From a virus, in the IMG/VR virus record IMGVR_UViG_3300020084_000003, positions 186,001 to 250,000 of that record: a DNA stretch of 64,000 nucleotides. One strand, given 5' to 3'. Below the pieces are notes generated by a model. That model saw nothing but the letters and a program-made list of their open reading frames with translations. It did no database searches and had not been told where the DNA came from. Positions 1 to 64,000 of the stretch are shown in pieces. The stretch's first letter is position 1. Each line of letters begins with the position of its first letter. Position numbers and translations under genes: made by a program.

Positions 1-220
1 AAGGAAATGTTACTTCAAATGGTTTATCTGGGCAACCAGCAGCAATGTGACTGTCCAGTGCGTTAGACCAAATCTCTCTTGTGATAGATTGAACTTTATC
101 AGCATACAAGCCTGAAATCAAGGTTTGAAATGCCTTACTATTTGCAACAATAGTAAAGGCATTTGTATCACCGGAAGAATTAATAGTTACGTCATTCTTA
201 GCATGTTTAGTAGTAATCAT
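1..220 (-). CDS. rIIA: rIIA-like GHKL-type protein, N-terminal fragment
   Basis: Only the first 73 codons lie in the window; the gene runs off the left edge. The start ATG at 220 is preceded by an AAGGA-type ribosome site. Residues 20-58 resemble T4 rIIA: a short strand (AFTIVANSKAF) followed by a helix carrying E49, N53 and D56 in REIWSNALDSH, the N-box of GHKL ATPases. T4 rIIA is a membrane-associated early protein needed in hosts carrying the lambda rex exclusion system, and its biochemical role is still unclear. The call rests on the N-box and similarity remembered from T4, so the family is fairly likely but the rest of the protein is unseen. Another GHKL ATPase is possible. Confidence 0.6.
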   Translation of the reverse strand, partial: MITTKHAKNDVTINSSGDTNAFTIVANSKAFQTLISGLYADKVQSITREIWSNALDSHIAAGCPDKPFEVTFP

Positions 221-229
221 AATATATCC

Positions 230-901
230 TTATTCCGTGTTTTGGTTCCTCATTGGGCTACACACCGCATCCAGCATATCTGGATACCAATCGCCTCTAC
301 GCATCAATGTTTTAATTCTAATACCATAGCTGTAAACCTGACATTCGTTAACACCCGGTGCAACTACAGCGGCAACTCTGTCAGGATAGAAGAAATATCC
401 TCTGGTAAAAAGAGAATAAACTTGGTGAAATGCAGTCGGTCTTACCCTAAAGTAAACTGAGTTTGCTTCCGAACATGGAATGGTTTCACATCCGCGAACC
501 GAATAAACATCGTCTTCTGGGTTTACCTCTTCCGCATTGGTCAGATATATAACCTCATACTGCTGCGTTGTCAAGAACAAAGTTGCCTGATATGAGAAAA
601 ACAAAACCATAGGAATAAGATAAAGTGAAGCAACTGTGGCGAGGATCACCAGACCTGCCCTCATACGGGAAAATCTACCATCACCTTTGTATAGGGTCCA
701 TTTCCAAATTTTAATTTCTCTTTTGTAAACTAGTTTATTCCAAATCCACATGTAACGATCAGAAAACCAGCGCCATACACGAAAGATTCTGCGCCCAATG
801 GGGACCATGATTTTTTGCCAAATCCATGTCAGACCTAGCATATACTGTGCCAGCCATTTAAGGACTCGGGCAGGCCAAGGTTCTTTAAGATATTCGCTCA
901 T
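230..901 (-). CDS. single-pass membrane protein of unknown function
   Basis: 223 residues. The N-terminal 70 residues are very rich in Trp and basic residues and look amphipathic. One clear membrane segment follows (about residues 82-104). The C-terminal half is soluble, with a close cysteine pair (CETIPC) and a few aromatic-rich strands; if the membrane segment is a signal anchor the cysteines could form a disulfide in the periplasm. AAAGG sits upstream of the ATG. It ends 9 bases before the rIIA-like start, so the two are probably cotranscribed. No family was recognised with confidence. Confidence 0.75.
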   Translation of the reverse strand: MSEYLKEPWPARVLKWLAQYMLGLTWIWQKIMVPIGRRIFRVWRWFSDRYMWIWNKLVYKREIKIWKWTLYKGDGRFSRMRAGLVILATVASLYLIPMVLFFSYQATLFLTTQQYEVIYLTNAEEVNPEDDVYSVRGCETIPCSEANSVYFRVRPTAFHQVYSLFTRGYFFYPDRVAAVVAPGVNECQVYSYGIRIKTLMRRGDWYPDMLDAVCSPMRNQNTE

Positions 902-939
902 GGGACAAACCTTTCATAAATGGGATGGGAAGTCCCGCA

Positions 940-3003
940 TTATAGAATGCGGAACTTTTTGTTTTCATAAATGAACTCAAGTCTACCTGAATTGCCATCA
1001 AGAATGAAATCAGTAACTTGCGGCTCAAGCTGTGAAATAATGAAGCCGGGAAGACCACGCGCACCTGTTCTAGCATCATAATTTTCTTCACAGAATTTTT
1101 CAATGCAAGCATCACTAACCACAACATCAACATTGGAATGTTTGTAAGAATTCGCAACGTCAACCAGTTCACGCTTAACAATCTTTTCAATTGAATCAAG
1201 TTCAAGACGGTTAAAGCAAATGATGTTCTGACGGCCATTGAAACGGTTTAGGAATTCTGGACGATATTGCTCATCCAAATCAACCTTAGCCAATTTCTCA
1301 GCATCATCAAAGGACAGGTCCATATTAAGGAAATGAGGCTGACCGATGTTTGTTGTCATAATGATAATAGATTCCGAGAAATCTGCAACACGACCAACGT
1401 TATCAGTAAGACGCCCATCATCCAGAATTTGAAGGAAAAGGTTGAACACATCTGGGTGCGCCTTTTCAATCTCATCGAACAGGATGATTCGGTTTCTATT
1501 CTTTCGCATCTCATTTGTCAAGATGCCACCAGCTTCAAAGCCCTCGTAACCCGGAGGCGCACCAATTAGTTTAGAAACTGCATGACGCTCCATGTATTCC
1601 GACATATCAAAGCGCAGCAAAGCCTTAGCATCACCCTGTAGGGCTTCTGCAATTCTTTTAGCAACTTCTGTCTTGCCAACACCTGACGGACCCATGAACA
1701 GGAAACTGGCCTGCGGCTTGTTTTTATTCCGACGCCCAACACGTGACACTTTAATTGCGTTGGATGATTTCACCAGAACATGATCCTGACCGAAAACATG
1801 ACTTTTAAGAATTGTTTCAAGATTACGTAGAATCTCTTTTTCATCTTCGTCAAGTTTGTTTGCAGCAATACCAGTAATACGTGAAAATTCCTTTACGACT
1901 TCATCACGGGTAAGCATTAGATCAGCATTCATAATTTCAGTTAGTTCATCAAATTCTTTCTTTGATTTGATTACTTCTTCCTTTGCTACTTCTAGCATCT
2001 GGCGAAGACGAGTGATTTCAGGAGTATCATACGTTGTCCCTGAAATAAGAGCATCAAAACCAGTGTTTGCTGGACCCTCAGAACCTTTTTCTTTTTGAAT
2101 TTCAATCAGTTCTGCGATCTTTTCTTCAACCGAAACAATTGAATTTTCAGCTTGCCGTTGGCGATTGTGTGCATTACGCATACGAGCCTGACGATCCTTG
2201 AATTGCTTCACCTGTTCAATCATATCTTCTTGATTTTCAGAATTTTTCACAGAAGGCGTCCGGTGTGAGTCTAGACGATACCCGGCCAGCGCACGATCTA
2301 GCAGAGAAATTGCGCGACTTGGCTGAGAAATTCCTAGACCATTATCAATGCGATATTTAACTGTCAGTTCTATTGCAGTCTGAATTGCCTCTTCTGAGAT
2401 TTTAATGCGATGAAAATCTTGAAGTTTTGCAGCACCAGCATTGGTGATTTCTACCAGTGCTTCACCAACCGGCTCAGTCACATCCATCATGGTATAATTT
2501 TCACGAATATCTGAATGCCACTTGATAATGGGATCAATTGCAGAATCCGACACTTCAAGAATAACTTGAAGTTTACCTTCTTTGACTGCACTATTGATTA
2601 CGTTGATAAAATGCGAAGTCCCTGCGTTGCGGCAAGCTTCATAAAAATCACCAGTGTCTTCGATAATCAGAATAGGATCAATAGTATTGCGAAGACGGCG
2701 AATAGCAGAATTAAATGCTTTTGTAATCTCAGCATTATCACCTGACGAAAACATATTATCAACATCAAGCCAGAATAGCCTTTTTGCGACCAAATCAAAC
2801 GGCGCATTATCATCCGTTTTCATTTCTTGTAGCCCAAGGCATAGTGCGGTAGAACCAACACCAGAAGGACCAACCAGAAGAACAGAATTGCATTTCTTAC
2901 GAACAAGAATTGAAGACAGCAAGTCCATTTCAGCTTTACGACCGACTAGCTTGAAGTCTTTAATTTTGCTAAGATAGTCACTACCATTAATAAGATAATC
3001 CAT
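940..3003 (-). CDS. ClpA/ClpB-like double AAA+ ATPase, degenerate first site
   Basis: 687 residues, two AAA+ modules without the usual Clp N-domain. Module 1 starts at once (residue 17 on). Its Walker A reads GPSGVGST (45-52), with Ser in place of the catalytic Lys, and its Walker B region (LIIEDTGDF) lacks the DE pair, so this site probably does not hydrolyse ATP. A charged, helical stretch (about 265-370) resembles a ClpB middle domain. Module 2 is intact: Walker A GPSGVGKT (438-445), pore loop GYEG, Walker B LFDEIEKAH, arginine-finger region RPEFLNRF and sensor-2 GARGL. Family role: hexameric unfolding or disaggregation of proteins. I saw no clear ClpP-docking loop. GAGGA precedes the start. 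A hairpin at 3035-3054 separates it from the coiled-coil gene upstream. Confidence 0.88.
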   Translation of the reverse strand: MDYLINGSDYLSKIKDFKLVGRKAEMDLLSSILVRKKCNSVLLVGPSGVGSTALCLGLQEMKTDDNAPFDLVAKRLFWLDVDNMFSSGDNAEITKAFNSAIRRLRNTIDPILIIEDTGDFYEACRNAGTSHFINVINSAVKEGKLQVILEVSDSAIDPIIKWHSDIRENYTMMDVTEPVGEALVEITNAGAAKLQDFHRIKISEEAIQTAIELTVKYRIDNGLGISQPSRAISLLDRALAGYRLDSHRTPSVKNSENQEDMIEQVKQFKDRQARMRNAHNRQRQAENSIVSVEEKIAELIEIQKEKGSEGPANTGFDALISGTTYDTPEITRLRQMLEVAKEEVIKSKKEFDELTEIMNADLMLTRDEVVKEFSRITGIAANKLDEDEKEILRNLETILKSHVFGQDHVLVKSSNAIKVSRVGRRNKNKPQASFLFMGPSGVGKTEVAKRIAEALQGDAKALLRFDMSEYMERHAVSKLIGAPPGYEGFEAGGILTNEMRKNRNRIILFDEIEKAHPDVFNLFLQILDDGRLTDNVGRVADFSESIIIMTTNIGQPHFLNMDLSFDDAEKLAKVDLDEQYRPEFLNRFNGRQNIICFNRLELDSIEKIVKRELVDVANSYKHSNVDVVVSDACIEKFCEENYDARTGARGLPGFIISQLEPQVTDFILDGNSGRLEFIYENKKFRIL

Positions 3004-3034
3004 ATTTTCCTCTTTTTAATTGATGGAAATTAAT

Positions 3035-3054
3035 GAGGGGCCGTTAAGCCCCTC
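3035..3054 (-). terminator. hairpin between coiled-coil and AAA+ genes
   Basis: A 7-bp GC-rich inverted repeat (GAGGGGC / GCCCCTC) with a 6-base loop lies directly after the stop codon of the coiled-coil gene. The tail is ATTAATTTCC, only partly T-rich, so it may attenuate rather than stop transcription into the AAA+ gene. Confidence 0.6.
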
Positions 3055-3057
3055 AGA

Positions 3058-4728
3058 TTAGAAACTAAATGAGTCTTTGGTTTTTTGGTTAGTATCTGGT
3101 TTGATACCTAGTGCATCTTCTGCACGTGCAAATTCACCATGAGCCATCTTAGTGTGTAGTGCTTCCGCATCACGTAGTTCTTTACGCAGATGTTCAGTTT
3201 GCTCAAATAGCGCAGTCATGTTTTCGTTCATTACAGTCAGACCTTGGCGAACAATATCAGACGAAGCTTTTTGAGTGTCGCGGAACGATTCTAGTTCAGC
3301 AAAAACGCTTTCCATGTCATTGTTGATTTTATCAACATTCATCGCATTACGAATGACTTCTTGTTGAGTAATTTCGTTAGTGCGGCGGCGCATGTGATCC
3401 AGAGTTTGTTCAACTACACCAGCAGATTCGCTAATAGCAGCACCAGATACAGCAGTCATGACAGATGCAAGACGATCAGCAGTTGCAGAAACACCCTGAG
3501 TATTCAGTTTGCGGGCAACATCGACTTGCTGATTTGTTGCTTCTTTCATAGAATTGACGCGAACGGTTTGTTGTGACAATTCGCCGTATGTTGTCAAGGT
3601 TTCGCCCTGTGCGCTATGCAGCATTTTTGAATGAGAATCTAGGTTGCGAAGTTTATCTTCGGTTTCCATTTTGGCAATAATGTCATCGCCAACTTCACCA
3701 AGACTTTTTTCAAGATCATCACGCTTGGACAGGTTTGTGGTAGCGGCAGTTTTCATGCCTTCTGTCATAATAGCATAAATTGAAACCATTTTACGGTTGT
3801 TATCGTCGGCTTTATCCAGTTGCTCAGTCAGAGTCCCAAATTCGCCGCGAATTAGATTTGTATTATCACGTGCGCTACTCACAAAATTAAGTGCAGAGTC
3901 ACGCAGACGAACAACTCGCGCAGAGTTTTCTTCGGATGAAAGATCAAGCAGTTCGCGAAGACGCTCTTTGTGGACAGCCATTTCGCCCAATTCAGATTGA
4001 CGATTAATAGTTTCATTCCGCATTTGTGTAATACTGTCAGCAAGTTCTTTTGCTTTTTGCTCACTTTGCTGAATAAGCAGTTCATTTGCAGCGATTTCTT
4101 TGCGGGCAGCTTCGGTGATGTTGCCATAACCAAACAGACCACGCTTTTGTGCCAGTTCAACGTTTTTCACACGGAGTTCCTGTGTCTTACGCACATTTTC
4201 AATGCGCTCTTGCTCTTTTTGAGCAAGATCAACTTTACGCTGTTCATCTGCCTTACGGTCATTTTCAATTTCTTGATATGCCTTGTGAAGATCGCCAGAT
4301 GTGCGTAGTTGATAAATGGAGTCGATAATTTCCATTAGCGGTTGAAGATCAGTTTCAAAGTCAATAAGACCTTTATTCATATCTTCAATAACACGCTGTA
4401 GCGATGCAAACGTGTCAGTATTTGTTAGTTCAATAATTTGTTCGGCCAGTTTTGTGTTCTGGTGTGAAAGCCATTCGCGGAATTCTTCATAGGCTTTAAT
4501 ATTGGCCCGATCCTGCTCTTTGTCTAGAGTAGAAGTCATCAATTTAGCCAATTCTGCCTTACGCTCATTAGGCGTTGCATTACCTGCAAGCATAATTTTA
4601 TAAATTGCGTTTCCTTGAATGTTGTCGGATGTATCTTCTTTAGTCGTAGAGCGCGCACTATTGCGAATACGCTCACGAACAGAATCATTAACTGCAACCG
4701 AACGTTTTAGACTTGAAGCACCTGCCAT
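3058..4728 (-). CDS. long coiled-coil protein of unknown function
   Basis: 556 residues from the ATG at 4728, chosen because AAAGGA sits about 8 bases upstream; an in-frame ATG at 4752 lacks a good site and overlaps the previous gene. The protein is almost wholly alpha-helical with Glu/Lys/Gln-rich heptads from about residue 110 to the end, short breaks near a Gly-rich turn (RGLFGYGN) and an Ala/Ser-rich helix (VMTAVSGAAISESAG), and no signal or membrane segment. The repeated helical hairpins recall toxic-anion-resistance (TelA-like) proteins in style, but I could not find a diagnostic motif. It sits between a small membrane protein and the AAA+ ATPase, apparently in one transcription unit, which suggests a partner or substrate role. 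Confidence 0.8.
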   Translation of the reverse strand: MAGASSLKRSVAVNDSVRERIRNSARSTTKEDTSDNIQGNAIYKIMLAGNATPNERKAELAKLMTSTLDKEQDRANIKAYEEFREWLSHQNTKLAEQIIELTNTDTFASLQRVIEDMNKGLIDFETDLQPLMEIIDSIYQLRTSGDLHKAYQEIENDRKADEQRKVDLAQKEQERIENVRKTQELRVKNVELAQKRGLFGYGNITEAARKEIAANELLIQQSEQKAKELADSITQMRNETINRQSELGEMAVHKERLRELLDLSSEENSARVVRLRDSALNFVSSARDNTNLIRGEFGTLTEQLDKADDNNRKMVSIYAIMTEGMKTAATTNLSKRDDLEKSLGEVGDDIIAKMETEDKLRNLDSHSKMLHSAQGETLTTYGELSQQTVRVNSMKEATNQQVDVARKLNTQGVSATADRLASVMTAVSGAAISESAGVVEQTLDHMRRRTNEITQQEVIRNAMNVDKINNDMESVFAELESFRDTQKASSDIVRQGLTVMNENMTALFEQTEHLRKELRDAEALHTKMAHGEFARAEDALGIKPDTNQKTKDSFSF

Positions 4729-4744
4729 AGTATAATTCCTTTCA

Positions 4745-4963
4745 TTAACCAAGTGTATAGATTATTAAGTAGTAGATTGGAAAAAACGGGAAGAACAGAA
4801 CTTTCTCGACCCATGTATATTCCGAAAATTTGAATTTAGGTTCTAAAGGAACCATGTGGTTTCTTTTCTCAAAGATTGTTTCATAGATGCCGATGCCGAT
4901 AGCACCAAGAATGCTACCGATCCATGCACCTATAAACAATCCTAAAAGCCATTCGATACCCAT
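4745..4963 (-). CDS. small two-segment membrane protein
   Basis: 72 residues with a Gly/Ile-rich N-terminal membrane helix (about 4-28, containing GxxxG-like spacing) and a second hydrophobic stretch at the C-terminus (about 53-71). First gene after a strong sigma70-type promoter at 4992-5020, and directly upstream of the coiled-coil and AAA+ genes, so it may anchor that set at the membrane. Function unknown. Confidence 0.65.
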   Translation of the reverse strand: MGIEWLLGLFIGAWIGSILGAIGIGIYETIFEKRNHMVPLEPKFKFSEYTWVEKVLFFPFFPIYYLIIYTLG

Positions 4964-4991
4964 TATGGTTCCTTTCCGAATCTATGCAGAA

Positions 4992-5020
4992 GTTATAGCA
5001 TTGTCAGTTTGCCTTGTCAA
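4992..5020 (-). promoter_or_regulatory. sigma70-like promoter ahead of membrane/coiled-coil/AAA+ genes
   Basis: On the minus strand TTGACA (5015-5020) and TATAAC (4992-4997) are separated by 17 bases. It overlaps the 3' end of the zinc-ribbon-like gene and is placed to transcribe 4745-4963 and onward. Confidence 0.75.
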
Positions 5021-5270
5021 CCTCAATGTGATCGTATGATGCCTCATCAATATCTCCTAAGACAAGTTTATCTTCGATCCCTTGTGCAACGCATTTGTCG
5101 CAAATACAAACACGAAGTCTTTTAACTTCAACTACGGGGTCAAAAATGGTAGACCCATAGTGTCCATATGTTATAAATTCAAGCCCATCCATAGGATGGA
5201 AGCTATTTTCTTTTGGTGTGTCAAATTCTTCCAAGTCCTTTTTACACACAATACATTTAACTTTTTTCAT
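5004..5270 (-). CDS. small Cys-rich (zinc-ribbon-like) protein
   Basis: 88 residues. Two CxxC knuckles, CIVC near residue 7 and CICDKC near residue 55, form a likely four-Cys zinc site. The centre is hydrophilic and the C-terminus acidic. It follows the 86-residue gene after a 4-base gap. Function unknown; small zinc proteins of this kind are common early phage genes. Confidence 0.65.
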   Translation of the reverse strand: MKKVKCIVCKKDLEEFDTPKENSFHPMDGLEFITYGHYGSTIFDPVVEVKRLRVCICDKCVAQGIEDKLVLGDIDEASYDHIEVDKAN

Positions 5271-5274
5271 TTTA

Positions 5275-5535
5275 TTACCCCCATATTATTGAAATACTGT
5301 TCTTGAGTATTCCCCTATTAAGGGAACATTTAAATCCTAAGTTTTCGAAATGTTCGATGATTAGTTTATGATTAACCTTGCGGTTAATATTCTTCTTAAC
5401 ACCATACATTCCATTGGTAGCTTTCTGCTCAATTTCATAGTTTATCTCGGAAATCAATACGGAAATTTCTTTATCATTAATACACTTTTCATAATATTGA
5501 TCCGCTAATTCCCGCATTTGATCCGCGTATGTCAT
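5275..5535 (-). CDS. hypothetical protein downstream of thg1
   Basis: 86 residues, mixed charge, predicted alpha then alpha/beta, C-terminus hydrophobic (ILKNSISIIWG). Its ATG overlaps the Thg1 stop as ATGA and AGGGAG sits upstream, so it is translationally coupled to Thg1. No family recognised. Confidence 0.65.
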   Translation of the reverse strand: MTYADQMRELADQYYEKCINDKEISVLISEINYEIEQKATNGMYGVKKNINRKVNHKLIIEHFENLGFKCSLNRGILKNSISIIWG

Positions 5536-6335
5536 TTTGGCTCCCTATGCCTTAGATCATCAAAAAATGCAATTTTATTCTCGAAAGACATTTTCGAAAA
5601 GTGTTTTGCTGTAGCCATCGCCACTTTCTTCCTTAGAATTACATCCCCATTTTCTCCCGTAATCTCAGTTTTTTCTCTGAAAATAACGGTTCCATAGCGA
5701 TATTGTTCCGGGTATTCGGCTTTAGCATCAATTCCGCGCTCTAGCATATCTGCATACATTTGTTTTCCAGATAGCTTTTGCATTGCGGCATGTCCAACCC
5801 TCCAACGATATACGCAGGACACGAAGTTTTTCTTACAATCCTGAATGCGCCAAAGAACAGAGTTGACAGCTTCGCCAACATCAGGGACGTTGAAAATCCT
5901 ACAATCAAAACGGGCAATATCTCCCGCTTTAAATTCTTCCTCTGCCGCAAATAGAATTTTTTCTTCTTTTACATTACGCAGGAAGAAAGCTGTTGCAGAT
6001 GCAGCGAAAATGCTAGTGCTTTTCTGCACTCGCCCATCAAACGGAATACATACTTTCCCGTTATCAGATTTGGGCAGAAAAATCAATGTGATTTCATCAG
6101 ACTGCACGTAACCAAAGTCTGCATGTAATTCGTCAACCAAATCCTTCGCAGTCTGCACCATGCAGTTGACCATATTACTATCATATGGTTTAACCATTTT
6201 ACTTGTGTATTTGGAAAACCGTTTTCCATCAATCCGACAGATAATAGGAGAATCAAGACTTAGAAAAGTCTCGGAGGACTTCTCATAAGCCTTCATCCTA
6301 TTTCCAAATTCGTCGTTCTTTTTGTAATCGCCCAT
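5532..6335 (-). CDS. tRNA-His guanylyltransferase (Thg1) family protein
   Basis: 267 residues. Family enzymes add nucleotides to tRNA 5' ends in the 3'-to-5' direction; bacterial and phage Thg1-like proteins tend to act in 5'-end repair or editing. Visible landmarks are CRIDGKRFSKYT (D36 with the following Gly, the first metal site) and QSDEITLIF (about residues 78-86, second carboxylate), followed by the KSTSIFAA segment. The length matches the family. A good site (AGGA) precedes the start. It lies near an Rnl2-type RNA ligase, so the two may form an RNA-repair pair. Whether it adds G-1 or performs general repair cannot be told from sequence. Confidence 0.88.
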   Translation of the reverse strand: MGDYKKNDEFGNRMKAYEKSSETFLSLDSPIICRIDGKRFSKYTSKMVKPYDSNMVNCMVQTAKDLVDELHADFGYVQSDEITLIFLPKSDNGKVCIPFDGRVQKSTSIFAASATAFFLRNVKEEKILFAAEEEFKAGDIARFDCRIFNVPDVGEAVNSVLWRIQDCKKNFVSCVYRWRVGHAAMQKLSGKQMYADMLERGIDAKAEYPEQYRYGTVIFREKTEITGENGDVILRKKVAMATAKHFSKMSFENKIAFFDDLRHREPK

Positions 6336-6343
6336 ATTATTTC

Positions 6344-6532
6344 CTATTTTTGCTTCAATGACTTCATAACAAATTCAAGTGGAGTTTGCTTGTTTGGTAG
6401 TTCTTTACCAATCATAAAATACTCTTCAAGCGTAATCAATGCGTCTTCCAAATCTTTGATTCTTCGACTTCCTTCTACGCATAGCACACGGGAAGGTTTC
6501 TCATGTTCCAGACGATATGTCAAGTCACTCAT
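6344..6532 (-). CDS. small hypothetical protein
   Basis: 62 residues, charged, mostly helical, no membrane segment. Strong AAGGAG site upstream. It sits between the RNA ligase and Thg1 genes, just after the ligase terminator hairpin. Function unknown. Confidence 0.6.
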   Translation of the reverse strand: MSDLTYRLEHEKPSRVLCVEGSRRIKDLEDALITLEEYFMIGKELPNKQTPLEFVMKSLKQK

Positions 6533-6549
6533 TTTAAATCTCCTTATTA

Positions 6550-6574
6550 GAGATGGTGCTTATCGCACCATCTC
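6550..6574 (-). terminator. hairpin overlapping the RNA ligase stop codon
   Basis: A perfect 10-bp inverted repeat (GAGATGGTGC / GCACCATCTC) with a 5-base loop. The upstream arm encodes the last sense codons of the ligase and the stop lies in the loop. The tail (TAATAAGG) is not a T-run, so it may act as an mRNA-stabilising or attenuating stem. Confidence 0.6.
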
Positions 6575-7576
6575 AGTTTTATTTTTAAGCCATTGAACAG
6601 CTTTCGCACCAATTACTTTCTTGGCCGAATTCATATCAATGCCCGATGCTTCACGCTCATTAACAGTTTCTTTTTCAATATCTGCAATGATAGCCCGCAT
6701 GAAATCGGGGGTGCGTTTCATTGAATATTCACCTTCACAATGCTCGGTAATCATTTGCTCACAACGTGCATCAGTGACATACGTATCAGCAAATTCATAA
6801 ACAGACGCAGGGACTTCAACTTTAACCTTTGCACCCTTGGTTTTATTTGCACTATGGGCTTCTGTCTTTGCTTTAAAGACCATTGCACCAAATAGATCGC
6901 GAGGAATACGAGCATAATTGCCGTCTAGCGATGGGTAGCAAACATAACCTTCACCAAAACCTTCGACGCCGAATAGATCAAAGATATATTCGTCTTTGAC
7001 AGAAATAGCATCAACCTTTTCGTTGATGTAATCTGCGAATGCTTGCGGCGAATTTGTTTCGTCCGATCCAAAGAAAACAACTTTACGTGCTTCATCTGCC
7101 CAAGGAAGAATGAAAACATCTTCATGGGTTGCCAGTTCGACCGAAATGAGTTTTTTAATTTCATCTGGTTCTGCTACGATATGACGTTCATTACCATTGA
7201 TAATTTCAATTGAAAAAATGAAGAATTTCTTTGAAGAAAGGCGCGTCACCGCGTCACCATTGTTGATGCCGTTGCCAGCCCACTCCCCACAAATAACATA
7301 CGTAGCATCTGGATAATCATATAGAGGATCAATTTGCCAAGCATCATAACCAATTTGGTTCGCCCAATTTGCGAAACCAAAGTTATCACTATTAACAGTA
7401 ATATCTTGCGAACGCTTTTGGTAAAAAATTCCATCTGGTTCAACACGAACCGCAGCATTAGTGCCGTGCAACTTGACCTTTGGACGATAGAACGCCTCTT
7501 TAATAAATCCACGTTGTGCAAAAATGATCGCATCCGAAAATTTATCAATTGAAGTCCACTTAACAAAACCAGTCAT
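6560..7576 (-). CDS. Rnl2-type RNA ligase
   Basis: 338 residues from the ATG at 7576, which has AAAGGAGAG 7 bases upstream (a longer in-frame start at 7600 has none). T4 Rnl2-like ligases seal nicked RNA through a ligase-AMP intermediate. Nucleotidyltransferase motifs are in order: motif I KLHGTN with nucleophile K35, motif III region YVICGEWAGNGI, motif IV EGYVCYP and motif V FKAKTEAH. A C-terminal helical domain follows, as in Rnl2. It has its own promoter (7607-7635) and ends in a hairpin. With Thg1 it suggests repair of tRNAs cut by host defence nucleases. Confidence 0.88.
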   Translation of the reverse strand: MTGFVKWTSIDKFSDAIIFAQRGFIKEAFYRPKVKLHGTNAAVRVEPDGIFYQKRSQDITVNSDNFGFANWANQIGYDAWQIDPLYDYPDATYVICGEWAGNGINNGDAVTRLSSKKFFIFSIEIINGNERHIVAEPDEIKKLISVELATHEDVFILPWADEARKVVFFGSDETNSPQAFADYINEKVDAISVKDEYIFDLFGVEGFGEGYVCYPSLDGNYARIPRDLFGAMVFKAKTEAHSANKTKGAKVKVEVPASVYEFADTYVTDARCEQMITEHCEGEYSMKRTPDFMRAIIADIEKETVNEREASGIDMNSAKKVIGAKAVQWLKNKTEMVR

Positions 7577-7606
7577 AACAATCTCTCCTTTCAATTTCAT
7601 TGCCCT

Positions 7607-7635
7607 CTTCTAACACTGATTCGTTGTGAAGTCAA
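7607..7635 (-). promoter_or_regulatory. sigma70-like promoter for RNA ligase
   Basis: TTGACT (7630-7635), 17-base spacer, TAGAAG (7607-7612) on the minus strand, about 30 bases ahead of the ligase start. Confidence 0.6.
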
Positions 7636-7949
7636 GAGTAATCTTTATTCTCATAAATTACACACTCAGAGCTTAACTTGAAATACATTATTGCAATTTG
7701 TCTGTAGTGTTTGGCTGTAAACTCAGCTATCTTCTTAATGTCCTTTTCACTGCACATGATATTTACAGGAATAACCCTGTCTTCATACAGTGCGCCCTTG
7801 TGAACCCATTGACCCTTGCCGGGCTTTAGGATTGTAAGGCCACCTGTGATTTTTCTGACATACTCATCCCAATTCTTGTGATGCTTTGTTCTAACAGGCT
7901 TGCCATTATCATTAAAATTGCAAGGAACTAAGATTTGATACAAATTCAT
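7632..7949 (-). CDS. hypothetical protein
   Basis: 105 residues, no membrane segment; predicted alpha/beta with conserved-looking patches (NWDEYVRKITGGLTILKPGKGQW) split by basic residues. Strong AAAGGAG site. Lies between NAMPT and the RNA ligase. Resembles small proteins seen in other phages whose function is not known. Confidence 0.65.
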   Translation of the reverse strand: MNLYQILVPCNFNDNGKPVRTKHHKNWDEYVRKITGGLTILKPGKGQWVHKGALYEDRVIPVNIMCSEKDIKKIAEFTAKHYRQIAIMYFKLSSECVIYENKDYS

Positions 7950-7972
7950 GATATATCTCCTTTCAAAGTAGA

Positions 7973-7994
7973 AGGGCGAGGTTTCCCCCGCCCT
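7973..7994 (-). terminator. hairpin after NAMPT gene
   Basis: GC-rich 9-bp stem (AGGGCGRGG / CCYCGCCCT, with one G-T pair) and a 3-4 base loop, 8 bases beyond the NAMPT stop. It lacks a long T-run. Confidence 0.6.
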
Positions 7995-8001
7995 ATATTA
8001 A

Positions 8002-9396
8002 TTACATTGCAGCATTTTCCCTGACTTGATCGAATTTCCAATCATAAATCAGGCGACCGTTTTCAAAGACAAGACCAAGTTCATCTTTTGCAAGATTTTC
8101 TTCGGTTTCAGGAACAGTGAAATAATCACCGTTGATATCTTTAATTACGCAGAATTTGCCTTGTTTAGATTTTTTGACCGGATCGGTGACAGGGCTTTTG
8201 CTGATTGCTTTGCCAACACCGTCAATGACCACGTAGCTTGCTTTCATGGCAAATTTTTGGTCATCGCGTTGTGGTGCGCCAAGCAGCTTGCCACCCATAC
8301 CAAAGGTAATGTTGTCACCAGACATTTTGTAGCTTTCCATATTTTCGTAAATCTTGGAGATAGAATCTTTGTCGATGCCATCGCCTTGAATTACACGAAT
8401 ATATGGAGGAAGAACTTTATAACCCTTTTCGTTAACAGTCCATCCGAAAACATTCATCAAAATGCGAATAACTTCAACTGGAACAACGGTAGGATCGCCG
8501 CTATCAGGACGAACAACCAGAGTTGCGCCAACTTCACCCAATGAAATCACTTTGTCTTTAAGAGTTCCACCCACAACATTTTCAACAAAATTGTAAATAT
8601 CGTAAGTATCAGAAACCGCAGAAATGATTTTCATTCCAGCCGCTAGGCTCTTGTCGATGTGATTTTCAAGATATTCTGCCTCTTGGTCAGGACCAAAAGA
8701 AGTAGAAATTGAATGCTCAGTCGCAGGAACAGAAAACGCAGTGGTGTTCAAATCTGCATTGTAGTAATTCATTGCAAATTCAAGACCAGAAATGGTATCA
8801 GTTCCCATGAAGTTGACTAGGTGTGCTGCACCGCCAATACCAGCAGATTCAAAGGTATGTGCGCCACGCGCCCCAAAATCGTGCAATTTGAAAAGAAGGC
8901 CACCAACATCACCAGTTTTTTCCAGATTCCGTTTAATCATTTTCTTGATTGCACGGCTATTGGTTGCCACAGTGGTTGGATACCAGATAGCGCGAAGCAT
9001 AGCGGTTTCAACCCAAGTGGTTAGCCAGTAAAATTCTGGATCGGTGTTGTAGATGGTTGCCATAACCGTTTTGGTCTTGACAATACTTCCCTCTGGAAGA
9101 GCTTTAATAGCAAGGGGAAGGAAGCCGTCATGTTTTTCAACAATACGCATCCACCCTTCGGTATTGAAAGGTTCACCATGAATTTTCATAAGACGTTCTG
9201 CTTTCAAAACATCTTGTTTGGTCACAGGTTTCATCAGATACTCCTTGATGAAATATTGCAGACCGAAAAATACCAATTCATCTTCATTGCCACCACGACT
9301 TTCAACATAACTGTAAACAGTAGTGGTGTTTTCTGGGTATTGTAGGAACATGCCTACTTTATAGCTGTCGGTATTAGTAATAATATTCTTTTCCAT
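8002..9396 (-). CDS. nadV: nicotinamide phosphoribosyltransferase (NAMPT/NadV)
   Basis: 464 residues, full family length. Converts nicotinamide and PRPP to NMN, the first step of NAD+ salvage. Signatures: N-terminal TDSYKVGMF and YVESRGG; KLHDFGARG, the family's phosphate/PRPP region; VNFMGTDT; VPATEHS with the catalytic His that is phosphorylated in the family; and VVRPDSGDP. AAGGAG precedes the ATG and a sigma70-like promoter lies at 9444-9472. Together with NMN adenylyltransferase at 10472-11521 it completes a two-step NAD+ synthesis route of the kind reported in phages that counter NAD-depleting defences. Confidence 0.95.
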   Translation of the reverse strand: MEKNIITNTDSYKVGMFLQYPENTTTVYSYVESRGGNEDELVFFGLQYFIKEYLMKPVTKQDVLKAERLMKIHGEPFNTEGWMRIVEKHDGFLPLAIKALPEGSIVKTKTVMATIYNTDPEFYWLTTWVETAMLRAIWYPTTVATNSRAIKKMIKRNLEKTGDVGGLLFKLHDFGARGAHTFESAGIGGAAHLVNFMGTDTISGLEFAMNYYNADLNTTAFSVPATEHSISTSFGPDQEAEYLENHIDKSLAAGMKIISAVSDTYDIYNFVENVVGGTLKDKVISLGEVGATLVVRPDSGDPTVVPVEVIRILMNVFGWTVNEKGYKVLPPYIRVIQGDGIDKDSISKIYENMESYKMSGDNITFGMGGKLLGAPQRDDQKFAMKASYVVIDGVGKAISKSPVTDPVKKSKQGKFCVIKDINGDYFTVPETEENLAKDELGLVFENGRLIYDWKFDQVRENAAM

Positions 9397-9443
9397 TAGA
9401 AACTCCTTCTAAATTGGTTTAGTTTGCCTTTATTGGCTCTTAT

Positions 9444-9472
9444 AATGTAGCATCTCAACACGCATTTGTCAA
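9444..9472 (-). promoter_or_regulatory. sigma70-like promoter for NAMPT
   Basis: TTGACA (9467-9472), 17-base spacer, TACATT (9444-9449), about 48 bases upstream of the start codon. Confidence 0.65.
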
Positions 9473-9481
9473 GTGCTACTT

Positions 9482-10102
9482 TCACATCTCAGGATCACCC
9501 AAGGTTGTGAAATTTCCTTTCATCAGATTGTCGATATACGCATAATCATTAGATTTATCTTCAATGTAACTGATAACTTCTTGCAACTTCTGCTTAAATT
9601 CATCAGGCATACTTTCCAACTGTTTTACGACATATCTTTTATCTGAATTTTGAATAATAAGTTTGTTATCTTCTGTAACCATAAACTTTACCTGTTTTTC
9701 TACAGGTTTCTTGTCTGGATAATAATCTATTCTGTATCCTTTTAAGCTTCCATTTTCCTTGAATGTTGTTCTTGCATCAAAAGTAAATTTATCATAGGTT
9801 ATGCCCCATTTTTTTATACTATTATTCACATTTTGAACAATGATCGAAGTATAATTTCTAAGCTGACTTAGCCAAGATTCATGCTTTTTATATTCTAGTG
9901 TTGCAACAAAATCATCTGCATGAGGACGGCGCATATGATCTTCAACATTATACTTAAATTTATTTTCTTCATGGCTGAAATAAATGACAATTTTACCTTT
10001 GCCGTCAAATAGAGGGAAATCAAGAAAAACCTCATTCTTTGGCGTAAGGCTTCTAGTAGTAATTTGATTAGCTTGCAATGAGTAGAAATTATCATACTGC
10101 AT
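9482..10102 (-). CDS. hypothetical protein within the NAD+ gene block
   Basis: 206 residues from the ATG at 10102, which has GAGGT eight bases upstream; longer in-frame starts lie inside the previous gene. Predicted beta-rich N-terminal half with many aromatic residues, then a helical C-terminus (about 165-200). No signal or membrane segment. It overlaps the end of the next upstream gene by 11 bases, so it is coupled to it. No family recognised; position between the two NAD+ synthesis genes is the only clue. Confidence 0.7.
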   Translation of the reverse strand: MQYDNFYSLQANQITTRSLTPKNEVFLDFPLFDGKGKIVIYFSHEENKFKYNVEDHMRRPHADDFVATLEYKKHESWLSQLRNYTSIIVQNVNNSIKKWGITYDKFTFDARTTFKENGSLKGYRIDYYPDKKPVEKQVKFMVTEDNKLIIQNSDKRYVVKQLESMPDEFKQKLQEVISYIEDKSNDYAYIDNLMKGNFTTLGDPEM

Positions 10103-10472
10103 TTTCAAATACCTCATAAAACATAGTTTGAACCCTAAGACTAACAAGACTGCCATTAGTCAGGATATATTTCTCATTATTCGATTTATCAATAACATAG
10201 TAATACCTATGCTTTGTGTTGTAATTTATGGTATCAATGTAAGTATATTCAACACCTTCGACTTTAATTGACTTGGGAATGTATGAAAATTTATCATCAA
10301 CCATTTCTACGAAAGTATGTCTACTTGTAGACACTACAGAATGTTTTTCTGATTTTTTCATTTCATAGTCAATAGTGCTAACGGGAGGTTTTCCTCCGTT
10401 AGCAAATATTGAGGCACAAATCACCAAGTGGGCATCTCTCATAATATTTCGAATTGCCTGCCGGTTTTGCAT
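10092..10472 (-). CDS. hypothetical protein downstream of nadM
   Basis: 126 residues. Short helical N-terminus (QAIRNIMRDAHLVICASI) then a beta-rich, Tyr-rich domain (about 45-125). The start overlaps the nadM stop as TAATG, so translation is coupled to the NMN adenylyltransferase. Function unknown. Confidence 0.7.
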   Translation of the reverse strand: MQNRQAIRNIMRDAHLVICASIFANGGKPPVSTIDYEMKKSEKHSVVSTSRHTFVEMVDDKFSYIPKSIKVEGVEYTYIDTINYNTKHRYYYVIDKSNNEKYILTNGSLVSLRVQTMFYEVFENAV

Positions 10473-11521
10473 TAGTCAATTCCGATATAGAACGAGATGA
10501 TATGGAAATGGTCTTCAAAACACATTTCGCGCCTGATATCGTGGAAAGGAACCCATTTTGCTTTTTCAGCATCATCGGCACCTTTTACGTGCGGAAGATC
10601 AGGGAAATTCCCAAGATCAATTTTTGCAGCGTGAGTGATTACTCGACCACGTTCCGAACGACCCGGATTGTCAAAAGTATGAACATGCTTGATGTTACGC
10701 TTAATAACTTCTTCCGGCACTTTAAGCAGAGTTTCTTCACGCAATTCTCGAACGATGCAATCCTTGATACGCTCATATGGATTGATAAAACCACCCGGAA
10801 GCGCCCAAAGACCTTTCCCCGGCGCAACTTTACGTTGAACCATAAGGACGTGACCCGATTGAATGACAACAGCATCGCCCGTAACAAACGTAGGAGCATA
10901 CGGCGCAACTTCCCAAGATTTCTTGTAAGCTTTGATATATTCATATTCTTCTACGAGTTTAACACCAGTTTCATCTTTTTCCAGAATTGCCTCAATATCT
11001 TCAAAAACACTGAGTTTTACAAGATCAGAAACATCCAGTTGATTTTCATTAGGAAGGCCATATGTAGCACGATTTTCATAAAATGCGGTGCGAACATCAG
11101 TAGCATTCATCACAAGACCCTTGCGATTTTGCACAGGCTTGACTTCAACAGTCTGCCATTGCGGGAAAAGAACGCTCAGATAATAAGACGACGCATCTTT
11201 AGCGTAACCAATAAGACCAATTTTGGCATCACGCGGTGCGATGTTATAGACAGCCTTTTGCACACCCGCAACCCATTTATCGTCATTATACGGGTAATCG
11301 TAGATAGGTGCAGTAATAATTTCAGGATTGGCACGATGCACCCAAAGTTCTCGTTCTTCATACGTGAACGGATTTTTCAGAGTGCGCGGTTCACCAGCGG
11401 AACCGATTAGGGCGATAACATTGTCAGCATATTCATATGCGACGTTTAGAACCTCAGTATGTGCCAGTGTGACCGGTTGCATACGCCCAATAAAAACTAG
11501 ATAGTCGAACTTCTTTTTCAT
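10472..11521 (-). CDS. nadM: bifunctional NMN adenylyltransferase / Nudix hydrolase
   Basis: 349 residues with two domains. Residues 1 to about 190: nucleotidylyltransferase with the GRMQPVTLAH motif (TxxH, T18-H21) and a later NATDVR loop, joining NMN and ATP to NAD+. Residues about 200-349: Nudix domain with box GGFINPYERIKDC followed by RELREET, matching GX5EX7REUXEE; in known relatives this half cleaves ADP-ribose or related dinucleotides. Strong AAAGGAG site and a consensus promoter (11558-11586). With NAMPT it makes a complete nicotinamide-to-NAD+ route. Confidence 0.94.
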   Translation of the reverse strand: MKKKFDYLVFIGRMQPVTLAHTEVLNVAYEYADNVIALIGSAGEPRTLKNPFTYEERELWVHRANPEIITAPIYDYPYNDDKWVAGVQKAVYNIAPRDAKIGLIGYAKDASSYYLSVLFPQWQTVEVKPVQNRKGLVMNATDVRTAFYENRATYGLPNENQLDVSDLVKLSVFEDIEAILEKDETGVKLVEEYEYIKAYKKSWEVAPYAPTFVTGDAVVIQSGHVLMVQRKVAPGKGLWALPGGFINPYERIKDCIVRELREETLLKVPEEVIKRNIKHVHTFDNPGRSERGRVITHAAKIDLGNFPDLPHVKGADDAEKAKWVPFHDIRREMCFEDHFHIISFYIGID

Positions 11522-11557
11522 AGCAAAAACTCCTTTGCATATTTCTTTTACAGTCTC

Positions 11558-11586
11558 TTTATATCACTTACGAGAGTCGTTGTCAA
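11558..11586 (-). promoter_or_regulatory. consensus sigma70-like promoter for nadM
   Basis: TTGACA (11581-11586), 17-base spacer, TATAAA (11558-11563), about 37 bases ahead of the nadM start and overlapping the end of the upstream small gene. Confidence 0.78.
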
Positions 11587-11824
11587 CCCCCTTTTCCTCT
11601 TCCATTTCTTTCTTTAAATCGTCATATACTTTTTTCATTTGGGGCGCTTCGTTACGAACCAATGAAATTATATGTAAAGTGGTGTAAATGAAAGGAAAAA
11701 CAATCATAAAAATTATAATTCCAAATGGAATCTTAAATAGTGAGGTTAGGCTTAATGCCATTAGAATTAAGCCCATATAGAACATAATAGAAATTGTTCT
11801 TTTATATTTTAAGTTATCGTTCAT
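11564..11824 (-). CDS. small two-helix membrane protein
   Basis: 86 residues from the ATG at 11824, which overlaps the previous stop as ATGA. Two hydrophobic segments (about residues 12-31 and 36-56) separated by a short turn, then an acidic and lysine-rich C-terminal tail. Likely inner-membrane with both ends on the same side. Function unknown. Confidence 0.65.
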   Translation of the reverse strand: MNDNLKYKRTISIMFYMGLILMALSLTSLFKIPFGIIIFMIVFPFIYTTLHIISLVRNEAPQMKKVYDDLKKEMEEEKGVDNDSRK

Positions 11825-12258
11825 GTCCACAACGCATTATAGAAGGTTCCGAACAAGATAAGACCGTTTTCAATCCTTTTTTCTACAGCAGCGATTGCTT
11901 CATCATCTCTGCTAACTAGGGCAGAATCTTTCCAAACTTCAAACTCTTCTTCCCATTCGCCCCACTGCTTTTTTCTTTCAAAAGCAAAAATCATTTCGTC
12001 TATAACCCATTCCCATTTCAAATATGCACTATCATCAACGTCTTCTCCCCATTTATTACCATTCTTTAGATGGTCAGGGACAAGAGAATCATCAACAAAA
12101 GGACAGCCCTTGTATTCCTTTAGCTTTAGAAGAAGGGGATGGATAATCAACGCCAGAGTATGATCTGCATTCCAAGTATCATAATCGTGTATTTCGATTT
12201 CAACTTTTCTTTCAGACTCTTCATCTAGGTTAGGATACGGGCCTATTTCAATTTTCAT
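11821..12258 (-). CDS. acidic hypothetical phage protein
   Basis: 145 residues, very acidic and Trp-rich. Recognisable patches (DYDTWNADHTLALIIHPLL, KWEWVIDEMIFAFE) recur in proteins of many unrelated phages that I recall only as hypothetical. AAGGA eight bases upstream of the start. No catalytic motif seen. Confidence 0.72.
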   Translation of the reverse strand: MKIEIGPYPNLDEESERKVEIEIHDYDTWNADHTLALIIHPLLLKLKEYKGCPFVDDSLVPDHLKNGNKWGEDVDDSAYLKWEWVIDEMIFAFERKKQWGEWEEEFEVWKDSALVSRDDEAIAAVEKRIENGLILFGTFYNALWT

Positions 12259-12259
12259 T

Positions 12260-12943
12260 TTAACTGTCCTTCATAAAACGATGACCACCAATGACAACGG
12301 TTTGTCGCATGGTATCAGACCAATAGGGATTTACTTTGTTTGGATTGTAGTAGTGATCGGCACCCATGCTGTTATCAGGGATTTCACCAGAAATTGCCCT
12401 ACGGGCGATATCAAGAGCAACCATGAAAGAATGACGCTCTTTTTTGCCGCGAAGATTCATGTATGGGCGCTCAAGAGTCCAAGAAAATTGGCTATCTTGA
12501 TAGACAACACCACAAACAGTATTGGGCCAGCGACGGCTTTTGACACGGTTTAGAGTGACAAGAGCAACCATTTCTTGACCGCGAATACCTTCACCACGGG
12601 CTTCATGGTAGAGATTTTGTGCCATGCAAATGATTTCTTCTTCAATGTTGGCGTCAGTAACCAAAGGTTGGTTATGAACGACAAAAGAAGCCGAATGAAT
12701 GGCGTCAAAGTTATTTTGGAAATTGTATTTGAAAGGGACAATGTTTTCCACAGTCTCAGTTTCAGTCTCTTCTTCCACATATGGGGCTACAAATACAGTA
12801 TCAGGAACCGTAGCAACGCTAACCTGACGCGGCCTGTATTCTTCCCTGTATGCTGCACTGACTTCTTTGTAGGACGCCGAAAAGGCAACCACTGCAAAAA
12901 TGTTCAGTCCAATAAGTGTGTTTTTAACTGCTTTCGTAAACAT
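12260..12943 (-). CDS. SleB-like cell-wall hydrolase with signal anchor
   Basis: 227 residues from the ATG at 12943 (AGAGGG just upstream; an ATG at 12955 is the alternative, and a TTG at 13003 lies inside the promoter). N-terminal signal anchor (about residues 6-25), a Pro/Glu-rich spacer, then a SleB/hydrolase-2 catalytic domain (about 100-227) with AQNLYHEARGEG, the family Glu motif, VALVTLNRV and CGVVYQDSQFSW. Family enzymes are peptidoglycan lytic transglycosylases. It is a paralogue of the next gene and has its own promoter. Possible roles are wall remodelling or superinfection control rather than the main lysis event. Confidence 0.87.
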   Translation of the reverse strand: MFTKAVKNTLIGLNIFAVVAFSASYKEVSAAYREEYRPRQVSVATVPDTVFVAPYVEEETETETVENIVPFKYNFQNNFDAIHSASFVVHNQPLVTDANIEEEIICMAQNLYHEARGEGIRGQEMVALVTLNRVKSRRWPNTVCGVVYQDSQFSWTLERPYMNLRGKKERHSFMVALDIARRAISGEIPDNSMGADHYYNPNKVNPYWSDTMRQTVVIGGHRFMKDS

Positions 12944-12974
12944 TGTCCCTCTCATGATTCGTTTCGTTAGAACA

Positions 12975-13003
12975 CTTCTAACATCTAGTAGGTGTTGTGT
13001 CAA
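12975..13003 (-). promoter_or_regulatory. sigma70-like promoter for SleB-like gene 1
   Basis: TTGACA (12998-13003), 17-base spacer, TAGAAG (12975-12980); overlaps the last codon of the second SleB-like gene. Confidence 0.65.
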
Positions 13004-13437
13004 CGATAAAAATCGTGGTTCCCTACTCTTCTTTCAAAGGGTCTTCTGTCATGAAAGCTACTGCGGCTTCCAGTTCTTTTGAAATACAAAGCGTTTGTAT
13101 TCAAAGTGCTTTTCTTGCCAGACAAAATATCTTCCGATAGTTTAACTATTTCCCTATATTTTGATTTATTGTTGATAGGAGGATTTCTAGGAACCCATGA
13201 GAATTGATTTCTCTCATTTACAACGCCACAAATTGTGCTAGGGAATTTTGGATTGCTTGCTCTATTTAGAGTAACATCTGCGATCATTAGCATTCCTTCT
13301 AAACCTTCTCCACGGGCTTCGAAGTATATATTTTTTGCCATGCATTCAACATCTCTACTTGAATAATTGGCCGCAGCAGCAGATTGTGCAAATAGTAGTG
13401 AAATGCATACCATTATGCATTTGATAGTAGTAGTCAT
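13000..13437 (-). CDS. second SleB-like cell-wall hydrolase, secreted
   Basis: 145 residues with a typical signal peptide (about residues 1-22, ending AQSAAAA) and a minimal SleB domain: MAKNIYFEARGEG with the conserved Glu, IADVTLNRA, CGVVNERNQFSW and an HDFYR end. The catalytic domain is clearly paralogous to that of 12260-12943 but lacks the spacer and anchor, so it would be freely periplasmic. Together with the GH19 endolysin the phage has three peptidoglycan-active enzymes in this window. Confidence 0.87.
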   Translation of the reverse strand: MTTTIKCIMVCISLLFAQSAAAANYSSRDVECMAKNIYFEARGEGLEGMLMIADVTLNRASNPKFPSTICGVVNERNQFSWVPRNPPINNKSKYREIVKLSEDILSGKKSTLNTNALYFKRTGSRSSFHDRRPFERRVGNHDFYR

Positions 13438-13489
13438 AAGTATTTTCTCTCTCTTTTATTTCATTAATGTCCCTTATTCAGAGGAAAGG

Positions 13490-13518
13490 AACTTAATATA
13501 CTTATGACCTTTAGTCAA
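13490..13518 (-). promoter_or_regulatory. possible promoter for SleB-like gene 2
   Basis: TTGACT (13513-13518), 17-base spacer, TAAGTT (13490-13495). The -10 is weak; included because position and spacing match the other promoters here. Confidence 0.4.
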
Positions 13519-13520
13519 GT

Positions 13521-13546
13521 GGGGTCTTACAGGTAAGCAAGACCCC
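13521..13546 (-). terminator. hairpin after small gene 13556-13690
   Basis: 8-bp inverted repeat (GGGGTCTT / AAGACCCC) with a 10-base loop, immediately after the 44-residue gene and before the next promoter. Confidence 0.55.
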
Positions 13547-13555
13547 GCTTACAAA

Positions 13556-13690
13556 TTAGTCCTCTTTGAGAAATTCTCCGCTCTCTCTAAAGTCCTTTAG
13601 TTTTTTCTCTTTCTCTTTGCTTTCTTTTTCAGTTATAATTTCTTTACCTTCAAGGTTCCATTCGTCTATTTGATCCTTATCAAGCATCAT
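13556..13690 (-). CDS. small acidic/lysine-rich protein, 44 residues
   Basis: A short gene starting at a double ATG (13690 or 13687) with AAAGG 5-8 bases upstream, overlapping the end of the deoxyribosyltransferase-like gene. The product is almost entirely Glu/Lys/Asp (KEKEKKLKDFRESGEF) and helical. A good ribosome site, tight packing and a hairpin right after the stop support it as a real gene. Function unknown. Confidence 0.55.
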   Translation of the reverse strand: MMLDKDQIDEWNLEGKEIITEKESKEKEKKLKDFRESGEFLKED

Positions 13691-14315
13691 TATTACCTTT
13701 CTTATGTCTGTTTAAAACGTAGTCTTGCACATCCTTGTTGGATGCCTCTTGTAGAACTCTAACTCTATTTTCTTCTACTGATTCTTCGATTGTTTCTGCA
13801 ACAGGCTCTTCTACTGATTCTTCTATGTTCTCTATAGCCTCATATGCTGCAATAGAAGAAACTATCTTCAATGTCCAATCATCCTCATCAATAAAAAGAT
13901 TTTCTTCTTCGTCTTCAAGACGCATAACCATTGCCACATTTCCGTAGCGATGGAAATCTTTGCCACAACATACTAAAACATCTTTACCAATACCTAAAGC
14001 ATAACCCAATTCCATCAAAGTAATTGGAGACTTGGTTTCAACGTCAAAATAAAATAGAACTAAGTCTGCCTCTTTGATATGGTCCCATTCCCATTCTACT
14101 TGTTCATAGAATTGCGTTCCCGGCGTTGGGTCTTGTTCCCAAGATGAATCCCAATCATCACGTCTTGGATTAAAAATGTTTACATTATACTTTGACAGTT
14201 TCTTTGTGATTCGAGTTTGCCAATCTTCGGCAACGCCCATCTCAATTGATCCGGCCAAAAATATATTTAATGGTCTTTCGGTTTCGTCCCTATGCGGGGC
14301 TTTAAATACTTTCAT
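13680..14315 (-). CDS. nucleoside 2-deoxyribosyltransferase-like protein
   Basis: 211 residues from the ATG at 14315, preceded by GAGGA; a longer frame start lies well inside the phosphatase gene. Residues 15-140 match the deoxyribosyltransferase fold: IFLAGSIEMG, NPRRDDWDSSW, then ADLVLFYFD and ITLMELGYALG, where the Glu is the expected nucleophile. Family members move deoxyribose between bases or cleave nucleoside-type bonds. The C-terminal 60 residues are a very acidic, low-complexity extension (repeated EESVEEP-type units) not typical of the family. It overlaps the phosphatase gene by 14 bases. Substrate unknown. Confidence 0.78.
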   Translation of the reverse strand: MKVFKAPHRDETERPLNIFLAGSIEMGVAEDWQTRITKKLSKYNVNIFNPRRDDWDSSWEQDPTPGTQFYEQVEWEWDHIKEADLVLFYFDVETKSPITLMELGYALGIGKDVLVCCGKDFHRYGNVAMVMRLEDEEENLFIDEDDWTLKIVSSIAAYEAIENIEESVEEPVAETIEESVEENRVRVLQEASNKDVQDYVLNRHKKGNNDA

Positions 14316-14970
14316 TTCTTCTTCCTCTATAGTATGGTTCAATCCAAACCGGTTCTTTATCACTATAGACCATGACAAATCCTGTTGGACCCTTATAACC
14401 TTTTTTATATATACCTACACACAGTTGTTCGCCATCCTTGGCACTACAATCTAGATTGCTTCTATTTGGCAACTGTTCCGGCCCATTTCTAAAAGGAGTG
14501 TGGCCGTGCGTAAGATGATAATGTCTAGATGCAAAATCTTCACCAACATAAAATCTTGACCAAATCAACGTGCTTTCAGATTGCTCATCAAATCCTTTAG
14601 TCGGATCAAAAAAAGCATGAGCGAATATATTGTTCTCAAAAACATACATTGGTAATAGATTTTTCAAAAATAATTTATAATTTTCTGGCAGAAATCCAGA
14701 AGTTTGTGATAGAAATTTTCCGCAAAAATAAGCTTTGAAGTTGCTATCAATAAACATTCTCTCATGGTTTCCCATGAGTGTAATAAATTCAACCCCTTCT
14801 GGTGGATTCATGACTATATCCAAAACACCTTTACTATCTGGCCCTCGGTCTATATAATCGCCCAAAAAGATTACAGTCTTGCCTCCTTCGGAATATATAA
14901 CATCTAGTGCCTTTTTAAGCAAGCCGCTTTGGCCGTGTATATCTCCAATGGCATAATATTTCTCATTCAT
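14302..14970 (-). CDS. PP1/PP2A-like metallophosphatase
   Basis: 222 residues, close to the length of phage lambda protein phosphatase. Metallophosphoesterase motifs in order: GDIHG, GDYIDRGPDS, GNHE and HLTHGHTPF near the C-terminus. Lambda-type enzymes remove phosphate from Ser, Thr, Tyr and His in vitro. The start overlaps the previous stop as ATGA. Possible targets are host signalling proteins or small phosphorylated molecules; unresolved. Confidence 0.9.
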   Translation of the reverse strand: MNEKYYAIGDIHGQSGLLKKALDVIYSEGGKTVIFLGDYIDRGPDSKGVLDIVMNPPEGVEFITLMGNHERMFIDSNFKAYFCGKFLSQTSGFLPENYKLFLKNLLPMYVFENNIFAHAFFDPTKGFDEQSESTLIWSRFYVGEDFASRHYHLTHGHTPFRNGPEQLPNRSNLDCSAKDGEQLCVGIYKKGYKGPTGFVMVYSDKEPVWIEPYYRGRRNESI

Positions 14971-15170
14971 TCAATTTTATTCCTTAGCATATCCGCTACA
15001 ATAAACAAGGAAAAAACCGGAACCCAAAACACAATTACTAAAAAGCTTATGATAAGCTGCTTGTCACTCATTCCCATTATACCAATTCTGATAATCAAAC
15101 GATACAGAAGAATAATAACCCCTACGAAATAGGGGATAAAGACGGGGTAAAGTGGGATATCAAACAGCAT
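14967..15170 (-). CDS. small two-helix membrane protein
   Basis: 67 residues, two membrane segments (about 8-27 and 40-60), short charged turns. Strong AAGGAG site. Overlaps the phosphatase start as ATGA. Function unknown. Confidence 0.65.
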   Translation of the reverse strand: MLFDIPLYPVFIPYFVGVIILLYRLIIRIGIMGMSDKQLIISFLVIVFWVPVFSLFIVADMLRNKIE

Positions 15171-15179
15171 ATCATCTCC

Positions 15180-15704
15180 TTAAAATTTCTTTCCGTTAAT
15201 AGAATCACGGTGTGCTTTGGTATTATCCAGCCTAGTCTTGTTGTATTCTCTCTTCTCTTTTATGGCTGACAGAACATCATAACCCATGTCATAGCAAATG
15301 TCAAGGATGCTATGAACCAAAAGCTCAGTGTTGCCGCCACGCTCTGGATGTGTCAGGAGTTTGCAAATATGATGAAGCGATTTTTCAAAATCAAAATTGT
15401 TGTTTTTATAATGGCTATAGTCATGTTTGAATTTTTCCATATCTTTACCTTCCATTCGATCCAGAAGTCTAATAATTGCATCAGCAAGTTCAACTTCTAT
15501 TCCATCCCTATGTGGCAATTTATCGTCTTTTAGGTTTTTCCTGAAAGCTTCAAACGCTTCTATTATTTCAGATAGTATCAACAATGATAGTCTTTCATTG
15601 CTTATGTCTATTGGAGTCCCGTCATCCAAAAACCACCATTTTTTATTTTCAGTTGTGTTCACTTCAACTGCAAGATCATTGAAAAATTTCGCTTCTATTC
15701 TCAT
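15180..15704 (-). CDS. MazG-like / all-alpha NTP pyrophosphohydrolase family protein
   Basis: 174 residues, largely helical. The central part has the metal-binding pattern of all-alpha NTP pyrophosphatases: EIIEAFEAFRK, then VELADAIIRLLD, and a terminal KREYNKTRLDN helix. Relatives hydrolyse (d)NTPs or modified nucleotides. Its place beside nucleotide-synthesis genes fits dNTP-pool control. GGAGGG ribosome site. Substrate not predictable; dUTPase-like activity is one option. Confidence 0.72.
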   Translation of the reverse strand: MRIEAKFFNDLAVEVNTTENKKWWFLDDGTPIDISNERLSLLILSEIIEAFEAFRKNLKDDKLPHRDGIEVELADAIIRLLDRMEGKDMEKFKHDYSHYKNNNFDFEKSLHHICKLLTHPERGGNTELLVHSILDICYDMGYDVLSAIKEKREYNKTRLDNTKAHRDSINGKKF

Positions 15705-15725
15705 ATATGTCCCTCCAAGGCTATA

Positions 15726-16709
<984 letters not shown>

Positions 16710-17243
16710 TTAACATCTTCCATGATTTTCATAGAAACCATATTGTTCTTCTGCTTCTTTCCTAGCTTTAATTGCTTCATCAATATCGTCAAAAAAGCCT
16801 ATGTGGATATCTTTGCCATCAACTTTAATTCTTGCTCTCCATCTATCTTTATATTTTGAGATTCCCATATAACCACTATAATTGTTCTTAGGAATTTTTC
16901 TATTTTTAGAATTTACAAGTGGGGTGACATTTCGCAAGTTTTCTAGTTTATTATCTATAGTAATACCATTCTTGTGATCCACAAATATTGGCACTTCCCT
17001 TTTATTCATTATCCACATTACCCTATGCGCGTAATGATGTTTATTATCAATTTGACTTCTCAAGTAACCTTTATTTAGACTCGTCAGTGCTTCTTTTTCA
17101 GCATATTTACTATTCCACTGCTTAAACGCAATTTCAGATTTAAAAAGATTCCTATTTCTAGGCTTCCAGTAAAACTTTCCAGAATCAGGGTCCGAAACCA
17201 AATAAAAATTATAAAATTCTATCGCTTGTTTCAAGTCTTCCAT
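16710..17243 (-). CDS. HNH homing endonuclease with AP2-like DNA-binding domain
   Basis: 177 residues. Residues about 55-120 carry the HNH_3 pattern (YAHRVMWIMN, then VDHKNGITIDNKLENLRNVT); residues about 122-170 form an AP2-like strand domain (GISKYKDRWRARIKVDGK then HIGFFDDIDEAI). Free-standing genes of this kind home into conserved genes, and it sits exactly between nrdE and nrdF, which are adjacent in most operons. The start has almost no Shine-Dalgarno and lies just after a terminator hairpin, so it is probably weakly expressed. Confidence 0.9.
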   Translation of the reverse strand: MEDLKQAIEFYNFYLVSDPDSGKFYWKPRNRNLFKSEIAFKQWNSKYAEKEALTSLNKGYLRSQIDNKHHYAHRVMWIMNKREVPIFVDHKNGITIDNKLENLRNVTPLVNSKNRKIPKNNYSGYMGISKYKDRWRARIKVDGKDIHIGFFDDIDEAIKARKEAEEQYGFYENHGRC

Positions 17244-17265
17244 ATTATTTATCCATAATGTAAGA

Positions 17266-17291
17266 GTCTGGGACTAATAAAAGCCCCAGAC
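17266..17291 (-). terminator. hairpin after nrdE
   Basis: 7-bp GC-rich stem (GTCTGGG / CCCAGAC) with a 12-base loop, between the nrdE stop and the homing gene. It could reduce read-through into the homing gene and nrdF. Confidence 0.6.
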
Positions 17292-17303
17292 ATAAGATTT
17301 AAA

Positions 17304-19418
17304 TTACAACGCGCAGGCTACGCACTCATCAATTTTCTTAGAGGTATTAAGTTTCTCTTGTTTTACGCGAATATAATAAATGGTTTTAATACCTTTGCTA
17401 TATGCATAAATTTGAGCTTTATTAACATCTCTGGTAGTTGCAGTAGATGGGAAGAATAGTGTGCAAGACAACCCTTGATCTACGTGCTGAGTCGCAGCAG
17501 CATAAACATCAATAAGTTTTTTTGGACCTATTTCATACGCAGACTGATAATACTCAATATTGTCATTTGTAAGGTTTGGAGCAGGATAGTATACCCTTCC
17601 CATCTTACCTTCTTTTCTAACCTCAATTGCAGATACAACTGGATGAATAGATGCAGTTGCATTGTTGATATATGAAATAGAACCAGTTGGCGGAATAGCC
17701 TGTAGATATTTGTTGAATATTCCATATTTCATAACTGATTCTGACAACGCTGCCCAATCATCGCTTGTAGGCACTTTAATGCCCTTAAACAATTCTTTTA
17801 CCTTTTCAGTTTCAGGTGCCCATGTGCCTTCAATATATTTCTTGAAAAATTCACCAGTGGCATATTTTGATTTCTCAAAACCATGATAAGTTTCGCCCTT
17901 TTCTATTGCAAGCTTGTTAGATGCTTTAATTGCATAGTAAGCTACGGTGTAGAAATAGATGTTTGTGAAATCAATTGATTCTTCTGAACCATAGAACATT
18001 TTCTCTTTACCAAAATAACCATGTAGGTTCATTTGCCCCAAACCGATAGCATGGCTATTTTGGTTGCCTTTTTGAATTGAAGGGACACAATTCACATTAG
18101 AATCTAGAGAAACATTTGTCAATGCTCTAATAGCGGTTTCTACTGATCTTTCAAAATCAGGAGATGCCATCATTCTTTCTACGTTCATACTGCCCAAATT
18201 ACAAGAAATATCATTACCAACTTCATCGTAAGTCAAATCTTCATTATATGTAGAAGCAGAGTTTTCCTGCAAAATCTCACTACACAAATTTGACATGTTA
18301 ATTCTGCCACCATTTGGATTTGCCTTGGTCGCTGTGTCTTCGTATAGAATATACGGATAACCAGATTCAAACTGCAATTCTGCAATAGTTTGGAACAATT
18401 CTCTTGGATTTATCTTCTTCTTTCTAATTCTTGGATTTTCCACCATTTCATGATACATATCTGTTATAGATATATCGCTCATTGCAACACCATATTCTTT
18501 CTCTATATCATATGGTGAAAATAGATACATAGGCTCATTATCTCTAGCAAGTTTCATTGTAATATCTGGAACTACAATGCCAAGAGACAAAGATTTGATA
18601 CGAATCTTTTCATCAGCATTTTCGCGTTTTGTATCCAAGAAACGCAAAATATCTGGATGGTGAGCATTAAGATATACTGCGCCAGCGCCATCTCTTGCAC
18701 CCAATTGGTCTGCATATGAGAATATATTCTCTAATACTTTCATAACTGGAATAATGCCAGTTGAAACTCCCTCAACACCTTTAATTGGTGCGCCAAATTC
18801 TCTCAAGTTTGTTAGAGATATTGCAACACCACCGCCACGCTTAGAAAGTTGACCTGCGCCGTTAAACGATCTGAAAATAGATTCAAAATTATCCTCAGTT
18901 CTCATCAAGAAACATGAAACCTGTTCACCGGCTCTTATTTTGCCAGCATTAAGAAATGTTGGTGTGGCAGGTTGGAAACGAGATGACATAATTTCATCTA
19001 CTAGATTGATAGCTTCTTCTTCTATTCCTTTGGCTAGAGTAAGAGCAACAGCTACAACTCTATCCTCGTAACGCTCAAGATATCTTGAACCATCTGTTGT
19101 TTTCATCGCATAAGATGTATAGAATTTGAATGCTCCAACAAAAGTCTGGAATCTATATTCTTTATCATATGCTCTTTTGTATAGACTTTTGACAAAATCT
19201 TTGCTATACTGGTCAAATATGTCTTTTCTATAATACCCATTTTCAAATAGATAATCTAGTTTTTCTTCTAGCGTGTGAAAGAAGACGGTGTTTTGATTAA
19301 CATGTTCAATAAAATAAACTTTTAATGCTTCTTTGTCTTTATCGAATTGTATATTTCCGTTTGCATCGGTTATATTTAAGTATGCGTTTAAATCTGTAAA
19401 CGTTTCAGTTTGTGCCAT
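17304..19418 (-). CDS. nrdE: class Ib ribonucleotide reductase, large subunit NrdE
   Basis: 704 residues, normal NrdE length. Reduces ribonucleoside diphosphates. Features: [10 protein letters not shown] (active-site Cys), NLCSEI (radical Cys), [15 protein letters not shown], and the C-terminal redox pair in ECVACAL that is reduced by NrdH. N-terminal ATP-cone regulatory domain is absent, as usual for NrdE. It starts 14 bases inside the end of nrdI (GAGGA site), giving the order nrdH-nrdI-nrdE-(HNH)-nrdF on the minus strand. Confidence 0.96.
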
Positions 19419-19785
19419 TAAGTGTTTCCTCTATTCTTTTTATTGTTGAATAAACATCGCTATCGCTGCCTGTCAATTCAAATTTGTGTAAAATATCAAT
19501 TCCGCATTTGTGCGATACCACGTCGCCAGCATAGCCAAAGAATTTTCCAAAGTTTCTATTTCCACCAGCTACGACACCCCGTATAAGGGTGTGGTTTTTA
19601 TTTAAAAAACTAACAACGTTTTTGTGTAGTGATTTTGTCCCATCCCGTTTTGCATATGTTGGGACTATCAGAACATAGGGATCATTCATCACAAGACCAT
19701 TAGATATTTCGATAATGTCTTTCGATCCTAGTTTTTGAACAAATTTTCGGGTGTTTCCTGTCTTAGATGAGAAATATACTATCAT
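19405..19785 (-). CDS. nrdI: flavodoxin-like NrdI, class Ib RNR maturase
   Basis: 126 residues. FMN protein that supplies the oxidant for building the NrdF Mn-tyrosyl cofactor. Seen: [13 protein letters not shown] phosphate-binding loop, [29 protein letters not shown] flavin loop, typical of NrdI. Start overlaps the nrdH stop as ATGA. Its presence shows that the NrdF here is of the Mn-using class Ib kind. Confidence 0.93.
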
Positions 19786-19804
19786 AGTTCGAACAGTTTG
19801 TCAA
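19776..19804 (-). promoter_or_regulatory. possible internal promoter at nrdH/nrdI junction
   Basis: TTGACA (19799-19804), 17-base spacer, TAGTAT (19776-19781). It matches the other promoters, but the start point would fall inside nrdI, so it could serve only nrdE onward. It may be chance. Confidence 0.35.
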
Positions 19805-19997
19805 CTCTAAAACCTGCCCAATGGTCATTCTCAGTGACAACTACTGGCATAGAACGGTAGCCCAAGGTCTTGACCTTCTCGAATGCTACTTCATCTTTAG
19901 TTATGTCTACCAAGTTGTATCTCAAACCTTTAATAGTTAATTCTCTTTTGGTAGCCTCGCACAAGTGGCACGAAGGCTGCGTATAAACTGTAATCAT
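19782..19997 (-). CDS. nrdH: NrdH glutaredoxin-like redoxin
   Basis: 71 residues from the ATG at 19997, with GGAG upstream (a TTG 15 bases earlier would lie inside that site). Thioredoxin-fold electron donor to NrdE: ITVYTQPSCHLCEATKREL carries the CxxC (C-H-L-C), followed by the YRSMPVVV cis-Pro loop and a WAGFR segment characteristic of NrdH. Coupled to nrdI. Confidence 0.93.
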   Translation of the reverse strand: MITVYTQPSCHLCEATKRELTIKGLRYNLVDITKDEVAFEKVKTLGYRSMPVVVTENDHWAGFRVDKLFEL

Positions 19998-20032
19998 GTC
20001 TTTCTTCTCCAAATCTTAAACTTAAAAGATTA

Positions 20033-20065
20033 AACAGAAAGGCAACTAGCAATCGCCTTTCTGTT
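20033..20065 (-). terminator. strong hairpin ahead of nrdH
   Basis: Perfect 11-bp inverted repeat (AACAGAAAGGC / GCCTTTCTGTT) with an 11-base loop, followed by TTTAATC. It sits in the gap between thyA and nrdH; a terminator for thyA or an attenuator of the nrd genes. Confidence 0.6.
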
Positions 20066-20077
20066 ACGGTAGTATTA

Positions 20078-20102
20078 TTTAGAGACTCAAGTAATCTCTA
20101 AA
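20078..20102 (-). terminator. second hairpin between thyA and nrdH
   Basis: 8-bp inverted repeat (TTTAGAGA / TCTCTAAA), 9-base loop. The 178-base gap 20013-20190 holds these two stems and no gene; the part next to thyA is a plain AT-rich stretch. Confidence 0.5.
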
Positions 20103-20190
20103 CACCACTTTATATCTTTAAATATATAAAATAATCTTTTAATTTCAAGCACTTAATAATTTTTAATTTATTCTACGACTGTTGCAGGAA

Positions 20191-21072
20191 TCACACAGCC
20201 ATGTTCATTTTGATGGTTGGGTGTGGATTGTAGCCTACAAATGAGATACCATTTACAATATCATCGGAAAATATTTTTTTGTTATACACTACATTTTCAA
20301 ATTCACTAATAACTCTATCTGAGATAACCAGCTTAGGCAGTCCAGTGTCTTCTCTCTCAAAAATCTGTTTTAGAGGATCAATGTGATCTTGGTATATATG
20401 TGCATCTCCAATAGTATGAACGAACGTTCCTACCTCAAGGTTGCAATACCTCGCGATGATATGAGTTAACAAGGCATATGATGCAATATTAAACGGAACC
20501 CCAAGACCGATATCTGCCGATCTTTGATACAATTGACAACTCAATTTGCCATTTGATACATAAAACTGAAACATCGTGTGGCATGGTGGAAGTGCCATCT
20601 GATCTATTTCAGCAACATTCCAACTGTTTACAATAATCCTTCTAGAATCTGGATTGTTTTTAATTGTCTCAATTGCAGCTTTGATTTGGTCAACACCATT
20701 GCAATCTCGCCATTGTTTAGAATAAACCGGGCCTAGTTCTTTAACTAGATCATTATTTTCGTAACCTAGATTTTTACCTTGATAATCTGCATTGGCAGTC
20801 CACACTGTATTTTTTCCGATTAGGTTTTCTCTTTTATCATTATATTGTAGTTCTGCAAGTCTGCGTTCATCAGTTGACCCTTCTAAAAACCAAAATAGTT
20901 CTGCGACTAATGGTTTTATTGCAGTTCTCTTAGAACCTAAAAGTGGGAACCCTTCTGATAGATCGAATTTCATTTGATATCCAAATATTGATCTGGTTCC
21001 TACGCCAGTTCTGTCGGAACGATCCTCTCCGTTTTCGATTACATCCTTAACTAATTGTAGATATTGTTTCAT
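20191..21072 (-). CDS. thyA: thymidylate synthase ThyA
   Basis: 293 residues. Makes dTMP from dUMP with methylene-tetrahydrofolate. Landmarks: RTGVGTRSIFGYQMKFDL, the PPCHTMFQFYV catalytic Cys, QRSADIGLGVPFNIASYA and GDAHIYQDHIDP, and the C-terminal KMNMAV. Overlaps the folA stop as ATGA with AGAGGG upstream. It pairs with the dihydrofolate reductase next door, as td and frd do in T4. Confidence 0.97.
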   Translation of the reverse strand: MKQYLQLVKDVIENGEDRSDRTGVGTRSIFGYQMKFDLSEGFPLLGSKRTAIKPLVAELFWFLEGSTDERRLAELQYNDKRENLIGKNTVWTANADYQGKNLGYENNDLVKELGPVYSKQWRDCNGVDQIKAAIETIKNNPDSRRIIVNSWNVAEIDQMALPPCHTMFQFYVSNGKLSCQLYQRSADIGLGVPFNIASYALLTHIIARYCNLEVGTFVHTIGDAHIYQDHIDPLKQIFEREDTGLPKLVISDRVISEFENVVYNKKIFSDDIVNGISFVGYNPHPTIKMNMAV

Positions 21073-21587
21073 GCTTCCCTCTTATATCTTTTGACGAAAA
21101 CAAATGGTTTTGTGGTTCTTATAGTGGTAACATCTATCAGTTTAAAATTTTCTAAAATACTTTCGTCAAAGAAAACGTCAGAAGTATAATTACCATCAAT
21201 TACAGATATAATCATTTCGTCTATTAAATTTACGCTTTGCTTGATAATGTTTGGACCACCTATAACGAAAACATCGGTTTCCGAATTATTTTTAATATTT
21301 TTAACTATCTCTTCAACGTCACCAGAATATGCTTCATCGGCCAAATCTAATTTCTTTTCTTTGAACTCATCGCTGTTGCGGAAATTTGCAATGACCACGT
21401 TCTTTCTCTTGGGGAGCTTTTTGTTTCCCAAACTGTCCCAAGTGTTTCTTCCCATGACAATAGTTGCGTTAATTGTTGTCTTTTTGAAATGATTCATATC
21501 CTCTGGTATGTGTTCCCAAGGCAACTTGTTATCAATGCCAACGCCTGCTGACCTATCATGTGCTATTATTCCAATGACTTTTACCAT
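21069..21587 (-). CDS. folA: dihydrofolate reductase
   Basis: 172 residues. Regenerates tetrahydrofolate used up by ThyA. Seen: GIIAHDRSAGVGIDNKLPW, PEDMNHFKKTT with the active-site acid, IVMGRNTWDSLG and the VFVIGGPNI NADPH-binding segment. Overlaps the primase end by 7 bases. Typical length. Confidence 0.95.
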   Translation of the reverse strand: MVKVIGIIAHDRSAGVGIDNKLPWEHIPEDMNHFKKTTINATIVMGRNTWDSLGNKKLPKRKNVVIANFRNSDEFKEKKLDLADEAYSGDVEEIVKNIKNNSETDVFVIGGPNIIKQSVNLIDEMIISVIDGNYTSDVFFDESILENFKLIDVTTIRTTKPFVFVKRYKREA

Positions 21588-22753
21588 TCCAATTTAACCT
21601 CTTTTTTCAATTCAATTTTTTGCACTTCTTCTCTTTTTTCCTTATTTTCTTCTTCAACATACTTTCGCCATTTATTAAATGCTATGGAAGCGTTGAAACC
21701 AGAATACGTGTTATTTTCTAGGATGTTTTGAATGTCCTCTGCACTGTATCCTTCCTTTAAGATCATGTTATTAATGTCTTTTTCAACTATACCGTCAGGC
21801 CACACAACAATTGCATGTCCTGCCTCTATGGTCTTGTTCATCTTTGCAATAATCTCTTTATTTCTAGGCTCATTATCATAAACAATAACGTTGTTTTGGC
21901 TATTTGGCAGCTTGGAAAAGTCCAAGTCAGCGCCAGCCATCGCGATAGAATTGTCTATGAAAAGCGAGTCAATGCCACCCTCAAATGTGTAATATCTTCT
22001 ATTTGAGTCCAAGTTGTCCAAACCAAACACTTTTGCTTTTTTATCATTTATGGTTATGGATATGTAACGCAAGTTGGCATCAGGATCAAAACTTCTTCCT
22101 GTAAATCCATTCATCACCCCGTCTTCATCTATAAAAGGCAAGATAAGTCTAGGCTCATCTTGCTTCAATGCCGAATCTGGAAATTTGTTTGGAATTATAG
22201 AGTTTACCCACTTTTTGAACTTTGGCGCATAATACAGCCTTTCATAAGATTTTTTGGGTATTTTTCTACTCTCTAGATATGCTATTGCAGGATGGTCAGG
22301 AGAAAGATCATTTATATTCTTTATCCTACCTAGATTTGCATCTGTATCTTCTACTGCATCTTCGTCTTTATCAATCTTTATTTCATTAGATACTGAAAGA
22401 ATTTTTGATCCGCCTGACGATCCTTCAATTCCTTTTGGAGTTGCGAACAGGTTTGGCTTTCTATTCTCTTTACCTTCCATGAATTTTGTGGTAATGTATT
22501 CATCATACATGAAGTGGTCAACTTCTTTAATGAACTTGCCAAATGAGTGTGATGCAAAACAGTTGTGACAATAGTATGATAACTTATTGTCTTTTTCTAA
22601 AATCCAACCTCTTGATTTTGTTTTTGACTTCTTTGAGTCACCACAAAGTGGACACCTAAAGTTAACTTTAAGTGGGCTTTGATTTGTTATCCTGAATCTA
22701 TCGAATCTAGTGGATAACCTATTCACAAAATCCAAATCTACATAATCAACCAT
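21581..22753 (-). CDS. 61: DNA primase, T4 gp61-like
   Basis: 390 residues. N-terminal zinc ribbon (CPLCGDSKKS, then YYCHNC, residues about 34-67), an RNA-polymerase/TOPRIM core with YYTFEGGIDS and the acid cluster VIVYDNEPRN, and a C-terminal extension rich in Glu/Lys. It would make RNA primers with the gp41-like helicase at 30805-32232. Strong GAGGAG site and a consensus-type promoter (22780-22808). Confidence 0.88.
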   Translation of the reverse strand: MVDYVDLDFVNRLSTRFDRFRITNQSPLKVNFRCPLCGDSKKSKTKSRGWILEKDNKLSYYCHNCFASHSFGKFIKEVDHFMYDEYITTKFMEGKENRKPNLFATPKGIEGSSGGSKILSVSNEIKIDKDEDAVEDTDANLGRIKNINDLSPDHPAIAYLESRKIPKKSYERLYYAPKFKKWVNSIIPNKFPDSALKQDEPRLILPFIDEDGVMNGFTGRSFDPDANLRYISITINDKKAKVFGLDNLDSNRRYYTFEGGIDSLFIDNSIAMAGADLDFSKLPNSQNNVIVYDNEPRNKEIIAKMNKTIEAGHAIVVWPDGIVEKDINNMILKEGYSAEDIQNILENNTYSGFNASIAFNKWRKYVEEENKEKREEVQKIELKKEVKLEW

Positions 22754-22779
22754 ATCAGACTCCTCAAAAACAAGGTTAT

Positions 22780-22808
22780 ATACTAACCTATCTTTTCGAG
22801 TTTGTCAA
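22780..22808 (-). promoter_or_regulatory. sigma70-like promoter for primase/folA/thyA
   Basis: TTGACA (22803-22808), 17-base spacer, TAGTAT (22780-22785), about 30 bases before the primase start. Confidence 0.65.
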
Positions 22809-22821
22809 GTGGATTCTGCGC

Positions 22822-22953
22822 TTATCTAGGTCCGTTGACCATGATAATTATCTCGTTTTCATCTTGCATCTTGACGGGGCCGTTCCCCATTGCATAGCTA
22901 TACCCGAATAAAGCTATCCACAACGCAAAGATGGTTTTTCTCCATGTATTCAT
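22822..22953 (-). CDS. small signal-peptide-like protein, 43 residues
   Basis: Short gene starting at one of two adjacent ATGs (22953 or 22956) with GGAG 3-6 bases upstream. The product has a basic N-terminus, a hydrophobic helix (IFALWIALFGYSYA) ending in an Ala-rich cleavage-like site, then a short polar tail (KMQDENEIIIMVNGPR). It lies just downstream of the holin gene, so it may belong to the lysis set, for example as a small regulator. Not a recognised family. Confidence 0.5.
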   Translation of the reverse strand: MNTWRKTIFALWIALFGYSYAMGNGPVKMQDENEIIIMVNGPR

Positions 22954-22972
22954 CATATGCTCCAATAAAAAA

Positions 22973-23006
22973 TAGGCGTCATGCCACCAACGCAGCACAA
23001 CGCCTA
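22973..23006 (-). terminator. imperfect hairpin after holin gene
   Basis: 7-bp stem (TAGGCGT / ACGCCTA) enclosing a 20-base loop that can itself fold. Weak candidate terminator between holin and the small signal-peptide-like gene. Confidence 0.35.
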
Positions 23007-23014
23007 ACTAGTTA

Positions 23015-23359
23015 TTATTCGTTTTTACTTTTTTCTTTTTCGTTGTTGCTATCTAATTTTCTGCTCAAGATAAACCTTAGCCAATCTTTTACAAAGTCCT
23101 TATCTTTTGACATATCCAATACGCTTTCCATGATATTTTCAAAGGTTATTGCTATCAGAATAGCAATTGGGACGTGCCAGCTTGAAGAAAGAGAAAGTAG
23201 CTCGACTACAGGCATATACAAGATTAGACCAGAAAATAGAGCAATAGATACAGAAGACATTACCCCTATAACTGTCCAACTCTCCGTTTTTTTTAATCTA
23301 AACATCACTGCTATCAGCGATGCAATCCATATTTCTATGGGAAATCCGAAAAAGCTCAT
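23015..23359 (-). CDS. putative holin
   Basis: 114 residues with three hydrophobic segments (about 6-22, 26-50, 60-80), followed by a long charged C-terminal tail (about 85-114, Lys/Glu/Asp). Size, topology and place beside the endolysin and spanins fit a class I-type holin that opens the inner membrane. Good GGAG site, and a late-promoter octamer about 100 bases upstream. Sequence does not match the T4 t holin. Confidence 0.65.
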   Translation of the reverse strand: MSFFGFPIEIWIASLIAVMFRLKKTESWTVIGVMSSVSIALFSGLILYMPVVELLSLSSSWHVPIAILIAITFENIMESVLDMSKDKDFVKDWLRFILSRKLDSNNEKEKSKNE

Positions 23360-23455
23360 TTTTTCTCTCCTAGTTATATCTTTTTCAAAAACCCCATACC
23401 AATAGTCCCAAGCATCATTACTAAAAAATTGCGAGTTTCTGCACCCGCACCATAG

Positions 23456-23463
23456 TATTTATA
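23456..23463 (-). promoter_or_regulatory. T4-type late promoter octamer ahead of holin
   Basis: TATAAATA on the minus strand, in the 197-base gap between the o-spanin terminator and the holin start. Confidence 0.6.
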
Positions 23464-23510
23464 GTTTTGATTTAATGAATATTCTACATATATGTCACTA
23501 TTAAAAAATA

Positions 23511-23534
23511 AGCTCTGGTTTTTCAACCAGAGCT
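23511..23534 (-). terminator. Rho-independent terminator after o-spanin
   Basis: Perfect 10-bp stem (AGCTCTGGTT / AACCAGAGCT) with a 4-base loop, followed by TATTTTTTAATAG. The best terminator in this part of the window. Confidence 0.85.
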
Positions 23535-23556
23535 AGAAAATAAATTTAAAATTAGT

Positions 23557-23913
23557 TTATCTTTCAAAGTATCTTTCGTATGTTCTAATGACTGCATCTT
23601 TTTGTTGTATGACAGTTCTGGTAGAAGCAATGTTTTGTGAAAGATTTTGGTAATTCTGTGCATCTAATGCAAAGTAGCTTTTACCATCTTCCAATCTTTG
23701 TGATGCAGTTTCTTTGGAAAGAACTACCCACTGAACATCTCTTGTAACTAAAACATCGGTTCTAGGAACAATAGGTGCAGGTCTTTTTACTTCAACAGTC
23801 CTAACAACTACTTCTGGTTCGGGCGGTGCCTGAACAACTGGTTCTGCTCTACTAAAAGCTGAACATGCTGACAAAGACAGCACAGATACTAAAAGGAAGG
23901 CTTTCACAATCAT
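23557..23913 (-). CDS. outer-membrane lipoprotein, probable o-spanin
   Basis: 118 residues. Lipoprotein signal with lipobox LSAC (Cys17). The mature part begins with a Pro/Val-rich, extended region (about 25-55) and ends in a helical segment (about 85-118). An outer-membrane lipoprotein with a Pro-rich stretch next to a membrane-anchored coiled-coil gene is the usual two-component spanin layout (Rz1-like). Good GGAG site; followed by a strong terminator. Confidence 0.7.
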   Translation of the reverse strand: MIVKAFLLVSVLSLSACSAFSRAEPVVQAPPEPEVVVRTVEVKRPAPIVPRTDVLVTRDVQWVVLSKETASQRLEDGKSYFALDAQNYQNLSQNIASTRTVIQQKDAVIRTYERYFER

Positions 23914-23925
23914 AATATTCTCCTA

Positions 23926-24402
23926 TCAATTTTTAAAAAGCCAAGGACACTCGGAATTAAATTCTCTTTCGTTTGTTGCATTTAATTCTTTACTGTTCAA
24001 TGGCGCTCCACTCAAAAGCTCTAAACATCTCATTGATTCTTTAGATGCATTGTTTATAATATTTTCAATCAAATCAGGTTTAGCTAGTGCTAGAGCGTTC
24101 AAGTCGTGTCTTTCAAATCTTTGAGTAAGTTCATTTTCATACATTCTGAATAAACCAAACTCACCCTCTAAAGAATGAAAATCTTCACGAATTCTGTCAT
24201 ACTCACGTTCCATCTGATTGATAGTCTCATTGTTTGTAGCTACAGCATTTTTCAAAGTTTTTATGTCAGTAGCTTGTGCAGCGTTTTGCTGCACAAGGTA
24301 TTCTATTCTATCTTGGGCTTTTTCTTGAGCTTGTTTATTTGTGTAATAAAGACCACCAAAAGCCATCCCTATGACGACAATCAATAAGATATAAATTCTC
24401 AT
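23926..24402 (-). CDS. membrane-anchored coiled-coil protein, probable i-spanin
   Basis: 158 residues. One N-terminal membrane anchor (about 2-21), then a long coiled coil (about 25-90; TDIKTLKNAVATNNETIN), then a domain with two Cys (MRCLELL and SECPWL) that could be disulfide-bonded in the periplasm. Matches Rz-type i-spanins in topology. Lies 1 base after the endolysin stop and 12 bases before the lipoprotein gene, completing the lysis cassette. Confidence 0.7.
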   Translation of the reverse strand: MRIYILLIVVIGMAFGGLYYTNKQAQEKAQDRIEYLVQQNAAQATDIKTLKNAVATNNETINQMEREYDRIREDFHSLEGEFGLFRMYENELTQRFERHDLNALALAKPDLIENIINNASKESMRCLELLSGAPLNSKELNATNEREFNSECPWLFKN

Positions 24403-24403
24403 T

Positions 24404-25285
24404 TTATGCCACCAAAAGCTTGTTCACTTGTTCTATAGATAGAACGCCGGTGACTGCCAATTTGTTGCTTCTTTGCCAAGACCTCACGGCATTTTGTGTC
24501 ATATTTCCAAAAATACCGTCAACATCTTTGCCTTTGAAACCAAGTTTAGCTTGTGCTTGCTTAACATCCTCGCCTCTGCTACCATGACGCAACGCTCTTA
24601 CATTGACTAAGGTTCCAGCAGGAGCAGCAGGAGTTGGTTCAGGTTTGCTATTCATATTCTCAAGAACTTTTTTGTTTCTTGTATATTTGCTAACACGATC
24701 AGCCATGCCATTGTCGCCACCATTGACGGCTCTTGACATTCCACGTATATCATCTCTATCAGCAAATGCAGAAAGATTTCTCTGCTTCCAGAACCAACAT
24801 GCACTGTCAAAAGCGCCTCTTTTTGTCCCTAGATATACAGATGCTTCTTCTGCGGTCATGTTCTTATACTTGGCAAATGCTGTGTAGTTGTTTCTTCCGG
24901 TTAACTGAAAAATGCCTCTTCCACGGAATCTCCAACCGTCACCGGCTTGCGTATTGCCTAGTTTATTCACTCTATTTGCATCATTATAAACATGATTCGC
25001 AATCTTCTGTGGATTACGATTATATTGTTTTGCGATAGCATCGGTAGGGAAATATCTTCTACCAAATACTTGAACTAGTCTATCCCACGAATAATTTAAG
25101 TTCTCTATAAGAACTTTAAAGTCGGATGACTCATGTGCGCCCTGTGCGAAAAACCCTGCAATTCTGTTAGGCGTATTTATTTCATACTCTTCGAAATATT
25201 CCATGCAAAAAGAGTGCCATGTTTCAGGCTCAACATTTGCAGGAATCATAGCCTTAACATGTGCTACGGTTAGGTTGATGGACAT
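24404..25285 (-). CDS. endolysin: GH19 lysozyme/chitinase domain plus peptidoglycan-binding domain
   Basis: 293 residues from the ATG at 25285, with GGGGAG upstream (a longer frame runs into the previous gene without a site). N-terminal GH19-type domain (about 1-205): FFAQGAHESSDF with the catalytic Glu, RFRGRGIFQLTGRNNY, SRAVNGG. A Pro/Ala linker leads to a C-terminal PG_binding_1 domain (about 225-292; GSRGEDVKQAQAKLG, VDGIFGNMTQNAV). No signal peptide, so a holin is needed for release. Confidence 0.92.
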   Translation of the reverse strand: MSINLTVAHVKAMIPANVEPETWHSFCMEYFEEYEINTPNRIAGFFAQGAHESSDFKVLIENLNYSWDRLVQVFGRRYFPTDAIAKQYNRNPQKIANHVYNDANRVNKLGNTQAGDGWRFRGRGIFQLTGRNNYTAFAKYKNMTAEEASVYLGTKRGAFDSACWFWKQRNLSAFADRDDIRGMSRAVNGGDNGMADRVSKYTRNKKVLENMNSKPEPTPAAPAGTLVNVRALRHGSRGEDVKQAQAKLGFKGKDVDGIFGNMTQNAVRSWQRSNKLAVTGVLSIEQVNKLLVA

Positions 25286-25310
25286 TTTTCTCCCCTTTGT
25301 TTTTAAGAAA

Positions 25311-25814
25311 TTAAGATTGAAGCTTACCGCCAATCCCTTTAAGAAGGTTTTTAACCTGTCTACGACCAACTTCATCACCATTTACGAAAAACCTTGTCAT
25401 TTTGTCGCCCTCGAAAACACGAACTTCCAATTTGTTGTTTTCGTGAGCTTTATTATAGTTTACTACTATTTCTTTAGCTTTTTTTAGAATTTGGTCAGAC
25501 GATTGCAAGATGTAAAGGTCACTATTTCCTTTATCATCGTCATCGCCTTCACTTGATTCTTTTTTAGCACTAGCTGCCTTTGCACCATCTTCAAAGGCTT
25601 TTTTAGCGATCTTTTTTTCGTCGTCGCTTAGTTTAGACTTTTTTTTTGTGCCTTCGTCGTCAGACTCTTTTGCTTCGACAACTGGCTGTGGTGCCGGTGC
25701 GGAGAATGATATTTTACTTGCCATTAGCTCATTCATACCTGCCGCAAAATCTTTTCTAAAAGACATTACGTCTTTGTTTAGAGCATGATTAATCAAATCT
25801 CTTTTATCACTCAT
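25311..25814 (-). CDS. acidic/lysine-rich protein, possible prohead core protein
   Basis: 167 residues. N-terminal helix (DLINHALNKDVMSFRKDF) resembles the start of T4 gp67, a prohead core protein; the centre is low-complexity Asp/Glu/Lys/Ser (about 45-105); the C-terminus is a small folded domain (EVRVFEGDKMTRFFVNGDEV). The likeness to gp67 is suggestive only and no capsid genes are in the window. Overlaps the previous gene by 8 bases. Confidence 0.6.
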   Translation of the reverse strand: MSDKRDLINHALNKDVMSFRKDFAAGMNELMASKISFSAPAPQPVVEAKESDDEGTKKKSKLSDDEKKIAKKAFEDGAKAASAKKESSEGDDDDKGNSDLYILQSSDQILKKAKEIVVNYNKAHENNKLEVRVFEGDKMTRFFVNGDEVGRRQVKNLLKGIGGKLQS

Positions 25815-26286
25815 CTTTAAGTTTCTCCTTAGTAGCCTTAGCTTTTTCTCTATGTCTTCTTATAAAATGGTGCCTGACTGCCGGTGAAATAGAATCTACG
25901 CCCAATCCAGCAATTGCGGATGATGAGGTATGATTCGCCGGAACATCTTCAAGCAATTCCAAATATTCTCTTATGTTATTTATATCTTCGGGACTAAGCG
26001 AATCTATGTCTAGACTCTCATTTTCCTTAACCAGATAAAGTGCCGCAGCATATGAAGCAAGTTTCGATGCTCCACCCGGCAATTTAGCCATTTCTCTTTT
26101 CAAATTCAATGCAAGCAAATCCAGCTTGGTAAAAGAATCCTTTTCATTACGGCTAGTTAGATCAGTCTTCAAAACGTTGCCTTTATCATCAATCACGCCG
26201 TGCTTAAAGGCTCTCCACTTTTTGAAAGGAGTAGACAACTTTTTGATAAGCTTATACACGGCAATGTTATCAATCTGTCTGTCCAT
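25807..26286 (-). CDS. hypothetical protein, possible virion-associated
   Basis: 159 residues, basic ends, helical. It has YKLIKKLSTPFKKWRAFKHG near the start, a central LPGGASKLASYAAALYLVKE stretch and a basic C-terminal tail. Similar-looking proteins occur in other T4-like phages as conserved unknowns. AAGGA site. Role unknown. Confidence 0.68.
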   Translation of the reverse strand: MDRQIDNIAVYKLIKKLSTPFKKWRAFKHGVIDDKGNVLKTDLTSRNEKDSFTKLDLLALNLKREMAKLPGGASKLASYAAALYLVKENESLDIDSLSPEDINNIREYLELLEDVPANHTSSSAIAGLGVDSISPAVRHHFIRRHREKAKATKEKLKDE

Positions 26287-26288
26287 TT

Positions 26289-26663
26289 TTATATCCTTCC
26301 AAGAATTTTTAATATTGTAGTATCAGACTCGATGTTTTTGGTATATATTATAGTATCTTCATACTCAATAGTAACCGGTAAATAGTTTAAATATGCCACA
26401 AATGGTTTCAAAACTGCATGGAATTCCTTGAGTTTATAAAACAACATATTTGTGGCATATTTACCAAAGCAATTATAAATTACAATCAAATGATTTAGAA
26501 CCAATCTTTCATTTACTACACCAGAAGCATTATATTTGCTTAACAACTTTTTGACGTATCCAATACGTTTCAAGTCTTCTTCAAATTCTTCAATTCCGTG
26601 ACAGTGTGGATTGTCATAATATTTCATTGCATATAATACAAAAGTAGATTCTTCTAATTTCAT
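26289..26663 (-). CDS. conserved T4-like phage protein of unknown function
   Basis: 124 residues, helical, with patterns such as MKYYDNPHCHGIEEFEEDL, LVLNHLIVIYNCFG and MLFYKL that I recall from marine T4-like phages, where the family is a conserved unknown (DUF7207-like). The ribosome site is weak. Follows the 146-residue structural-type gene. Confidence 0.72.
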   Translation of the reverse strand: MKLEESTFVLYAMKYYDNPHCHGIEEFEEDLKRIGYVKKLLSKYNASGVVNERLVLNHLIVIYNCFGKYATNMLFYKLKEFHAVLKPFVAYLNYLPVTIEYEDTIIYTKNIESDTTILKILGRI

Positions 26664-26681
26664 GATGTAATTATTTCTTTC

Positions 26682-27122
26682 TTACTCGTTATCGTTTTTA
26701 AATACGACCAATGTTTCTACCTTATTACGTGCATTACCATTTTGGTCTGTATATGATACCGATCTTGTCCAACCGGGAGTTCTCAAACCAACTGCTTTAA
26801 ATTCTGCATTGGATGCTTCCTCAGTAGTTACAATTGAAAGTGTAGCTGCGTATGAAGGCTGTTTTACCCAAGATGGAACATCTTTTCTATAAAGCGCGCC
26901 TGCAACTTCATCTTCCAATTCAGCAACAGTAATCGTGTCTTCGGTTAGACCCAAGACAATGATATTTTCTCCGGTTCCATCGTTATTAGCTTTAACGATA
27001 TCTCCGACTCTTAAAACAGTTCTCAAGTCAACGCCGCCAGTTACAACAATTTCTGTTCCGCCAGCATCGCCTGCAAATACACCTTGAATAAGATCGTATT
27101 CGGTTTTATCCCATAAGCTCAT
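26682..27122 (-). CDS. probable virion structural protein
   Basis: 146 residues, beta-rich. Its opening (MSLWDKTEYD) and closing (LRTPGWTRSVSYTDQNGN, then ETLVVF) patterns resemble a family annotated as virion structural protein in T4-like cyanophages. The middle has repeated strand-turn units typical of capsid decoration or tail proteins. AAGGA site. Exact place in the particle unknown. Confidence 0.68.
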   Translation of the reverse strand: MSLWDKTEYDLIQGVFAGDAGGTEIVVTGGVDLRTVLRVGDIVKANNDGTGENIIVLGLTEDTITVAELEDEVAGALYRKDVPSWVKQPSYAATLSIVTTEEASNAEFKAVGLRTPGWTRSVSYTDQNGNARNKVETLVVFKNDNE

Positions 27123-27123
27123 T

Positions 27124-27318
27124 TTAGTTTCCTTTTCTAGTTCTAGGTTTTCTAGTGGTCTTTGGTTTTTCTTCCGCGACCACCGGTTTCTCTTCTTTCT
27201 TCTCTTCTTTCTTTTCTTCTACTACTGGCTTCACAACTTCGATAACAGCATCTACAGACGTAACACCTTCGATTCTTTTTTGTCTAAGTTGGTCAACTAA
27301 ATTTTTGAATTTTGACAT
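27124..27318 (-). CDS. small Lys/Glu-rich protein
   Basis: 64 residues: a short helix (FKNLVDQLRQKRIEG) followed by a charged, repetitive KKEEKKEEK tail and a basic end (TTRKPRTRKG). Start is directly after the previous stop, with AAGGA upstream. Function unknown; possibly a scaffold or nucleic-acid-binding tail protein. Confidence 0.6.
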   Translation of the reverse strand: MSKFKNLVDQLRQKRIEGVTSVDAVIEVVKPVVEEKKEEKKEEKPVVAEEKPKTTRKPRTRKGN

Positions 27319-27675
27319 TTATACATCCTTACTTTCATTAATACCCTTGCTAAAAGTTTTAGAAAACGAAGTTAATACTCCTAACACGTTATCGTATCTT
27401 TTATTTATCTTTATAACAGGTATATCAACTCCTAATTTTTTTGCTGCTAACCACCTGTGATGCCCATCTATAACTCTGTTATCTTTGGAAACCAAAATGG
27501 TCTTATCTTTTATTTTATCATACTCTCTAATGAGTGAATCGACTTTGCTAAGGTTAAACTCCGATTGTGTTGGCTTTAAACTCTCTGCTGGAATGTTACA
27601 CTCTTCATATTTTACGCCCATTCTAGTTAGAAAAGATTTCAGCCATCTAAAATCTTTAGTAGAAACCTGTGGCAT
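27319..27675 (-). CDS. ParB-like N-terminal domain protein
   Basis: 118 residues. Central ParB/sulfiredoxin-type fold: a strand segment (ILVSKDNRVIDGHHRWLAAK) with the characteristic DGHHR box (about 68-75), followed by IPVIKI. The DNA-binding half of a full ParB is missing, so this is a stand-alone ParB-N/nuclease-like module, common in T4-like phages near virion genes. Weak ribosome site. Confidence 0.8.
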   Translation of the reverse strand: MPQVSTKDFRWLKSFLTRMGVKYEECNIPAESLKPTQSEFNLSKVDSLIREYDKIKDKTILVSKDNRVIDGHHRWLAAKKLGVDIPVIKINKRYDNVLGVLTSFSKTFSKGINESKDV

Positions 27676-27701
27676 ATCGGCTCTTTTTATCCCACAGGTA
27701 T

Positions 27702-28604
27702 CTACTTTTTTGGAAGGTCTTCTTTTTTAACCAAATAAGCTTCTGTGAATATTGAATTAATATCTGTAGAATCTTTTAGTTCTTCAATACCTTCTTTAAT
27801 AGACTTTTTACCTGCAATCTTTTTAACAACGCTTTTAGGTGTTGTATTCTTAACCTGTTTAACTTCACCTGATTTATCAGTCTTGACAGTTGGTTTTGGC
27901 TTGACAGCAGATTTTTTGTCTGTTGTAGAGCTTACACCGGACTTAGCCAAAGCTGTTTTAAGTCTCTCATTTTCAATTTGTTTAACTTTCGGAACCATTT
28001 TTGAAGAAAGTCTCTGTAGGACAGAATTAGGTATTCTTGCCATTCTTTTGTCAATAGTCATTTTTTCAGAAGGTGACAAATCACTATATTTCTTGTTACC
28101 AGTAAATCTATCTCTCAAAGTTGATCTTGCGCGTCTTGTGGCTCTCTTACCGATTTGATCCATGTTTGCGCGTCTACGGTTTGCTCTTTTTCTAGCAGTA
28201 GAAATTTTTGTTTTGTAACGACGCATAACCATCGCACGTTTTCTTCTAGCTGCAATATCTAGAACTCTACCTTCTTCAATGATAGAATAACCTTGAATTT
28301 CTTCAATCATGGCAGAAAGTTCTGAATATAGAATATCTGCAATTTCATGCAAATCTTCGGACAAATCCTCAACGAAATCATCAAAAGATTCGTCTAAAAC
28401 ATCTACAATCAGATCGGCAGTGTTCAACGTGGTATTTTCGTTAATTTTGATTGCATCCATCTCTAGAATGGTCTTGCAAAAATCTTGAATAGTTTTTTCC
28501 ATTGTTGGCCTCAATATTATATATTTGCTGTTATCAACATCCTGCCCGTCTTTTTTCTTAGATGTTTTAGACTTTTTGTTTTTGTCATTAGAAATTAGAG
28601 ACAT
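27702..28604 (-). CDS. very basic protein behind a late promoter
   Basis: 300 residues. N-terminal third acidic and helical (DLIVDVLDESFDDFVEDL), centre strongly basic (about 115-215; RKRANRRRANMDQIGKRATRR), C-terminus Lys/Ser/Thr-rich. Related-looking basic proteins occur next to ParB-like genes in T4-like marine phages, without known function. A late octamer lies 34 bases ahead of the ATG, so it is probably made late; DNA packaging or head-internal roles are possible. Confidence 0.72.
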   Translation of the reverse strand: MSLISNDKNKKSKTSKKKDGQDVDNSKYIILRPTMEKTIQDFCKTILEMDAIKINENTTLNTADLIVDVLDESFDDFVEDLSEDLHEIADILYSELSAMIEEIQGYSIIEEGRVLDIAARRKRAMVMRRYKTKISTARKRANRRRANMDQIGKRATRRARSTLRDRFTGNKKYSDLSPSEKMTIDKRMARIPNSVLQRLSSKMVPKVKQIENERLKTALAKSGVSSTTDKKSAVKPKPTVKTDKSGEVKQVKNTTPKSVVKKIAGKKSIKEGIEELKDSTDINSIFTEAYLVKKEDLPKK

Positions 28605-28637
28605 GATGCACCCTTAATTAAAGTTTTGTTATTATGA

Positions 28638-28645
28638 TATTTATA
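28638..28645 (-). promoter_or_regulatory. T4-type late promoter octamer for basic protein
   Basis: TATAAATA, 34 bases ahead of the start at 28604, right after the terminator of the A1-like gene. Confidence 0.72.
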
Positions 28646-28670
28646 CATCTTAGACTTCTTGGCAAATAAA

Positions 28671-28694
28671 AAAAGCCCCACTAGGGGGCTTTTT
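28671..28694 (-). terminator. Rho-independent terminator after A1-like gene
   Basis: Stem AAAAGCCCC / GGGGCTTTT with a 4-5 base loop followed by a run of seven T residues. Lies just after the stop codon at 28696. Confidence 0.88.
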
Positions 28695-28695
28695 C

Positions 28696-30621
28696 TTACA
28701 TATAGTATTTACCGTTCACATAGTTGACCAATTGTCTCTGTCCGTTCGCATATATGATGCAATTTGTGTGGCACCATGAGCTACTACCTCTATTGTATTT
28801 CAAATCAAGCTTTGACATGGTTCCTACTCTAAACACTCCACGCTGAATTGCCGGTGTATGGCTATGACCGATTACACAGTCACCATATACTTCTTCTAAA
28901 CCATTCAGTGACGGCCTTGCACCATTTATTCCAAGATCACCATGCTCCGATAGCTCCACGTCCGCTATTTTCAGCTTTGTGTTTCTATCCAAAAACACCA
29001 TGTTTTCCAAAATAAACATCACTTCTTCTGTGTCTTGATCTAGAGCATGGAACATGCCAGACTGCAAATCATCCATACCATCTAGCATATCTACTGCTAT
29101 TTTCAAGCTGATATAGTGGTTTTGAGGATCAGTCACATATCTACCAGATTTTAGATATCTTGTCAGAAACTCATCATGGTTTGATTTAACGATATAAGCC
29201 TTGCCAAATACGTCAAGAGATTCGTAAATTTTCTTAACCAATTTATAGGTTAGAACAAGCTCAGATTTAAGATCGCCGCGACTTGCCTTTGATCTTTCAT
29301 ATTTTTCATAAATTGTTTCAATGTGATGTGAGATTGATTCACCGTCAAAAATATCATGCAGGAATATGTTCTCAATATCAAAGTCTTTGAAATCTTCAAC
29401 AAAGCTGTTCACAGCATCCACGTCAACATTAACACCATGAATATCACCGAAAACAATGTTCATAGGGACTTGTTCTGTAGTGCCATCTGCATTATATTTA
29501 ACACCAAGATCAATGAAGTTTCCTTCTTCGTCAGCTTGAATTTGTCTAAAGTGGAAATGTTTTTCGTCTTCTATCTCTACAATGACTGCACCCAACATAT
29601 GGTCATGCGAAGCAATGTATGACAGTCTTTTACTAACAAATGAGTTATTGTGGAAATAATCTCCGGTAGTGCATGAGCCTGTGGTCATAATGCTATAGTT
29701 TCTTCCACGACCGTTGCCGCTTGGTCTATAATCTAGGAATTGTTTCGGGCTTGCAAAAATATATGATCCGCCACGTTTACCAATTCTTGCCAGACCTGTA
29801 GTTGACTTGATTTGCTTGGCTGAAACTTGGATGCTACACAAGAATATGTTTTCATTAAGATCAACGTCATCAGTTACGAAGTTGTATATCGGCTTTTCAA
29901 ATTCTCTGTCAAAAATGGCAGATTTGTTTTCAAAGCTGTTAGTGACGCTTTCACATGGAAGGATTACAATTTGTGCATCTCTTTCTTGTGCATATGTCTT
30001 AATGGCTGAAATAAAGCCTTCATGAACCTTGAAATCTGCAACTGCTGTAGTGACAATATATCTTTTACCGATATAATCACCGCTCTCTAGACCTTCTCTA
30101 TTGAGAATTGATTGCAATGTAGTGAAATTTTCCTTGATATTGTCAGGATAATTCACTTCCATGAAATCGTGCAATTTTGATAGATTTCCAAATGAAGATG
30201 ATATTGTGCTTTTTGTGATACCAAAATCAACAAAGTCGTGCATAGCAGGTAGACGCTTCACCTTATCAATAATCTTCAAGTATGAATTGATTACGAATTG
30301 ACGCTTTTCTTCTGCCAAATCTCTAACATCTTCATCGCTTTCAACATCATTGGTTCTTTCTTTTGGAAGAACGTTTCTTGTAACTTCCTCAGATATACTA
30401 TCATCTTCAAGAATCATTTTGTAAAGACGATCTTTTCCAAAGCCAAAATAGTATTCAACTTTTTTCTTGGTAATACCAGAGCTTTTCAATTCATCATAGG
30501 TAGGATTTCTACCATATTTCTTACATTGCTCTGTAAAGGTTTCAATTAACCTTTTCTTTTTATATTCCAAGTCATCATCTTTGGAATATATCTCTATCTG
30601 AACTTTATCTTCACTAGACAT
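28696..30621 (-). CDS. T5 A1-like metallophosphoesterase / nuclease
   Basis: 641 residues. N-terminal 130 residues hold two helical repeats (RNPTYDELKSSGITKKKVEYYFG and KRLPAMHDFVDFGITKSTIS), resembling small DNA-binding units. The C-terminal half is a metallophosphoesterase: VFGDIHG, FLHDIFDGESISHH, VKSNHDEFLTRYL and VIGHSHTP. Order and flanking text match the T5 A1 family; A1 is required for host DNA degradation in T5. A nuclease role is therefore likely. Start overlaps the previous stop (TAATG); a strong terminator follows. Confidence 0.78.
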   Translation of the reverse strand: MSSEDKVQIEIYSKDDDLEYKKKRLIETFTEQCKKYGRNPTYDELKSSGITKKKVEYYFGFGKDRLYKMILEDDSISEEVTRNVLPKERTNDVESDEDVRDLAEEKRQFVINSYLKIIDKVKRLPAMHDFVDFGITKSTISSSFGNLSKLHDFMEVNYPDNIKENFTTLQSILNREGLESGDYIGKRYIVTTAVADFKVHEGFISAIKTYAQERDAQIVILPCESVTNSFENKSAIFDREFEKPIYNFVTDDVDLNENIFLCSIQVSAKQIKSTTGLARIGKRGGSYIFASPKQFLDYRPSGNGRGRNYSIMTTGSCTTGDYFHNNSFVSKRLSYIASHDHMLGAVIVEIEDEKHFHFRQIQADEEGNFIDLGVKYNADGTTEQVPMNIVFGDIHGVNVDVDAVNSFVEDFKDFDIENIFLHDIFDGESISHHIETIYEKYERSKASRGDLKSELVLTYKLVKKIYESLDVFGKAYIVKSNHDEFLTRYLKSGRYVTDPQNHYISLKIAVDMLDGMDDLQSGMFHALDQDTEEVMFILENMVFLDRNTKLKIADVELSEHGDLGINGARPSLNGLEEVYGDCVIGHSHTPAIQRGVFRVGTMSKLDLKYNRGSSSWCHTNCIIYANGQRQLVNYVNGKYYM

Positions 30622-30791
30622 TAATTACTCACTTTCATTATCTTTGCAAAAAAGTTTGGTGTGTTTCCATTGAAACCTTTTCCGCTGTTTAAATTGTCGC
30701 ATATTTCCTTAATATTATTGGAAACTTCTATGACAACGTTAGTCGCATTTTCAATTATAATACTATCTTCAATACTATACTTTCTCTTCAT
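30621..30791 (-). CDS. small hypothetical protein between helicase and A1-like gene
   Basis: 56 residues from the ATG at 30791 (GGGAG six bases upstream), overlapping the helicase end by 15 bases. Helical N-terminal half with alternating hydrophobic residues, polar Asn/Gly-rich C-terminus. Function unknown. Confidence 0.6.
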   Translation of the reverse strand: MKRKYSIEDSIIIENATNVVIEVSNNIKEICDNLNSGKGFNGNTPNFFAKIMKVSN

Positions 30792-30804
30792 TGCAAACTC
30801 CCAA

Positions 30805-32232
30805 CTAGTCTTCGAAATCGAATATCTCATGCTTCTTAGAAACATTAGTTTTATCTAAAGAATCTTCCCAATCAGTTCCAATATGTTTATTTATTGACTT
30901 GGAGCCTTTTTTATCGTCAAGAGTAGCATCTTTCATTATGCTATCTTGTGCGCTGTCAGAAAGATTATACAACTTCATCTTGGCTCTATCAATTCCTACA
31001 ACAAATCTGCGATAGTTAGATATATCTCCCCATCTGTTTTTCAACTGTTTAATCATAAGATGACCAGATTCTTGCAATTCTTCGGATGTAATAAGACCGA
31101 ACAAGGCGTCAACTGTATGAGGAAGACCCATAGATTCTGAGGTATTTGTGATATCCATATCACTATTTCCATAACCACCACGGTTTGCCTGAGTAGCTGA
31201 AACTATAGGAACATCAAATTCCATAGCCAAACCACGGACTTCTTCTGCAATTGATTTGACCAATGTGTAGCTATTTGCAGCATTAGCACCACGTATTCTG
31301 GAAGAAGCACAAATGTTCAAGTAGTCAATGAAAATAATGTCTGGAATGAATTTCTTTTTAAGTTTTAGTTCGTTAAGAAGATGCCTGAAATGACCAGCAT
31401 GTGCGCCACCGGTTGGATATTCTTTAACATAAATATTCCCTTGTGTTTTCTTTGAAAGACGCGCCATTCTTCTAGTATAAGTGTCCTTATCCATCGCCTT
31501 CAACTCATCAAGGGTTATATCCATGATGTTTGCGTCAATTCTTTCGGATACTCTTTCCTCTGCCAATTCCATAGTAATATAAAGAACATTATATCCGTGC
31601 ATCATGGCTGCTGCTGCTTGGTGACACATCACCAACGATTTACCAGCACCAGTTTCCGCCATATATACAACCAATGATTTTCTTGGCAAGCCGCCTTTGG
31701 TGATGACATTTAGTAAATCAATATCGTATGGTATTCTGGAATCTATGCTATGATAGTAATCAAATCTGTCTGCGAAATCTCCAAAGAAATCGTGGCCTAT
31801 GCTGCTATCAAAGCTCACTGCTAGTGCATCTGACATGATTTGCGGGGCGCTGCCCATATCGTCTTTTTTATCATTGCCTTCATATATTGCAATACATTTT
31901 CTCAGTGCGTTGGCAAAAGCTTGTTGCTGGCAGTATTTTTCTGTTTCTGTAATCAACCAATCTTCGTTTACTTTAGTATCAGGCTTCAATGATTTGAATG
32001 TGTCTTTTATTTCTTTGAATGTTCTTTCCGATATGTCACTTCTTCCTTCGATCAAAATCTTCAATGTTTCAATGGAAGGTGGCTCTTTGTATTCAGATGT
32101 ATATGTTGTTATTGAATCAAAAATCTTTTTATGTGCTTCGTTCTCAAAATAGCTTATGTCTAGGTAAGGCATAACTCTTCTGCTAAAGCTATCATTATAT
32201 ATCAAGTTGGATAGTATCGTATCTACTAGCAT
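30805..32232 (-). CDS. 41: replicative DNA helicase, T4 gp41 / DnaB-like
   Basis: 475 residues from the ATG at 32232, which has AGGAGAT upstream; a longer frame lies in the promoter. N-terminal DnaB-type helical domain, then a RecA-like core: Walker A MAETGAGKSLV, Walker B DIIFIDYLNI, and SATQANRGG, LKNRWG. Expected to unwind the fork in front of the polymerase and to bind the primase. A near-consensus promoter (32258-32286) lies just upstream. Confidence 0.92.
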   Translation of the reverse strand: MLVDTILSNLIYNDSFSRRVMPYLDISYFENEAHKKIFDSITTYTSEYKEPPSIETLKILIEGRSDISERTFKEIKDTFKSLKPDTKVNEDWLITETEKYCQQQAFANALRKCIAIYEGNDKKDDMGSAPQIMSDALAVSFDSSIGHDFFGDFADRFDYYHSIDSRIPYDIDLLNVITKGGLPRKSLVVYMAETGAGKSLVMCHQAAAAMMHGYNVLYITMELAEERVSERIDANIMDITLDELKAMDKDTYTRRMARLSKKTQGNIYVKEYPTGGAHAGHFRHLLNELKLKKKFIPDIIFIDYLNICASSRIRGANAANSYTLVKSIAEEVRGLAMEFDVPIVSATQANRGGYGNSDMDITNTSESMGLPHTVDALFGLITSEELQESGHLMIKQLKNRWGDISNYRRFVVGIDRAKMKLYNLSDSAQDSIMKDATLDDKKGSKSINKHIGTDWEDSLDKTNVSKKHEIFDFED

Positions 32233-32257
32233 AAAATCTCCTATAAATTTGTCACCC

Positions 32258-32286
32258 TTTATAGCACATAAACTTTGGGTTGTCAA
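32258..32286 (-). promoter_or_regulatory. consensus sigma70-like promoter for helicase
   Basis: TTGACA (32281-32286), 17-base spacer, TATAAA (32258-32263), 26 bases before the start codon. Confidence 0.78.
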
Positions 32287-32307
32287 CGATTCTGTATTTT
32301 TATGGAA

Positions 32308-32335
32308 AATCCCTCGCCATTTCTAACGAGGGATT
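32308..32335 (-). terminator. hairpin between uvsX and helicase
   Basis: Perfect 9-bp stem (AATCCCTCG / CGAGGGATT), 10-base loop, followed by TTTCC. Separates uvsX from the helicase promoter. Confidence 0.7.
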
Positions 32336-32360
32336 AAATTTTTAAAGATTTTGCTAGGCT

Positions 32361-33425
32361 TTATTCTTCGTCTTCATCCATGCTAATTGATTGGTCAAGT
32401 TGTGCAATCTCTTCATTTGTTAGCTTGTATTTACGCTCAACAAATTTCTTGAACTCAGCGTTATTGACAAGCTTAGTAAAGAATGCGTCATCCTTTTCAA
32501 CGTCAGCTTTTCTACGATTAGTCTCAGAAACCTCTCCACTTTCGGGATCGACAGTGACATACCAACCGACTTTTGGTTTTTCAATAAAACCAGCTTCTTC
32601 TGCCAATTCAAACATTGAAGACCATTTCTGTATACCAGCATTGTTCAAAACAGTAAATGGAAGCTTAGATTTTTCCTTTACGTATCTTGACTTTTCAATA
32701 TTAATAGTAAAGTCATAACCAATAATCTCTGTGCCAGACTTGATTTGTGATTTGCCAATAATAAAGACTTGGTTTGCAGAATACATAATGCCTGTTCCGC
32801 CGCTTACAATAGCTTTAGGATATAGACCTTGCTCCATATAGATATGGTTGATAGCAATGCAATATACATTATTTTTAACAACCAATGGAGTTGTAATTCT
32901 GAACAAAGACTTCAAGCTCTTGGCTCTGGACATGTCGGCAACAGACTTTTCGTTTATCGCATCCTCAACTTCTTTTACAGAAGCCATGTTACCAATAGAA
33001 TCAATAAGAATGAATACTTTATCGTTCTTTTCAACAGATTTTAGCTTTTGAACCATGTCGAATTTCAACTGTTCAATATTTTCTATTTCTAGATATAGAA
33101 CACGGTTTGGATCGACGCCAACCATCTTCATGTAATCTTCACTAATACCATACTCACAGTCGTAGAACAGTGCAATACCTTCTGGATATTTGTCTTGGAA
33201 TGCTTTCAAGCAGTAGAGGCTTATTAGTGATTTAAATGTTTTACTTTGCCCGGCTATAACTGTCAAACCGGGAACTAGACCACCATCTATACTACCACTA
33301 AATGCAACGTTAATAATCGGTAAGTCTGTCTTGATGATAGGCTTTTCAGCAAATATAGACGAATCTGCAATGCTTTTAGCTTTTACATGACCTGACTTAG
33401 CCATTCTCTCCATTAATGATGCCAT
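32361..33425 (-). CDS. uvsX: UvsX recombinase (RecA-like)
   Basis: 354 residues. Catalyses strand exchange and recombination-dependent replication. Walker A GQSKTFKS (T4 UvsX has GPSKSFKS), Walker B-like VFILIDSIGN, YDCEYG and the SGGTGIMYSANQVF segment. The acidic C-terminal tail (SISMDEDEE) is as in UvsX. GGAGAG site; start overlaps the stop of the small gene (TAATG). It works with gp32, gp59 and gp41-like proteins coded around it. Confidence 0.95.
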   Translation of the reverse strand: MASLMERMAKSGHVKAKSIADSSIFAEKPIIKTDLPIINVAFSGSIDGGLVPGLTVIAGQSKTFKSLISLYCLKAFQDKYPEGIALFYDCEYGISEDYMKMVGVDPNRVLYLEIENIEQLKFDMVQKLKSVEKNDKVFILIDSIGNMASVKEVEDAINEKSVADMSRAKSLKSLFRITTPLVVKNNVYCIAINHIYMEQGLYPKAIVSGGTGIMYSANQVFIIGKSQIKSGTEIIGYDFTINIEKSRYVKEKSKLPFTVLNNAGIQKWSSMFELAEEAGFIEKPKVGWYVTVDPESGEVSETNRRKADVEKDDAFFTKLVNNAEFKKFVERKYKLTNEEIAQLDQSISMDEDEE

Positions 33426-33691
33426 TAATCAATCTCTCCTTCTGCAATTTTTTTGATTAACATTCTAAACTGCTCTATCTTTTCTATTCTATTAGGCCAT
33501 ACCAAAGTCTTCTGGTCTGGGTTTTCGGAAAGATTGTCCAAGAATTTGTTGAAAACAGCAACTAGAGTGTCAATGCGTCCTGATAAATCTTCGCTTTTCT
33601 CTTCCATTTCTTTCACTTTGACAAGCTCTGAATCATCAAAAGAGAATCCGAAATCATTCAGATCGTCTATATTTATTTTATTTTTTTCCAT
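33425..33691 (-). CDS. conserved small protein between gp32 and uvsX
   Basis: 88 residues, helical, acidic N-terminus, then FLDNLSENPDQKTLVWPNR near the C-terminus. A short protein with this WPNR-type end lies in the same position in other T4-like phages. GGAA site. Function unknown; probably replication-linked. Confidence 0.72.
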   Translation of the reverse strand: MEKNKINIDDLNDFGFSFDDSELVKVKEMEEKSEDLSGRIDTLVAVFNKFLDNLSENPDQKTLVWPNRIEKIEQFRMLIKKIAEGEID

Positions 33692-33710
33692 ATTAGTTTT
33701 CCAAAGTTAG

Positions 33711-33730
33711 TGAGGGGCAAAAGCCCCTCA
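33711..33730 (-). terminator. hairpin after gp32
   Basis: Perfect 8-bp stem (TGAGGGGC / GCCCCTCA) with an AAAA loop, 3 bases after the gp32 stop. No T-run; likely attenuates or stabilises gp32 mRNA. Confidence 0.65.
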
Positions 33731-33732
33731 TC

Positions 33733-34722
33733 TTATTTCTTTTTTACTAGATTTTGGAAATAATCTAGTTCTTCATCGTCATCATCATCTGAGATTGAAG
33801 AAGATTTATTAGAGGCTTTTGGCTCATCTTCTTCCTCATCAATATCTGAAAGATCAAATTTTGACTTTGAAGACTTCGGCTCTTTGCGCTCTTCTGTTTT
33901 ATTTTCTTCTTCATCGTCATCATCAAATGACAAGGAACGCTTTGAACCACCATTGCTTCTAACGTCTGATTTATTTCCTAGAACAATGTCTAGTCTTTCT
34001 TTAAGTTGCTCGTAGGTCTTGAATGACTCCGGTGCAATCAATTCAGAAAGATTGTGACGCTGGTTCCAGATTTCCTCAATTTCACTGTCGCTCTCTGCAA
34101 TAGGAGTTGTCTTTCTATCAAATTCAGAATCGTCATAGTTATTGAAACCTGCAACGTTCTTAATTCTTAGACGGAAATTAGCACCTTCCCAAAGATCAAA
34201 TGGGTTTACTGCTTCGTCGCCTTCATACTCTGGTTTAGACATTTTAGTAATTTTATCGAAAATCTTCTTGCCAAAGCGGAACATAAAGACTTTGCCTTCA
34301 TTTGAAGGATTGCCGGGGTCTTTGACGACCAAAATATTGGCAACGAAAGTTCTTTTCCTTTTTTGCTTTTCGCTAACAATTTTCTTATCTTCATCATTGC
34401 CAGAATTCCACAACTTATTATTAAGTTCTGAAACTGGATCAGGTTCGCCATTTAAAGTTGTTCTTGATTTTTCAATATACCACAATCCGGTCGGACCTTT
34501 GAAACCATGTTCAAAATAGTCAACTACGGATGGATCATTATCGGATTCAACATCACCTTGAAGGAATCGGATAATTGCAGAACCATTTTTATTAGCGTCT
34601 AGAGTTGGGGTCCAATATTTTCCCGCGTCTGGGTTCTTTGCGCTAGAGTTTACGCTGTCTAGTTGTTCAGCTAGTTTTTGTGCAGCTTTATCTCTGTTTT
34701 TCTTCATGTTCTTAAAGGACAT
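33733..34722 (-). CDS. 32: single-stranded DNA-binding protein gp32
   Basis: 329 residues. N-terminal basic region (residues 1-20, cooperative self-binding in T4), core OB-fold domain (about 30-235; KYWTPTLDANKNGSAIIRFL, YFEHGFKGPTGLWYIEKS), then a long Ser/Glu/Asp/Lys-rich linker and acidic tail (about 255-329), which in T4 binds partner proteins. The core has no cysteines at all, so the Zn-binding site of T4 gp32 is missing. AGGAG site; late octamer 76 bases upstream and a possible early promoter inside gp59. Confidence 0.93.
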   Translation of the reverse strand: MSFKNMKKNRDKAAQKLAEQLDSVNSSAKNPDAGKYWTPTLDANKNGSAIIRFLQGDVESDNDPSVVDYFEHGFKGPTGLWYIEKSRTTLNGEPDPVSELNNKLWNSGNDEDKKIVSEKQKRKRTFVANILVVKDPGNPSNEGKVFMFRFGKKIFDKITKMSKPEYEGDEAVNPFDLWEGANFRLRIKNVAGFNNYDDSEFDRKTTPIAESDSEIEEIWNQRHNLSELIAPESFKTYEQLKERLDIVLGNKSDVRSNGGSKRSLSFDDDDEEENKTEERKEPKSSKSKFDLSDIDEEEDEPKASNKSSSISDDDDDEELDYFQNLVKKK

Positions 34723-34797
34723 TCTATGTTCTCCTATTTTAATTCTATGTTTTCTATTTTTCTATGTAGCGATGCACATATATCTATGCATCATCAT

Positions 34798-34805
34798 TAT
34801 TTATA
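34798..34805 (-). promoter_or_regulatory. T4-type late promoter octamer for gp32
   Basis: TATAAATA in the 85-base gap between gp59 and gp32, 76 bases from the gp32 start. Confidence 0.65.
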
Positions 34806-34807
34806 CT

Positions 34808-35407
34808 TTAATCAAAGTAGTTTTCTAATGTGAGCATAATTTTATTTTTATCATACTTTAGGAACGGATGGTATTTTTCGGCCATCTTAATCACTTTCGG
34901 TGTTAACACCGGATCGGATATGGTATCAAGCCAGTAATGACCCACCTTTGATATATCCAATAATATTGAAAATGTCTCTAGAGATATCTTCTTAGACAAG
35001 TATAACGAAAGAACCAGAGGTTTGTTCCCGTTTGTTACGCGGAAATTGCTCTCGAATGAAACATCATTTAAATGTTTAATTTCAGATTGAAAGTTATACT
35101 CTATGGCACTGGTGATTTTCACCCATTGACGATAGACGGTCATGCCATCACTTTCGTCAACTATATCACCTATCCATTTTTGGGGATTTCTAGAAAGATT
35201 GGCAATTAAGATACCTTCATAGTCTCTCATCTTGCTCAATTTTACAAAACTAAATTTGTCTCTTCTAGTTTTAAACGAATCAAACTTCGCTCTTACTTTA
35301 CCGTTATACCTGAAAAAGTCGTAGTTGTCAAGAGTGAAGTGCTGCTTTAGTGCCACATAAGTTTGATATACTGAAAACGCCTGTTGATCGAAATCATCAT
35401 ATACCAT
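34808..35407 (-). CDS. 59: helicase loader gp59
   Basis: 199 residues, similar in length to T4 gp59 (217). It follows the family through its length: VYQTYVALKQHF, YDFFRYNGKV, KRRDKFSF-type centre (SFKTRRDKFSFVKLS), IANLSRNPQKWIGDI and VYRQWVKITSA. T4 gp59 loads gp41 helicase on gp32-coated DNA. Its neighbour on one side is gp32 and on the other the gp33-like gene, as in T4. Start overlaps the previous gene by 11 bases. Confidence 0.9.
   Translation of the reverse strand: MVYDDFDQQAFSVYQTYVALKQHFTLDNYDFFRYNGKVRAKFDSFKTRRDKFSFVKLSKMRDYEGILIANLSRNPQKWIGDIVDESDGMTVYRQWVKITSAIEYNFQSEIKHLNDVSFESNFRVTNGNKPLVLSLYLSKKISLETFSILLDISKVGHYWLDTISDPVLTPKVIKMAEKYHPFLKYDKNKIMLTLENYFD
35303..35331 (-). promoter_or_regulatory. 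internal sigma70-like promoter within gp59
   Basis: TTGACA (35326-35331), 17-base spacer, TATAAC (35303-35308). It is as good as the intergenic promoters and could give early gp32 transcription about 580 bases upstream of gp32; chance in coding sequence is possible. Confidence 0.45.
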
Positions 35408-35627
35408 TAGTCTCGCCTTTAATCATAAGAAGAATTTTAGCTTCTCTCTTAATCTTTTCTTTTAAAATTGGGCTTTTCTTTAGTATCTCACCGACGCTCT
35501 CAAGCTCTAAATTATTTTTTTCACAATAATCTACAATTGCATCCAAATAAGAATTTCCACCCTTTATTTGTCTTTCTATTTCTTTAATTATTGTATCCTG
35601 ATTTAATATTCTTCTCACAGTTTGCAT
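35397..35627 (-). CDS. 33: late-transcription coactivator gp33-like
   Basis: 76 residues, much shorter than T4 gp33 (112) but like the short versions in other T4-like phages: IERQIKGGNSYLDAIVDYCE, NNLELESVGEILKKSP, KIKREAK. In T4, gp33 joins the RNA polymerase beta flap to the sliding clamp and activates transcription from TATAAATA promoters with gp55. Place next to gp59 matches T4 order. The presence of TATAAATA octamers through the window supports the call. Overlaps the previous gene by 13 bases; its ribosome site is poor, so it is probably coupled. Confidence 0.75.
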   Translation of the reverse strand: MQTVRRILNQDTIIKEIERQIKGGNSYLDAIVDYCEKNNLELESVGEILKKSPILKEKIKREAKILLMIKGETNGI

Positions 35628-35821
35628 TCCTTTATTTTAAACACGTTATATGCCATACTGCTTATGAATACATTATCATTTGATTTGATCGGAGGTATGG
35701 TCAATCTTTCATCAAAAACACCATCAACAAATACATCCATGAATGTGCTTTCCCCGAAATTAAGCACATCTATTTTAATAATCTTTCCTTTAATTTCAGA
35801 CATATAAGTGTCTACTAGCAT
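35615..35821 (-). CDS. small hypothetical protein upstream of gp33
   Basis: 68 residues, beta-rich, one Cys near the end. GGAG five bases ahead of the ATG at 35821 (a second ATG at 35803 is possible). Function unknown. Confidence 0.6.
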   Translation of the reverse strand: MLVDTYMSEIKGKIIKIDVLNFGESTFMDVFVDGVFDERLTIPPIKSNDNVFISSMAYNVFKIKECKL

Positions 35822-35835
35822 GTTATCTCCTTCGG

Positions 35836-35854
35836 AAAGGGGAGAACCCCCTTT
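35836..35854 (-). terminator. hairpin after 35856-36188 gene
   Basis: Stem AAAGGGG / CCCCTTT with a 4-5 base loop, directly after the stop codon, overlapping the ribosome site of the next gene. Confidence 0.5.
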
Positions 35855-35855
35855 C

Positions 35856-36188
35856 TTATCTTTTATTTTTTATAAATTCGTATAGCTTGTTAGCAGTATT
35901 TATAACATCATCCTCATCATATCCTTGTTTAGACGCAGTTTCCGCAATATTACTTGTAACAGAATTTGAATTTATTGAAAATGGTGTGGCGTTGTAACCC
36001 ACAGAAGACGCTGATATAGTTCTATTTGTAGCCAATTTTCCGCCTTCAATAACATTATTCTCTACTATAATATCGGACGCCAACTTTGCGGCGTCCAACT
36101 TGTTGTCTTCTTTTGATTGAAGAATGGTTTGTGCTAACTTTAGGACTTCCAATCTAATTTGGAATGGTGAACTATCTGTATTACTCAT
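35856..36188 (-). CDS. conserved small phage protein
   Basis: 110 residues from the ATG at 36188, 8 bases inside the end of the vWA gene. N-terminal helix SPFQIRLEVLKLAQTIL resembles small conserved proteins of T4-like phages; the middle is Asn/Ser/Thr-rich and the C-terminus helical (DVINTANKLYEFI). Function unknown. Confidence 0.65.
   Translation of the reverse strand: MSNTDSSPFQIRLEVLKLAQTILQSKEDNKLDAAKLASDIIVENNVIEGGKLATNRTISASSVGYNATPFSINSNSVTSNIAETASKQGYDEDDVINTANKLYEFIKNKR
35897..35904 (-). promoter_or_regulatory. possible late octamer inside the 35856-36188 gene
   Basis: TATAAATA within coding sequence (codons for INTA), 76 bases ahead of the start at 35821. Could serve gp33/gp59 late, or be chance. 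Confidence 0.35.
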
Positions 36189-37011
36189 CTTTTTTACTTC
36201 CCATTGCGCTTGCTCTTTCCTCATCAGTAAAAGCAGTTTTAGCATAAGCTTCTGTTAAAGAAGCACTTGAACCGCTAACCATCTCAGCTTTAAGGCTATT
36301 AACCATACGTGTCGCGGCCATGCTGGTAGCAGTAACGCCAGCAGAATCATGCGCGTATTGAATGGTGTTATTTACATTAAAACCTAATTGTGATCCAACT
36401 GAAAATGCATCAATGTTTGCCCCCATGAACATAAATGCCCAATTGGATTCATTACATTTAGAATACATTTTTTGGATATCTGCCATACTAAATGTTTTTG
36501 AAGCATTTTCAAGACCATCTGTGATTATTGTTATGATAACACTTGGTCTTTCTTTCTTCTTGGCAGAAGCCAGTTTTTGATTTACTGTAGCAATAACAGA
36601 ACCCATACCATCATATAGATTAGTCATACCGATTGGGTTATAATCTTCATTGGTAATTTCTCTTACTTCTTCAACATTGACATTATCTCTTATAGCCTTG
36701 ACGTGATTTCCGTCAAAGGTGTAAACTGATATAAATGTTTTAATGTTATTTGTCTTGGCGTCTTCTCTTTGAGATGCTATAAACTCGTTTGCAGAAGAAA
36801 CGGTTGTATCTCTCAATCTTCCCATAGACCCTGATTCGTCTATCAATAGAACTACGTGAGCGCCATTCTTACCAGCTTTTTTTGCTTTAAAAGCTTCGCC
36901 AATTTGACCTAGCGGTTTTTGCACTGGCATGTAAGTTGTAGGAATAGTCAATTTGCCCCACTGGTAATTTGCATTTAATGGCGGCAATGCGTTTGGATCG
37001 TATAATGACAT
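36181..37011 (-). CDS. von Willebrand factor A domain protein
   Basis: 276 residues from the ATG at 37011 (GGAG upstream; a longer frame extends into the promoter). A vWA domain at about 50-230: MIDAS motif DESGS (58-62), the TNLYDG threonine and the ITDGLEN aspartate are all present, so it should bind a divalent metal and a partner protein. No membrane segment or AAA partner next to it, although an AAA+ ATPase and a coiled-coil protein are coded at 0.9-4.7 kb. vWA proteins often pair with AAA+ ATPases. It has an overlapping early/late promoter. Confidence 0.88.
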   Translation of the reverse strand: MSLYDPNALPPLNANYQWGKLTIPTTYMPVQKPLGQIGEAFKAKKAGKNGAHVVLLIDESGSMGRLRDTTVSSANEFIASQREDAKTNNIKTFISVYTFDGNHVKAIRDNVNVEEVREITNEDYNPIGMTNLYDGMGSVIATVNQKLASAKKKERPSVIITIITDGLENASKTFSMADIQKMYSKCNESNWAFMFMGANIDAFSVGSQLGFNVNNTIQYAHDSAGVTATSMAATRMVNSLKAEMVSGSSASLTEAYAKTAFTDEERASAMGSKKDE

Positions 37012-37064
37012 GTTATGTCTCCTATGTGTTGTGATGTGTGTGATGCAACGGATGCTGCATTTTT

Positions 37065-37072
37065 TATTTATA
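37065..37072 (-). promoter_or_regulatory. T4-type late octamer for vWA gene
   Basis: TATAAATA on the minus strand, 54 bases ahead of the vWA start, sharing bases with the -10 of a sigma70-like promoter. Confidence 0.6.
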
Positions 37073-37095
37073 CCACATAACAACGCATAAGTCAA
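37067..37095 (-). promoter_or_regulatory. sigma70-like promoter for vWA gene
   Basis: TTGACT (37090-37095), 17-base spacer, TATAAA (37067-37072). The -10 box is the same DNA as the late octamer, so one site may serve both phases. Confidence 0.68.
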
Positions 37096-37105
37096 GCAAA
37101 AGTTC

Positions 37106-37113
37106 TATAAATA
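37106..37113 (+). promoter_or_regulatory. T4-type late octamer, plus strand, for homing gene
   Basis: TATAAATA on the plus strand, 31 bases ahead of the ATG at 37144, the same spacing as for the fibre genes. Confidence 0.68.
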
Positions 37114-37143
37114 AAGTTACACATTAACATCAAGGATTTTAAC

Positions 37144-37869
37144 ATGACAACTTATTACGTATATAGAATTACCAATAATAAACCGAATAGCATTCCAAAA
37201 TACTACTACGGTTTCAGAAAATGCAACACAAGCCCATCATTAGATACAAAATATATGGGAAGTTCTAAATATCTCAAACAAGACATAAAGAACATTGGCA
37301 TAGAATATTTCTCAAAGAAAATAATAAAAACATTTAATAATAAAGAATCTGCGATTGACTACGAAATCATGTTGCATCTAAAATTTAATGTTGATAAAAA
37401 CGTCATGTTTTATAACAGATGTAAAGCGAATAAATTTGGGTATAAATGCACAGGAGATGTTCTTAAAGGTAAAAGTTATACCGACATACACGGCGAAGAA
37501 AAAGCCATTAAATTAAAAGAAGAAAGATCAAGAAAAATTAAAGAAATCTCTTCTAACCGTAATTATATAGGCGATAAAAATCCAAATTATGGCAATAAAT
37601 GGAGTGAAGCCATGAAAGAAAAAATGTCAGAAATGAAATCGGGTCAAAATAATCCTATATATGGCAAAATCATAATAAATAACGGTATAAAAGAAAAAAG
37701 AATATCTAAAGATTCAAATATTCCAGAAGATTATGTTATAGGCAGAATCAGAAAAGATGTTTCTGGTATAGTAGAAGATTTTTTGAATTCTGGTCTTAGT
37801 AGAAAAGAATTTTCATTATTAAGAAACATAAACTACAACACTCTAAAGAAATATTTAAAGGGGGTTTAA
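37144..37869 (+). CDS. GIY-YIG homing endonuclease
   Basis: 241 residues and the only supported plus-strand gene. N-terminal GIY-YIG-type nuclease (about 1-95; TYYVYRITN, PKYYYGFRK, YEIMLHLKFN with the catalytic Glu). Then two NUMOD3-type DNA-binding motifs (GDKNPNYGNKWSEAMKEKM and SGQNNPIYGK, about 145-185), and a C-terminal helix-turn-helix-like end. It resembles T4 Seg-type free-standing homing enzymes. Its orientation, late octamer and palindromic terminator mark it as an insert between the vWA and RNase H-like genes. Confidence 0.88.
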   Translation: MTTYYVYRITNNKPNSIPKYYYGFRKCNTSPSLDTKYMGSSKYLKQDIKNIGIEYFSKKIIKTFNNKESAIDYEIMLHLKFNVDKNVMFYNRCKANKFGYKCTGDVLKGKSYTDIHGEEKAIKLKEERSRKIKEISSNRNYIGDKNPNYGNKWSEAMKEKMSEMKSGQNNPIYGKIIINNGIKEKRISKDSNIPEDYVIGRIRKDVSGIVEDFLNSGLSRKEFSLLRNINYNTLKKYLKGV

Positions 37870-37881
37870 ACCCCCTTTAAA
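37854..37881. terminator. bidirectional terminator, perfect 28-base palindrome
   Basis: TTTAAAGGGGGTTT followed by its exact reverse complement. It contains the stop codons of both converging genes and has T-rich flanks on each strand, so it can terminate transcription from either side. Confidence 0.88.
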
Positions 37882-38356
37882 CGAATTCACTAGATTTATT
37901 TGCAACTCTATCCGCACCAAATGATGCAGCAAATGCATCTGGTTTTAATTTAGGAGAAATTCCTGTTACACCCAAAATATATCCCGCAGCTTGTGAAGCA
38001 ACGCAATTTGAACCATTCATAGGGTCTGTAGATATATCACAATGAATCTCTACATCAAATTCATCAATGAACCCTACCAATTGTGTATATAGTTCGCAAA
38101 CTTTTTGGACTTCATTCATAAGTCTAATGCTTGGTCTATTCTTCTTAACATCATAATCAGCTTCTACTGATCTGTTAGAGAATACTCTACATCCGTGTCT
38201 TCCATTAATGTGAACAACACATACGGTCGCATACTTGGCAAACCATCTTCCATCCTTCTTAAAGCGAACAGAATCACATCCTAAGTAAATTTTTGTGTCT
38301 GGACCCACAGTTAATAGTAAGTCTACTAATTCTTCGATTTGTGATTGGGTGAACAT
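37877..38356 (-). CDS. RNase H-like protein, YkuK/DUF458 family
   Basis: 159 residues. An RNase H-fold core: IYLGCDSVR (first acid), EIHCDISTDP and a C-terminal KPDAFAASFGADRVA, matching the YkuK family. Relatives are described only as predicted nucleases. AAGGA site. It might remove RNA primers in place of T4 RNase H, but this is inference. Confidence 0.78.
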   Translation of the reverse strand: MFTQSQIEELVDLLLTVGPDTKIYLGCDSVRFKKDGRWFAKYATVCVVHINGRHGCRVFSNRSVEADYDVKKNRPSIRLMNEVQKVCELYTQLVGFIDEFDVEIHCDISTDPMNGSNCVASQAAGYILGVTGISPKLKPDAFAASFGADRVANKSSEFV

Positions 38357-38373
38357 GTCATTTTCCTTCTATA

Positions 38374-39072
38374 TCATTTTACTATCTTAAACCTTTTCTC
38401 TTTGTCAAGTTCTTTTTGAACAAGAGCCTCGATTTCCTTAGCTTGTTTTTCAATACCTTGAATTATTGCATTCCAAGTCTCTATTCTCGGAGCATCTGGA
38501 TTTGCAGTGACATAGTAAACCAAATTACCATAAATTCTCAGCAAATTCTGATGGACCTTGAATAGTATGTTTTTGTCAACTTCAATTTCATAGAGGTTTT
38601 CTATTTCATCCATCAAGTTGACAAAATTTTGCTTACGCTTATTGTTGTCAGCAAAACCGTATAGGTCTAATAGAACTAATTCTTGTCCTTCATTAGACAT
38701 TGGTGCATGATTTATAGTTGTTAAAATATAATCTGCAACTTTCTCAGGCTGGATCACACCGAACGGCATGAATACCTTTTCTGGAATTGCAGAAAGATTG
38801 CCGATGACATTTTTAACAACACCATAAAAATCATATGCACTTCTAATTTCTTTATTATCTTCCTTGTCATAAACAATGTCATGGAAAAGAATTGCAACAT
38901 CCAAATTAATATCATAAGGAATTTTCAATTCTTGAGCGTAACTATACAAGTCTACAATGTGCTGCATGTTGTGATATGTGCGGCCTGTAGGGTTCATGTA
39001 TTTCATTGCTGCGTGATTCCATATACCATCTTTATTTAGTTTAGTCCAAGGTATATTGTCAATTATTTTCAT
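38374..39072 (-). CDS. HD-domain phosphohydrolase
   Basis: 232 residues. The metal-site residues occur as YHNMQHIVDLY, then LFHDIVYD (the HD pair), with a further Asp in the C-terminal half (LDLYGFADN). It matches the stand-alone predicted HD phosphohydrolases; substrates in the superfamily include nucleotides and cyclic dinucleotides. Starts at an ATGA overlap. Substrate unknown. Confidence 0.82.
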   Translation of the reverse strand: MKIIDNIPWTKLNKDGIWNHAAMKYMNPTGRTYHNMQHIVDLYSYAQELKIPYDINLDVAILFHDIVYDKEDNKEIRSAYDFYGVVKNVIGNLSAIPEKVFMPFGVIQPEKVADYILTTINHAPMSNEGQELVLLDLYGFADNNKRKQNFVNLMDEIENLYEIEVDKNILFKVHQNLLRIYGNLVYYVTANPDAPRIETWNAIIQGIEKQAKEIEALVQKELDKEKRFKIVK

Positions 39073-39359
39073 TTTTTACTCTTTTCATAATCAGCTATAA
39101 AACTCTTTAGTTTCTCTACATTTTTATCGTTTAGTAATACTTCTGTGTAATCATGTTGGCTGTCACCAATGACAAATATGTAACGCAAACCGTTTATAAT
39201 ACGTTTCCAAAAAGGTAGATAGGGATTTTTGGAAACTCCTATTGAAAACATAGGATAGTCTTCATCGTCTTCTTTTACCAGAATAATATTATGCTCCATT
39301 GAATGACAATCACATATCATAACAACGGAATAGTCATCATACTGCATCTTTTTGCTCAT
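39069..39359 (-). CDS. hypothetical phage protein
   Basis: 96 residues, with CDCHSMEH near residue 15 and a central hydrophobic segment (LPFWKRIINGLRYIFVI), then an acidic/basic helical end. Similar short proteins are widespread in phages, without known function. An ATG four codons later (MQYDD) is an alternative start. Confidence 0.65.
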   Translation of the reverse strand: MSKKMQYDDYSVVMICDCHSMEHNIILVKEDDEDYPMFSIGVSKNPYLPFWKRIINGLRYIFVIGDSQHDYTEVLLNDKNVEKLKSFIADYEKSKK

Positions 39360-39564
39360 TCTTATTCATCCATCTTTCAATAACTTCATCAAATTGATCG
39401 CCTTCCAAATCTTCCAGTAGACGGAAAACATTTGGGTCGTGCTGCTTAGTAAACAACTGAGTTCTAGTAACCCCATTTATAGAAGACAAGTCTACATAAT
39501 TATTATAATCCAAAACATGAGTTCTATAAATGCTCAATGCTATATTTTCTGCATTTTTTTCCAT
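39337..39564 (-). CDS. hypothetical protein
   Basis: 75 residues, soluble, helical, acidic; no motif recognised. It overlaps the next gene by 23 bases and follows the DUF4326 gene closely. Confidence 0.55.
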   Translation of the reverse strand: MEKNAENIALSIYRTHVLDYNNYVDLSSINGVTRTQLFTKQHDPNVFRLLEDLEGDQFDEVIERWMNKNEQKDAV

Positions 39565-39570
39565 ATTAGT

Positions 39571-39852
39571 CTATCCAAACAATCTATTCTCATTTAATAT
39601 TCTTGCGTAAACATCGCCATGACACAGCTTTGGTTTGCACCAACATGCCAGTGTCTTATCTTGAAGTTCTGCTAGAACACTATCATACAACTCAGGGGTT
39701 GTCAAGAGATAGTTTTCGAATTTTTTCAAAACTAATTCTCTGTCATTATTGAAATCTATCAACTTAAATGGATTTCCCCATTTTGTAGTTCTGTCTATCA
39801 AAACAACATTATCATACAAATGTCTATGTTTTACATGTATAACTCTAATCAT
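39571..39852 (-). CDS. DUF4326 family protein
   Basis: 93 residues. The family hallmark ACWCKPKLCHGDV is at about residues 68-80, and TKWGNPFKL near residue 24 fits. The Cys/His set may bind zinc. Starts at an ATGA overlap with the thymidine kinase stop. Biochemical role unknown. Confidence 0.83.
   Translation of the reverse strand: MIRVIHVKHRHLYDNVVLIDRTTKWGNPFKLIDFNNDRELVLKKFENYLLTTPELYDSVLAELQDKTLACWCKPKLCHGDVYARILNENRLFG
39677..39705 (-). promoter_or_regulatory. weak possible promoter inside DUF4326 gene
   Basis: TTGACA (39700-39705), 17-base spacer, TAGTGT (39677-39682). Possible, but within coding sequence and with a poor -10. Confidence 0.28.
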
Positions 39853-40412
39853 AAGTTGTCATACCATTCTTTCCAAGTCTTTCTGGAAACAGAAGAATAT
39901 TTCTCTTCAAATCCTACATCCGCGTCTGTGTTGTCCAAGTCTGTATGTTTGATATGGAAGAATGCGGATGCACCTTTCTCTATATTGCATAGATTTTCTA
40001 TGGGATGTAATTCATCTGCGATCTTCATTAGCTCACCAGAACCTTCAAAAAATTCGCCTCTCCAATCAATTCTTAGACCAAAACACATTACCGATATGTT
40101 CCAATTATCAACCAAAAATGCCAAGTCCCATATTTGTTCTTTGGTAAAGAATTGTGCTTCATCGCAAAGAATATAATCGGGTTTCTTCTTCCTAGATTTC
40201 AATACTTTATCACTAATCTTTTCATCTGATTTCAGAGAAATGCAATCCACCGATAGCCCAAGTCTAGTTTCTATTTTGTTTGATCTTGTATCTATCGCAG
40301 GCTTCACTGCGACAACATTAAATCCTCTTTCTTTTAACATGTAATGCTTTGTTATCAAAGAAAGAGATTTGCCACTATTCATAGAGGCGTAGTAAAAAGA
40401 TAATTTTGCCAT
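39849..40412 (-). CDS. tk: thymidine kinase
   Basis: 187 residues. Salvages thymidine to dTMP. P-loop YASMNSGKS (about 8-16), Walker B-like YILCDEAQFF, and the lasso segment FFHIKHTD. The usual zinc-ribbon cysteines are mostly missing (only CNIE near residue 142), so the lasso domain may lack structural zinc. Two bases after the Nudix gene stop. It completes dTTP supply together with thyA and nrd genes. Confidence 0.92.
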   Translation of the reverse strand: MAKLSFYYASMNSGKSLSLITKHYMLKERGFNVVAVKPAIDTRSNKIETRLGLSVDCISLKSDEKISDKVLKSRKKKPDYILCDEAQFFTKEQIWDLAFLVDNWNISVMCFGLRIDWRGEFFEGSGELMKIADELHPIENLCNIEKGASAFFHIKHTDLDNTDADVGFEEKYSSVSRKTWKEWYDNL

Positions 40413-40414
40413 TT

Positions 40415-40813
40415 TCAGTCCATAATAAGAGGGATGATGTATTTAAGATTAGAAACACATCTTTCCCAATCTATGTTTTCCAAATCTACTATGAAAAGTT
40501 CTTCTGCGTTCGGATCATCAGAAGTGAAAATTATACTGTCGTAAAAATCTTCATCTACATTAGTAAAGAATATATGTAGTATTGCATTCGGATATTTTAT
40601 AACGGCAAACTCATACCACTCAATATCTCTAGAATCACCAGTTTCTTCAAGGTATTCCCTGCACATTGCTCTTTTTGGTGTCAAGTCTATAGGTTCAATT
40701 TTACCACCCAATCCATTGAGCTTGTTTTCTAAGTATTTTCCGCCTCGATTTTTCTTTTGCAGCAGTATTTTGTTCCCCTTTAAGAAGACAAATCCTAAAA
40801 CATATTCCTTCAT
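40415..40813 (-). CDS. Nudix hydrolase
   Basis: 132 residues, MutT-like. Nudix box: GGKIEPIDLTPKRAMC then REYLEETG; the catalytic REXXEE end is intact but the first Glu of the motif is replaced (IEPID with a one-residue insertion). Likely acts on a nucleotide diphosphate derivative; substrate unknown. GGAG site, own promoter at 40846-40874. Confidence 0.87.
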   Translation of the reverse strand: MKEYVLGFVFLKGNKILLQKKNRGGKYLENKLNGLGGKIEPIDLTPKRAMCREYLEETGDSRDIEWYEFAVIKYPNAILHIFFTNVDEDFYDSIIFTSDDPNAEELFIVDLENIDWERCVSNLKYIIPLIMD

Positions 40814-40845
40814 GTTCGAACTCCATAATATTTCATATGATTTGG

Positions 40846-40874
40846 ATCATACCATAGCAGATTGCCGTAGTCAA
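40846..40874 (-). promoter_or_regulatory. sigma70-like promoter for Nudix/tk genes
   Basis: TTGACT (40869-40874), 17-base spacer, TATGAT (40846-40851). Confidence 0.65.
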
Positions 40875-40894
40875 GCTTGATGATTTTTAAAATA

Positions 40895-40921
40895 AAAATG
40901 GTGGGCATTGCCCACCATTTT
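40895..40921 (-). terminator. terminator at end of the fibre cluster
   Basis: Perfect 12-bp stem (AAAATGGTGGGC / GCCCACCATTTT) with a 3-base loop, just after the 40926 stop; the downstream arm ends in TTTT followed by TATTTTAA. It isolates the 22-kb fibre cluster from the Nudix promoter. Confidence 0.85.
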
Positions 40922-40925
40922 CTTC

Positions 40926-43900
40926 TTATACTGTTGTTCCTAGAGGATACATGCGGTCTGCCCTGAAATTTCTTATCCAAGCTGAATTCAATTCAACTCT
41001 TGAAGATGCTTTCAAACCAACTCTAGTTCCCATTGGAGCATTTGCCGGAAGTTGATATAGACCATGATCTGACATTGATGTGTTTTCTATTAAACCAAAG
41101 GTATTGGTTCCATTAACTCTCAGAACGTAAGGATCAGGGTTGACACTCACAAGCTTTATTGTTCTGCCATCTAGATGTATGTCAATTCTGTTTGTTGTAT
41201 TTTGGAACATTCCAAGAGTAGTCCAAACACCATTAACTACCATCATTATAAAACTTCCTGTTGGGTTAGGGTGATCCCTTCTTCCCCATACCATGTAGTT
41301 GTTTTCATCAACAATTCTGAATGCAAGACCACCAGCATCACCCCAACCACTTAGATTACAAGAAATAATCATATCAGGAGAACCAAGATCAACTCTAGAA
41401 TAAAGCGCCCTTTGTGATGTTCCCACGGCTGAACGAGTGGTGTTTGATGTTACTTGAATAGACCCTGCTGTTCCACTTCCAACAATTGACCAGTTTGGAT
41501 TGCTTTCTAGTGGACCGTCAGCCATTTCAAAATTATCATAAACGCTTGAAACCACGTTTGTTGTAGAACGAACAATAACTTGATGCTCTCTGGTTACGGT
41601 ATTACCCCAACAATCAGTTGCTCTAATGTTAACTGTATATGTTCCAACAGGTCTTGTTCCATTATTTGCGAAACGCAATATTCTTCCCATTGAAGCAAGT
41701 TGGAACATGTCTGAGTTTGCACCCGGAACAATTTCAATGCTAACATTTGGCTCATTAATCAAAATATCATGAGACAAAGTGCGTCCAGCATTTGCGTTAA
41801 CCACGGTATGAGACAAAAATTCTAGTTGTTTTACAACTGGTTTCAAAGGCGGCGCATTACCATCAATTAATTCAGGTTCATCAGCCCATCTTGCCAATGG
41901 TGGAGGGCCACCACGATCATAGAATTGCAAGAATTCCAATGCACTACTGCCTGTAGGAGTAGTAATTGTAAAATCAATCCATGTGACTGCACGGGCATGT
42001 GTAACTCGGTCAGCATTGAACATATGAACGCGAGTTCTCCAAACACCGTTATCCAACCAGCAACCATTACGTCTAATGATATCATCACCGTGAACTTTGA
42101 ACAATGTTCTTTTTGGCGTTCTAGAGTTATAACCATTAGGGAATGTTTCTGGTGAATGGAAGCTTGGGAATAGATAAGGTCCAGCGCAGTCAATCCAAAC
42201 ACCACTAATTGATATTCCACCACGACTTCCTAATGTAATATTTGTGCTAACATCAGAATCCAGAACAAATACCGGCGCGGCTCCAACTGCAATAGCACTA
42301 TGGCCTGCTGGATAACCTGTGCCTAGTGGTTGTCTGTTAGGATCGGTTGGTTGAATTAATAGTGGATAATTCAGTGGCAATGCAGAAAGAGGTTGCGAAT
42401 CATATGAACGCAAAATCCATGAATCGGCATTGGTTGGGTGTCTTGTCCACGGTCCCATAATTCCAAATATACCTAATTCTCTGGCTCTTGTTTCTGTTAT
42501 AGTTCTATATGAAGTGCTTTCTCTTGCAGTGACATTTTCAAAAGTGCATTGAACAGTAACGCCTTTCCAGTTAAGTCCCATACCAGAATCTACAAATGCT
42601 CTATAATAGTTTTTCATATGCAAGAAGCTGAATGAGAAACCTTGAGACACAGTTCCCATTGTGACAACACGTGAAGTGTGCATCATATTCAATGGACCGA
42701 CATATAGAGATTTTGTAAACATATATTCACTGGAATACTGAGGAACCTCTATCGGATAAGGAACATCAATCATGTGGCATTTTTCAAATAATCCCGGTGT
42801 GGCATCATATTTTCTAACATCGCCGCCACGGTGAATAACAGAAATGCCGTGTGTGCAGGCATGACCTTCTACACCAAATACAGGCGGAATTTGAGGGCTT
42901 GTAACGGTAATATCTTCTTCAACCCAGACAGATTTGTATTCAGAGTTATCTCTGCTCCACCAAGATTGAATATCAGAAGAAATAAATCCGTCTGCCATTC
43001 TGATATCTTGCCAGCGAATCTGCCGAGTATTTCTTATCGGTTTTTGAGAATGCCATAGTGCAACATACTGACAACCAACACCGACACAATTTTTAAGTAA
43101 AATCATTCTTGATTGCAATTCGAATCCTACACCAGCATGTCCATTATGTCCAGTATAAAATTCTGCTCTGTCACCCCAAGATACACCTTCACCATTTCCT
43201 ATGCCGCCCATTGCCACACAGTTAATTGCTTGACCAATTTCATTGCCCAATTCCCAAACAAATCCTGCGCCTCTAAAATGAGAAACAAAACAATCTTCCA
43301 TTGCGCTTCTGGTTCCGTGAGCAACCAAAGCCCAACCCGGAATCGGAGGCGCACTTAATGGTGCATAAACACGAACGCCAACCACATCAACCATTCGTGA
43401 TGATTTATATGGACCACCTGACCAGTGTAAGTGGAAAGCCCATTTTCCTGTTACGTTTAATGGATCGGTAAGCTCTGTTCCACCTTGAACATCATATAGT
43501 GGATTTACTGTAACTACACCACCAGCTAATTCTACTCTATATGGAAATACTGTGTGTGGTGTATTTAATGTTGGATTAGTATCAGAACGACCAAAGTTTT
43601 TAAAAGCTGCATAACGAATTGAAACGTCATCGGTTCCCATTGGCATGAAATGCGGTCTTTTTTGCAAGTTAGTCAAATCTGCGGTCGGATCAATGGCACC
43701 GTCTTCTTCTTGTGAAGCCGCTCTAAATAAAATTGATGCATAATTGTTGCTGACGCAAGGCGCTACGGTTACGACTTCTGAGTTAGGTAATGTTGAAGTT
43801 TCCCCAAAATGGTTTCTTGACAATGGTCGGTTTATTCTAACCATATCATTTGCCATGACTTCGGTTACAGTCACTTCTTCATTGTAATTAAGTTGGAATT

Positions 43901-44834
43901 TATTTAGAACTACAGAACCAATTCTTGCCAAAGAACTCCAATAACGAGATGGGCCGGTATATGTTGGATCATTTGCAGCTAGTGGTCTATATTCACGTGA
44001 ACCTATTGTCAAGACATGGCCGACTGCCCCACCACCAGCAGCAAAGCCGGGTATGTGTATTACAGTAGCATTTTGTGGTGCGCCGGGAAGTGTTTGTGGA
44101 GATATAACACCAAGACGATAATTGGCACGAATTTTTGCACCAACAATACGGGTTGGACCCATCGGCATCATTCCCAATTTACCTGTATCTAAAGGTAATT
44201 CAACCGGATGAACAATAAATTCATGTTTTGGTCTTCCGGCAACTTCGCTTAAACCTTCATCCCATATATTTGTAATACCCATCCACATATATGTGCAAAA
44301 ACGAATTCTTGTGTGAGTATTTGGATCGACGGTTAAAGTTGCGTCAACTGGACCACCAATCCAGTTCAATATTACATCTGATTGTTCATCTAATATTAAT
44401 CTCATGTTGCTTCCACCCCAAACCGAATCACCAGTTTGTGGTTTTGTTCCAACATCCCATATTGAAGGGTCTGACCATCTACCAGATTTAATCTGCCTGT
44501 GAGTTATTTGTCCCATTGCAGGCATTGGGTGAGTTTTGGTATTGATAAACTCCGCTCTTCTATTTTTATAATATTCTTTAGGAGTAAATGTAGTTTTACC
44601 ATTTCCTGTAATTCTAATTTCAGGAATTCTACCTGTTACCGTAACACTTGGTTTTGTTCTAACCGCTGTCCACGGTCCTGTGGCAGAAGTCTTTGACCAT
44701 TCTACTAGAGTATTTGGCGGAAGATTGGCAATTGTTCCCCATTTTCCATTTCGTTTTACTTCTAGCTCAATCTCAGTGACTGTGCCAGCAGGATTGCCGT
44801 TTTGTGCGGCAATTCGCCACCATATCTTAGCCAT
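40926..44834 (-). CDS. tail fibre/spike with G8-type domain and beta-helix
   Basis: 1302 residues. N-terminal 100 residues form an Ig-like or attachment domain. At about 113-190 a G8-like domain begins (SGRWSDPSIWDVGTKPQTGD). A right-handed beta-helix follows to about residue 930, with KWAFHLHWSGG near 465 and VAHGTRSAMEDCFVSHF soon after, matching the layout of the vertebrate CEMIP/TMEM2 hyaluronan-binding proteins. Then a cadherin-like segment (about 1020-1105) and a C-terminal concanavalin/LamG-type lectin (about 1110-1302; GGLAFRIVDENNYMVWG). Likely a virion protein that binds or degrades surface polysaccharide. AAAGGAG site, late octamer 31 bases upstream. Confidence 0.82.
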   Translation of the reverse strand: MAKIWWRIAAQNGNPAGTVTEIELEVKRNGKWGTIANLPPNTLVEWSKTSATGPWTAVRTKPSVTVTGRIPEIRITGNGKTTFTPKEYYKNRRAEFINTKTHPMPAMGQITHRQIKSGRWSDPSIWDVGTKPQTGDSVWGGSNMRLILDEQSDVILNWIGGPVDATLTVDPNTHTRIRFCTYMWMGITNIWDEGLSEVAGRPKHEFIVHPVELPLDTGKLGMMPMGPTRIVGAKIRANYRLGVISPQTLPGAPQNATVIHIPGFAAGGGAVGHVLTIGSREYRPLAANDPTYTGPSRYWSSLARIGSVVLNKFQLNYNEEVTVTEVMANDMVRINRPLSRNHFGETSTLPNSEVVTVAPCVSNNYASILFRAASQEEDGAIDPTADLTNLQKRPHFMPMGTDDVSIRYAAFKNFGRSDTNPTLNTPHTVFPYRVELAGGVVTVNPLYDVQGGTELTDPLNVTGKWAFHLHWSGGPYKSSRMVDVVGVRVYAPLSAPPIPGWALVAHGTRSAMEDCFVSHFRGAGFVWELGNEIGQAINCVAMGGIGNGEGVSWGDRAEFYTGHNGHAGVGFELQSRMILLKNCVGVGCQYVALWHSQKPIRNTRQIRWQDIRMADGFISSDIQSWWSRDNSEYKSVWVEEDITVTSPQIPPVFGVEGHACTHGISVIHRGGDVRKYDATPGLFEKCHMIDVPYPIEVPQYSSEYMFTKSLYVGPLNMMHTSRVVTMGTVSQGFSFSFLHMKNYYRAFVDSGMGLNWKGVTVQCTFENVTARESTSYRTITETRARELGIFGIMGPWTRHPTNADSWILRSYDSQPLSALPLNYPLLIQPTDPNRQPLGTGYPAGHSAIAVGAAPVFVLDSDVSTNITLGSRGGISISGVWIDCAGPYLFPSFHSPETFPNGYNSRTPKRTLFKVHGDDIIRRNGCWLDNGVWRTRVHMFNADRVTHARAVTWIDFTITTPTGSSALEFLQFYDRGGPPPLARWADEPELIDGNAPPLKPVVKQLEFLSHTVVNANAGRTLSHDILINEPNVSIEIVPGANSDMFQLASMGRILRFANNGTRPVGTYTVNIRATDCWGNTVTREHQVIVRSTTNVVSSVYDNFEMADGPLESNPNWSIVGSGTAGSIQVTSNTTRSAVGTSQRALYSRVDLGSPDMIISCNLSGWGDAGGLAFRIVDENNYMVWGRRDHPNPTGSFIMMVVNGVWTTLGMFQNTTNRIDIHLDGRTIKLVSVNPDPYVLRVNGTNTFGLIENTSMSDHGLYQLPANAPMGTRVGLKASSRVELNSAWIRNFRADRMYPLGTTV

Positions 44835-44864
44835 CTATATACTCCTTTGTTTTTATTTCTTTTA

Positions 44865-44872
44865 TATTTATA
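44865..44872 (-). promoter_or_regulatory. T4-type late octamer for G8-domain fibre
   Basis: TATAAATA, 31 bases ahead of the ATG at 44834, in the 59-base gap after the SGNH-fibre stop. Confidence 0.78.
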
Positions 44873-44893
44873 TAATGATGGCGAGTAATTTTA

Positions 44894-46447
44894 TTACCAA
44901 ACTCTAATGTTATCAAACTCATTGTAGTTGCCTGTTTGATCGGCACCGGCCATTATTACCAAATAATGGGTTGTCTGTGTGGCAACAAAAGTATTTGTTA
45001 TTGTTCCTATTGTCATAACATCATTCACACGGAATCTCTCTCCCGAATATGAAGTTCCGCCAGTGTTAAACACCCCAATCATGGCACCAAATCTGTTTAA
45101 TGCTGTTTGATCCACGCTGACGTTATAAGTTCTACCAACTGTCAACCCGGAAAGAGTTCTAACAACATAAGGATAAACTCTGTTTGCTGATGAAGTCAAT
45201 CTCATGCGTCCTAACACAAGGCTAAGTCTCGCTGCGTCTACGCTAACTGCCCATCCGTTATTGGTATCTGGTGAATATGCTGTATATCCGTTGGTGTTTG
45301 AGTCAAAGGTATCATTTATAACATAAACAATAGGCGCTGTTGTGACGCGGAATGTTGATGCTACACCACCTATTGTCAAAACACCATTGGTTTCTGTATT
45401 TGCTGTAGATGAAGACATTACTCTCATACGAACCAAATCATAAGGCAAAACTGAACCAGCAGTGTTTACAAATGTTCCTCCATTTATAGAATAACTACCA
45501 CCGGTCACACTAATAGGTGTTGGTCCATTTATTCCAGTAATTTCAACGTTACTTGAACTTGTATCTGTTGATAATGATGCACCAGTTATATTTGTAAATG
45601 TAAACGCATTAGGAACAGTATCAACTACAAGGTTTACACCAGAAGCTACGCGAACTGCACTTGCCAAAAGATTGAAACCGCGTCTTGTTAAATGCAAACC
45701 ATCTGTAAAATAAACTGTGTTTAATGGATCAGAAAACTCACTTATAGCTTCAAAATCTACTACAGTATATTCTAGATTTGATGCGTTTGATCTTATCCAG
45801 TTATTGAAACCAACTCTCAAAGTTTCACGTGCAGTAGTGAAGTTGGCAACTCTAAGTAGAGTTCCAACCAAGACTTTATATCCTGCGGCTTTTGCTTTGT
45901 TTATATATGAAGTCATCGAGTTTCTAAGTGCAGTTTCAGTAATACCAGAAGTATTCATGATATCGTTAATTCCGCCAAGGATCACTAATGTATTTCTTCC
46001 ACTTGAGCTATATTGTGTAGGAACGTTTCTAGACGCAAATGTGCTGTCCATTTCTGCTAATGTTCTTCCACTCACGCCCAGATTTGTCATAGGTAATCCG
46101 GTGATAGTAGCAAGCTGCGAAGGATAAGACGGAGTAACGCCATATCCTTCTGTTATGCTATCGCCGTCCAACACATAACCAAGAGTAGCAACTAATCCTA
46201 TTCTTAAACTTCTAGTTATTGTTGCCGGTGTTGCTGATCCGTTTTGTGCGACCCATACTGCACTGTAAAGACCCTCTGGCGCATTATTATAATTTCCGCC
46301 TACAACAGTCCCAGAAACGCTATCTGTTATTGGGGATGAAATTGATGTAAGATTGACAGGTGATCCATTAAAGGATAAGGTCAAAGTTAGACTAGGGTCT
46401 GGAATCCCTGCTATCTTTGTTGGCGGTGTTATTATAAGATTTGCCAT
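44894..46447 (-). CDS. SGNH-hydrolase-bearing fibre protein
   Basis: 517 residues. N-terminal Ig-like/attachment domain (1-85), then an SGNH/GDSL esterase domain (about 90-265) with GDSITEG (Ser97), GGIND (Asn161) and the DGLHL acid-His pair (D249, H252). After it come a small Ig-like domain and a C-terminal beta-sandwich (about 380-517) of carbohydrate-binding type. Such domains remove acetyl or other acyl groups from polysaccharides. GGAGGA site. A virion-associated role is inferred from its place in the fibre cluster. Confidence 0.85.
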   Translation of the reverse strand: MANLIITPPTKIAGIPDPSLTLTLSFNGSPVNLTSISSPITDSVSGTVVGGNYNNAPEGLYSAVWVAQNGSATPATITRSLRIGLVATLGYVLDGDSITEGYGVTPSYPSQLATITGLPMTNLGVSGRTLAEMDSTFASRNVPTQYSSSGRNTLVILGGINDIMNTSGITETALRNSMTSYINKAKAAGYKVLVGTLLRVANFTTARETLRVGFNNWIRSNASNLEYTVVDFEAISEFSDPLNTVYFTDGLHLTRRGFNLLASAVRVASGVNLVVDTVPNAFTFTNITGASLSTDTSSSNVEITGINGPTPISVTGGSYSINGGTFVNTAGSVLPYDLVRMRVMSSSTANTETNGVLTIGGVASTFRVTTAPIVYVINDTFDSNTNGYTAYSPDTNNGWAVSVDAARLSLVLGRMRLTSSANRVYPYVVRTLSGLTVGRTYNVSVDQTALNRFGAMIGVFNTGGTSYSGERFRVNDVMTIGTITNTFVATQTTHYLVIMAGADQTGNYNEFDNIRVW

Positions 46448-46468
46448 AGATCAATCCTCCAAAATCTA

Positions 46469-49039
46469 TTAACTTATAGTTGGGTCTGTAGAATGTATAA
46501 CAATTTCGGATTCGTTGGCAGTTACACTATATTCATCCAAATCATTATTGGTTTCTTCTATTTGTAAACTACCACCAGAAAGTTCCGGGTCTGTAATAGC
46601 TGTATTTATGGTAGCACTTGCTGTCTGAGAAACATTTGTTGCAACAATATTAGATGCTCTTTCAGTCCATACCATCTGTCCATGTGTTACAGGAACATAT
46701 GTGAAAGGATCACCGTTATCTCTAGTCACTACAACTTCGCCAGCAACAGATAATGTTCTGGTATATGTTATTGGTGTAGCACCTGTGAATGTTCCCGGTG
46801 TTATAGTAAATGTTTCTCCAACTGTCGCTGTAGATGGAGTTATTTGTGGTTGTGTCGCAGGGGTCGGCGGCTGTATGGCTTCACCGTCAGGATTCATTCC
46901 AAAAACAGGTATGTTCCACTTAACCGCAATATCTCTCATCGCCTTTGTTATATTGGCTGGTGATTTTGCTGTATTTTGAACCAACAGTTCATAAAAATCT
47001 AAATTGCCTTGCTCACCAAGTTGAGGCTCACTGCCTGTTTGTATACCTCTATCAGAAAATAGGCTAAACATTACGTTTGATCCTATAACATCTGTTTGTT
47101 GTGTAACAAGGTTTGCAACAGGCTCAGAAACATTTGTATCCCATACAGTAACTCGCATACCATCATATCTGACTGCAACAATTCTAGGGACGTTTACTGA
47201 GTTTGCATGGTTCCAGTTAACGTCATTTCCAAAAGTTCTATCAATTGATCTTCTCATGGTCGATTGTGTTGAACCATTTACCAAACCGGTTGTGTGAATG
47301 CCAGAGTTAATCTGACCACTAAGCGCCCAAACATAACTTGATCTTGTATCAGTTGGCTTATACGCCATGATGATAGTGTATGGTCTGTTTAATCCTCTAA
47401 TAATATCTAAAAGGGAAGCTGTAGAATTTTCAAATCTGCTTCTGTCATTAGTGTTTATTCCCGTTGAAGTTATCCTCAATGCTTGCAAACCATTTTGGGC
47501 ATTTGTAACCAATGTTCTTCCTGATTCGGCCCCTGCCCCTGTGAAGTTTCCGCCACTAGATGCTCTTTTGTTTATAATAGTTGCAACCGCCTCTGGTGTG
47601 GTGACGCTCATGGTAATTCTTGTTTGGTCGGACATATCCAGCCAAACAGAAGAATCATTCCATGTTGAATAGTCTGAAACCTCTTCATGAGCAACGTTTA
47701 CTGTTGTAGTTATAACTAAAGGTTGCCCCACGCCATTATCTACAGTAACTATAAAATCTAGTGGACCCGCAACTGTGCTTCTAAATGTTCTATTTCCATA
47801 GTTGAATCTATCGGTAACATCAACACCATTTTGAACAATTCTTCTGCTAACTTTAATGGGCGCTGTTCCACCGAATTCTCCACTATTAAAAGTAAATGTA
47901 GTTCCAACTGCACCAGATGATGGCGTTATAGACGGTTGTGTGGTCACGGTAGGTGCGGTAGGAGTAGAAGGCGCTGCAATGGTGTTATTTGAACCAATTA
48001 TCATTGGAGGCATGTTTCTAAACGGATGGTCAATTGGCAATGCTTCTCTTCCGCCGTAAAGCCAAGCTGCATATCCAGAAAGCAATGTTTTTTCTTCTAG
48101 AGTCAATAATCTAGTAAATACTAACACTTGGCATCCATGACCACCCCAAGATGAAATGCTTCCAGCTTTACCCCACATGGATAGACCAAAATCTCTAAAA
48201 ATGTTGGTTCTCCATTCTATCAATTTTGTTGGAAATAGAATGCCGGGAGAATGATCCCTGTCACTATTACCAGCATAATCAAATGCGCTACCTTGGCCTT
48301 GCGTATTCCATCCGAATTCATTTGAATACATCGCCAACTGTCTCCAATCGTTGGAAGTATTTGAGACAGAAGCCAAAATATTTGTAGCTGACGGCAAGCT
48401 GTTGTCTTGCGCTCTTGCTATTATAAATGCAGTTGCAGCATTTGGAATGTTAGGAGCCATTAATCTACGTCTACTAACACTGTCAACTGGTGAATAAATT
48501 GTTCTTTGTCCTTCCAATGTTCCAACTCTAGGAATATCATTTGAGGCTGTTGGAACTGTAGCAACTATATTATTCCACCTATCTGTGACGCCTGTTGTTA
48601 AAGTTGGATCATTTGCGTCCAAAACAGCATGGCGCATATCGAACCATGCTGCACGTGCAGTTGGATCAATTGCGTTTGGTGTCCACATTTGAATTGAATT
48701 ACTATCGCCACATTTAATTTCTGCACCTTCATGCTGCATGGTTAATACAAAAGTATTTCCTGTAGCATTAGGTATAGCAACACCGTTTGCAGTCCATTGT
48801 CCCGCAATTGTTGAAGAGTAAGTAGAGCCTGCATAACCACTACCAGAGGATATTGAAATGACCGGTGCTTCAACATTTTCTATATCTAATGTTGTTCTTT
48901 CAATATATTCACCGACAGTTCTAATTTGCAAGTTAACGCCAGAAGGATAACTACTTACAGAAAAGTTTGTTGTGCCGGGATAATAAGTCCATTCACCATC
49001 TGGTCCAACTCGGACTAGCACACCTGATATATTAGGCAT
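46469..49039 (-). CDS. fibre protein with repeated lectin-like and Ig-like domains
   Basis: 856 residues. The N-terminal 60 residues (ISGVLVRVGPDGEWTYYPGT) share a pattern with the GH16 protein next to it. Two concanavalin-like lectin domains follow (about 110-345, ending HPFRNMPP; and about 465-715), joined by Ig-like spacers (TVTTQPSITPSSGAVGTTF type). Another Ig-like segment and an acidic C-terminus end it. No catalytic motif; a binding protein or receptor-recognition fibre is likely. AAAGGAG site. Confidence 0.78.
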   Translation of the reverse strand: MPNISGVLVRVGPDGEWTYYPGTTNFSVSSYPSGVNLQIRTVGEYIERTTLDIENVEAPVISISSGSGYAGSTYSSTIAGQWTANGVAIPNATGNTFVLTMQHEGAEIKCGDSNSIQMWTPNAIDPTARAAWFDMRHAVLDANDPTLTTGVTDRWNNIVATVPTASNDIPRVGTLEGQRTIYSPVDSVSRRRLMAPNIPNAATAFIIARAQDNSLPSATNILASVSNTSNDWRQLAMYSNEFGWNTQGQGSAFDYAGNSDRDHSPGILFPTKLIEWRTNIFRDFGLSMWGKAGSISSWGGHGCQVLVFTRLLTLEEKTLLSGYAAWLYGGREALPIDHPFRNMPPMIIGSNNTIAAPSTPTAPTVTTQPSITPSSGAVGTTFTFNSGEFGGTAPIKVSRRIVQNGVDVTDRFNYGNRTFRSTVAGPLDFIVTVDNGVGQPLVITTTVNVAHEEVSDYSTWNDSSVWLDMSDQTRITMSVTTPEAVATIINKRASSGGNFTGAGAESGRTLVTNAQNGLQALRITSTGINTNDRSRFENSTASLLDIIRGLNRPYTIIMAYKPTDTRSSYVWALSGQINSGIHTTGLVNGSTQSTMRRSIDRTFGNDVNWNHANSVNVPRIVAVRYDGMRVTVWDTNVSEPVANLVTQQTDVIGSNVMFSLFSDRGIQTGSEPQLGEQGNLDFYELLVQNTAKSPANITKAMRDIAVKWNIPVFGMNPDGEAIQPPTPATQPQITPSTATVGETFTITPGTFTGATPITYTRTLSVAGEVVVTRDNGDPFTYVPVTHGQMVWTERASNIVATNVSQTASATINTAITDPELSGGSLQIEETNNDLDEYSVTANESEIVIHSTDPTIS

Positions 49040-49060
49040 TATATGCTCCTTTATTATTCA

Positions 49061-50599
49061 TTATGGTAGAGTTCCTTCTGGAATATCAGTAAGAGTAAAT
49101 CCACTTGGATAATACCCAATATCTCTTATAAACATGTCACCGTGGTTTCCACGACCTTCATCTGTGTTATATTGGTCTGCTGTATATGTAGATGATGATC
49201 TAACAGCAACGTTTGCCATTGGAAAATATTGTCTTCTAGTTTGCATGTCTTGGTGACGTGCATAAAGAATTGATTCATATATTTCAATATCGTCATAGAA
49301 ATAAACAACTTTTGATCTACGGGTGTCAACGTCATCCCATATAACAGCACAAGCATAACTATGATAATCTTGGTCCCATCCTGTGGTTGCGCCAGTTACC
49401 AAGTTTGCTTCAATATGTGTCCCATGCGCTCCAACTCTTACGCTTGAACCAAAGTTACCATAATGCTGACCACAATGTGTAGTATATCCTGTTATTGTAT
49501 CATTGTTATATATCTGATTGAATTGCTCCATAATATCAATTTCAGGAGGCCATTGACCCCAAGGTGAAGTCGCACCCTCAAGTGATCTACCAATTAACCA
49601 AAATGCGGGCCATGTGTAACGACGACGAGGGGTTTTGGCAACCATTCTCCACACACCAGCGTTTCCACAAACAGAATCAAGTCTTTGTCCATTCATCATC
49701 ACGGCCTGATGCTTGTATGTTCTTCCGTTATATGAATAAGGAGCATTATCTGGAAAAGCCTCAGTATGTAATCTCAAAGCCTGTTCAGTTGAACTATAGC
49801 TAAATGGGTTCAAATGTCCCGGCATATAATTGTTTAAATAAACTCCGGTTTCGCCGTTACCGTCTTGTGAGTGTCCATGAGCAGGACGACCGCGCCATGT
49901 TCCAGTAGCAGCGGTTCCGGTTGATGCATTGTTTAAATAACCAGTTTCAGTTGGGTCTATTGTAGCAGGGTTGAATGTATTATTTCTTACTGCACCTGTA
50001 AGGTTTAGACGTTTCATTGGTCTGTGGAATTGTGTTGGCATTGTTGGATGGGTTGCACCATTTCTAAAAGTAATTGTGCATGACCCAGAAGCGCCAGTAG
50101 AACCTCTAAAAGTAAAGTTTACTCTTACACTGTTTCCGTCAGAATAAGAAGCATTTGGAAATTGAAGTCTAACCCAATGAATAAGATCATCGCCTATTGA
50201 CCAACGATATGTTCTAGGAGTATAATAGTTTAATTGGTTTGCGGAGCTACCTACGTTGATAGTTCCGCCTGTCACGTTACTCAAACCGCTGATATAAGCT
50301 ATCATTGAATGTGTATTTGTATGAGTTGCTGTTATTGGAATCCAGACAACGTTTTGTCCAGATGGAACATCCAAAGTCGATGGAACAGTCAAATTTGATC
50401 TAGTTGCGGTTGTCCATATCGCAGGAATATTTTCTGGAACTGGTGTTAAAGTCAATAACTGGTAAATATCAGTTACGGTTAAAATTTCCAATTCTGTTAA
50501 TGGTCCAAGACCGACCACTGCGTATTCTGGTGTTCCCGCGTGAAAAACCCACGGGCCACCAGATTTTGGACGAACAACAATACCAATAGCATCTGCCAT
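49061..50599 (-). CDS. GH16 glycanase on a fibre anchor
   Basis: 512 residues. Residues 1-55 are the short attachment-type module shared with 46469-49039; 60-185 hold a beta-sandwich; 190-505 the GH16 domain with EIDIME (353-358; E353 nucleophile, E358 acid/base), FWLIGRS, HYHSYACAVIWD-type strand (DYHSYACAVIWDD) and the following FYDDIEIY. GH16 enzymes hydrolyse beta-1,3 or beta-1,4 glycans, including rhizobial exopolysaccharides such as succinoglycan. No signal peptide; probably virion-borne depolymerase. AGGAG site. Confidence 0.88.
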   Translation of the reverse strand: MADAIGIVVRPKSGGPWVFHAGTPEYAVVGLGPLTELEILTVTDIYQLLTLTPVPENIPAIWTTATRSNLTVPSTLDVPSGQNVVWIPITATHTNTHSMIAYISGLSNVTGGTINVGSSANQLNYYTPRTYRWSIGDDLIHWVRLQFPNASYSDGNSVRVNFTFRGSTGASGSCTITFRNGATHPTMPTQFHRPMKRLNLTGAVRNNTFNPATIDPTETGYLNNASTGTAATGTWRGRPAHGHSQDGNGETGVYLNNYMPGHLNPFSYSSTEQALRLHTEAFPDNAPYSYNGRTYKHQAVMMNGQRLDSVCGNAGVWRMVAKTPRRRYTWPAFWLIGRSLEGATSPWGQWPPEIDIMEQFNQIYNNDTITGYTTHCGQHYGNFGSSVRVGAHGTHIEANLVTGATTGWDQDYHSYACAVIWDDVDTRRSKVVYFYDDIEIYESILYARHQDMQTRRQYFPMANVAVRSSSTYTADQYNTDEGRGNHGDMFIRDIGYYPSGFTLTDIPEGTLP

Positions 50600-50612
50600 A
50601 ATAAACTCCTAA

Positions 50613-53600
50613 TTAATTTGTTGGAAACTGAACTGTGAAACCAGAAACAGTTGGCGTGAATGTAGCATCACCTATAGGGGATAATGTTACTATATTTATA
50701 CCGTCAGGAATAGATTCTATTTGACTAGGTTCTGGCGGCGGCAATGCTATTGTGTGTGGGGCTGGCGACCCATCGACGCCAACTCCAAATTTAAAGTATG
50801 TCGCTGCTGGACGAGATAGCGCAGAGAATACACCGGCATAAATTGTTCCAGTGAAAGGTGCTGGATCGGTATAATCAATTTGCCATCCTGTAGGTTCAGG
50901 TGTTCCAACGTTCCACATTTTTGCGCGAATTCTCCCAGAAGTCCATCTTGCTCTAATAGCAACAGGTTGGTCAACCACAACATCTTGGTTCAAAGTGACA
51001 GATGCGGCTTCTGGATGAGTGCCGTTAGTAGTTCTACGACGCAAACGGAATATTTCAGTAGCAGGGTTTATATCCAAACGATACAATCCACCACCGCTAG
51101 ATACAGTATCAGTAGCAAAAATGAATTCCAATGAAGAACTGTTATTGTTTGAAGTTTGACCTTCTGAATAGAATTCAATATCTGTTGAACTTGACAATCC
51201 GGTATACAATACGCCAGCGTCACCACTAGCAGCACTAGTAACCTGTTGCAGAACTGTTCTACCATTCATTGTGCCAAATGTGAAGTTTGGCAGGTTGGTT
51301 GACAGATGCGCCCAAGGTGCAACTATAGGTCCAGCGGTATTCTCAGAGAAATTGGTGTAATACTGAGTTACTACTGGCTCTGGTTCTGGTTCTGGATCAG
51401 GTTCTACTACTACAGGTGTAAATCTTCTTATAGATAGACCGCTTAGATATGCATAAGTGCTACCAGTTTTTGGTCTAACAGTTAAAGTAATAACACCAGA
51501 AGAGTTTGCAACTACATCCATATTGACTTCAACTGGCGGAACAGTAGATGTGTTTAATTCAACTATCTGTCCAGCCGGTCCCACATATTCGCTGTATCTT
51601 GGCTCTGCAAGCTCACGACTTGCTACAATTCCCAATCTATAATTGGCATTAGGAACTGCGCCAGATATAGTCAATATCATGGTAACAGATTGTGAAACAT
51701 ATATATTCTCTCTAACAATTTCAGCAGAAAGAAGCTGACCATTATATGCAGGAAGTGATCCAATTACACCGTTCGCGTTAGTCATACGACCCGGATTTGT
51801 TGCGCCCAATGATGGGTTTCCAGTAAATGATGAAGTCATAGACATGCCAGATGATGCACCATCAATATATCTAATATTTGCTACTGTAGGAGTTTGTGTC
51901 TCGTTACCATAAGCATTATTATATACGTTAGCAGGCGCAGGAGGATGCTGTGAACCAGTGAAGTTTATTATCGCCAAAGATGTTGACTCTGGATCGACAA
52001 CTGGTGGAACATATACTCTTTCTTCCAATTCTACCGGCACTTGATCGTTTAGGACTTCTACGACTTTATCAAGTATCCATGTTTTAAATGATGTATATCC
52101 AGAAGCAGTCAAGTGGACATTATCAGAACTTAACCATGTGTCATGATCTTGCAAAACTTTACGATAAAAATCAAACTTAGGTCTTCCATAAGGCGCTATG
52201 GCATGAGGGAAGTTGGTTTGAATCCAAGGTTGGATTATATTTTCGTTATAGGGTTTTGTGCCACGGGATGGGTCTTGGAATGCCATACCATCATAATTTC
52301 TAAAAGTAAGGTTTGCTGGATAGTATCTATCGTCATCCCTTGCTGCGTTTAGAAGGTTTGAAAGGCGAGTATTGAATGTTGATTCTCCACCCGGATATGG
52401 TCTGTTATTTGTAACATCATTTCCGCCAAAGTGAGAAATAATCAAAGCATTAGGATGCGCTGCTCTTGCTGCGTTATAATACGTAGGAGCCGCTTCCAAT
52501 GTTGCACCACCGACTGCATGACCATAAACAGGAATTGATTGTCCATTATATTCAACTGTTGTGTTTGGAGTTGTCAAACTATTTCCAAACATTGAATTCA
52601 TTAAGCTTGCGCCTATGACTACGACTGAATCAATTTCAGCAGGAGTTGGTTCTACTGGTGTAGATGCTTGGCTACCAACCCAAATTCTGGCAGCTTCTCT
52701 TTCTGCATCACTTGGAATGGATGTTGACAAAACGTATCCAGAAACATCAATGATAATATCTTGTGCCCAAGACATTAAATACATTGAAGTGGAATTGTTC
52801 ATTGTTCCAGCAGCATTATTTTCAACTTCTAGAACGCCGTTCTTCCACATACGCAAGGTTGTTCCAAATCTTTCAACTTCATAGGTATCCCATTGATCGC
52901 GAGAACCATTTACAGTATGACTTGGCAAGCTTGAAGTAGTTGCTACGTTTCCGCTTGCTGCAATTTGTATAACTTCATATGGAGTAGGTTCAGTATAAAT
53001 TATGCTTATATGACCGTCAACGCCACCTGTAACTCTTGCTCTCCAACAGACATAGAATCCATCCATTGATATTCCACTAACTGAGTTTTGGAAACCAGTA
53101 AATCTTAGTGCATTATCAACTATTGTAGGGCTAGGACCATTTTTACTTGGACCATTATAGCCGTTTGCATTCCAGCTAATTAATGTATTTGCTGGAAGAC
53201 CATCAACTGGTTCAGTTTCAGCTATAGTTATAGTGTTTGTCACACTGGTTGCATTTGGAGAAATACCATTTGACCATGTTACAACTGCACTATATTCACC
53301 TTCGCCCATAATTGATTTATCAAGTGTCAAGCCATTTGCACCATCAATGTCTGTTCCATTATAACGCCATTGTTGAGTTGCAGTTGGTGTTGGAGTTCCA
53401 CTTGCTGCACCTATATTAAGTGTCAACATTCCGCTAACGGAGGTTGAACCAATAATTGTTGCTTGTGTTGTTACAACAGGTGCGGTATCGGCTGGTGGAG
53501 TTACAACTTCACCATATGTTGGTAGTAGATCACCAAATTCTTCGAAAGTATATGTTGGAGTAGCATTTTCGGTTCCACCCATACCAATTGATTCTTCTGA

Positions 53601-56600
53601 ATTTGCAATTTCCCATGCAACTCTTTTAAAGTATGCGTCCAATTCCGCAGACATTATAGAAGTTGGCGGTGAATAGGTTGAATTTCTTTGGTCTGATTGA
53701 TATAGACATGTGTGAACAAATACTGAAAGCGCATAAGAAGCTAGGTTTCCAGTATGAATATCATCAATGAAAAGTTGTCTATGATCGGTAATACCGGGAA
53801 CAAGGCCAGCTTGAATATCGTCATAAACACGTATCATCCACGCATGACCGGGGAATGTCCATACTCTCCAATTTGCAGGAAGATTTGGATACATTTGTTT
53901 CATTTTCCATGTAACATACTCGGCCATGAAGCGGAAACTTCTTCCGTATTCTACGCAACTACCTCTAAATCCGCCAAATTGGCTCCATTCTGCTTCGTTA
54001 TTTCCGCCAGCACCAATCCAGCCTTCTACGTTCGGCCAAATTGACCACAAAATAGTAGAAGCGCCGTTTGGACCCTTACCATTAAGATAAGAGTTTTGTG
54101 CATATCTTAGCAAATCTCTGCAAGAATCTGCCATCCAAGGTCCACCGACTCTAGATGGTGGACCACCCTCAGTAATCATCAATACATCAAACAATGAAAT
54201 ATCTCTACGAGGATCATATGGTTCCGTTGGATTTTCCCAACGGAACCACATCGGAGAACCGGGTATTGTTGCTTTAGTGTGGTTTTCTGGTGTCCATTGG
54301 TAGGTATCAGGGAATTCGCCAATGTAAACATTTCTCATGTTACCCGGCCAACCATCTATTGAAGAGTTTACATAAGCATCGGTTAAGCTATGTCCGCTAT
54401 GAATATGTAAAGTATTCGCAGTAGATGCAGTTCTAAGATTTTCTGAACCACCACCTGTATCGCCGCCGCCAGTGTCACCACCACCGGGATTATTTGGAGC
54501 AACCCATGTATCACCTTCCATCCAACCAATGAAATCTCTGCCCTCATTTGGACCTTCATTTTGGTTATTATAGTTAATAATTGCGGTATAGCGAGGGTTA
54601 TAATCGCCAGCATAGCGCATGGCACCCCAGAAACCATGACGACCGGGCGCAGCGCATTCAACGAATACGTTAAATAGTAATCCACCTATATCGTAATATC
54701 TGGTGATAATGTTAGTATACAATTCGCCCATTTGTGAGCTATAGTGGAATCTAGCATAAAAATCTAGTAATGTTGGATCAGCATCTAGTGCAGGGTGATG
54801 AACCACAATATGGCTTCCACCTTCATACATTATCAAATCAAGACCAGCAGCAGTTGCTTCTGTTTTATGATATTGTATAGTTGCTATAACGTTATCAATT
54901 GAACCGTTAGCGCCTGATGGAATATGGCGACCGTCAAGCATTTGATCGCGCATACGATTGAATGCTTCGGTATCACCCAAAGAACGCCATTCTTGAACAA
55001 TTGGTATATTTTCTTCTCTTCCAAGGCCACCGTCAAAGTATCCTGTTACCGCATATCCGTGGCAGTAATTCTTAGGTGCCTGACGACCCTCTTGCATACC
55101 AACCCAACGTGGAGAATTCAAGCTGCCCCATTCTAGACCCATCCATCCAGTATGAACGGCCATGACGTTATAATGACGATTAGTAGTTCCAGCATAAACA
55201 GCATTAATAAGCATTGACATTTCTGCCACTCTACCGCCATAAAACTGCATATATCCATCACCGCCAGCACTATCAGGCCACAATTCAGTAGCTTGTGCCA
55301 ATGCATAATGAGCTTGTGAAAACTGCCAGTTCCAGACTTCGTTTGAATATTCGTAGTGCGCTTTAAGCTTTGGATTTAGATTGTTTCTTACATATGTTGC
55401 AAAATTTGTTATATATTCGTCAGTTGCCATATGAGGGAAACAGAACCAAGGATCAGAACCAATGGTATTTGCCAATCTAACCATAATTTCCAATGGAACG
55501 CCACCAGCTTTGCTATAAGTGCAATGTGAAGGTAGAGTGCGCTCTGACCAATTAGAAATAATAGAATTGTTTGTGTCCATCCAATCCATGAAACGAACAA
55601 CACGCATATTATTTATTGCATCCAACCAAACCGGTCTGAATATTTCACCGGAATTGAATATGCCCAAATGTTCGGTTTTAACACAAGTTATATTTTTGAT
55701 AGGATTTGTTTCAACAATTGAAGTAATGTCAACAGAAACCAAACCTTGACCCGGAACGAAATCAAATTCTATCCAGTTTGTTCCATTAGTTCTAGATGAA
55801 ACTCTACCATTTACAGCTATAGTCCCTGCACCTGTCCATGACAAGCGGTATCTACCAGCCATTGTAACATCATCTTCTTGTAAATCTACCAATATTAATG
55901 CGCTAAGTGAACTACAATCACTCGGCATAGCAATAGGCCAGCCATTTTCATCTAGATAACCATTTGCTCTTAGATTTGAGTTGGTTCTTTGTGTCCATTC
56001 GGTTGCAGAACGACCTTCCCAATTTCTGCTAGTTTTCATAACATCCAAAAATGGTTGGTTTGAACCCCAATCTGCTATACCATTTAGACCCATAGCCAAT
56101 GGTGGGTTTGTTCTAGCTGTAATTGTTCCGGTTGAACCTGTTGGTGCAGCAGTAATAGTTACAGAAGTAGGATTGGTAACACCATTAGATAGTGTTATTA
56201 CACAAGATGGAACAGCATTTTCGCCTTCCGGTCTTACGAAAGTTGAACTAATTTGTCCTGCTACTGCAACGCCGTCAATAAACCACTGGTATGAAACCAC
56301 TGGAATCGGTTTGCCCAAAAATGAACCTTGTGAACAAAATAGAGTATCGCCCGGCAAATTGCCGCCACTAATTGTAGGTTGAACCAAGAATGAAGGTTGA
56401 ACATTTCTTGCAATAGTTTTTAAATTAATTCCACCCGCAGTGAATGTTGACACTTGATGCCAATCCGCAGGAATTGGATCATTTTCATTTATCAAAATCA
56501 TTGTATTTTCAGGCAAATCGGCTGGACCGCCTTCGCTATTTCCGCTTGGACCTTGTGGGCCTACCGGACCTTGAATACCCTGTGGACCTACCGGACCAAT

Positions 56601-57275
56601 TGGGCCTGCTGGACCTTGGATACCTTGTGGTCCAGTATTTCCAGTTAAACCAATTGGGCCTTGTGGTCCTTGTGGGCCAACCGGTCCCTCTGGACCTTGT
56701 TCGCCTCTAATGCCCTGTGGGCCTGTGTTTCCAGTTAAACCAATTGGCCCTTGTGGACCCATTGGACCCTCTATACCATCTGCCCCTGCTGGACCTTGGA
56801 TACCTTGTGGACCTGTGTTTCCAGTTAAACCTATTGGGCCTTGTGGTCCTATTGGACCGGCTGGACCTGACGGGCCTGCGATACTTCCACCACTTACATA
56901 TTCCTGACCATCATAGAACCACAAATTAGTTCCTACAATGTAAGTGTCGCCTATTTCTGGTTCTGGATCAAGAGGAAGCTCTGATACACTTTCAAATAAA
57001 CCAAGTATTGTAGAATTGCTTCTAGTTTTTCTTCTTGAAAATTCATCAAAATTTACTTCTGCTTCTACGCCTTCCTCATATGTTCTTAAACGAACATCCA
57101 TGTTCGCAGGAATAACGGTAACGAATCCAGAACGAATTCTAGAATTAGTCTTAACCGATGAGCCACTAGGAGAAAATTCTACTAATACAACATCCCCGGA
57201 GGATACATTGAATATAGTAGAACCTGTGGTTTTAATTACTTGTGACCACTGATTGTTTACCGTTATTAACGCCAT
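50613..57275 (-). CDS. giant multi-domain fibre: collagen stalk, glycosidase-like and SGNH domains
   Basis: 2220 residues. Residues 1-130: attachment module shared with 57296-58420 and 59265-63296. About 130-245: collagen-like Gly-X-Y stalk. About 390-930: large enzyme-like domain ([30 protein letters not shown]), most like a TIM-barrel glycosidase. About 950-1200: SGNH-like domain ([17 protein letters not shown]). Ig-like domain near 1250-1330, lectin-type domain near 1340-1520. About 1550-1740: second SGNH domain ([19 protein letters not shown]). Two C-terminal beta-sandwiches and an end domain follow. A multi-enzyme capsule- or exopolysaccharide-attacking fibre is the likely reading. Confidence 0.85.
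50693..50700 (-). promoter_or_regulatory. possible late octamer ahead of GH16 gene
   Basis: TATAAATA inside the 3' end of the giant fibre gene, 94 bases before the GH16 start. Further away than the other late sites, so less sure. Confidence 0.42.
56540..56885 (-). repeat. collagen-coding repeats in the giant fibre gene
   Basis: About 38 Gly-X-Y triplets coded by near-identical 9- to 36-base units; the unit [17 protein letters not shown] occurs three times. The DNA closely matches parts of the repeats in the gene at 59265-63296. Confidence 0.9.
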
Positions 57276-57295
57276 ATCTTGCCTCTTAAATCAAA

Positions 57296-58420
57296 TTATA
57301 CTTGTGGTCTTCTTAGACCCGCAGCCAACAATGGAAATGCCCCTGAATTTCTAAAAAATTCAGATGGGTATGTTGAAGGCCATGTTCTTTCTGTCCCTGC
57401 CGCACCTGTAATTGCACCAGCTTGTGTCATAAGAACTCCCGGTGGACTTCCAGTATTTAGAGGTTGACCCAAATCAACACCAATTTCTGCTGATGCCATA
57501 TGAGATACGCCTGTGGTTTGCCATTGGAAACCACCTGATGGTATATTCAAAGAAAATCCTAGCCATACTTTATCACTGTGTTGATTGTGCAAAATAGGAG
57601 TTGCCAAATCTACTGCGCCAGAGTTTGTGTTAACAACTGGTGTTTGAACTTTAACCAAAAGTTGTCCCGGCAATCCATTTGAGTTACTATCATAAATTCC
57701 CATTTCTATTATGGCACCGGCTGTGATTGATCCTTGAATGCCCATGAATAAGCTGACAATATCATATCCTTCACAATACAAAGGTCTTACTTTAACTCTA
57801 TCTCCATGCCCTTCTGTAGTTGCTGAACCGTTACTCCATGCAGACCAATGGGATTGATGCCTATCAATGCTTGGATATGGTCTTACATATGGTTTGATTT
57901 TGTAAGTATCAAACATTTTGTTGCTACTTGTTGGCTGAGAAACTGAAATGTCTCCTGAACCCAAGATTGATTGACCATTTATTGTTTTAAATTCAGTCTC
58001 GCCGGGTCTACCTTGAATACCTCTGATATTTCCGCCGTTTACATATTCTGTGCCATTATAGAACCAAAGATCACTTCCTACTATGTATGTATCTCCCAAC
58101 TGTGGAGTTGGGGTTGTAGGCAAATCATCTGTAGAAACAAAAGAGCCTAGAATTGCAGTGCTGTGTCTGTTCTTTTCTCTAGTGAACTCATCCATAAATA
58201 CATCGACTGTATAGCTTGGAGTAGTAGTTCTAAGTTGAAAATACATATTGCCCGGCAAAATGGTAGAAAAACCTGCCAGAATTCTTGATTCGTTTGAAAA
58301 TTCATCTGCAACAGTAGAAAATCTTATCGAAATATGCTCACCAGAAGGAACATTAATTAATGTTGAACCTGTGGTTTTAATAACAGGTGTCCAACTATTA
58401 CTTACATTTAACAATGGCAT
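57296..58420 (-). CDS. fibre protein with the shared attachment module
   Basis: 374 residues. Residues 1-135 are paralogous to the N-termini of the giant and the collagen fibres ([38 protein letters not shown]). A short Gly-X-Y remnant (GIQGRPGE) leads to a C-terminal beta domain of about 200 residues (VRPLYCEGYDIVSLFMG; EMGIYDSNSNGLPGQLL), probably receptor- or sugar-binding. No catalytic motif. AGAGGT site, late octamer 37 bases upstream. Confidence 0.8.
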   Translation of the reverse strand: MPLLNVSNSWTPVIKTTGSTLINVPSGEHISIRFSTVADEFSNESRILAGFSTILPGNMYFQLRTTTPSYTVDVFMDEFTREKNRHSTAILGSFVSTDDLPTTPTPQLGDTYIVGSDLWFYNGTEYVNGGNIRGIQGRPGETEFKTINGQSILGSGDISVSQPTSSNKMFDTYKIKPYVRPYPSIDRHQSHWSAWSNGSATTEGHGDRVKVRPLYCEGYDIVSLFMGIQGSITAGAIIEMGIYDSNSNGLPGQLLVKVQTPVVNTNSGAVDLATPILHNQHSDKVWLGFSLNIPSGGFQWQTTGVSHMASAEIGVDLGQPLNTGSPPGVLMTQAGAITGAAGTERTWPSTYPSEFFRNSGAFPLLAAGLRRPQV

Positions 58421-58456
58421 CTATTCTGACCTCTTACACTTTGATTGTTATAACGT

Positions 58457-58464
58457 TATTTATA
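58457..58464 (-). promoter_or_regulatory. T4-type late octamer for 57296-58420 fibre
   Basis: TATAAATA, 37 bases ahead of the ATG at 58420, overlapping the last codons of the lectin-like gene upstream. Confidence 0.7.
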
Positions 58465-59251
58465 TGTCGTTAAGCCAGTTATTCACAACTATATTCTCTC
58501 CTTCGATATAAGATATAGCAGGTTTAAATGCTGCTCTGTAAACATCGAAGCTTCCGCCAGTTGCAGTAGTTCTTCCCATTGTAAACGCAGAGGTAGCAAT
58601 GTTCGCGCCTCTTGTTAGATTGAAGTTGACCCTTTGACCATCAACTTCACAAAAACAGTCTACTGTAACATCTTGACCACCAGAAGGGGTGTTGATTATA
58701 AGATTTCTAATAAATCCATCGTTAACCGAAACCGCTGGCGTAAAGCTTCCACTGCTACCTTGTTGAACTTCAAATGAAATAGAACCACTCGCGTTTTGAA
58801 CATAACCAAATCTTCTATTTCCACCAATTCCGTTGTGTCTCCCCCAAATTTGACCACCAGTTCCAGCAGCATGTCTTATTTTCATAGCTTTTACTATGCT
58901 AGAATATGCTGTAAATGATGCCACACATCTTAAAAATACGTTTGTCTCCATAAACGAAACATATCTTTTTCCGTTATTATCTACTCTTAAAGTCGGGACG
59001 GGGTGTGCAGGATCGCGAACCAAATCCCAAGCATTAGAACCTTGAGATTTCCAGCAATGAACAGGGCCATTAATTACAGCAGGAATAGTGCCTGCGTCAT
59101 CCGAGAAAACATCAACATTTGCGTCATACCATATGTAATCAGCAGGCAGACGTTTAGGCATGGGCCATACAAAGCCCATGCCTTTCATTTGTAAAACTTG
59201 ATTGTTACCATATTTTATTTGAACGGCATTAACTAAATCTAACTTTGGCAT
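58460..59251 (-). CDS. lectin-like fibre or tail protein
   Basis: 263 residues. A short N-terminal module (LDLVNAVQIKYGNNQVLQMK) typical of phage attachment ends is followed by a concanavalin/LamG-type beta-sandwich (about 35-263; IWYDANVDVFSDDAGT, TLRVDNNGKRYVSF). No catalytic residues seen. AGGA site. Sits between the collagen fibre and the other fibres; a receptor-binding or decoration role is inferred. Confidence 0.72.
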   Translation of the reverse strand: MPKLDLVNAVQIKYGNNQVLQMKGMGFVWPMPKRLPADYIWYDANVDVFSDDAGTIPAVINGPVHCWKSQGSNAWDLVRDPAHPVPTLRVDNNGKRYVSFMETNVFLRCVASFTAYSSIVKAMKIRHAAGTGGQIWGRHNGIGGNRRFGYVQNASGSISFEVQQGSSGSFTPAVSVNDGFIRNLIINTPSGGQDVTVDCFCEVDGQRVNFNLTRGANIATSAFTMGRTTATGGSFDVYRAAFKPAISYIEGENIVVNNWLNDI

Positions 59252-59264
59252 AATAAATCCTAAT

Positions 59265-62200
59265 TTAAGCTATTCTTACTACTAATTCGAATGGACCCGG
59301 ATTAGAAGCATCAAATGCGGCTTGAGTATTAACTGTGGTTATTATTATAGATTGCCCCGCTGGACCGGTGTTTCCAACTGGACCTTGCGGGCCAGTGTTA
59401 CCTACCGGACCTTGAATACCTTGTGGTCCAGTATTTCCTTGCGGCCCTTGTGGACCTTGGATGCCCTGTGGGCCGGTGTTGCCAACTCGACCTTGAGGGC
59501 CTATCGGACCACGTTCGCCTACTGGTGAAAACGCAAGAATATCCCAATTAGTTGAAATATTTTCAAATGGTGAAGAATTTCCATCTGTTTGTGAAATCCA
59601 AACAAAAGATGCAACTGATCCGTTAAGAGGATCGCCATCACCATCTAGTATTTGGTAAACACCATCTCCTTCTGTATAAACAGAATTTGGATTCCACAAT
59701 CCTCTCCAATTTAAACCGGTTCCTACATCACCTTTTGGACCAACTGGACCTTGTGAGCCTTGCGGACCTATCGGGCCTTGTGGACCCTCTGGGCCTGTTG
59801 GGCCTACTGGACCAATATCACCTTGTGGACCTTGTTCGCCCACTGGTGAAAATACAAGAATGTCCCAATCAATACCCATGTTTTCAAAAGGATTGCTATT
59901 GCCGGGTTCTTCTGGTAGCCAGATATAAGATATAACTGAACCATTCAACGGTGAACCAGAACTTATATTTATTGTTTGATATACAACATCGTTTTTATTA
60001 TATATCTCACTAGATAGCCATTCACCCTTCCATTCAATTCCAACTTCACCTTGTGGGCCTACTGGACCTTGCGGGCCAATCGGGCCTTGTGGTCCCGCAA
60101 CACCTTGCGGTCCAGTATTTCCTTGTGGACCCTGAACACCTTGTGGTCCTGTTGGACCTGTCGGGCCAACATCACCAACATCACCTTTTTCGCCTCTTTG
60201 GCCTTGGACACCTTGGATACCTTGTGGGCCTTGTGGTCCAGCAGGGCCAACCGGACCTGTATCGCCAATGTCACCCTTTTCGCCTCTTGGGCCTTGTGGT
60301 CCAGTTTCTCCAACTAAACCTTGTGGTCCGGTTTCACCTTGTGGTCCAGTAAGTCCAATTGGACCTTGAGGGCCGGTTTCGCCTTGTGGACCTTGGATAC
60401 CTTGTGGACCTGTGTTACCGACCGGACCTTGAGGGCCAACCGGACCCTCTGGACCTTGGACGCCTTGTGGACCTGTGTTACCTGTCGGACCTACTGGACC
60501 TTGAATACCTTGTGGTCCAGTATTTCCAGTTAAACCTATTGGACCTTGGATACCTTGTGGACCTGTGTTACCAACTGGACCTTGAATACCCTGAATACCT
60601 TGTGGTCCGGTATTTCCGACCGGGCCTTGTGGACCTTGGATACCTTGTGGACCAGTGTTGCCAACCGGACCTTGCGGGCCAGCTATACCTTGTGGACCAG
60701 TGTTACCGACCGGACCTTGAGGACCAGTTGGGCCTTGTGGCCCCTGTGGACCTTGGATACCTTGGATACCATTTTCTCCCTGAATACCTTGCGGCCCTTG
60801 TGGGCCAACTGGACCTTGCGGACCTACTGGACCCGCTGGACCTTGTTCACCCACTGGTGAAAATACAAGAATATCCCAATTTACGGAAATATTTTCAGAT
60901 GGTATGGAGTTTCCAGATGTATTTGCAGTCCAAACAAAAGATGCAACAGAACCATTTAGAGCATTATTGCTTGAGCTTAATATTTGATAAACAGCGTCAT
61001 CTTTTTCATATACAGAATTAGAACTCCACAATCCTCTCCAATTTATACCTTTAGGACCAACTGGACCAATAGGGCCAACTAAACCACGCGGGCCAACTGG
61101 ACCTTGCGGACCTTGAATGTTTCCAACGTTATTCCATGAATCATCATTAATTGAGTAAACCCACAAGTTTCCGTCAATTATGTATGAATCTCCATTTTCA
61201 GATGTTAATGGCAGATCATCTTCTGATTCGAGCGCACCAATAATATTTACGCCGGTTCCATCGTCACCTTTTTCGCCAATATCACCTTTTGGACCAACCG
61301 GACCTTGCGGACCTACTGGACCTTGAATACCTTGTGGACCTGTGTTACCTGTCGGGCCAACTGGACCTTGAATGCCTTGTGGTCCGGTGTTGCCTTGTGG
61401 CCCTTGTGGTCCTATCGGGCCACGCTCACCTGTTGGACCTTGCGGCCCTTCCGGTCCCTGAATACCTTGTGGGCCAGTATTTCCAACCGGTCCTTGAGGG
61501 CCAGTTTCACCTTGTGGTCCGGTGTTGCCTTGTGGCCCTTGTGGACCGGTATTACCAACTGGACCTTGCGGACCTTGAATACCCTGAATACCTTGTGGAC
61601 CGGTGTTACCGGTTGGACCTGTAGCGCCTCTATTTGCCAAAATAGACCATGTAGAGGTAGTAGTTGGAACAACGTTAATTGCAGTATTTACTATTAAGAT
61701 ATAAGAAGTATTTGAAGAGTAAACAACATCATTTCTTGAATATGTTGCAGCAGCGTTATAGTTTCCTCTCCAAGTTATACCAACTGGACCGGTATTACCA
61801 ACTGGACCTTGCGGACCTGTGTCACCGACCGGGCCTTGTGGTCCGGTTTCACCCTGAATACCTTGCGGTCCAGTATTTCCAGTTAAACCTTGAATACCCT
61901 GCGGGCCTTGAATACCTTGTGGGCCTGTGTTACCAATATCGCCTTTTGGACCAACCGGACCTTGCGGACCTACTGGACCTTGAATACCTTGCGGTCCAGT
62001 ATTTCCAGTTAAACCTTGTGGGCCTTGTGGTCCGGTTTCGCCTCTCTCGCCTCTTTGACCTTGCGGACCTGTTGGACCTACCGGGCCTTGTGGACCTTGG
62101 ATACCTTGTGGACCTTCATCACCCACATCACCTTTTGGTCCAACTGGACCAATTGGACCTTGAATACCTTGTGGGCCAGTATTTCCAGTTAAACCTTGGA

Positions 62201-63296
62201 TACCTTGTGGGCCTTGTGGACCGGTATTGCCAACTGGACCCTGCGGACCAACTGGACCTTGTTCGCCTTGCGAACCTCTGTTTGCAAGAATTGACCATGT
62301 AGATGTAGTTGTTGGATTTATATTGACAGCATTGTTTGATATTAAAATATATGATGTATTTGAATAATAAACAACATCATTTCTAACATATGTAGCTGAC
62401 GTGTTATAGCTTCCCCTCCAAGTTATACCTTGTGGGCCTACTATACCTTGAATACCTTGTGGCCCTTGTGGACCGGTATTACCAACTGGACCTTGCGGAC
62501 CTGTGGCACCCTGCGGTCCAACTGGACCTTGCGGACCTATTGGACCAACTGGACCTTGAATGCCTTGTGGACCGGTGTTTCCAGTTAAACCTATTGGGCC
62601 TTGTGGTCCTATTGGACCTACCGGGCCACGCTCACCTGTTGGTCCTAATGGGCCTTGTGGTCCTATTGGACCCTCTGGGCCTATTGGACCTTGCGGACCA
62701 ACATCACCAGTATCACCTTTAATTTTACCAATATTTTCCCAATTGCCTGAACCTTGGCTAAACCACAAATCTCCATTAATAATATAACAGTCGCCTCTAG
62801 GAGCGTTTACTGGCAATAATGTTGGATTGTCTACAGTTCCTCTAATGTTAACACCGGTTCCTCTTGGACCTTGCGGACCTGCTGGACCACGATCACCTTT
62901 CAGAGAACCACCATCAACAAATTCCAAACCATTATAATACCATAGATGCTCATCTATGATATACGCATCGCCTATCTCGGCAACTTCTGGCAAATTTATT
63001 ACGCTTCCAAGATTACCTTTTATTAAGGTTCCTCTTGAAGTAATGTCGTTATTAAATTCTTTTATGAATATACGTGCGGTTTTATTTGCTGTTGCTACGG
63101 CTCTAAAGCGGACTGTAGTATTAGCTGGTATTGTTCCAATAAAACCCGGTCTAAGCAAAGCACCATTATTGTATGTTTCTGGTGCTTCAACCCCAAAACT
63201 CATTAAAACCGGTGCGCCTGTCTTTATGCTGACAAGCGACAAACCGGTTGTTACTATTGGTTCTGACCATGTGTTTCTAACTACCAAATCTGTCAT
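59265..63296 (-). CDS. collagen-like tail fibre with five inserted sandwich modules
   Basis: 1343 residues. Residues 1-145: shared attachment module ([20 protein letters not shown]) and a second YIINGDLWF-type unit. The rest is mostly Gly-X-Y collagen-like sequence, with at least five non-collagen modules: two of one type ([38 protein letters not shown]) and three of another ([56 protein letters not shown]), both like carbohydrate-binding W-x-G-x-W/Y folds. A short unique C-terminus ([18 protein letters not shown]) ends it. It should form a long trimeric rod. GAGGG site, late octamer 31 bases upstream. Confidence 0.9.
59350..62900 (-). repeat. collagen-coding tandem repeats
   Basis: Blocks of degenerate 9-base (three-codon) units, often in 36-base higher-order units coding [12 protein letters not shown]-like peptides. 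Interrupted by the five sandwich modules. The antisense strand shows Pro/Leu-rich open frames that are only reflections of these repeats. Confidence 0.9.
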
Positions 63297-63326
63297 AACA
63301 GCCCTCTTATAAAATAAACATAGTGT

Positions 63327-63334
63327 TATTTATA
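63327..63334 (-). promoter_or_regulatory. T4-type late octamer for collagen fibre
   Basis: TATAAATA, 31 bases ahead of the ATG at 63296, in the 65-base gap after the GroES-like gene. Confidence 0.78.
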
Positions 63335-63361
63335 AGAGAAAACCGTTATGACAGATATGTT

Positions 63362-63610
63362 TTATTCAGTTAGTAGAGATAATTGTCCTTCATGCTCTTC
63401 AATTATCTTAAATATAATATCGTCTTCCGAATACACATGAATTTCTTCATCGTTTTCATTAAACTTTGCATACACAGTTCCTTTTACAACGTGAACCGTA
63501 TCGCCAACTTTAACATTAGAATTTGTGTATTTAGATGCGATGCTTTTTACAACTAGTTTGTCGGAGTCTACTTTTAAAAAAGCATATCCTGTAGTTGGCT
63601 TATGTATCAT
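63362..63610 (-). CDS. small GroES-like protein, possible co-chaperonin
   Basis: 82 residues, shorter than GroES (97) and T4 gp31 (111). The C-terminal half reads like the GroES barrel: VKVGDTVHVVKGTVYAKFNE then YSEDDIIFKI, and the N-terminus (MIHKPTTGYAFLKVDSDK) fits the first strand. A long mobile loop with an IVL-type tripeptide is not clear, so GroEL binding is uncertain. T4 gp31 replaces GroES for capsid folding. AGGA just upstream; overlaps the previous gene by 11 bases. Confidence 0.55.
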   Translation of the reverse strand: MIHKPTTGYAFLKVDSDKLVVKSIASKYTNSNVKVGDTVHVVKGTVYAKFNENDEEIHVYSEDDIIFKIIEEHEGQLSLLTE

Positions 63611-63809
63611 TTTTCCTAGCCTTTTTCTTTTTCATTTTCATAATGTTTTCATGCTTTTTAAGAAGTTCTATTTCTTCTTTGACTTCTTTTCTTGCTTTCA
63701 GGGACTTTATATATCGCATCTCTTTTCGATGTTTTCTTGCCGCGTCAGAGCGCATCATTCTATCATCTTTATGTGAAACAACTGTTACTTCGATATTTTC
63801 ATCAAACAT
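63600..63809 (-). CDS. small very basic protein
   Basis: 69 residues, with a short acidic start and then helical Lys/Arg/Glu-rich sequence (ARKEVKEEIELLKKHENIM) ending in a KKKKARK patch. AAGGAG site. Possibly nucleic-acid-binding; unknown. Confidence 0.62.
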   Translation of the reverse strand: MFDENIEVTVVSHKDDRMMRSDAARKHRKEMRYIKSLKARKEVKEEIELLKKHENIMKMKKKKARKNDT

Positions 63810-63831
63810 ATTAGTCTCCTTATATTATAAA

Positions 63832-64000
63832 TCACTCGTTCAATAGGTCTTGTTTAATCCTTTCAACACCTATGTTTTTAGTAAAATCACCATATCTGTC
63901 CGAATTTATTACTATGCCGACATAATGATCTACCGCACGATCCAAGCTAACATCGTGCTTCTTTGCATACGCCCTTGCGGACGCTGCATACCCACGTATA
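63832..64000 (-). CDS. C-terminal part of an unknown protein
   Basis: An open frame entering from the right edge and stopping at TGA 63832-63834. About 55 residues are visible, including ARAYAKKHDVSLDRAVDHYV and KNIGVERIKQDLLNE; helical and charged. Function cannot be told from this fragment. Confidence 0.6.
   Translation of the reverse strand, partial: IRGYAASARAYAKKHDVSLDRAVDHYVGIVINSDRYGDFTKNIGVERIKQDLLNE

Follow-up and report, generated by a model that had tools for sequence, protein, structure and literature searches.

A helical protein (cc), a ClpB/Hsp100-like ATPase and a membrane protein (mem), encoded in that order, form a real and conserved trio with no earlier description in the libraries searched or, by full-text search, in open-licence papers. 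The trio is Hsp100 machinery with two new partner families, cc and mem. Its genes lie in the window, a stretch of 64,000 nucleotides comprising bases 186001-250000 of a 284,776-base virus record, that of a giant phage, which also carries T4-like replication genes (UvsX, a gp32-type SSB, a DnaB-like helicase and ribonucleotide reductase). With about even confidence, we favour the reading that the three proteins work as a membrane-tethered Hsp100 machine which phages likely use to control the host envelope, for example in superinfection exclusion.

The locus is transcribed from the minus strand in the order 72-aa ORF, cc, ATPase, mem and rIIA, and a purine-rich site precedes the start codon of each of the first four (Table 1). 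A sequence-only reading of this DNA had placed three genes here, for a ClpB-like ATPase, a coiled-coil protein and a two-helix membrane protein, and all three reading frames are present, the second nearly all helical and the third with two hydrophobic stretches. Its interval stopped short of mem, however, and so missed the true third member. That reading also put a single promoter ahead of all the genes. The element is present (TTGACA, 5020-5015; TATAAC, 4997-4992; 17 nt between them), but promoter-like sites in the region numbered 17 in a scanner search, against 13.4 ± 3.7 expected, which is not above chance, and the site therefore carries little weight; the stricter -10 rule of the scanner does not list it. 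Because a terminator-like hairpin separates cc from the ATPase gene, one promoter for all genes is not certain. From its sequence, the hairpin may lower expression of the ATPase and mem relative to cc. No Rfam match was found in positions 1-12000.

Table 1. Features of the cc-ATPase-mem locus and of the vWA gene, in window coordinates.
Feature	Position	Strand	Remarks
mem, membrane protein	230-901	-	223 aa, downstream of the ATPase gene
ClpB/Hsp100-like AAA+ ATPase	940-3003	-	687 aa; AAA_2 E=5e-57
Intact D2 Walker A, MGPSGVGKTE, residues 437-446 of the ATPase	1666-1695	-	Lys444
Degenerate D1 Walker A, VGPSGVGSTA, residues 44-53 of the ATPase	2845-2874	-	Lys replaced by Ser
Terminator-like 9-bp G+C-rich hairpin, TGAGGGGCTTAACGGCCCCTCA	3034-3055	-	between cc and ATPase
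cc, first gene of the trio	3058-4728	-	556 aa, ATG at 4728, AAGGA ahead
72-aa ORF	4745-4963	-	two hydrophobic stretches
Sigma-70-like promoter, TTGACA-N17-TATAAC	4992-5020	-	upstream of the 72-aa ORF and cc; read from sequence
vWA protein, DxSxS motif	36181-37011		PHROG 7371 (no function)

The gene directly after mem runs off the window (window 1-220; L086:3722-6220) and specifies an rIIA-like product, 832 aa long in L086 (PHROG 'RIIA lysis inhibitor', E=4e-109). rIIA is itself a membrane and lysis-inhibition gene; none of the other phages listed has it next to the trio, and the neighbourhood is probably a matter of chance. A gene that is NAMPT-like by sequence resemblance only (464 aa, window 8002-9396) is also found near the trio in L005, L006 and L014.

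In addition to AAA_2, the ATPase matched ClpB_D2-small (6e-12) and AAA_lid_9 (3e-11) in Pfam, and the best PDB relative of its profile was ClpB (1qvr, E=3e-138, aligned over residues 19-687). It thus has two AAA+ domains with a ClpB-type D2 and D2-small. No Clp N-domain was among the Pfam matches listed, and D1 begins at residue ~19. The sequence-only reading had noted that the first Walker A motif, GPSGVGST, has lost its lysine; none of 41 full-length homologues retains this residue, and 21 have cysteine instead. It had also reported the Walker B acids of D1 as lost. These are altered rather than absent: the motif reads IIED in the window, and the catalytic glutamate, found in 0 of 41, is replaced by aspartate in 37 and asparagine in 4. 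The ClpB-type pore-loop sequence of D1 is likewise degenerate across the family. D2 is a different matter, with Lys444, DE510/511, Asn552, Arg587 and Arg649 invariant in 41/41 and the pore aromatic present in 40/41. Of the two functional ATPase sites expected of ClpB/Hsp100 proteins, the D1 motifs are thus intact in 0/41 members and the D2 motifs in 41/41. The IGF/IGL-type ClpP loop is missing in 40/41, which separates the family from ClpA, ClpC and ClpX and makes the PHROG name 'ATP-dependent protease' unlikely to be right. It follows from these motifs that the ATPase is, by prediction, a ClpP-independent motor with one working ring (D1 dead, D2 live), although D1 could still bind nucleotide as a pseudo-ATPase.

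The same features bear on whether the protein is a ClpG/ClpK/ClpL-type stress disaggregase with incidental partners. In favour of this explanation, no solved relative is closer than ClpB, and D1 and D2 are separated by an M-domain-like insert of 96-178 residues. Nevertheless, the D1 Walker motifs and pore loop are degenerate family-wide, the N-domain is missing and linkage with cc is obligate. The score against the ClpB equivalog TIGR03346 was 373 bits, against a cut-off of 1232, and scores were also far below the ClpG and ClpK cut-offs. We regard a disaggregase as quite improbable.

The cc protein is 31% charged, with no cysteine, three prolines and no transmembrane segment, and its AF2 model is helical throughout (mean pLDDT 75.9, low at the C-terminus). 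Forty-four members align, with 24-35% identity to cc of the window. Conservation is best in the last third (TQGVAGVADRLS...AA..ES, residues 405-460), and an FFGFGG loop between two helices is also well conserved. A fold search of the PDB with cc gave nothing at E<=0.001 and returned only generic coiled coils, and one bacterial cc (from L113) had no match among plasmids. The PspA profile aligned with cc at 0.9-2.0% (hhalign), which does not place cc among the PspA/IM30 (ESCRT-III-like) remodelers.

Kinship of cc with TelA is an open lead that we do not claim. A Foldseek search of BFVD with cc returned TelA/tellurite-resistance proteins at ranks 5, 25 and 39 (E 0.006-0.09). Shallow, deep and phage-extended TelA alignments were compared with cc, and ~200 columns were colinear, in the same register in most comparisons, at an hhalign probability of only ~2-40%; the reversed TelA controls gave 0.3-14% (14% in one) and the PspA and MCP controls ~1-2%. 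PF05816 (TelA) did not hit the phage genome at E<=10 and was absent among the Pfam matches of 13 cc members. Phage TelA genes themselves were seen in membrane-linked contexts, beside TerC/TerD-type genes in Caulobacter phage CcrBL9 (L327) and beside an SPFH-domain gene in Sinorhizobium phage Phosso (L323). Two Micavibrio-type genomes with the trio (L164, L167) also encode proteins of ~485 aa with weak TelA matches (E 5e-10 to 5e-11), which are divergent TelA relatives.

The AF2 model of mem (pLDDT 90.8) comprises an N-terminal helix (residues 9-58), a second helix (79-112) and a beta-rich C-terminal domain. The N-terminal helix is amphipathic and basic, and the one hydrophobic span of the protein lies within helix 79-112. 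The Lys/Arg-rich stretch before the span predicts an N-inside topology. Four conserved cysteines in the C-terminal domain are lost in pairs and never singly, 138/143 jointly in 8/40 sequences and 187/214 jointly in 3 of these 8. The simplest reading of this pattern is two disulfides, and hence a domain that would be periplasmic. A PDB fold search with the domain gave nothing at E<=0.001, with a weak resemblance to the OB fold of SSB (E 0.01-0.2). Neither mem nor cc matched any family in Pfam, NCBIfam, PHROG or PADLOC, in keeping with the earlier remark that the combination had no recognisable function.

Relatives of the ATPase were sought by tblastn and pattern scans, and an alignment of cc was used in a second scan of IMG/VR and in one scan of a genome collection. 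ATPase relatives were found in 180 phage records, and cc only in Agrobacterium phage Atu_ph07 (two records of one phage). There the products AUZ95252-AUZ95251-AUZ95247 belong to the same three families in the same order. They are annotated as 'hypothetical', 'ClpB protein' and 'hypothetical', and the locus has been discussed only as a lone Clp chaperone: the Atu_ph07 'ClpB' was counted among seven Clp-like proteins (PMC6102473), and AUZ95251.1 was named ClpA, with a suggested role in translocation or virion assembly and its neighbours not mentioned (PMC7824862). Unlike the window, Atu_ph07 has one gene inserted between the ATPase and mem genes; this gene has a TnpB-like start (L098:13482-14231), and comparable insertions between trio genes occur in L132 (2.5 kb) and L131.

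Among the IMG/VR ATPases closest to that of the window (L005-L017), cc lay directly upstream and mem downstream wherever the contig reached (that of L012 ends). With L131, L132 and L137-L139, which came from the scan by cc alignment, the total reached ~18 phage contigs with the trio. Other genes separate trio members in L007, L013, L015, L131 and L132, with the order cc-ATPase-mem intact, and the cc-ATPase gap was at most 166 nt in 36/40 loci. The flanks of the trio are unrelated among phages and bacteria.

The earlier reading had treated the system as a phage one, but the trio is also a chromosomal operon in bacteria. Scanning the genome collection with cc gave 29 bacterial loci, some on contigs of more than 1 Mb, in Halopseudomonas, Gilliamella, Mameliella, Plastoroseomonas, Dongia, Micavibrio and other alpha-, gamma- and deltaproteobacteria. 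The ATPase gene followed cc immediately in 29/29 (truncated where the contigs of L100 and L104 end, and present as two ORFs in L109). The mem gene came next in 23 of the 26 loci with room for it. It was missing from two Gilliamella contigs (L101, L125) and one deltaproteobacterial MAG (L124), and mem is thus not absolutely required. Beyond the trio, no gene family recurred in more than 3 of the 29 neighbourhoods, which indicates that the trio is a self-contained unit. No envelope-stress genes were found next to the bacterial copies. In Gilliamella sp. wkB171 (L125), which lacks mem, the cassette directly follows groES-groEL.

The association of cc with the ATPase extends to the state of D1. 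Where a D1 without lysine could be read in viral Clp homologues, cc was present on all 12 distinct contigs, against none of 88 hits that retain the D1 lysine (hits from two overlapping scans and not all distinct). A further 35 hits, in which motif search saw fewer than two P-loops, were without cc; among them L016 and L020 are trio members cut at a contig end. Pairwise distances between the proteins were correlated (r = 0.83 for cc-ATPase, 0.68 for cc-mem and 0.75 for ATPase-mem), in part through shared ancestry. In the loci examined, a D1-dead Hsp100 was encoded directly downstream of cc, in line with a new family. The proposal that ATPase and coiled-coil protein belong to one system therefore holds in every relative examined, and a cc gene occurring without the ATPase was found neither in the phage loci nor in the 29 bacterial ones.

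The other partners proposed by the sequence-only reading did not survive this comparison. It had combined the 72-aa peptide, cc, the ATPase and the vWA protein into one remodelling system of the MoxR/vWA kind, which we now consider very improbable. The vWA protein does accompany the trio in 8 other phage records (one marginal), and group 2.2 jumbo phages have MoxR-vWA pairs (PMC7824862). Yet its homologues are present in 215 phage records, mostly of Streptomyces, Microbacterium and Pseudomonas phages, and of these only Atu_ph07 has cc. It is far from the trio wherever both occur and absent around the bacterial trios. The vWA protein belongs to a widespread phage family without known role. The ATPase, moreover, is of the Hsp100 type and not MoxR, and the vWA gene lies ~31 kb away rather than adjacent. 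As for the two-helix peptide, no related locus has a homologue; some related phage loci have other small membrane ORFs in its place, unrelated in sequence. Next to the vWA gene, on the opposite strand, is a GIY-YIG/NUMOD3 homing endonuclease gene (37144-37869).

In a tree of cc plus ATPase, 17 virus records and two bacterial rows (Plastoroseomonas and Dongia) formed one set (SH-aLRT 100), and most bacterial copies, together with the divergent phage L014, fell outside it. The plain reading of this sequence tree is that the trio appears to have been exchanged between phages and bacteria, in a direction that the midpoint root does not give; the tree was built by a quick method and has long branches for L127, L014 and the window. 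The trio is rare in bacteria. It was found in 1/399 Pseudomonadota (the search centre itself) and in 2/385 genomes of the class of G001, search centre counted. Among Pseudomonadaceae, 5/199 genomes carry cc, and mem is present in exactly those five.

Such patchiness in bacteria, with recurrence in phages, would suit a bacterial anti-phage defence that jumbo phages have taken over against competitors, in which motor and cc sense or block infection at the membrane and possibly damage the infected cell. A type I R-M locus ~4-7 kb upstream of the Gilliamella cassette, and the position of the cassette beside rIIA in the window, would fit as well. However, cc and mem match no PADLOC 2.0 model above chance, and the ATPase matches PDC-M37B and DolB over the D2 AAA only. 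The other bacterial neighbours (a few tested) are not defence genes, conserved extra families occur in at most 3 loci, and the proteins have no nuclease, NADase or obvious toxin domain. We therefore hold a defence system to be unlikely.

A Clp-like motor could alternatively handle phage structural proteins as a virion-assembly chaperone, the role suggested for the Atu_ph07 homologue AUZ95251.1 (PMC7824862). T4-like phages are known for membrane-proximal head assembly, and the record has T4-like replication genes. But bacteria carry the same trio in their chromosomes, with housekeeping genes around it, and the phage clade leaves out most bacterial copies. Nor is it obvious what the predicted periplasmic disulfide domain would do in head assembly, and the phage neighbours shown encode RIIA, the NAMPT-like protein and other metabolic functions rather than structural proteins. 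This role is, in our view, improbable, and less probable than defence.

In the membrane-tethered machine that we favour, the three proteins would form a physical complex. The mem protein would cross the inner membrane once, N-terminus inside, with its disulfide-stabilised C-terminal domain in the periplasm, and its basic amphipathic cytosolic stretch, cc, or both would recruit the ATPase to the cytosolic face of the membrane. In the ATPase hexamer the partner would dock on the D1 ring, which would act as a scaffold and hydrolyse no ATP. Hydrolysis would be left to the D2 ring, which has the aromatic pore loop and would pull on or disassemble cc, possibly by threading it, or act on a client held by cc, in either case without ClpP. 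The cc protein may be a specific adaptor; alternatively, it may form a polymer beneath the membrane, to be reset by the motor on a signal from mem that the envelope has changed. In phages, here beside rIIA, the machine would control the host envelope during infection, for instance by excluding superinfecting phages; in bacteria it may be an optional envelope-protection module. Envelope control and superinfection exclusion are favoured because the cassette adjoins rIIA, because the cellular copies are optional and because an overview of jumbo phages (PMC7824862) assigns the TelA-type, sub-membrane proteins of the Ter system a part in blocking phage entry. This biological role is the weakest step of the mechanism.

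The usual view of Hsp100 motors is of soluble disaggregases or partners of proteases. The branch described here, spread over proteobacteria and jumbo phages, has its first ring switched off throughout and is tied to two families absent from all libraries searched, of which one is a membrane family. Seen as a trio, three 'hypothetical' genes become a single system open to testing, which provides a clean natural case in which to ask what a catalytically dead D1 ring is for.

Compared with ClpB/Hsp104 (class I Clp), the ATPase has the same D1-M-D2 layout, D2 motor motifs, aromatic D2 pore loop and lack of a ClpP loop, but differs in having no N-domain, a family-wide dead D1 and strict linkage to cc and mem. 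Dodola (DolB) and PDC-M37B of PADLOC share with it an AAA_2 match over the D2 domain; the alignment with DolB covers the AAA domain only, and the partner proteins are not shared. TelA (PF05816; YaaN/YceH/KlaB; Ter stress network) resembles cc in being all-helical and cytosolic, with a similar layout, and is often found in jumbo phages, but it measures ~350-420 aa against 556 aa for cc and, unlike cc, no Hsp100 gene lay beside the TelA genes inspected. For the arrangement as a whole, a parallel in design is Pex1/Pex6 of the peroxisome with Pex15/Pex26. Pex1/Pex6 is recruited by the membrane protein Pex15 and depends on its D2 pore loops and D2 ATPase sites, and the single-span recruiter is itself threaded (PMC5762779). 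Pex1/Pex6 differs in being a type II AAA heterohexamer of another clade and eukaryotic; the likeness is thus one of analogy and not kinship, and it indicates that a membrane-recruited, D2-driven design can work. A bolder proposal, which we put forward as doubtful, is that the trio would represent an undescribed class of envelope machine, in which an Hsp100 with one dead ring disassembles a dedicated coiled-coil polymer under the control of a trans-envelope sensor, for envelope protection in bacteria and superinfection exclusion in jumbo phages. It would then be a bacterial counterpart of the logic of Pex1/6-Pex15 or Vps4-ESCRT.
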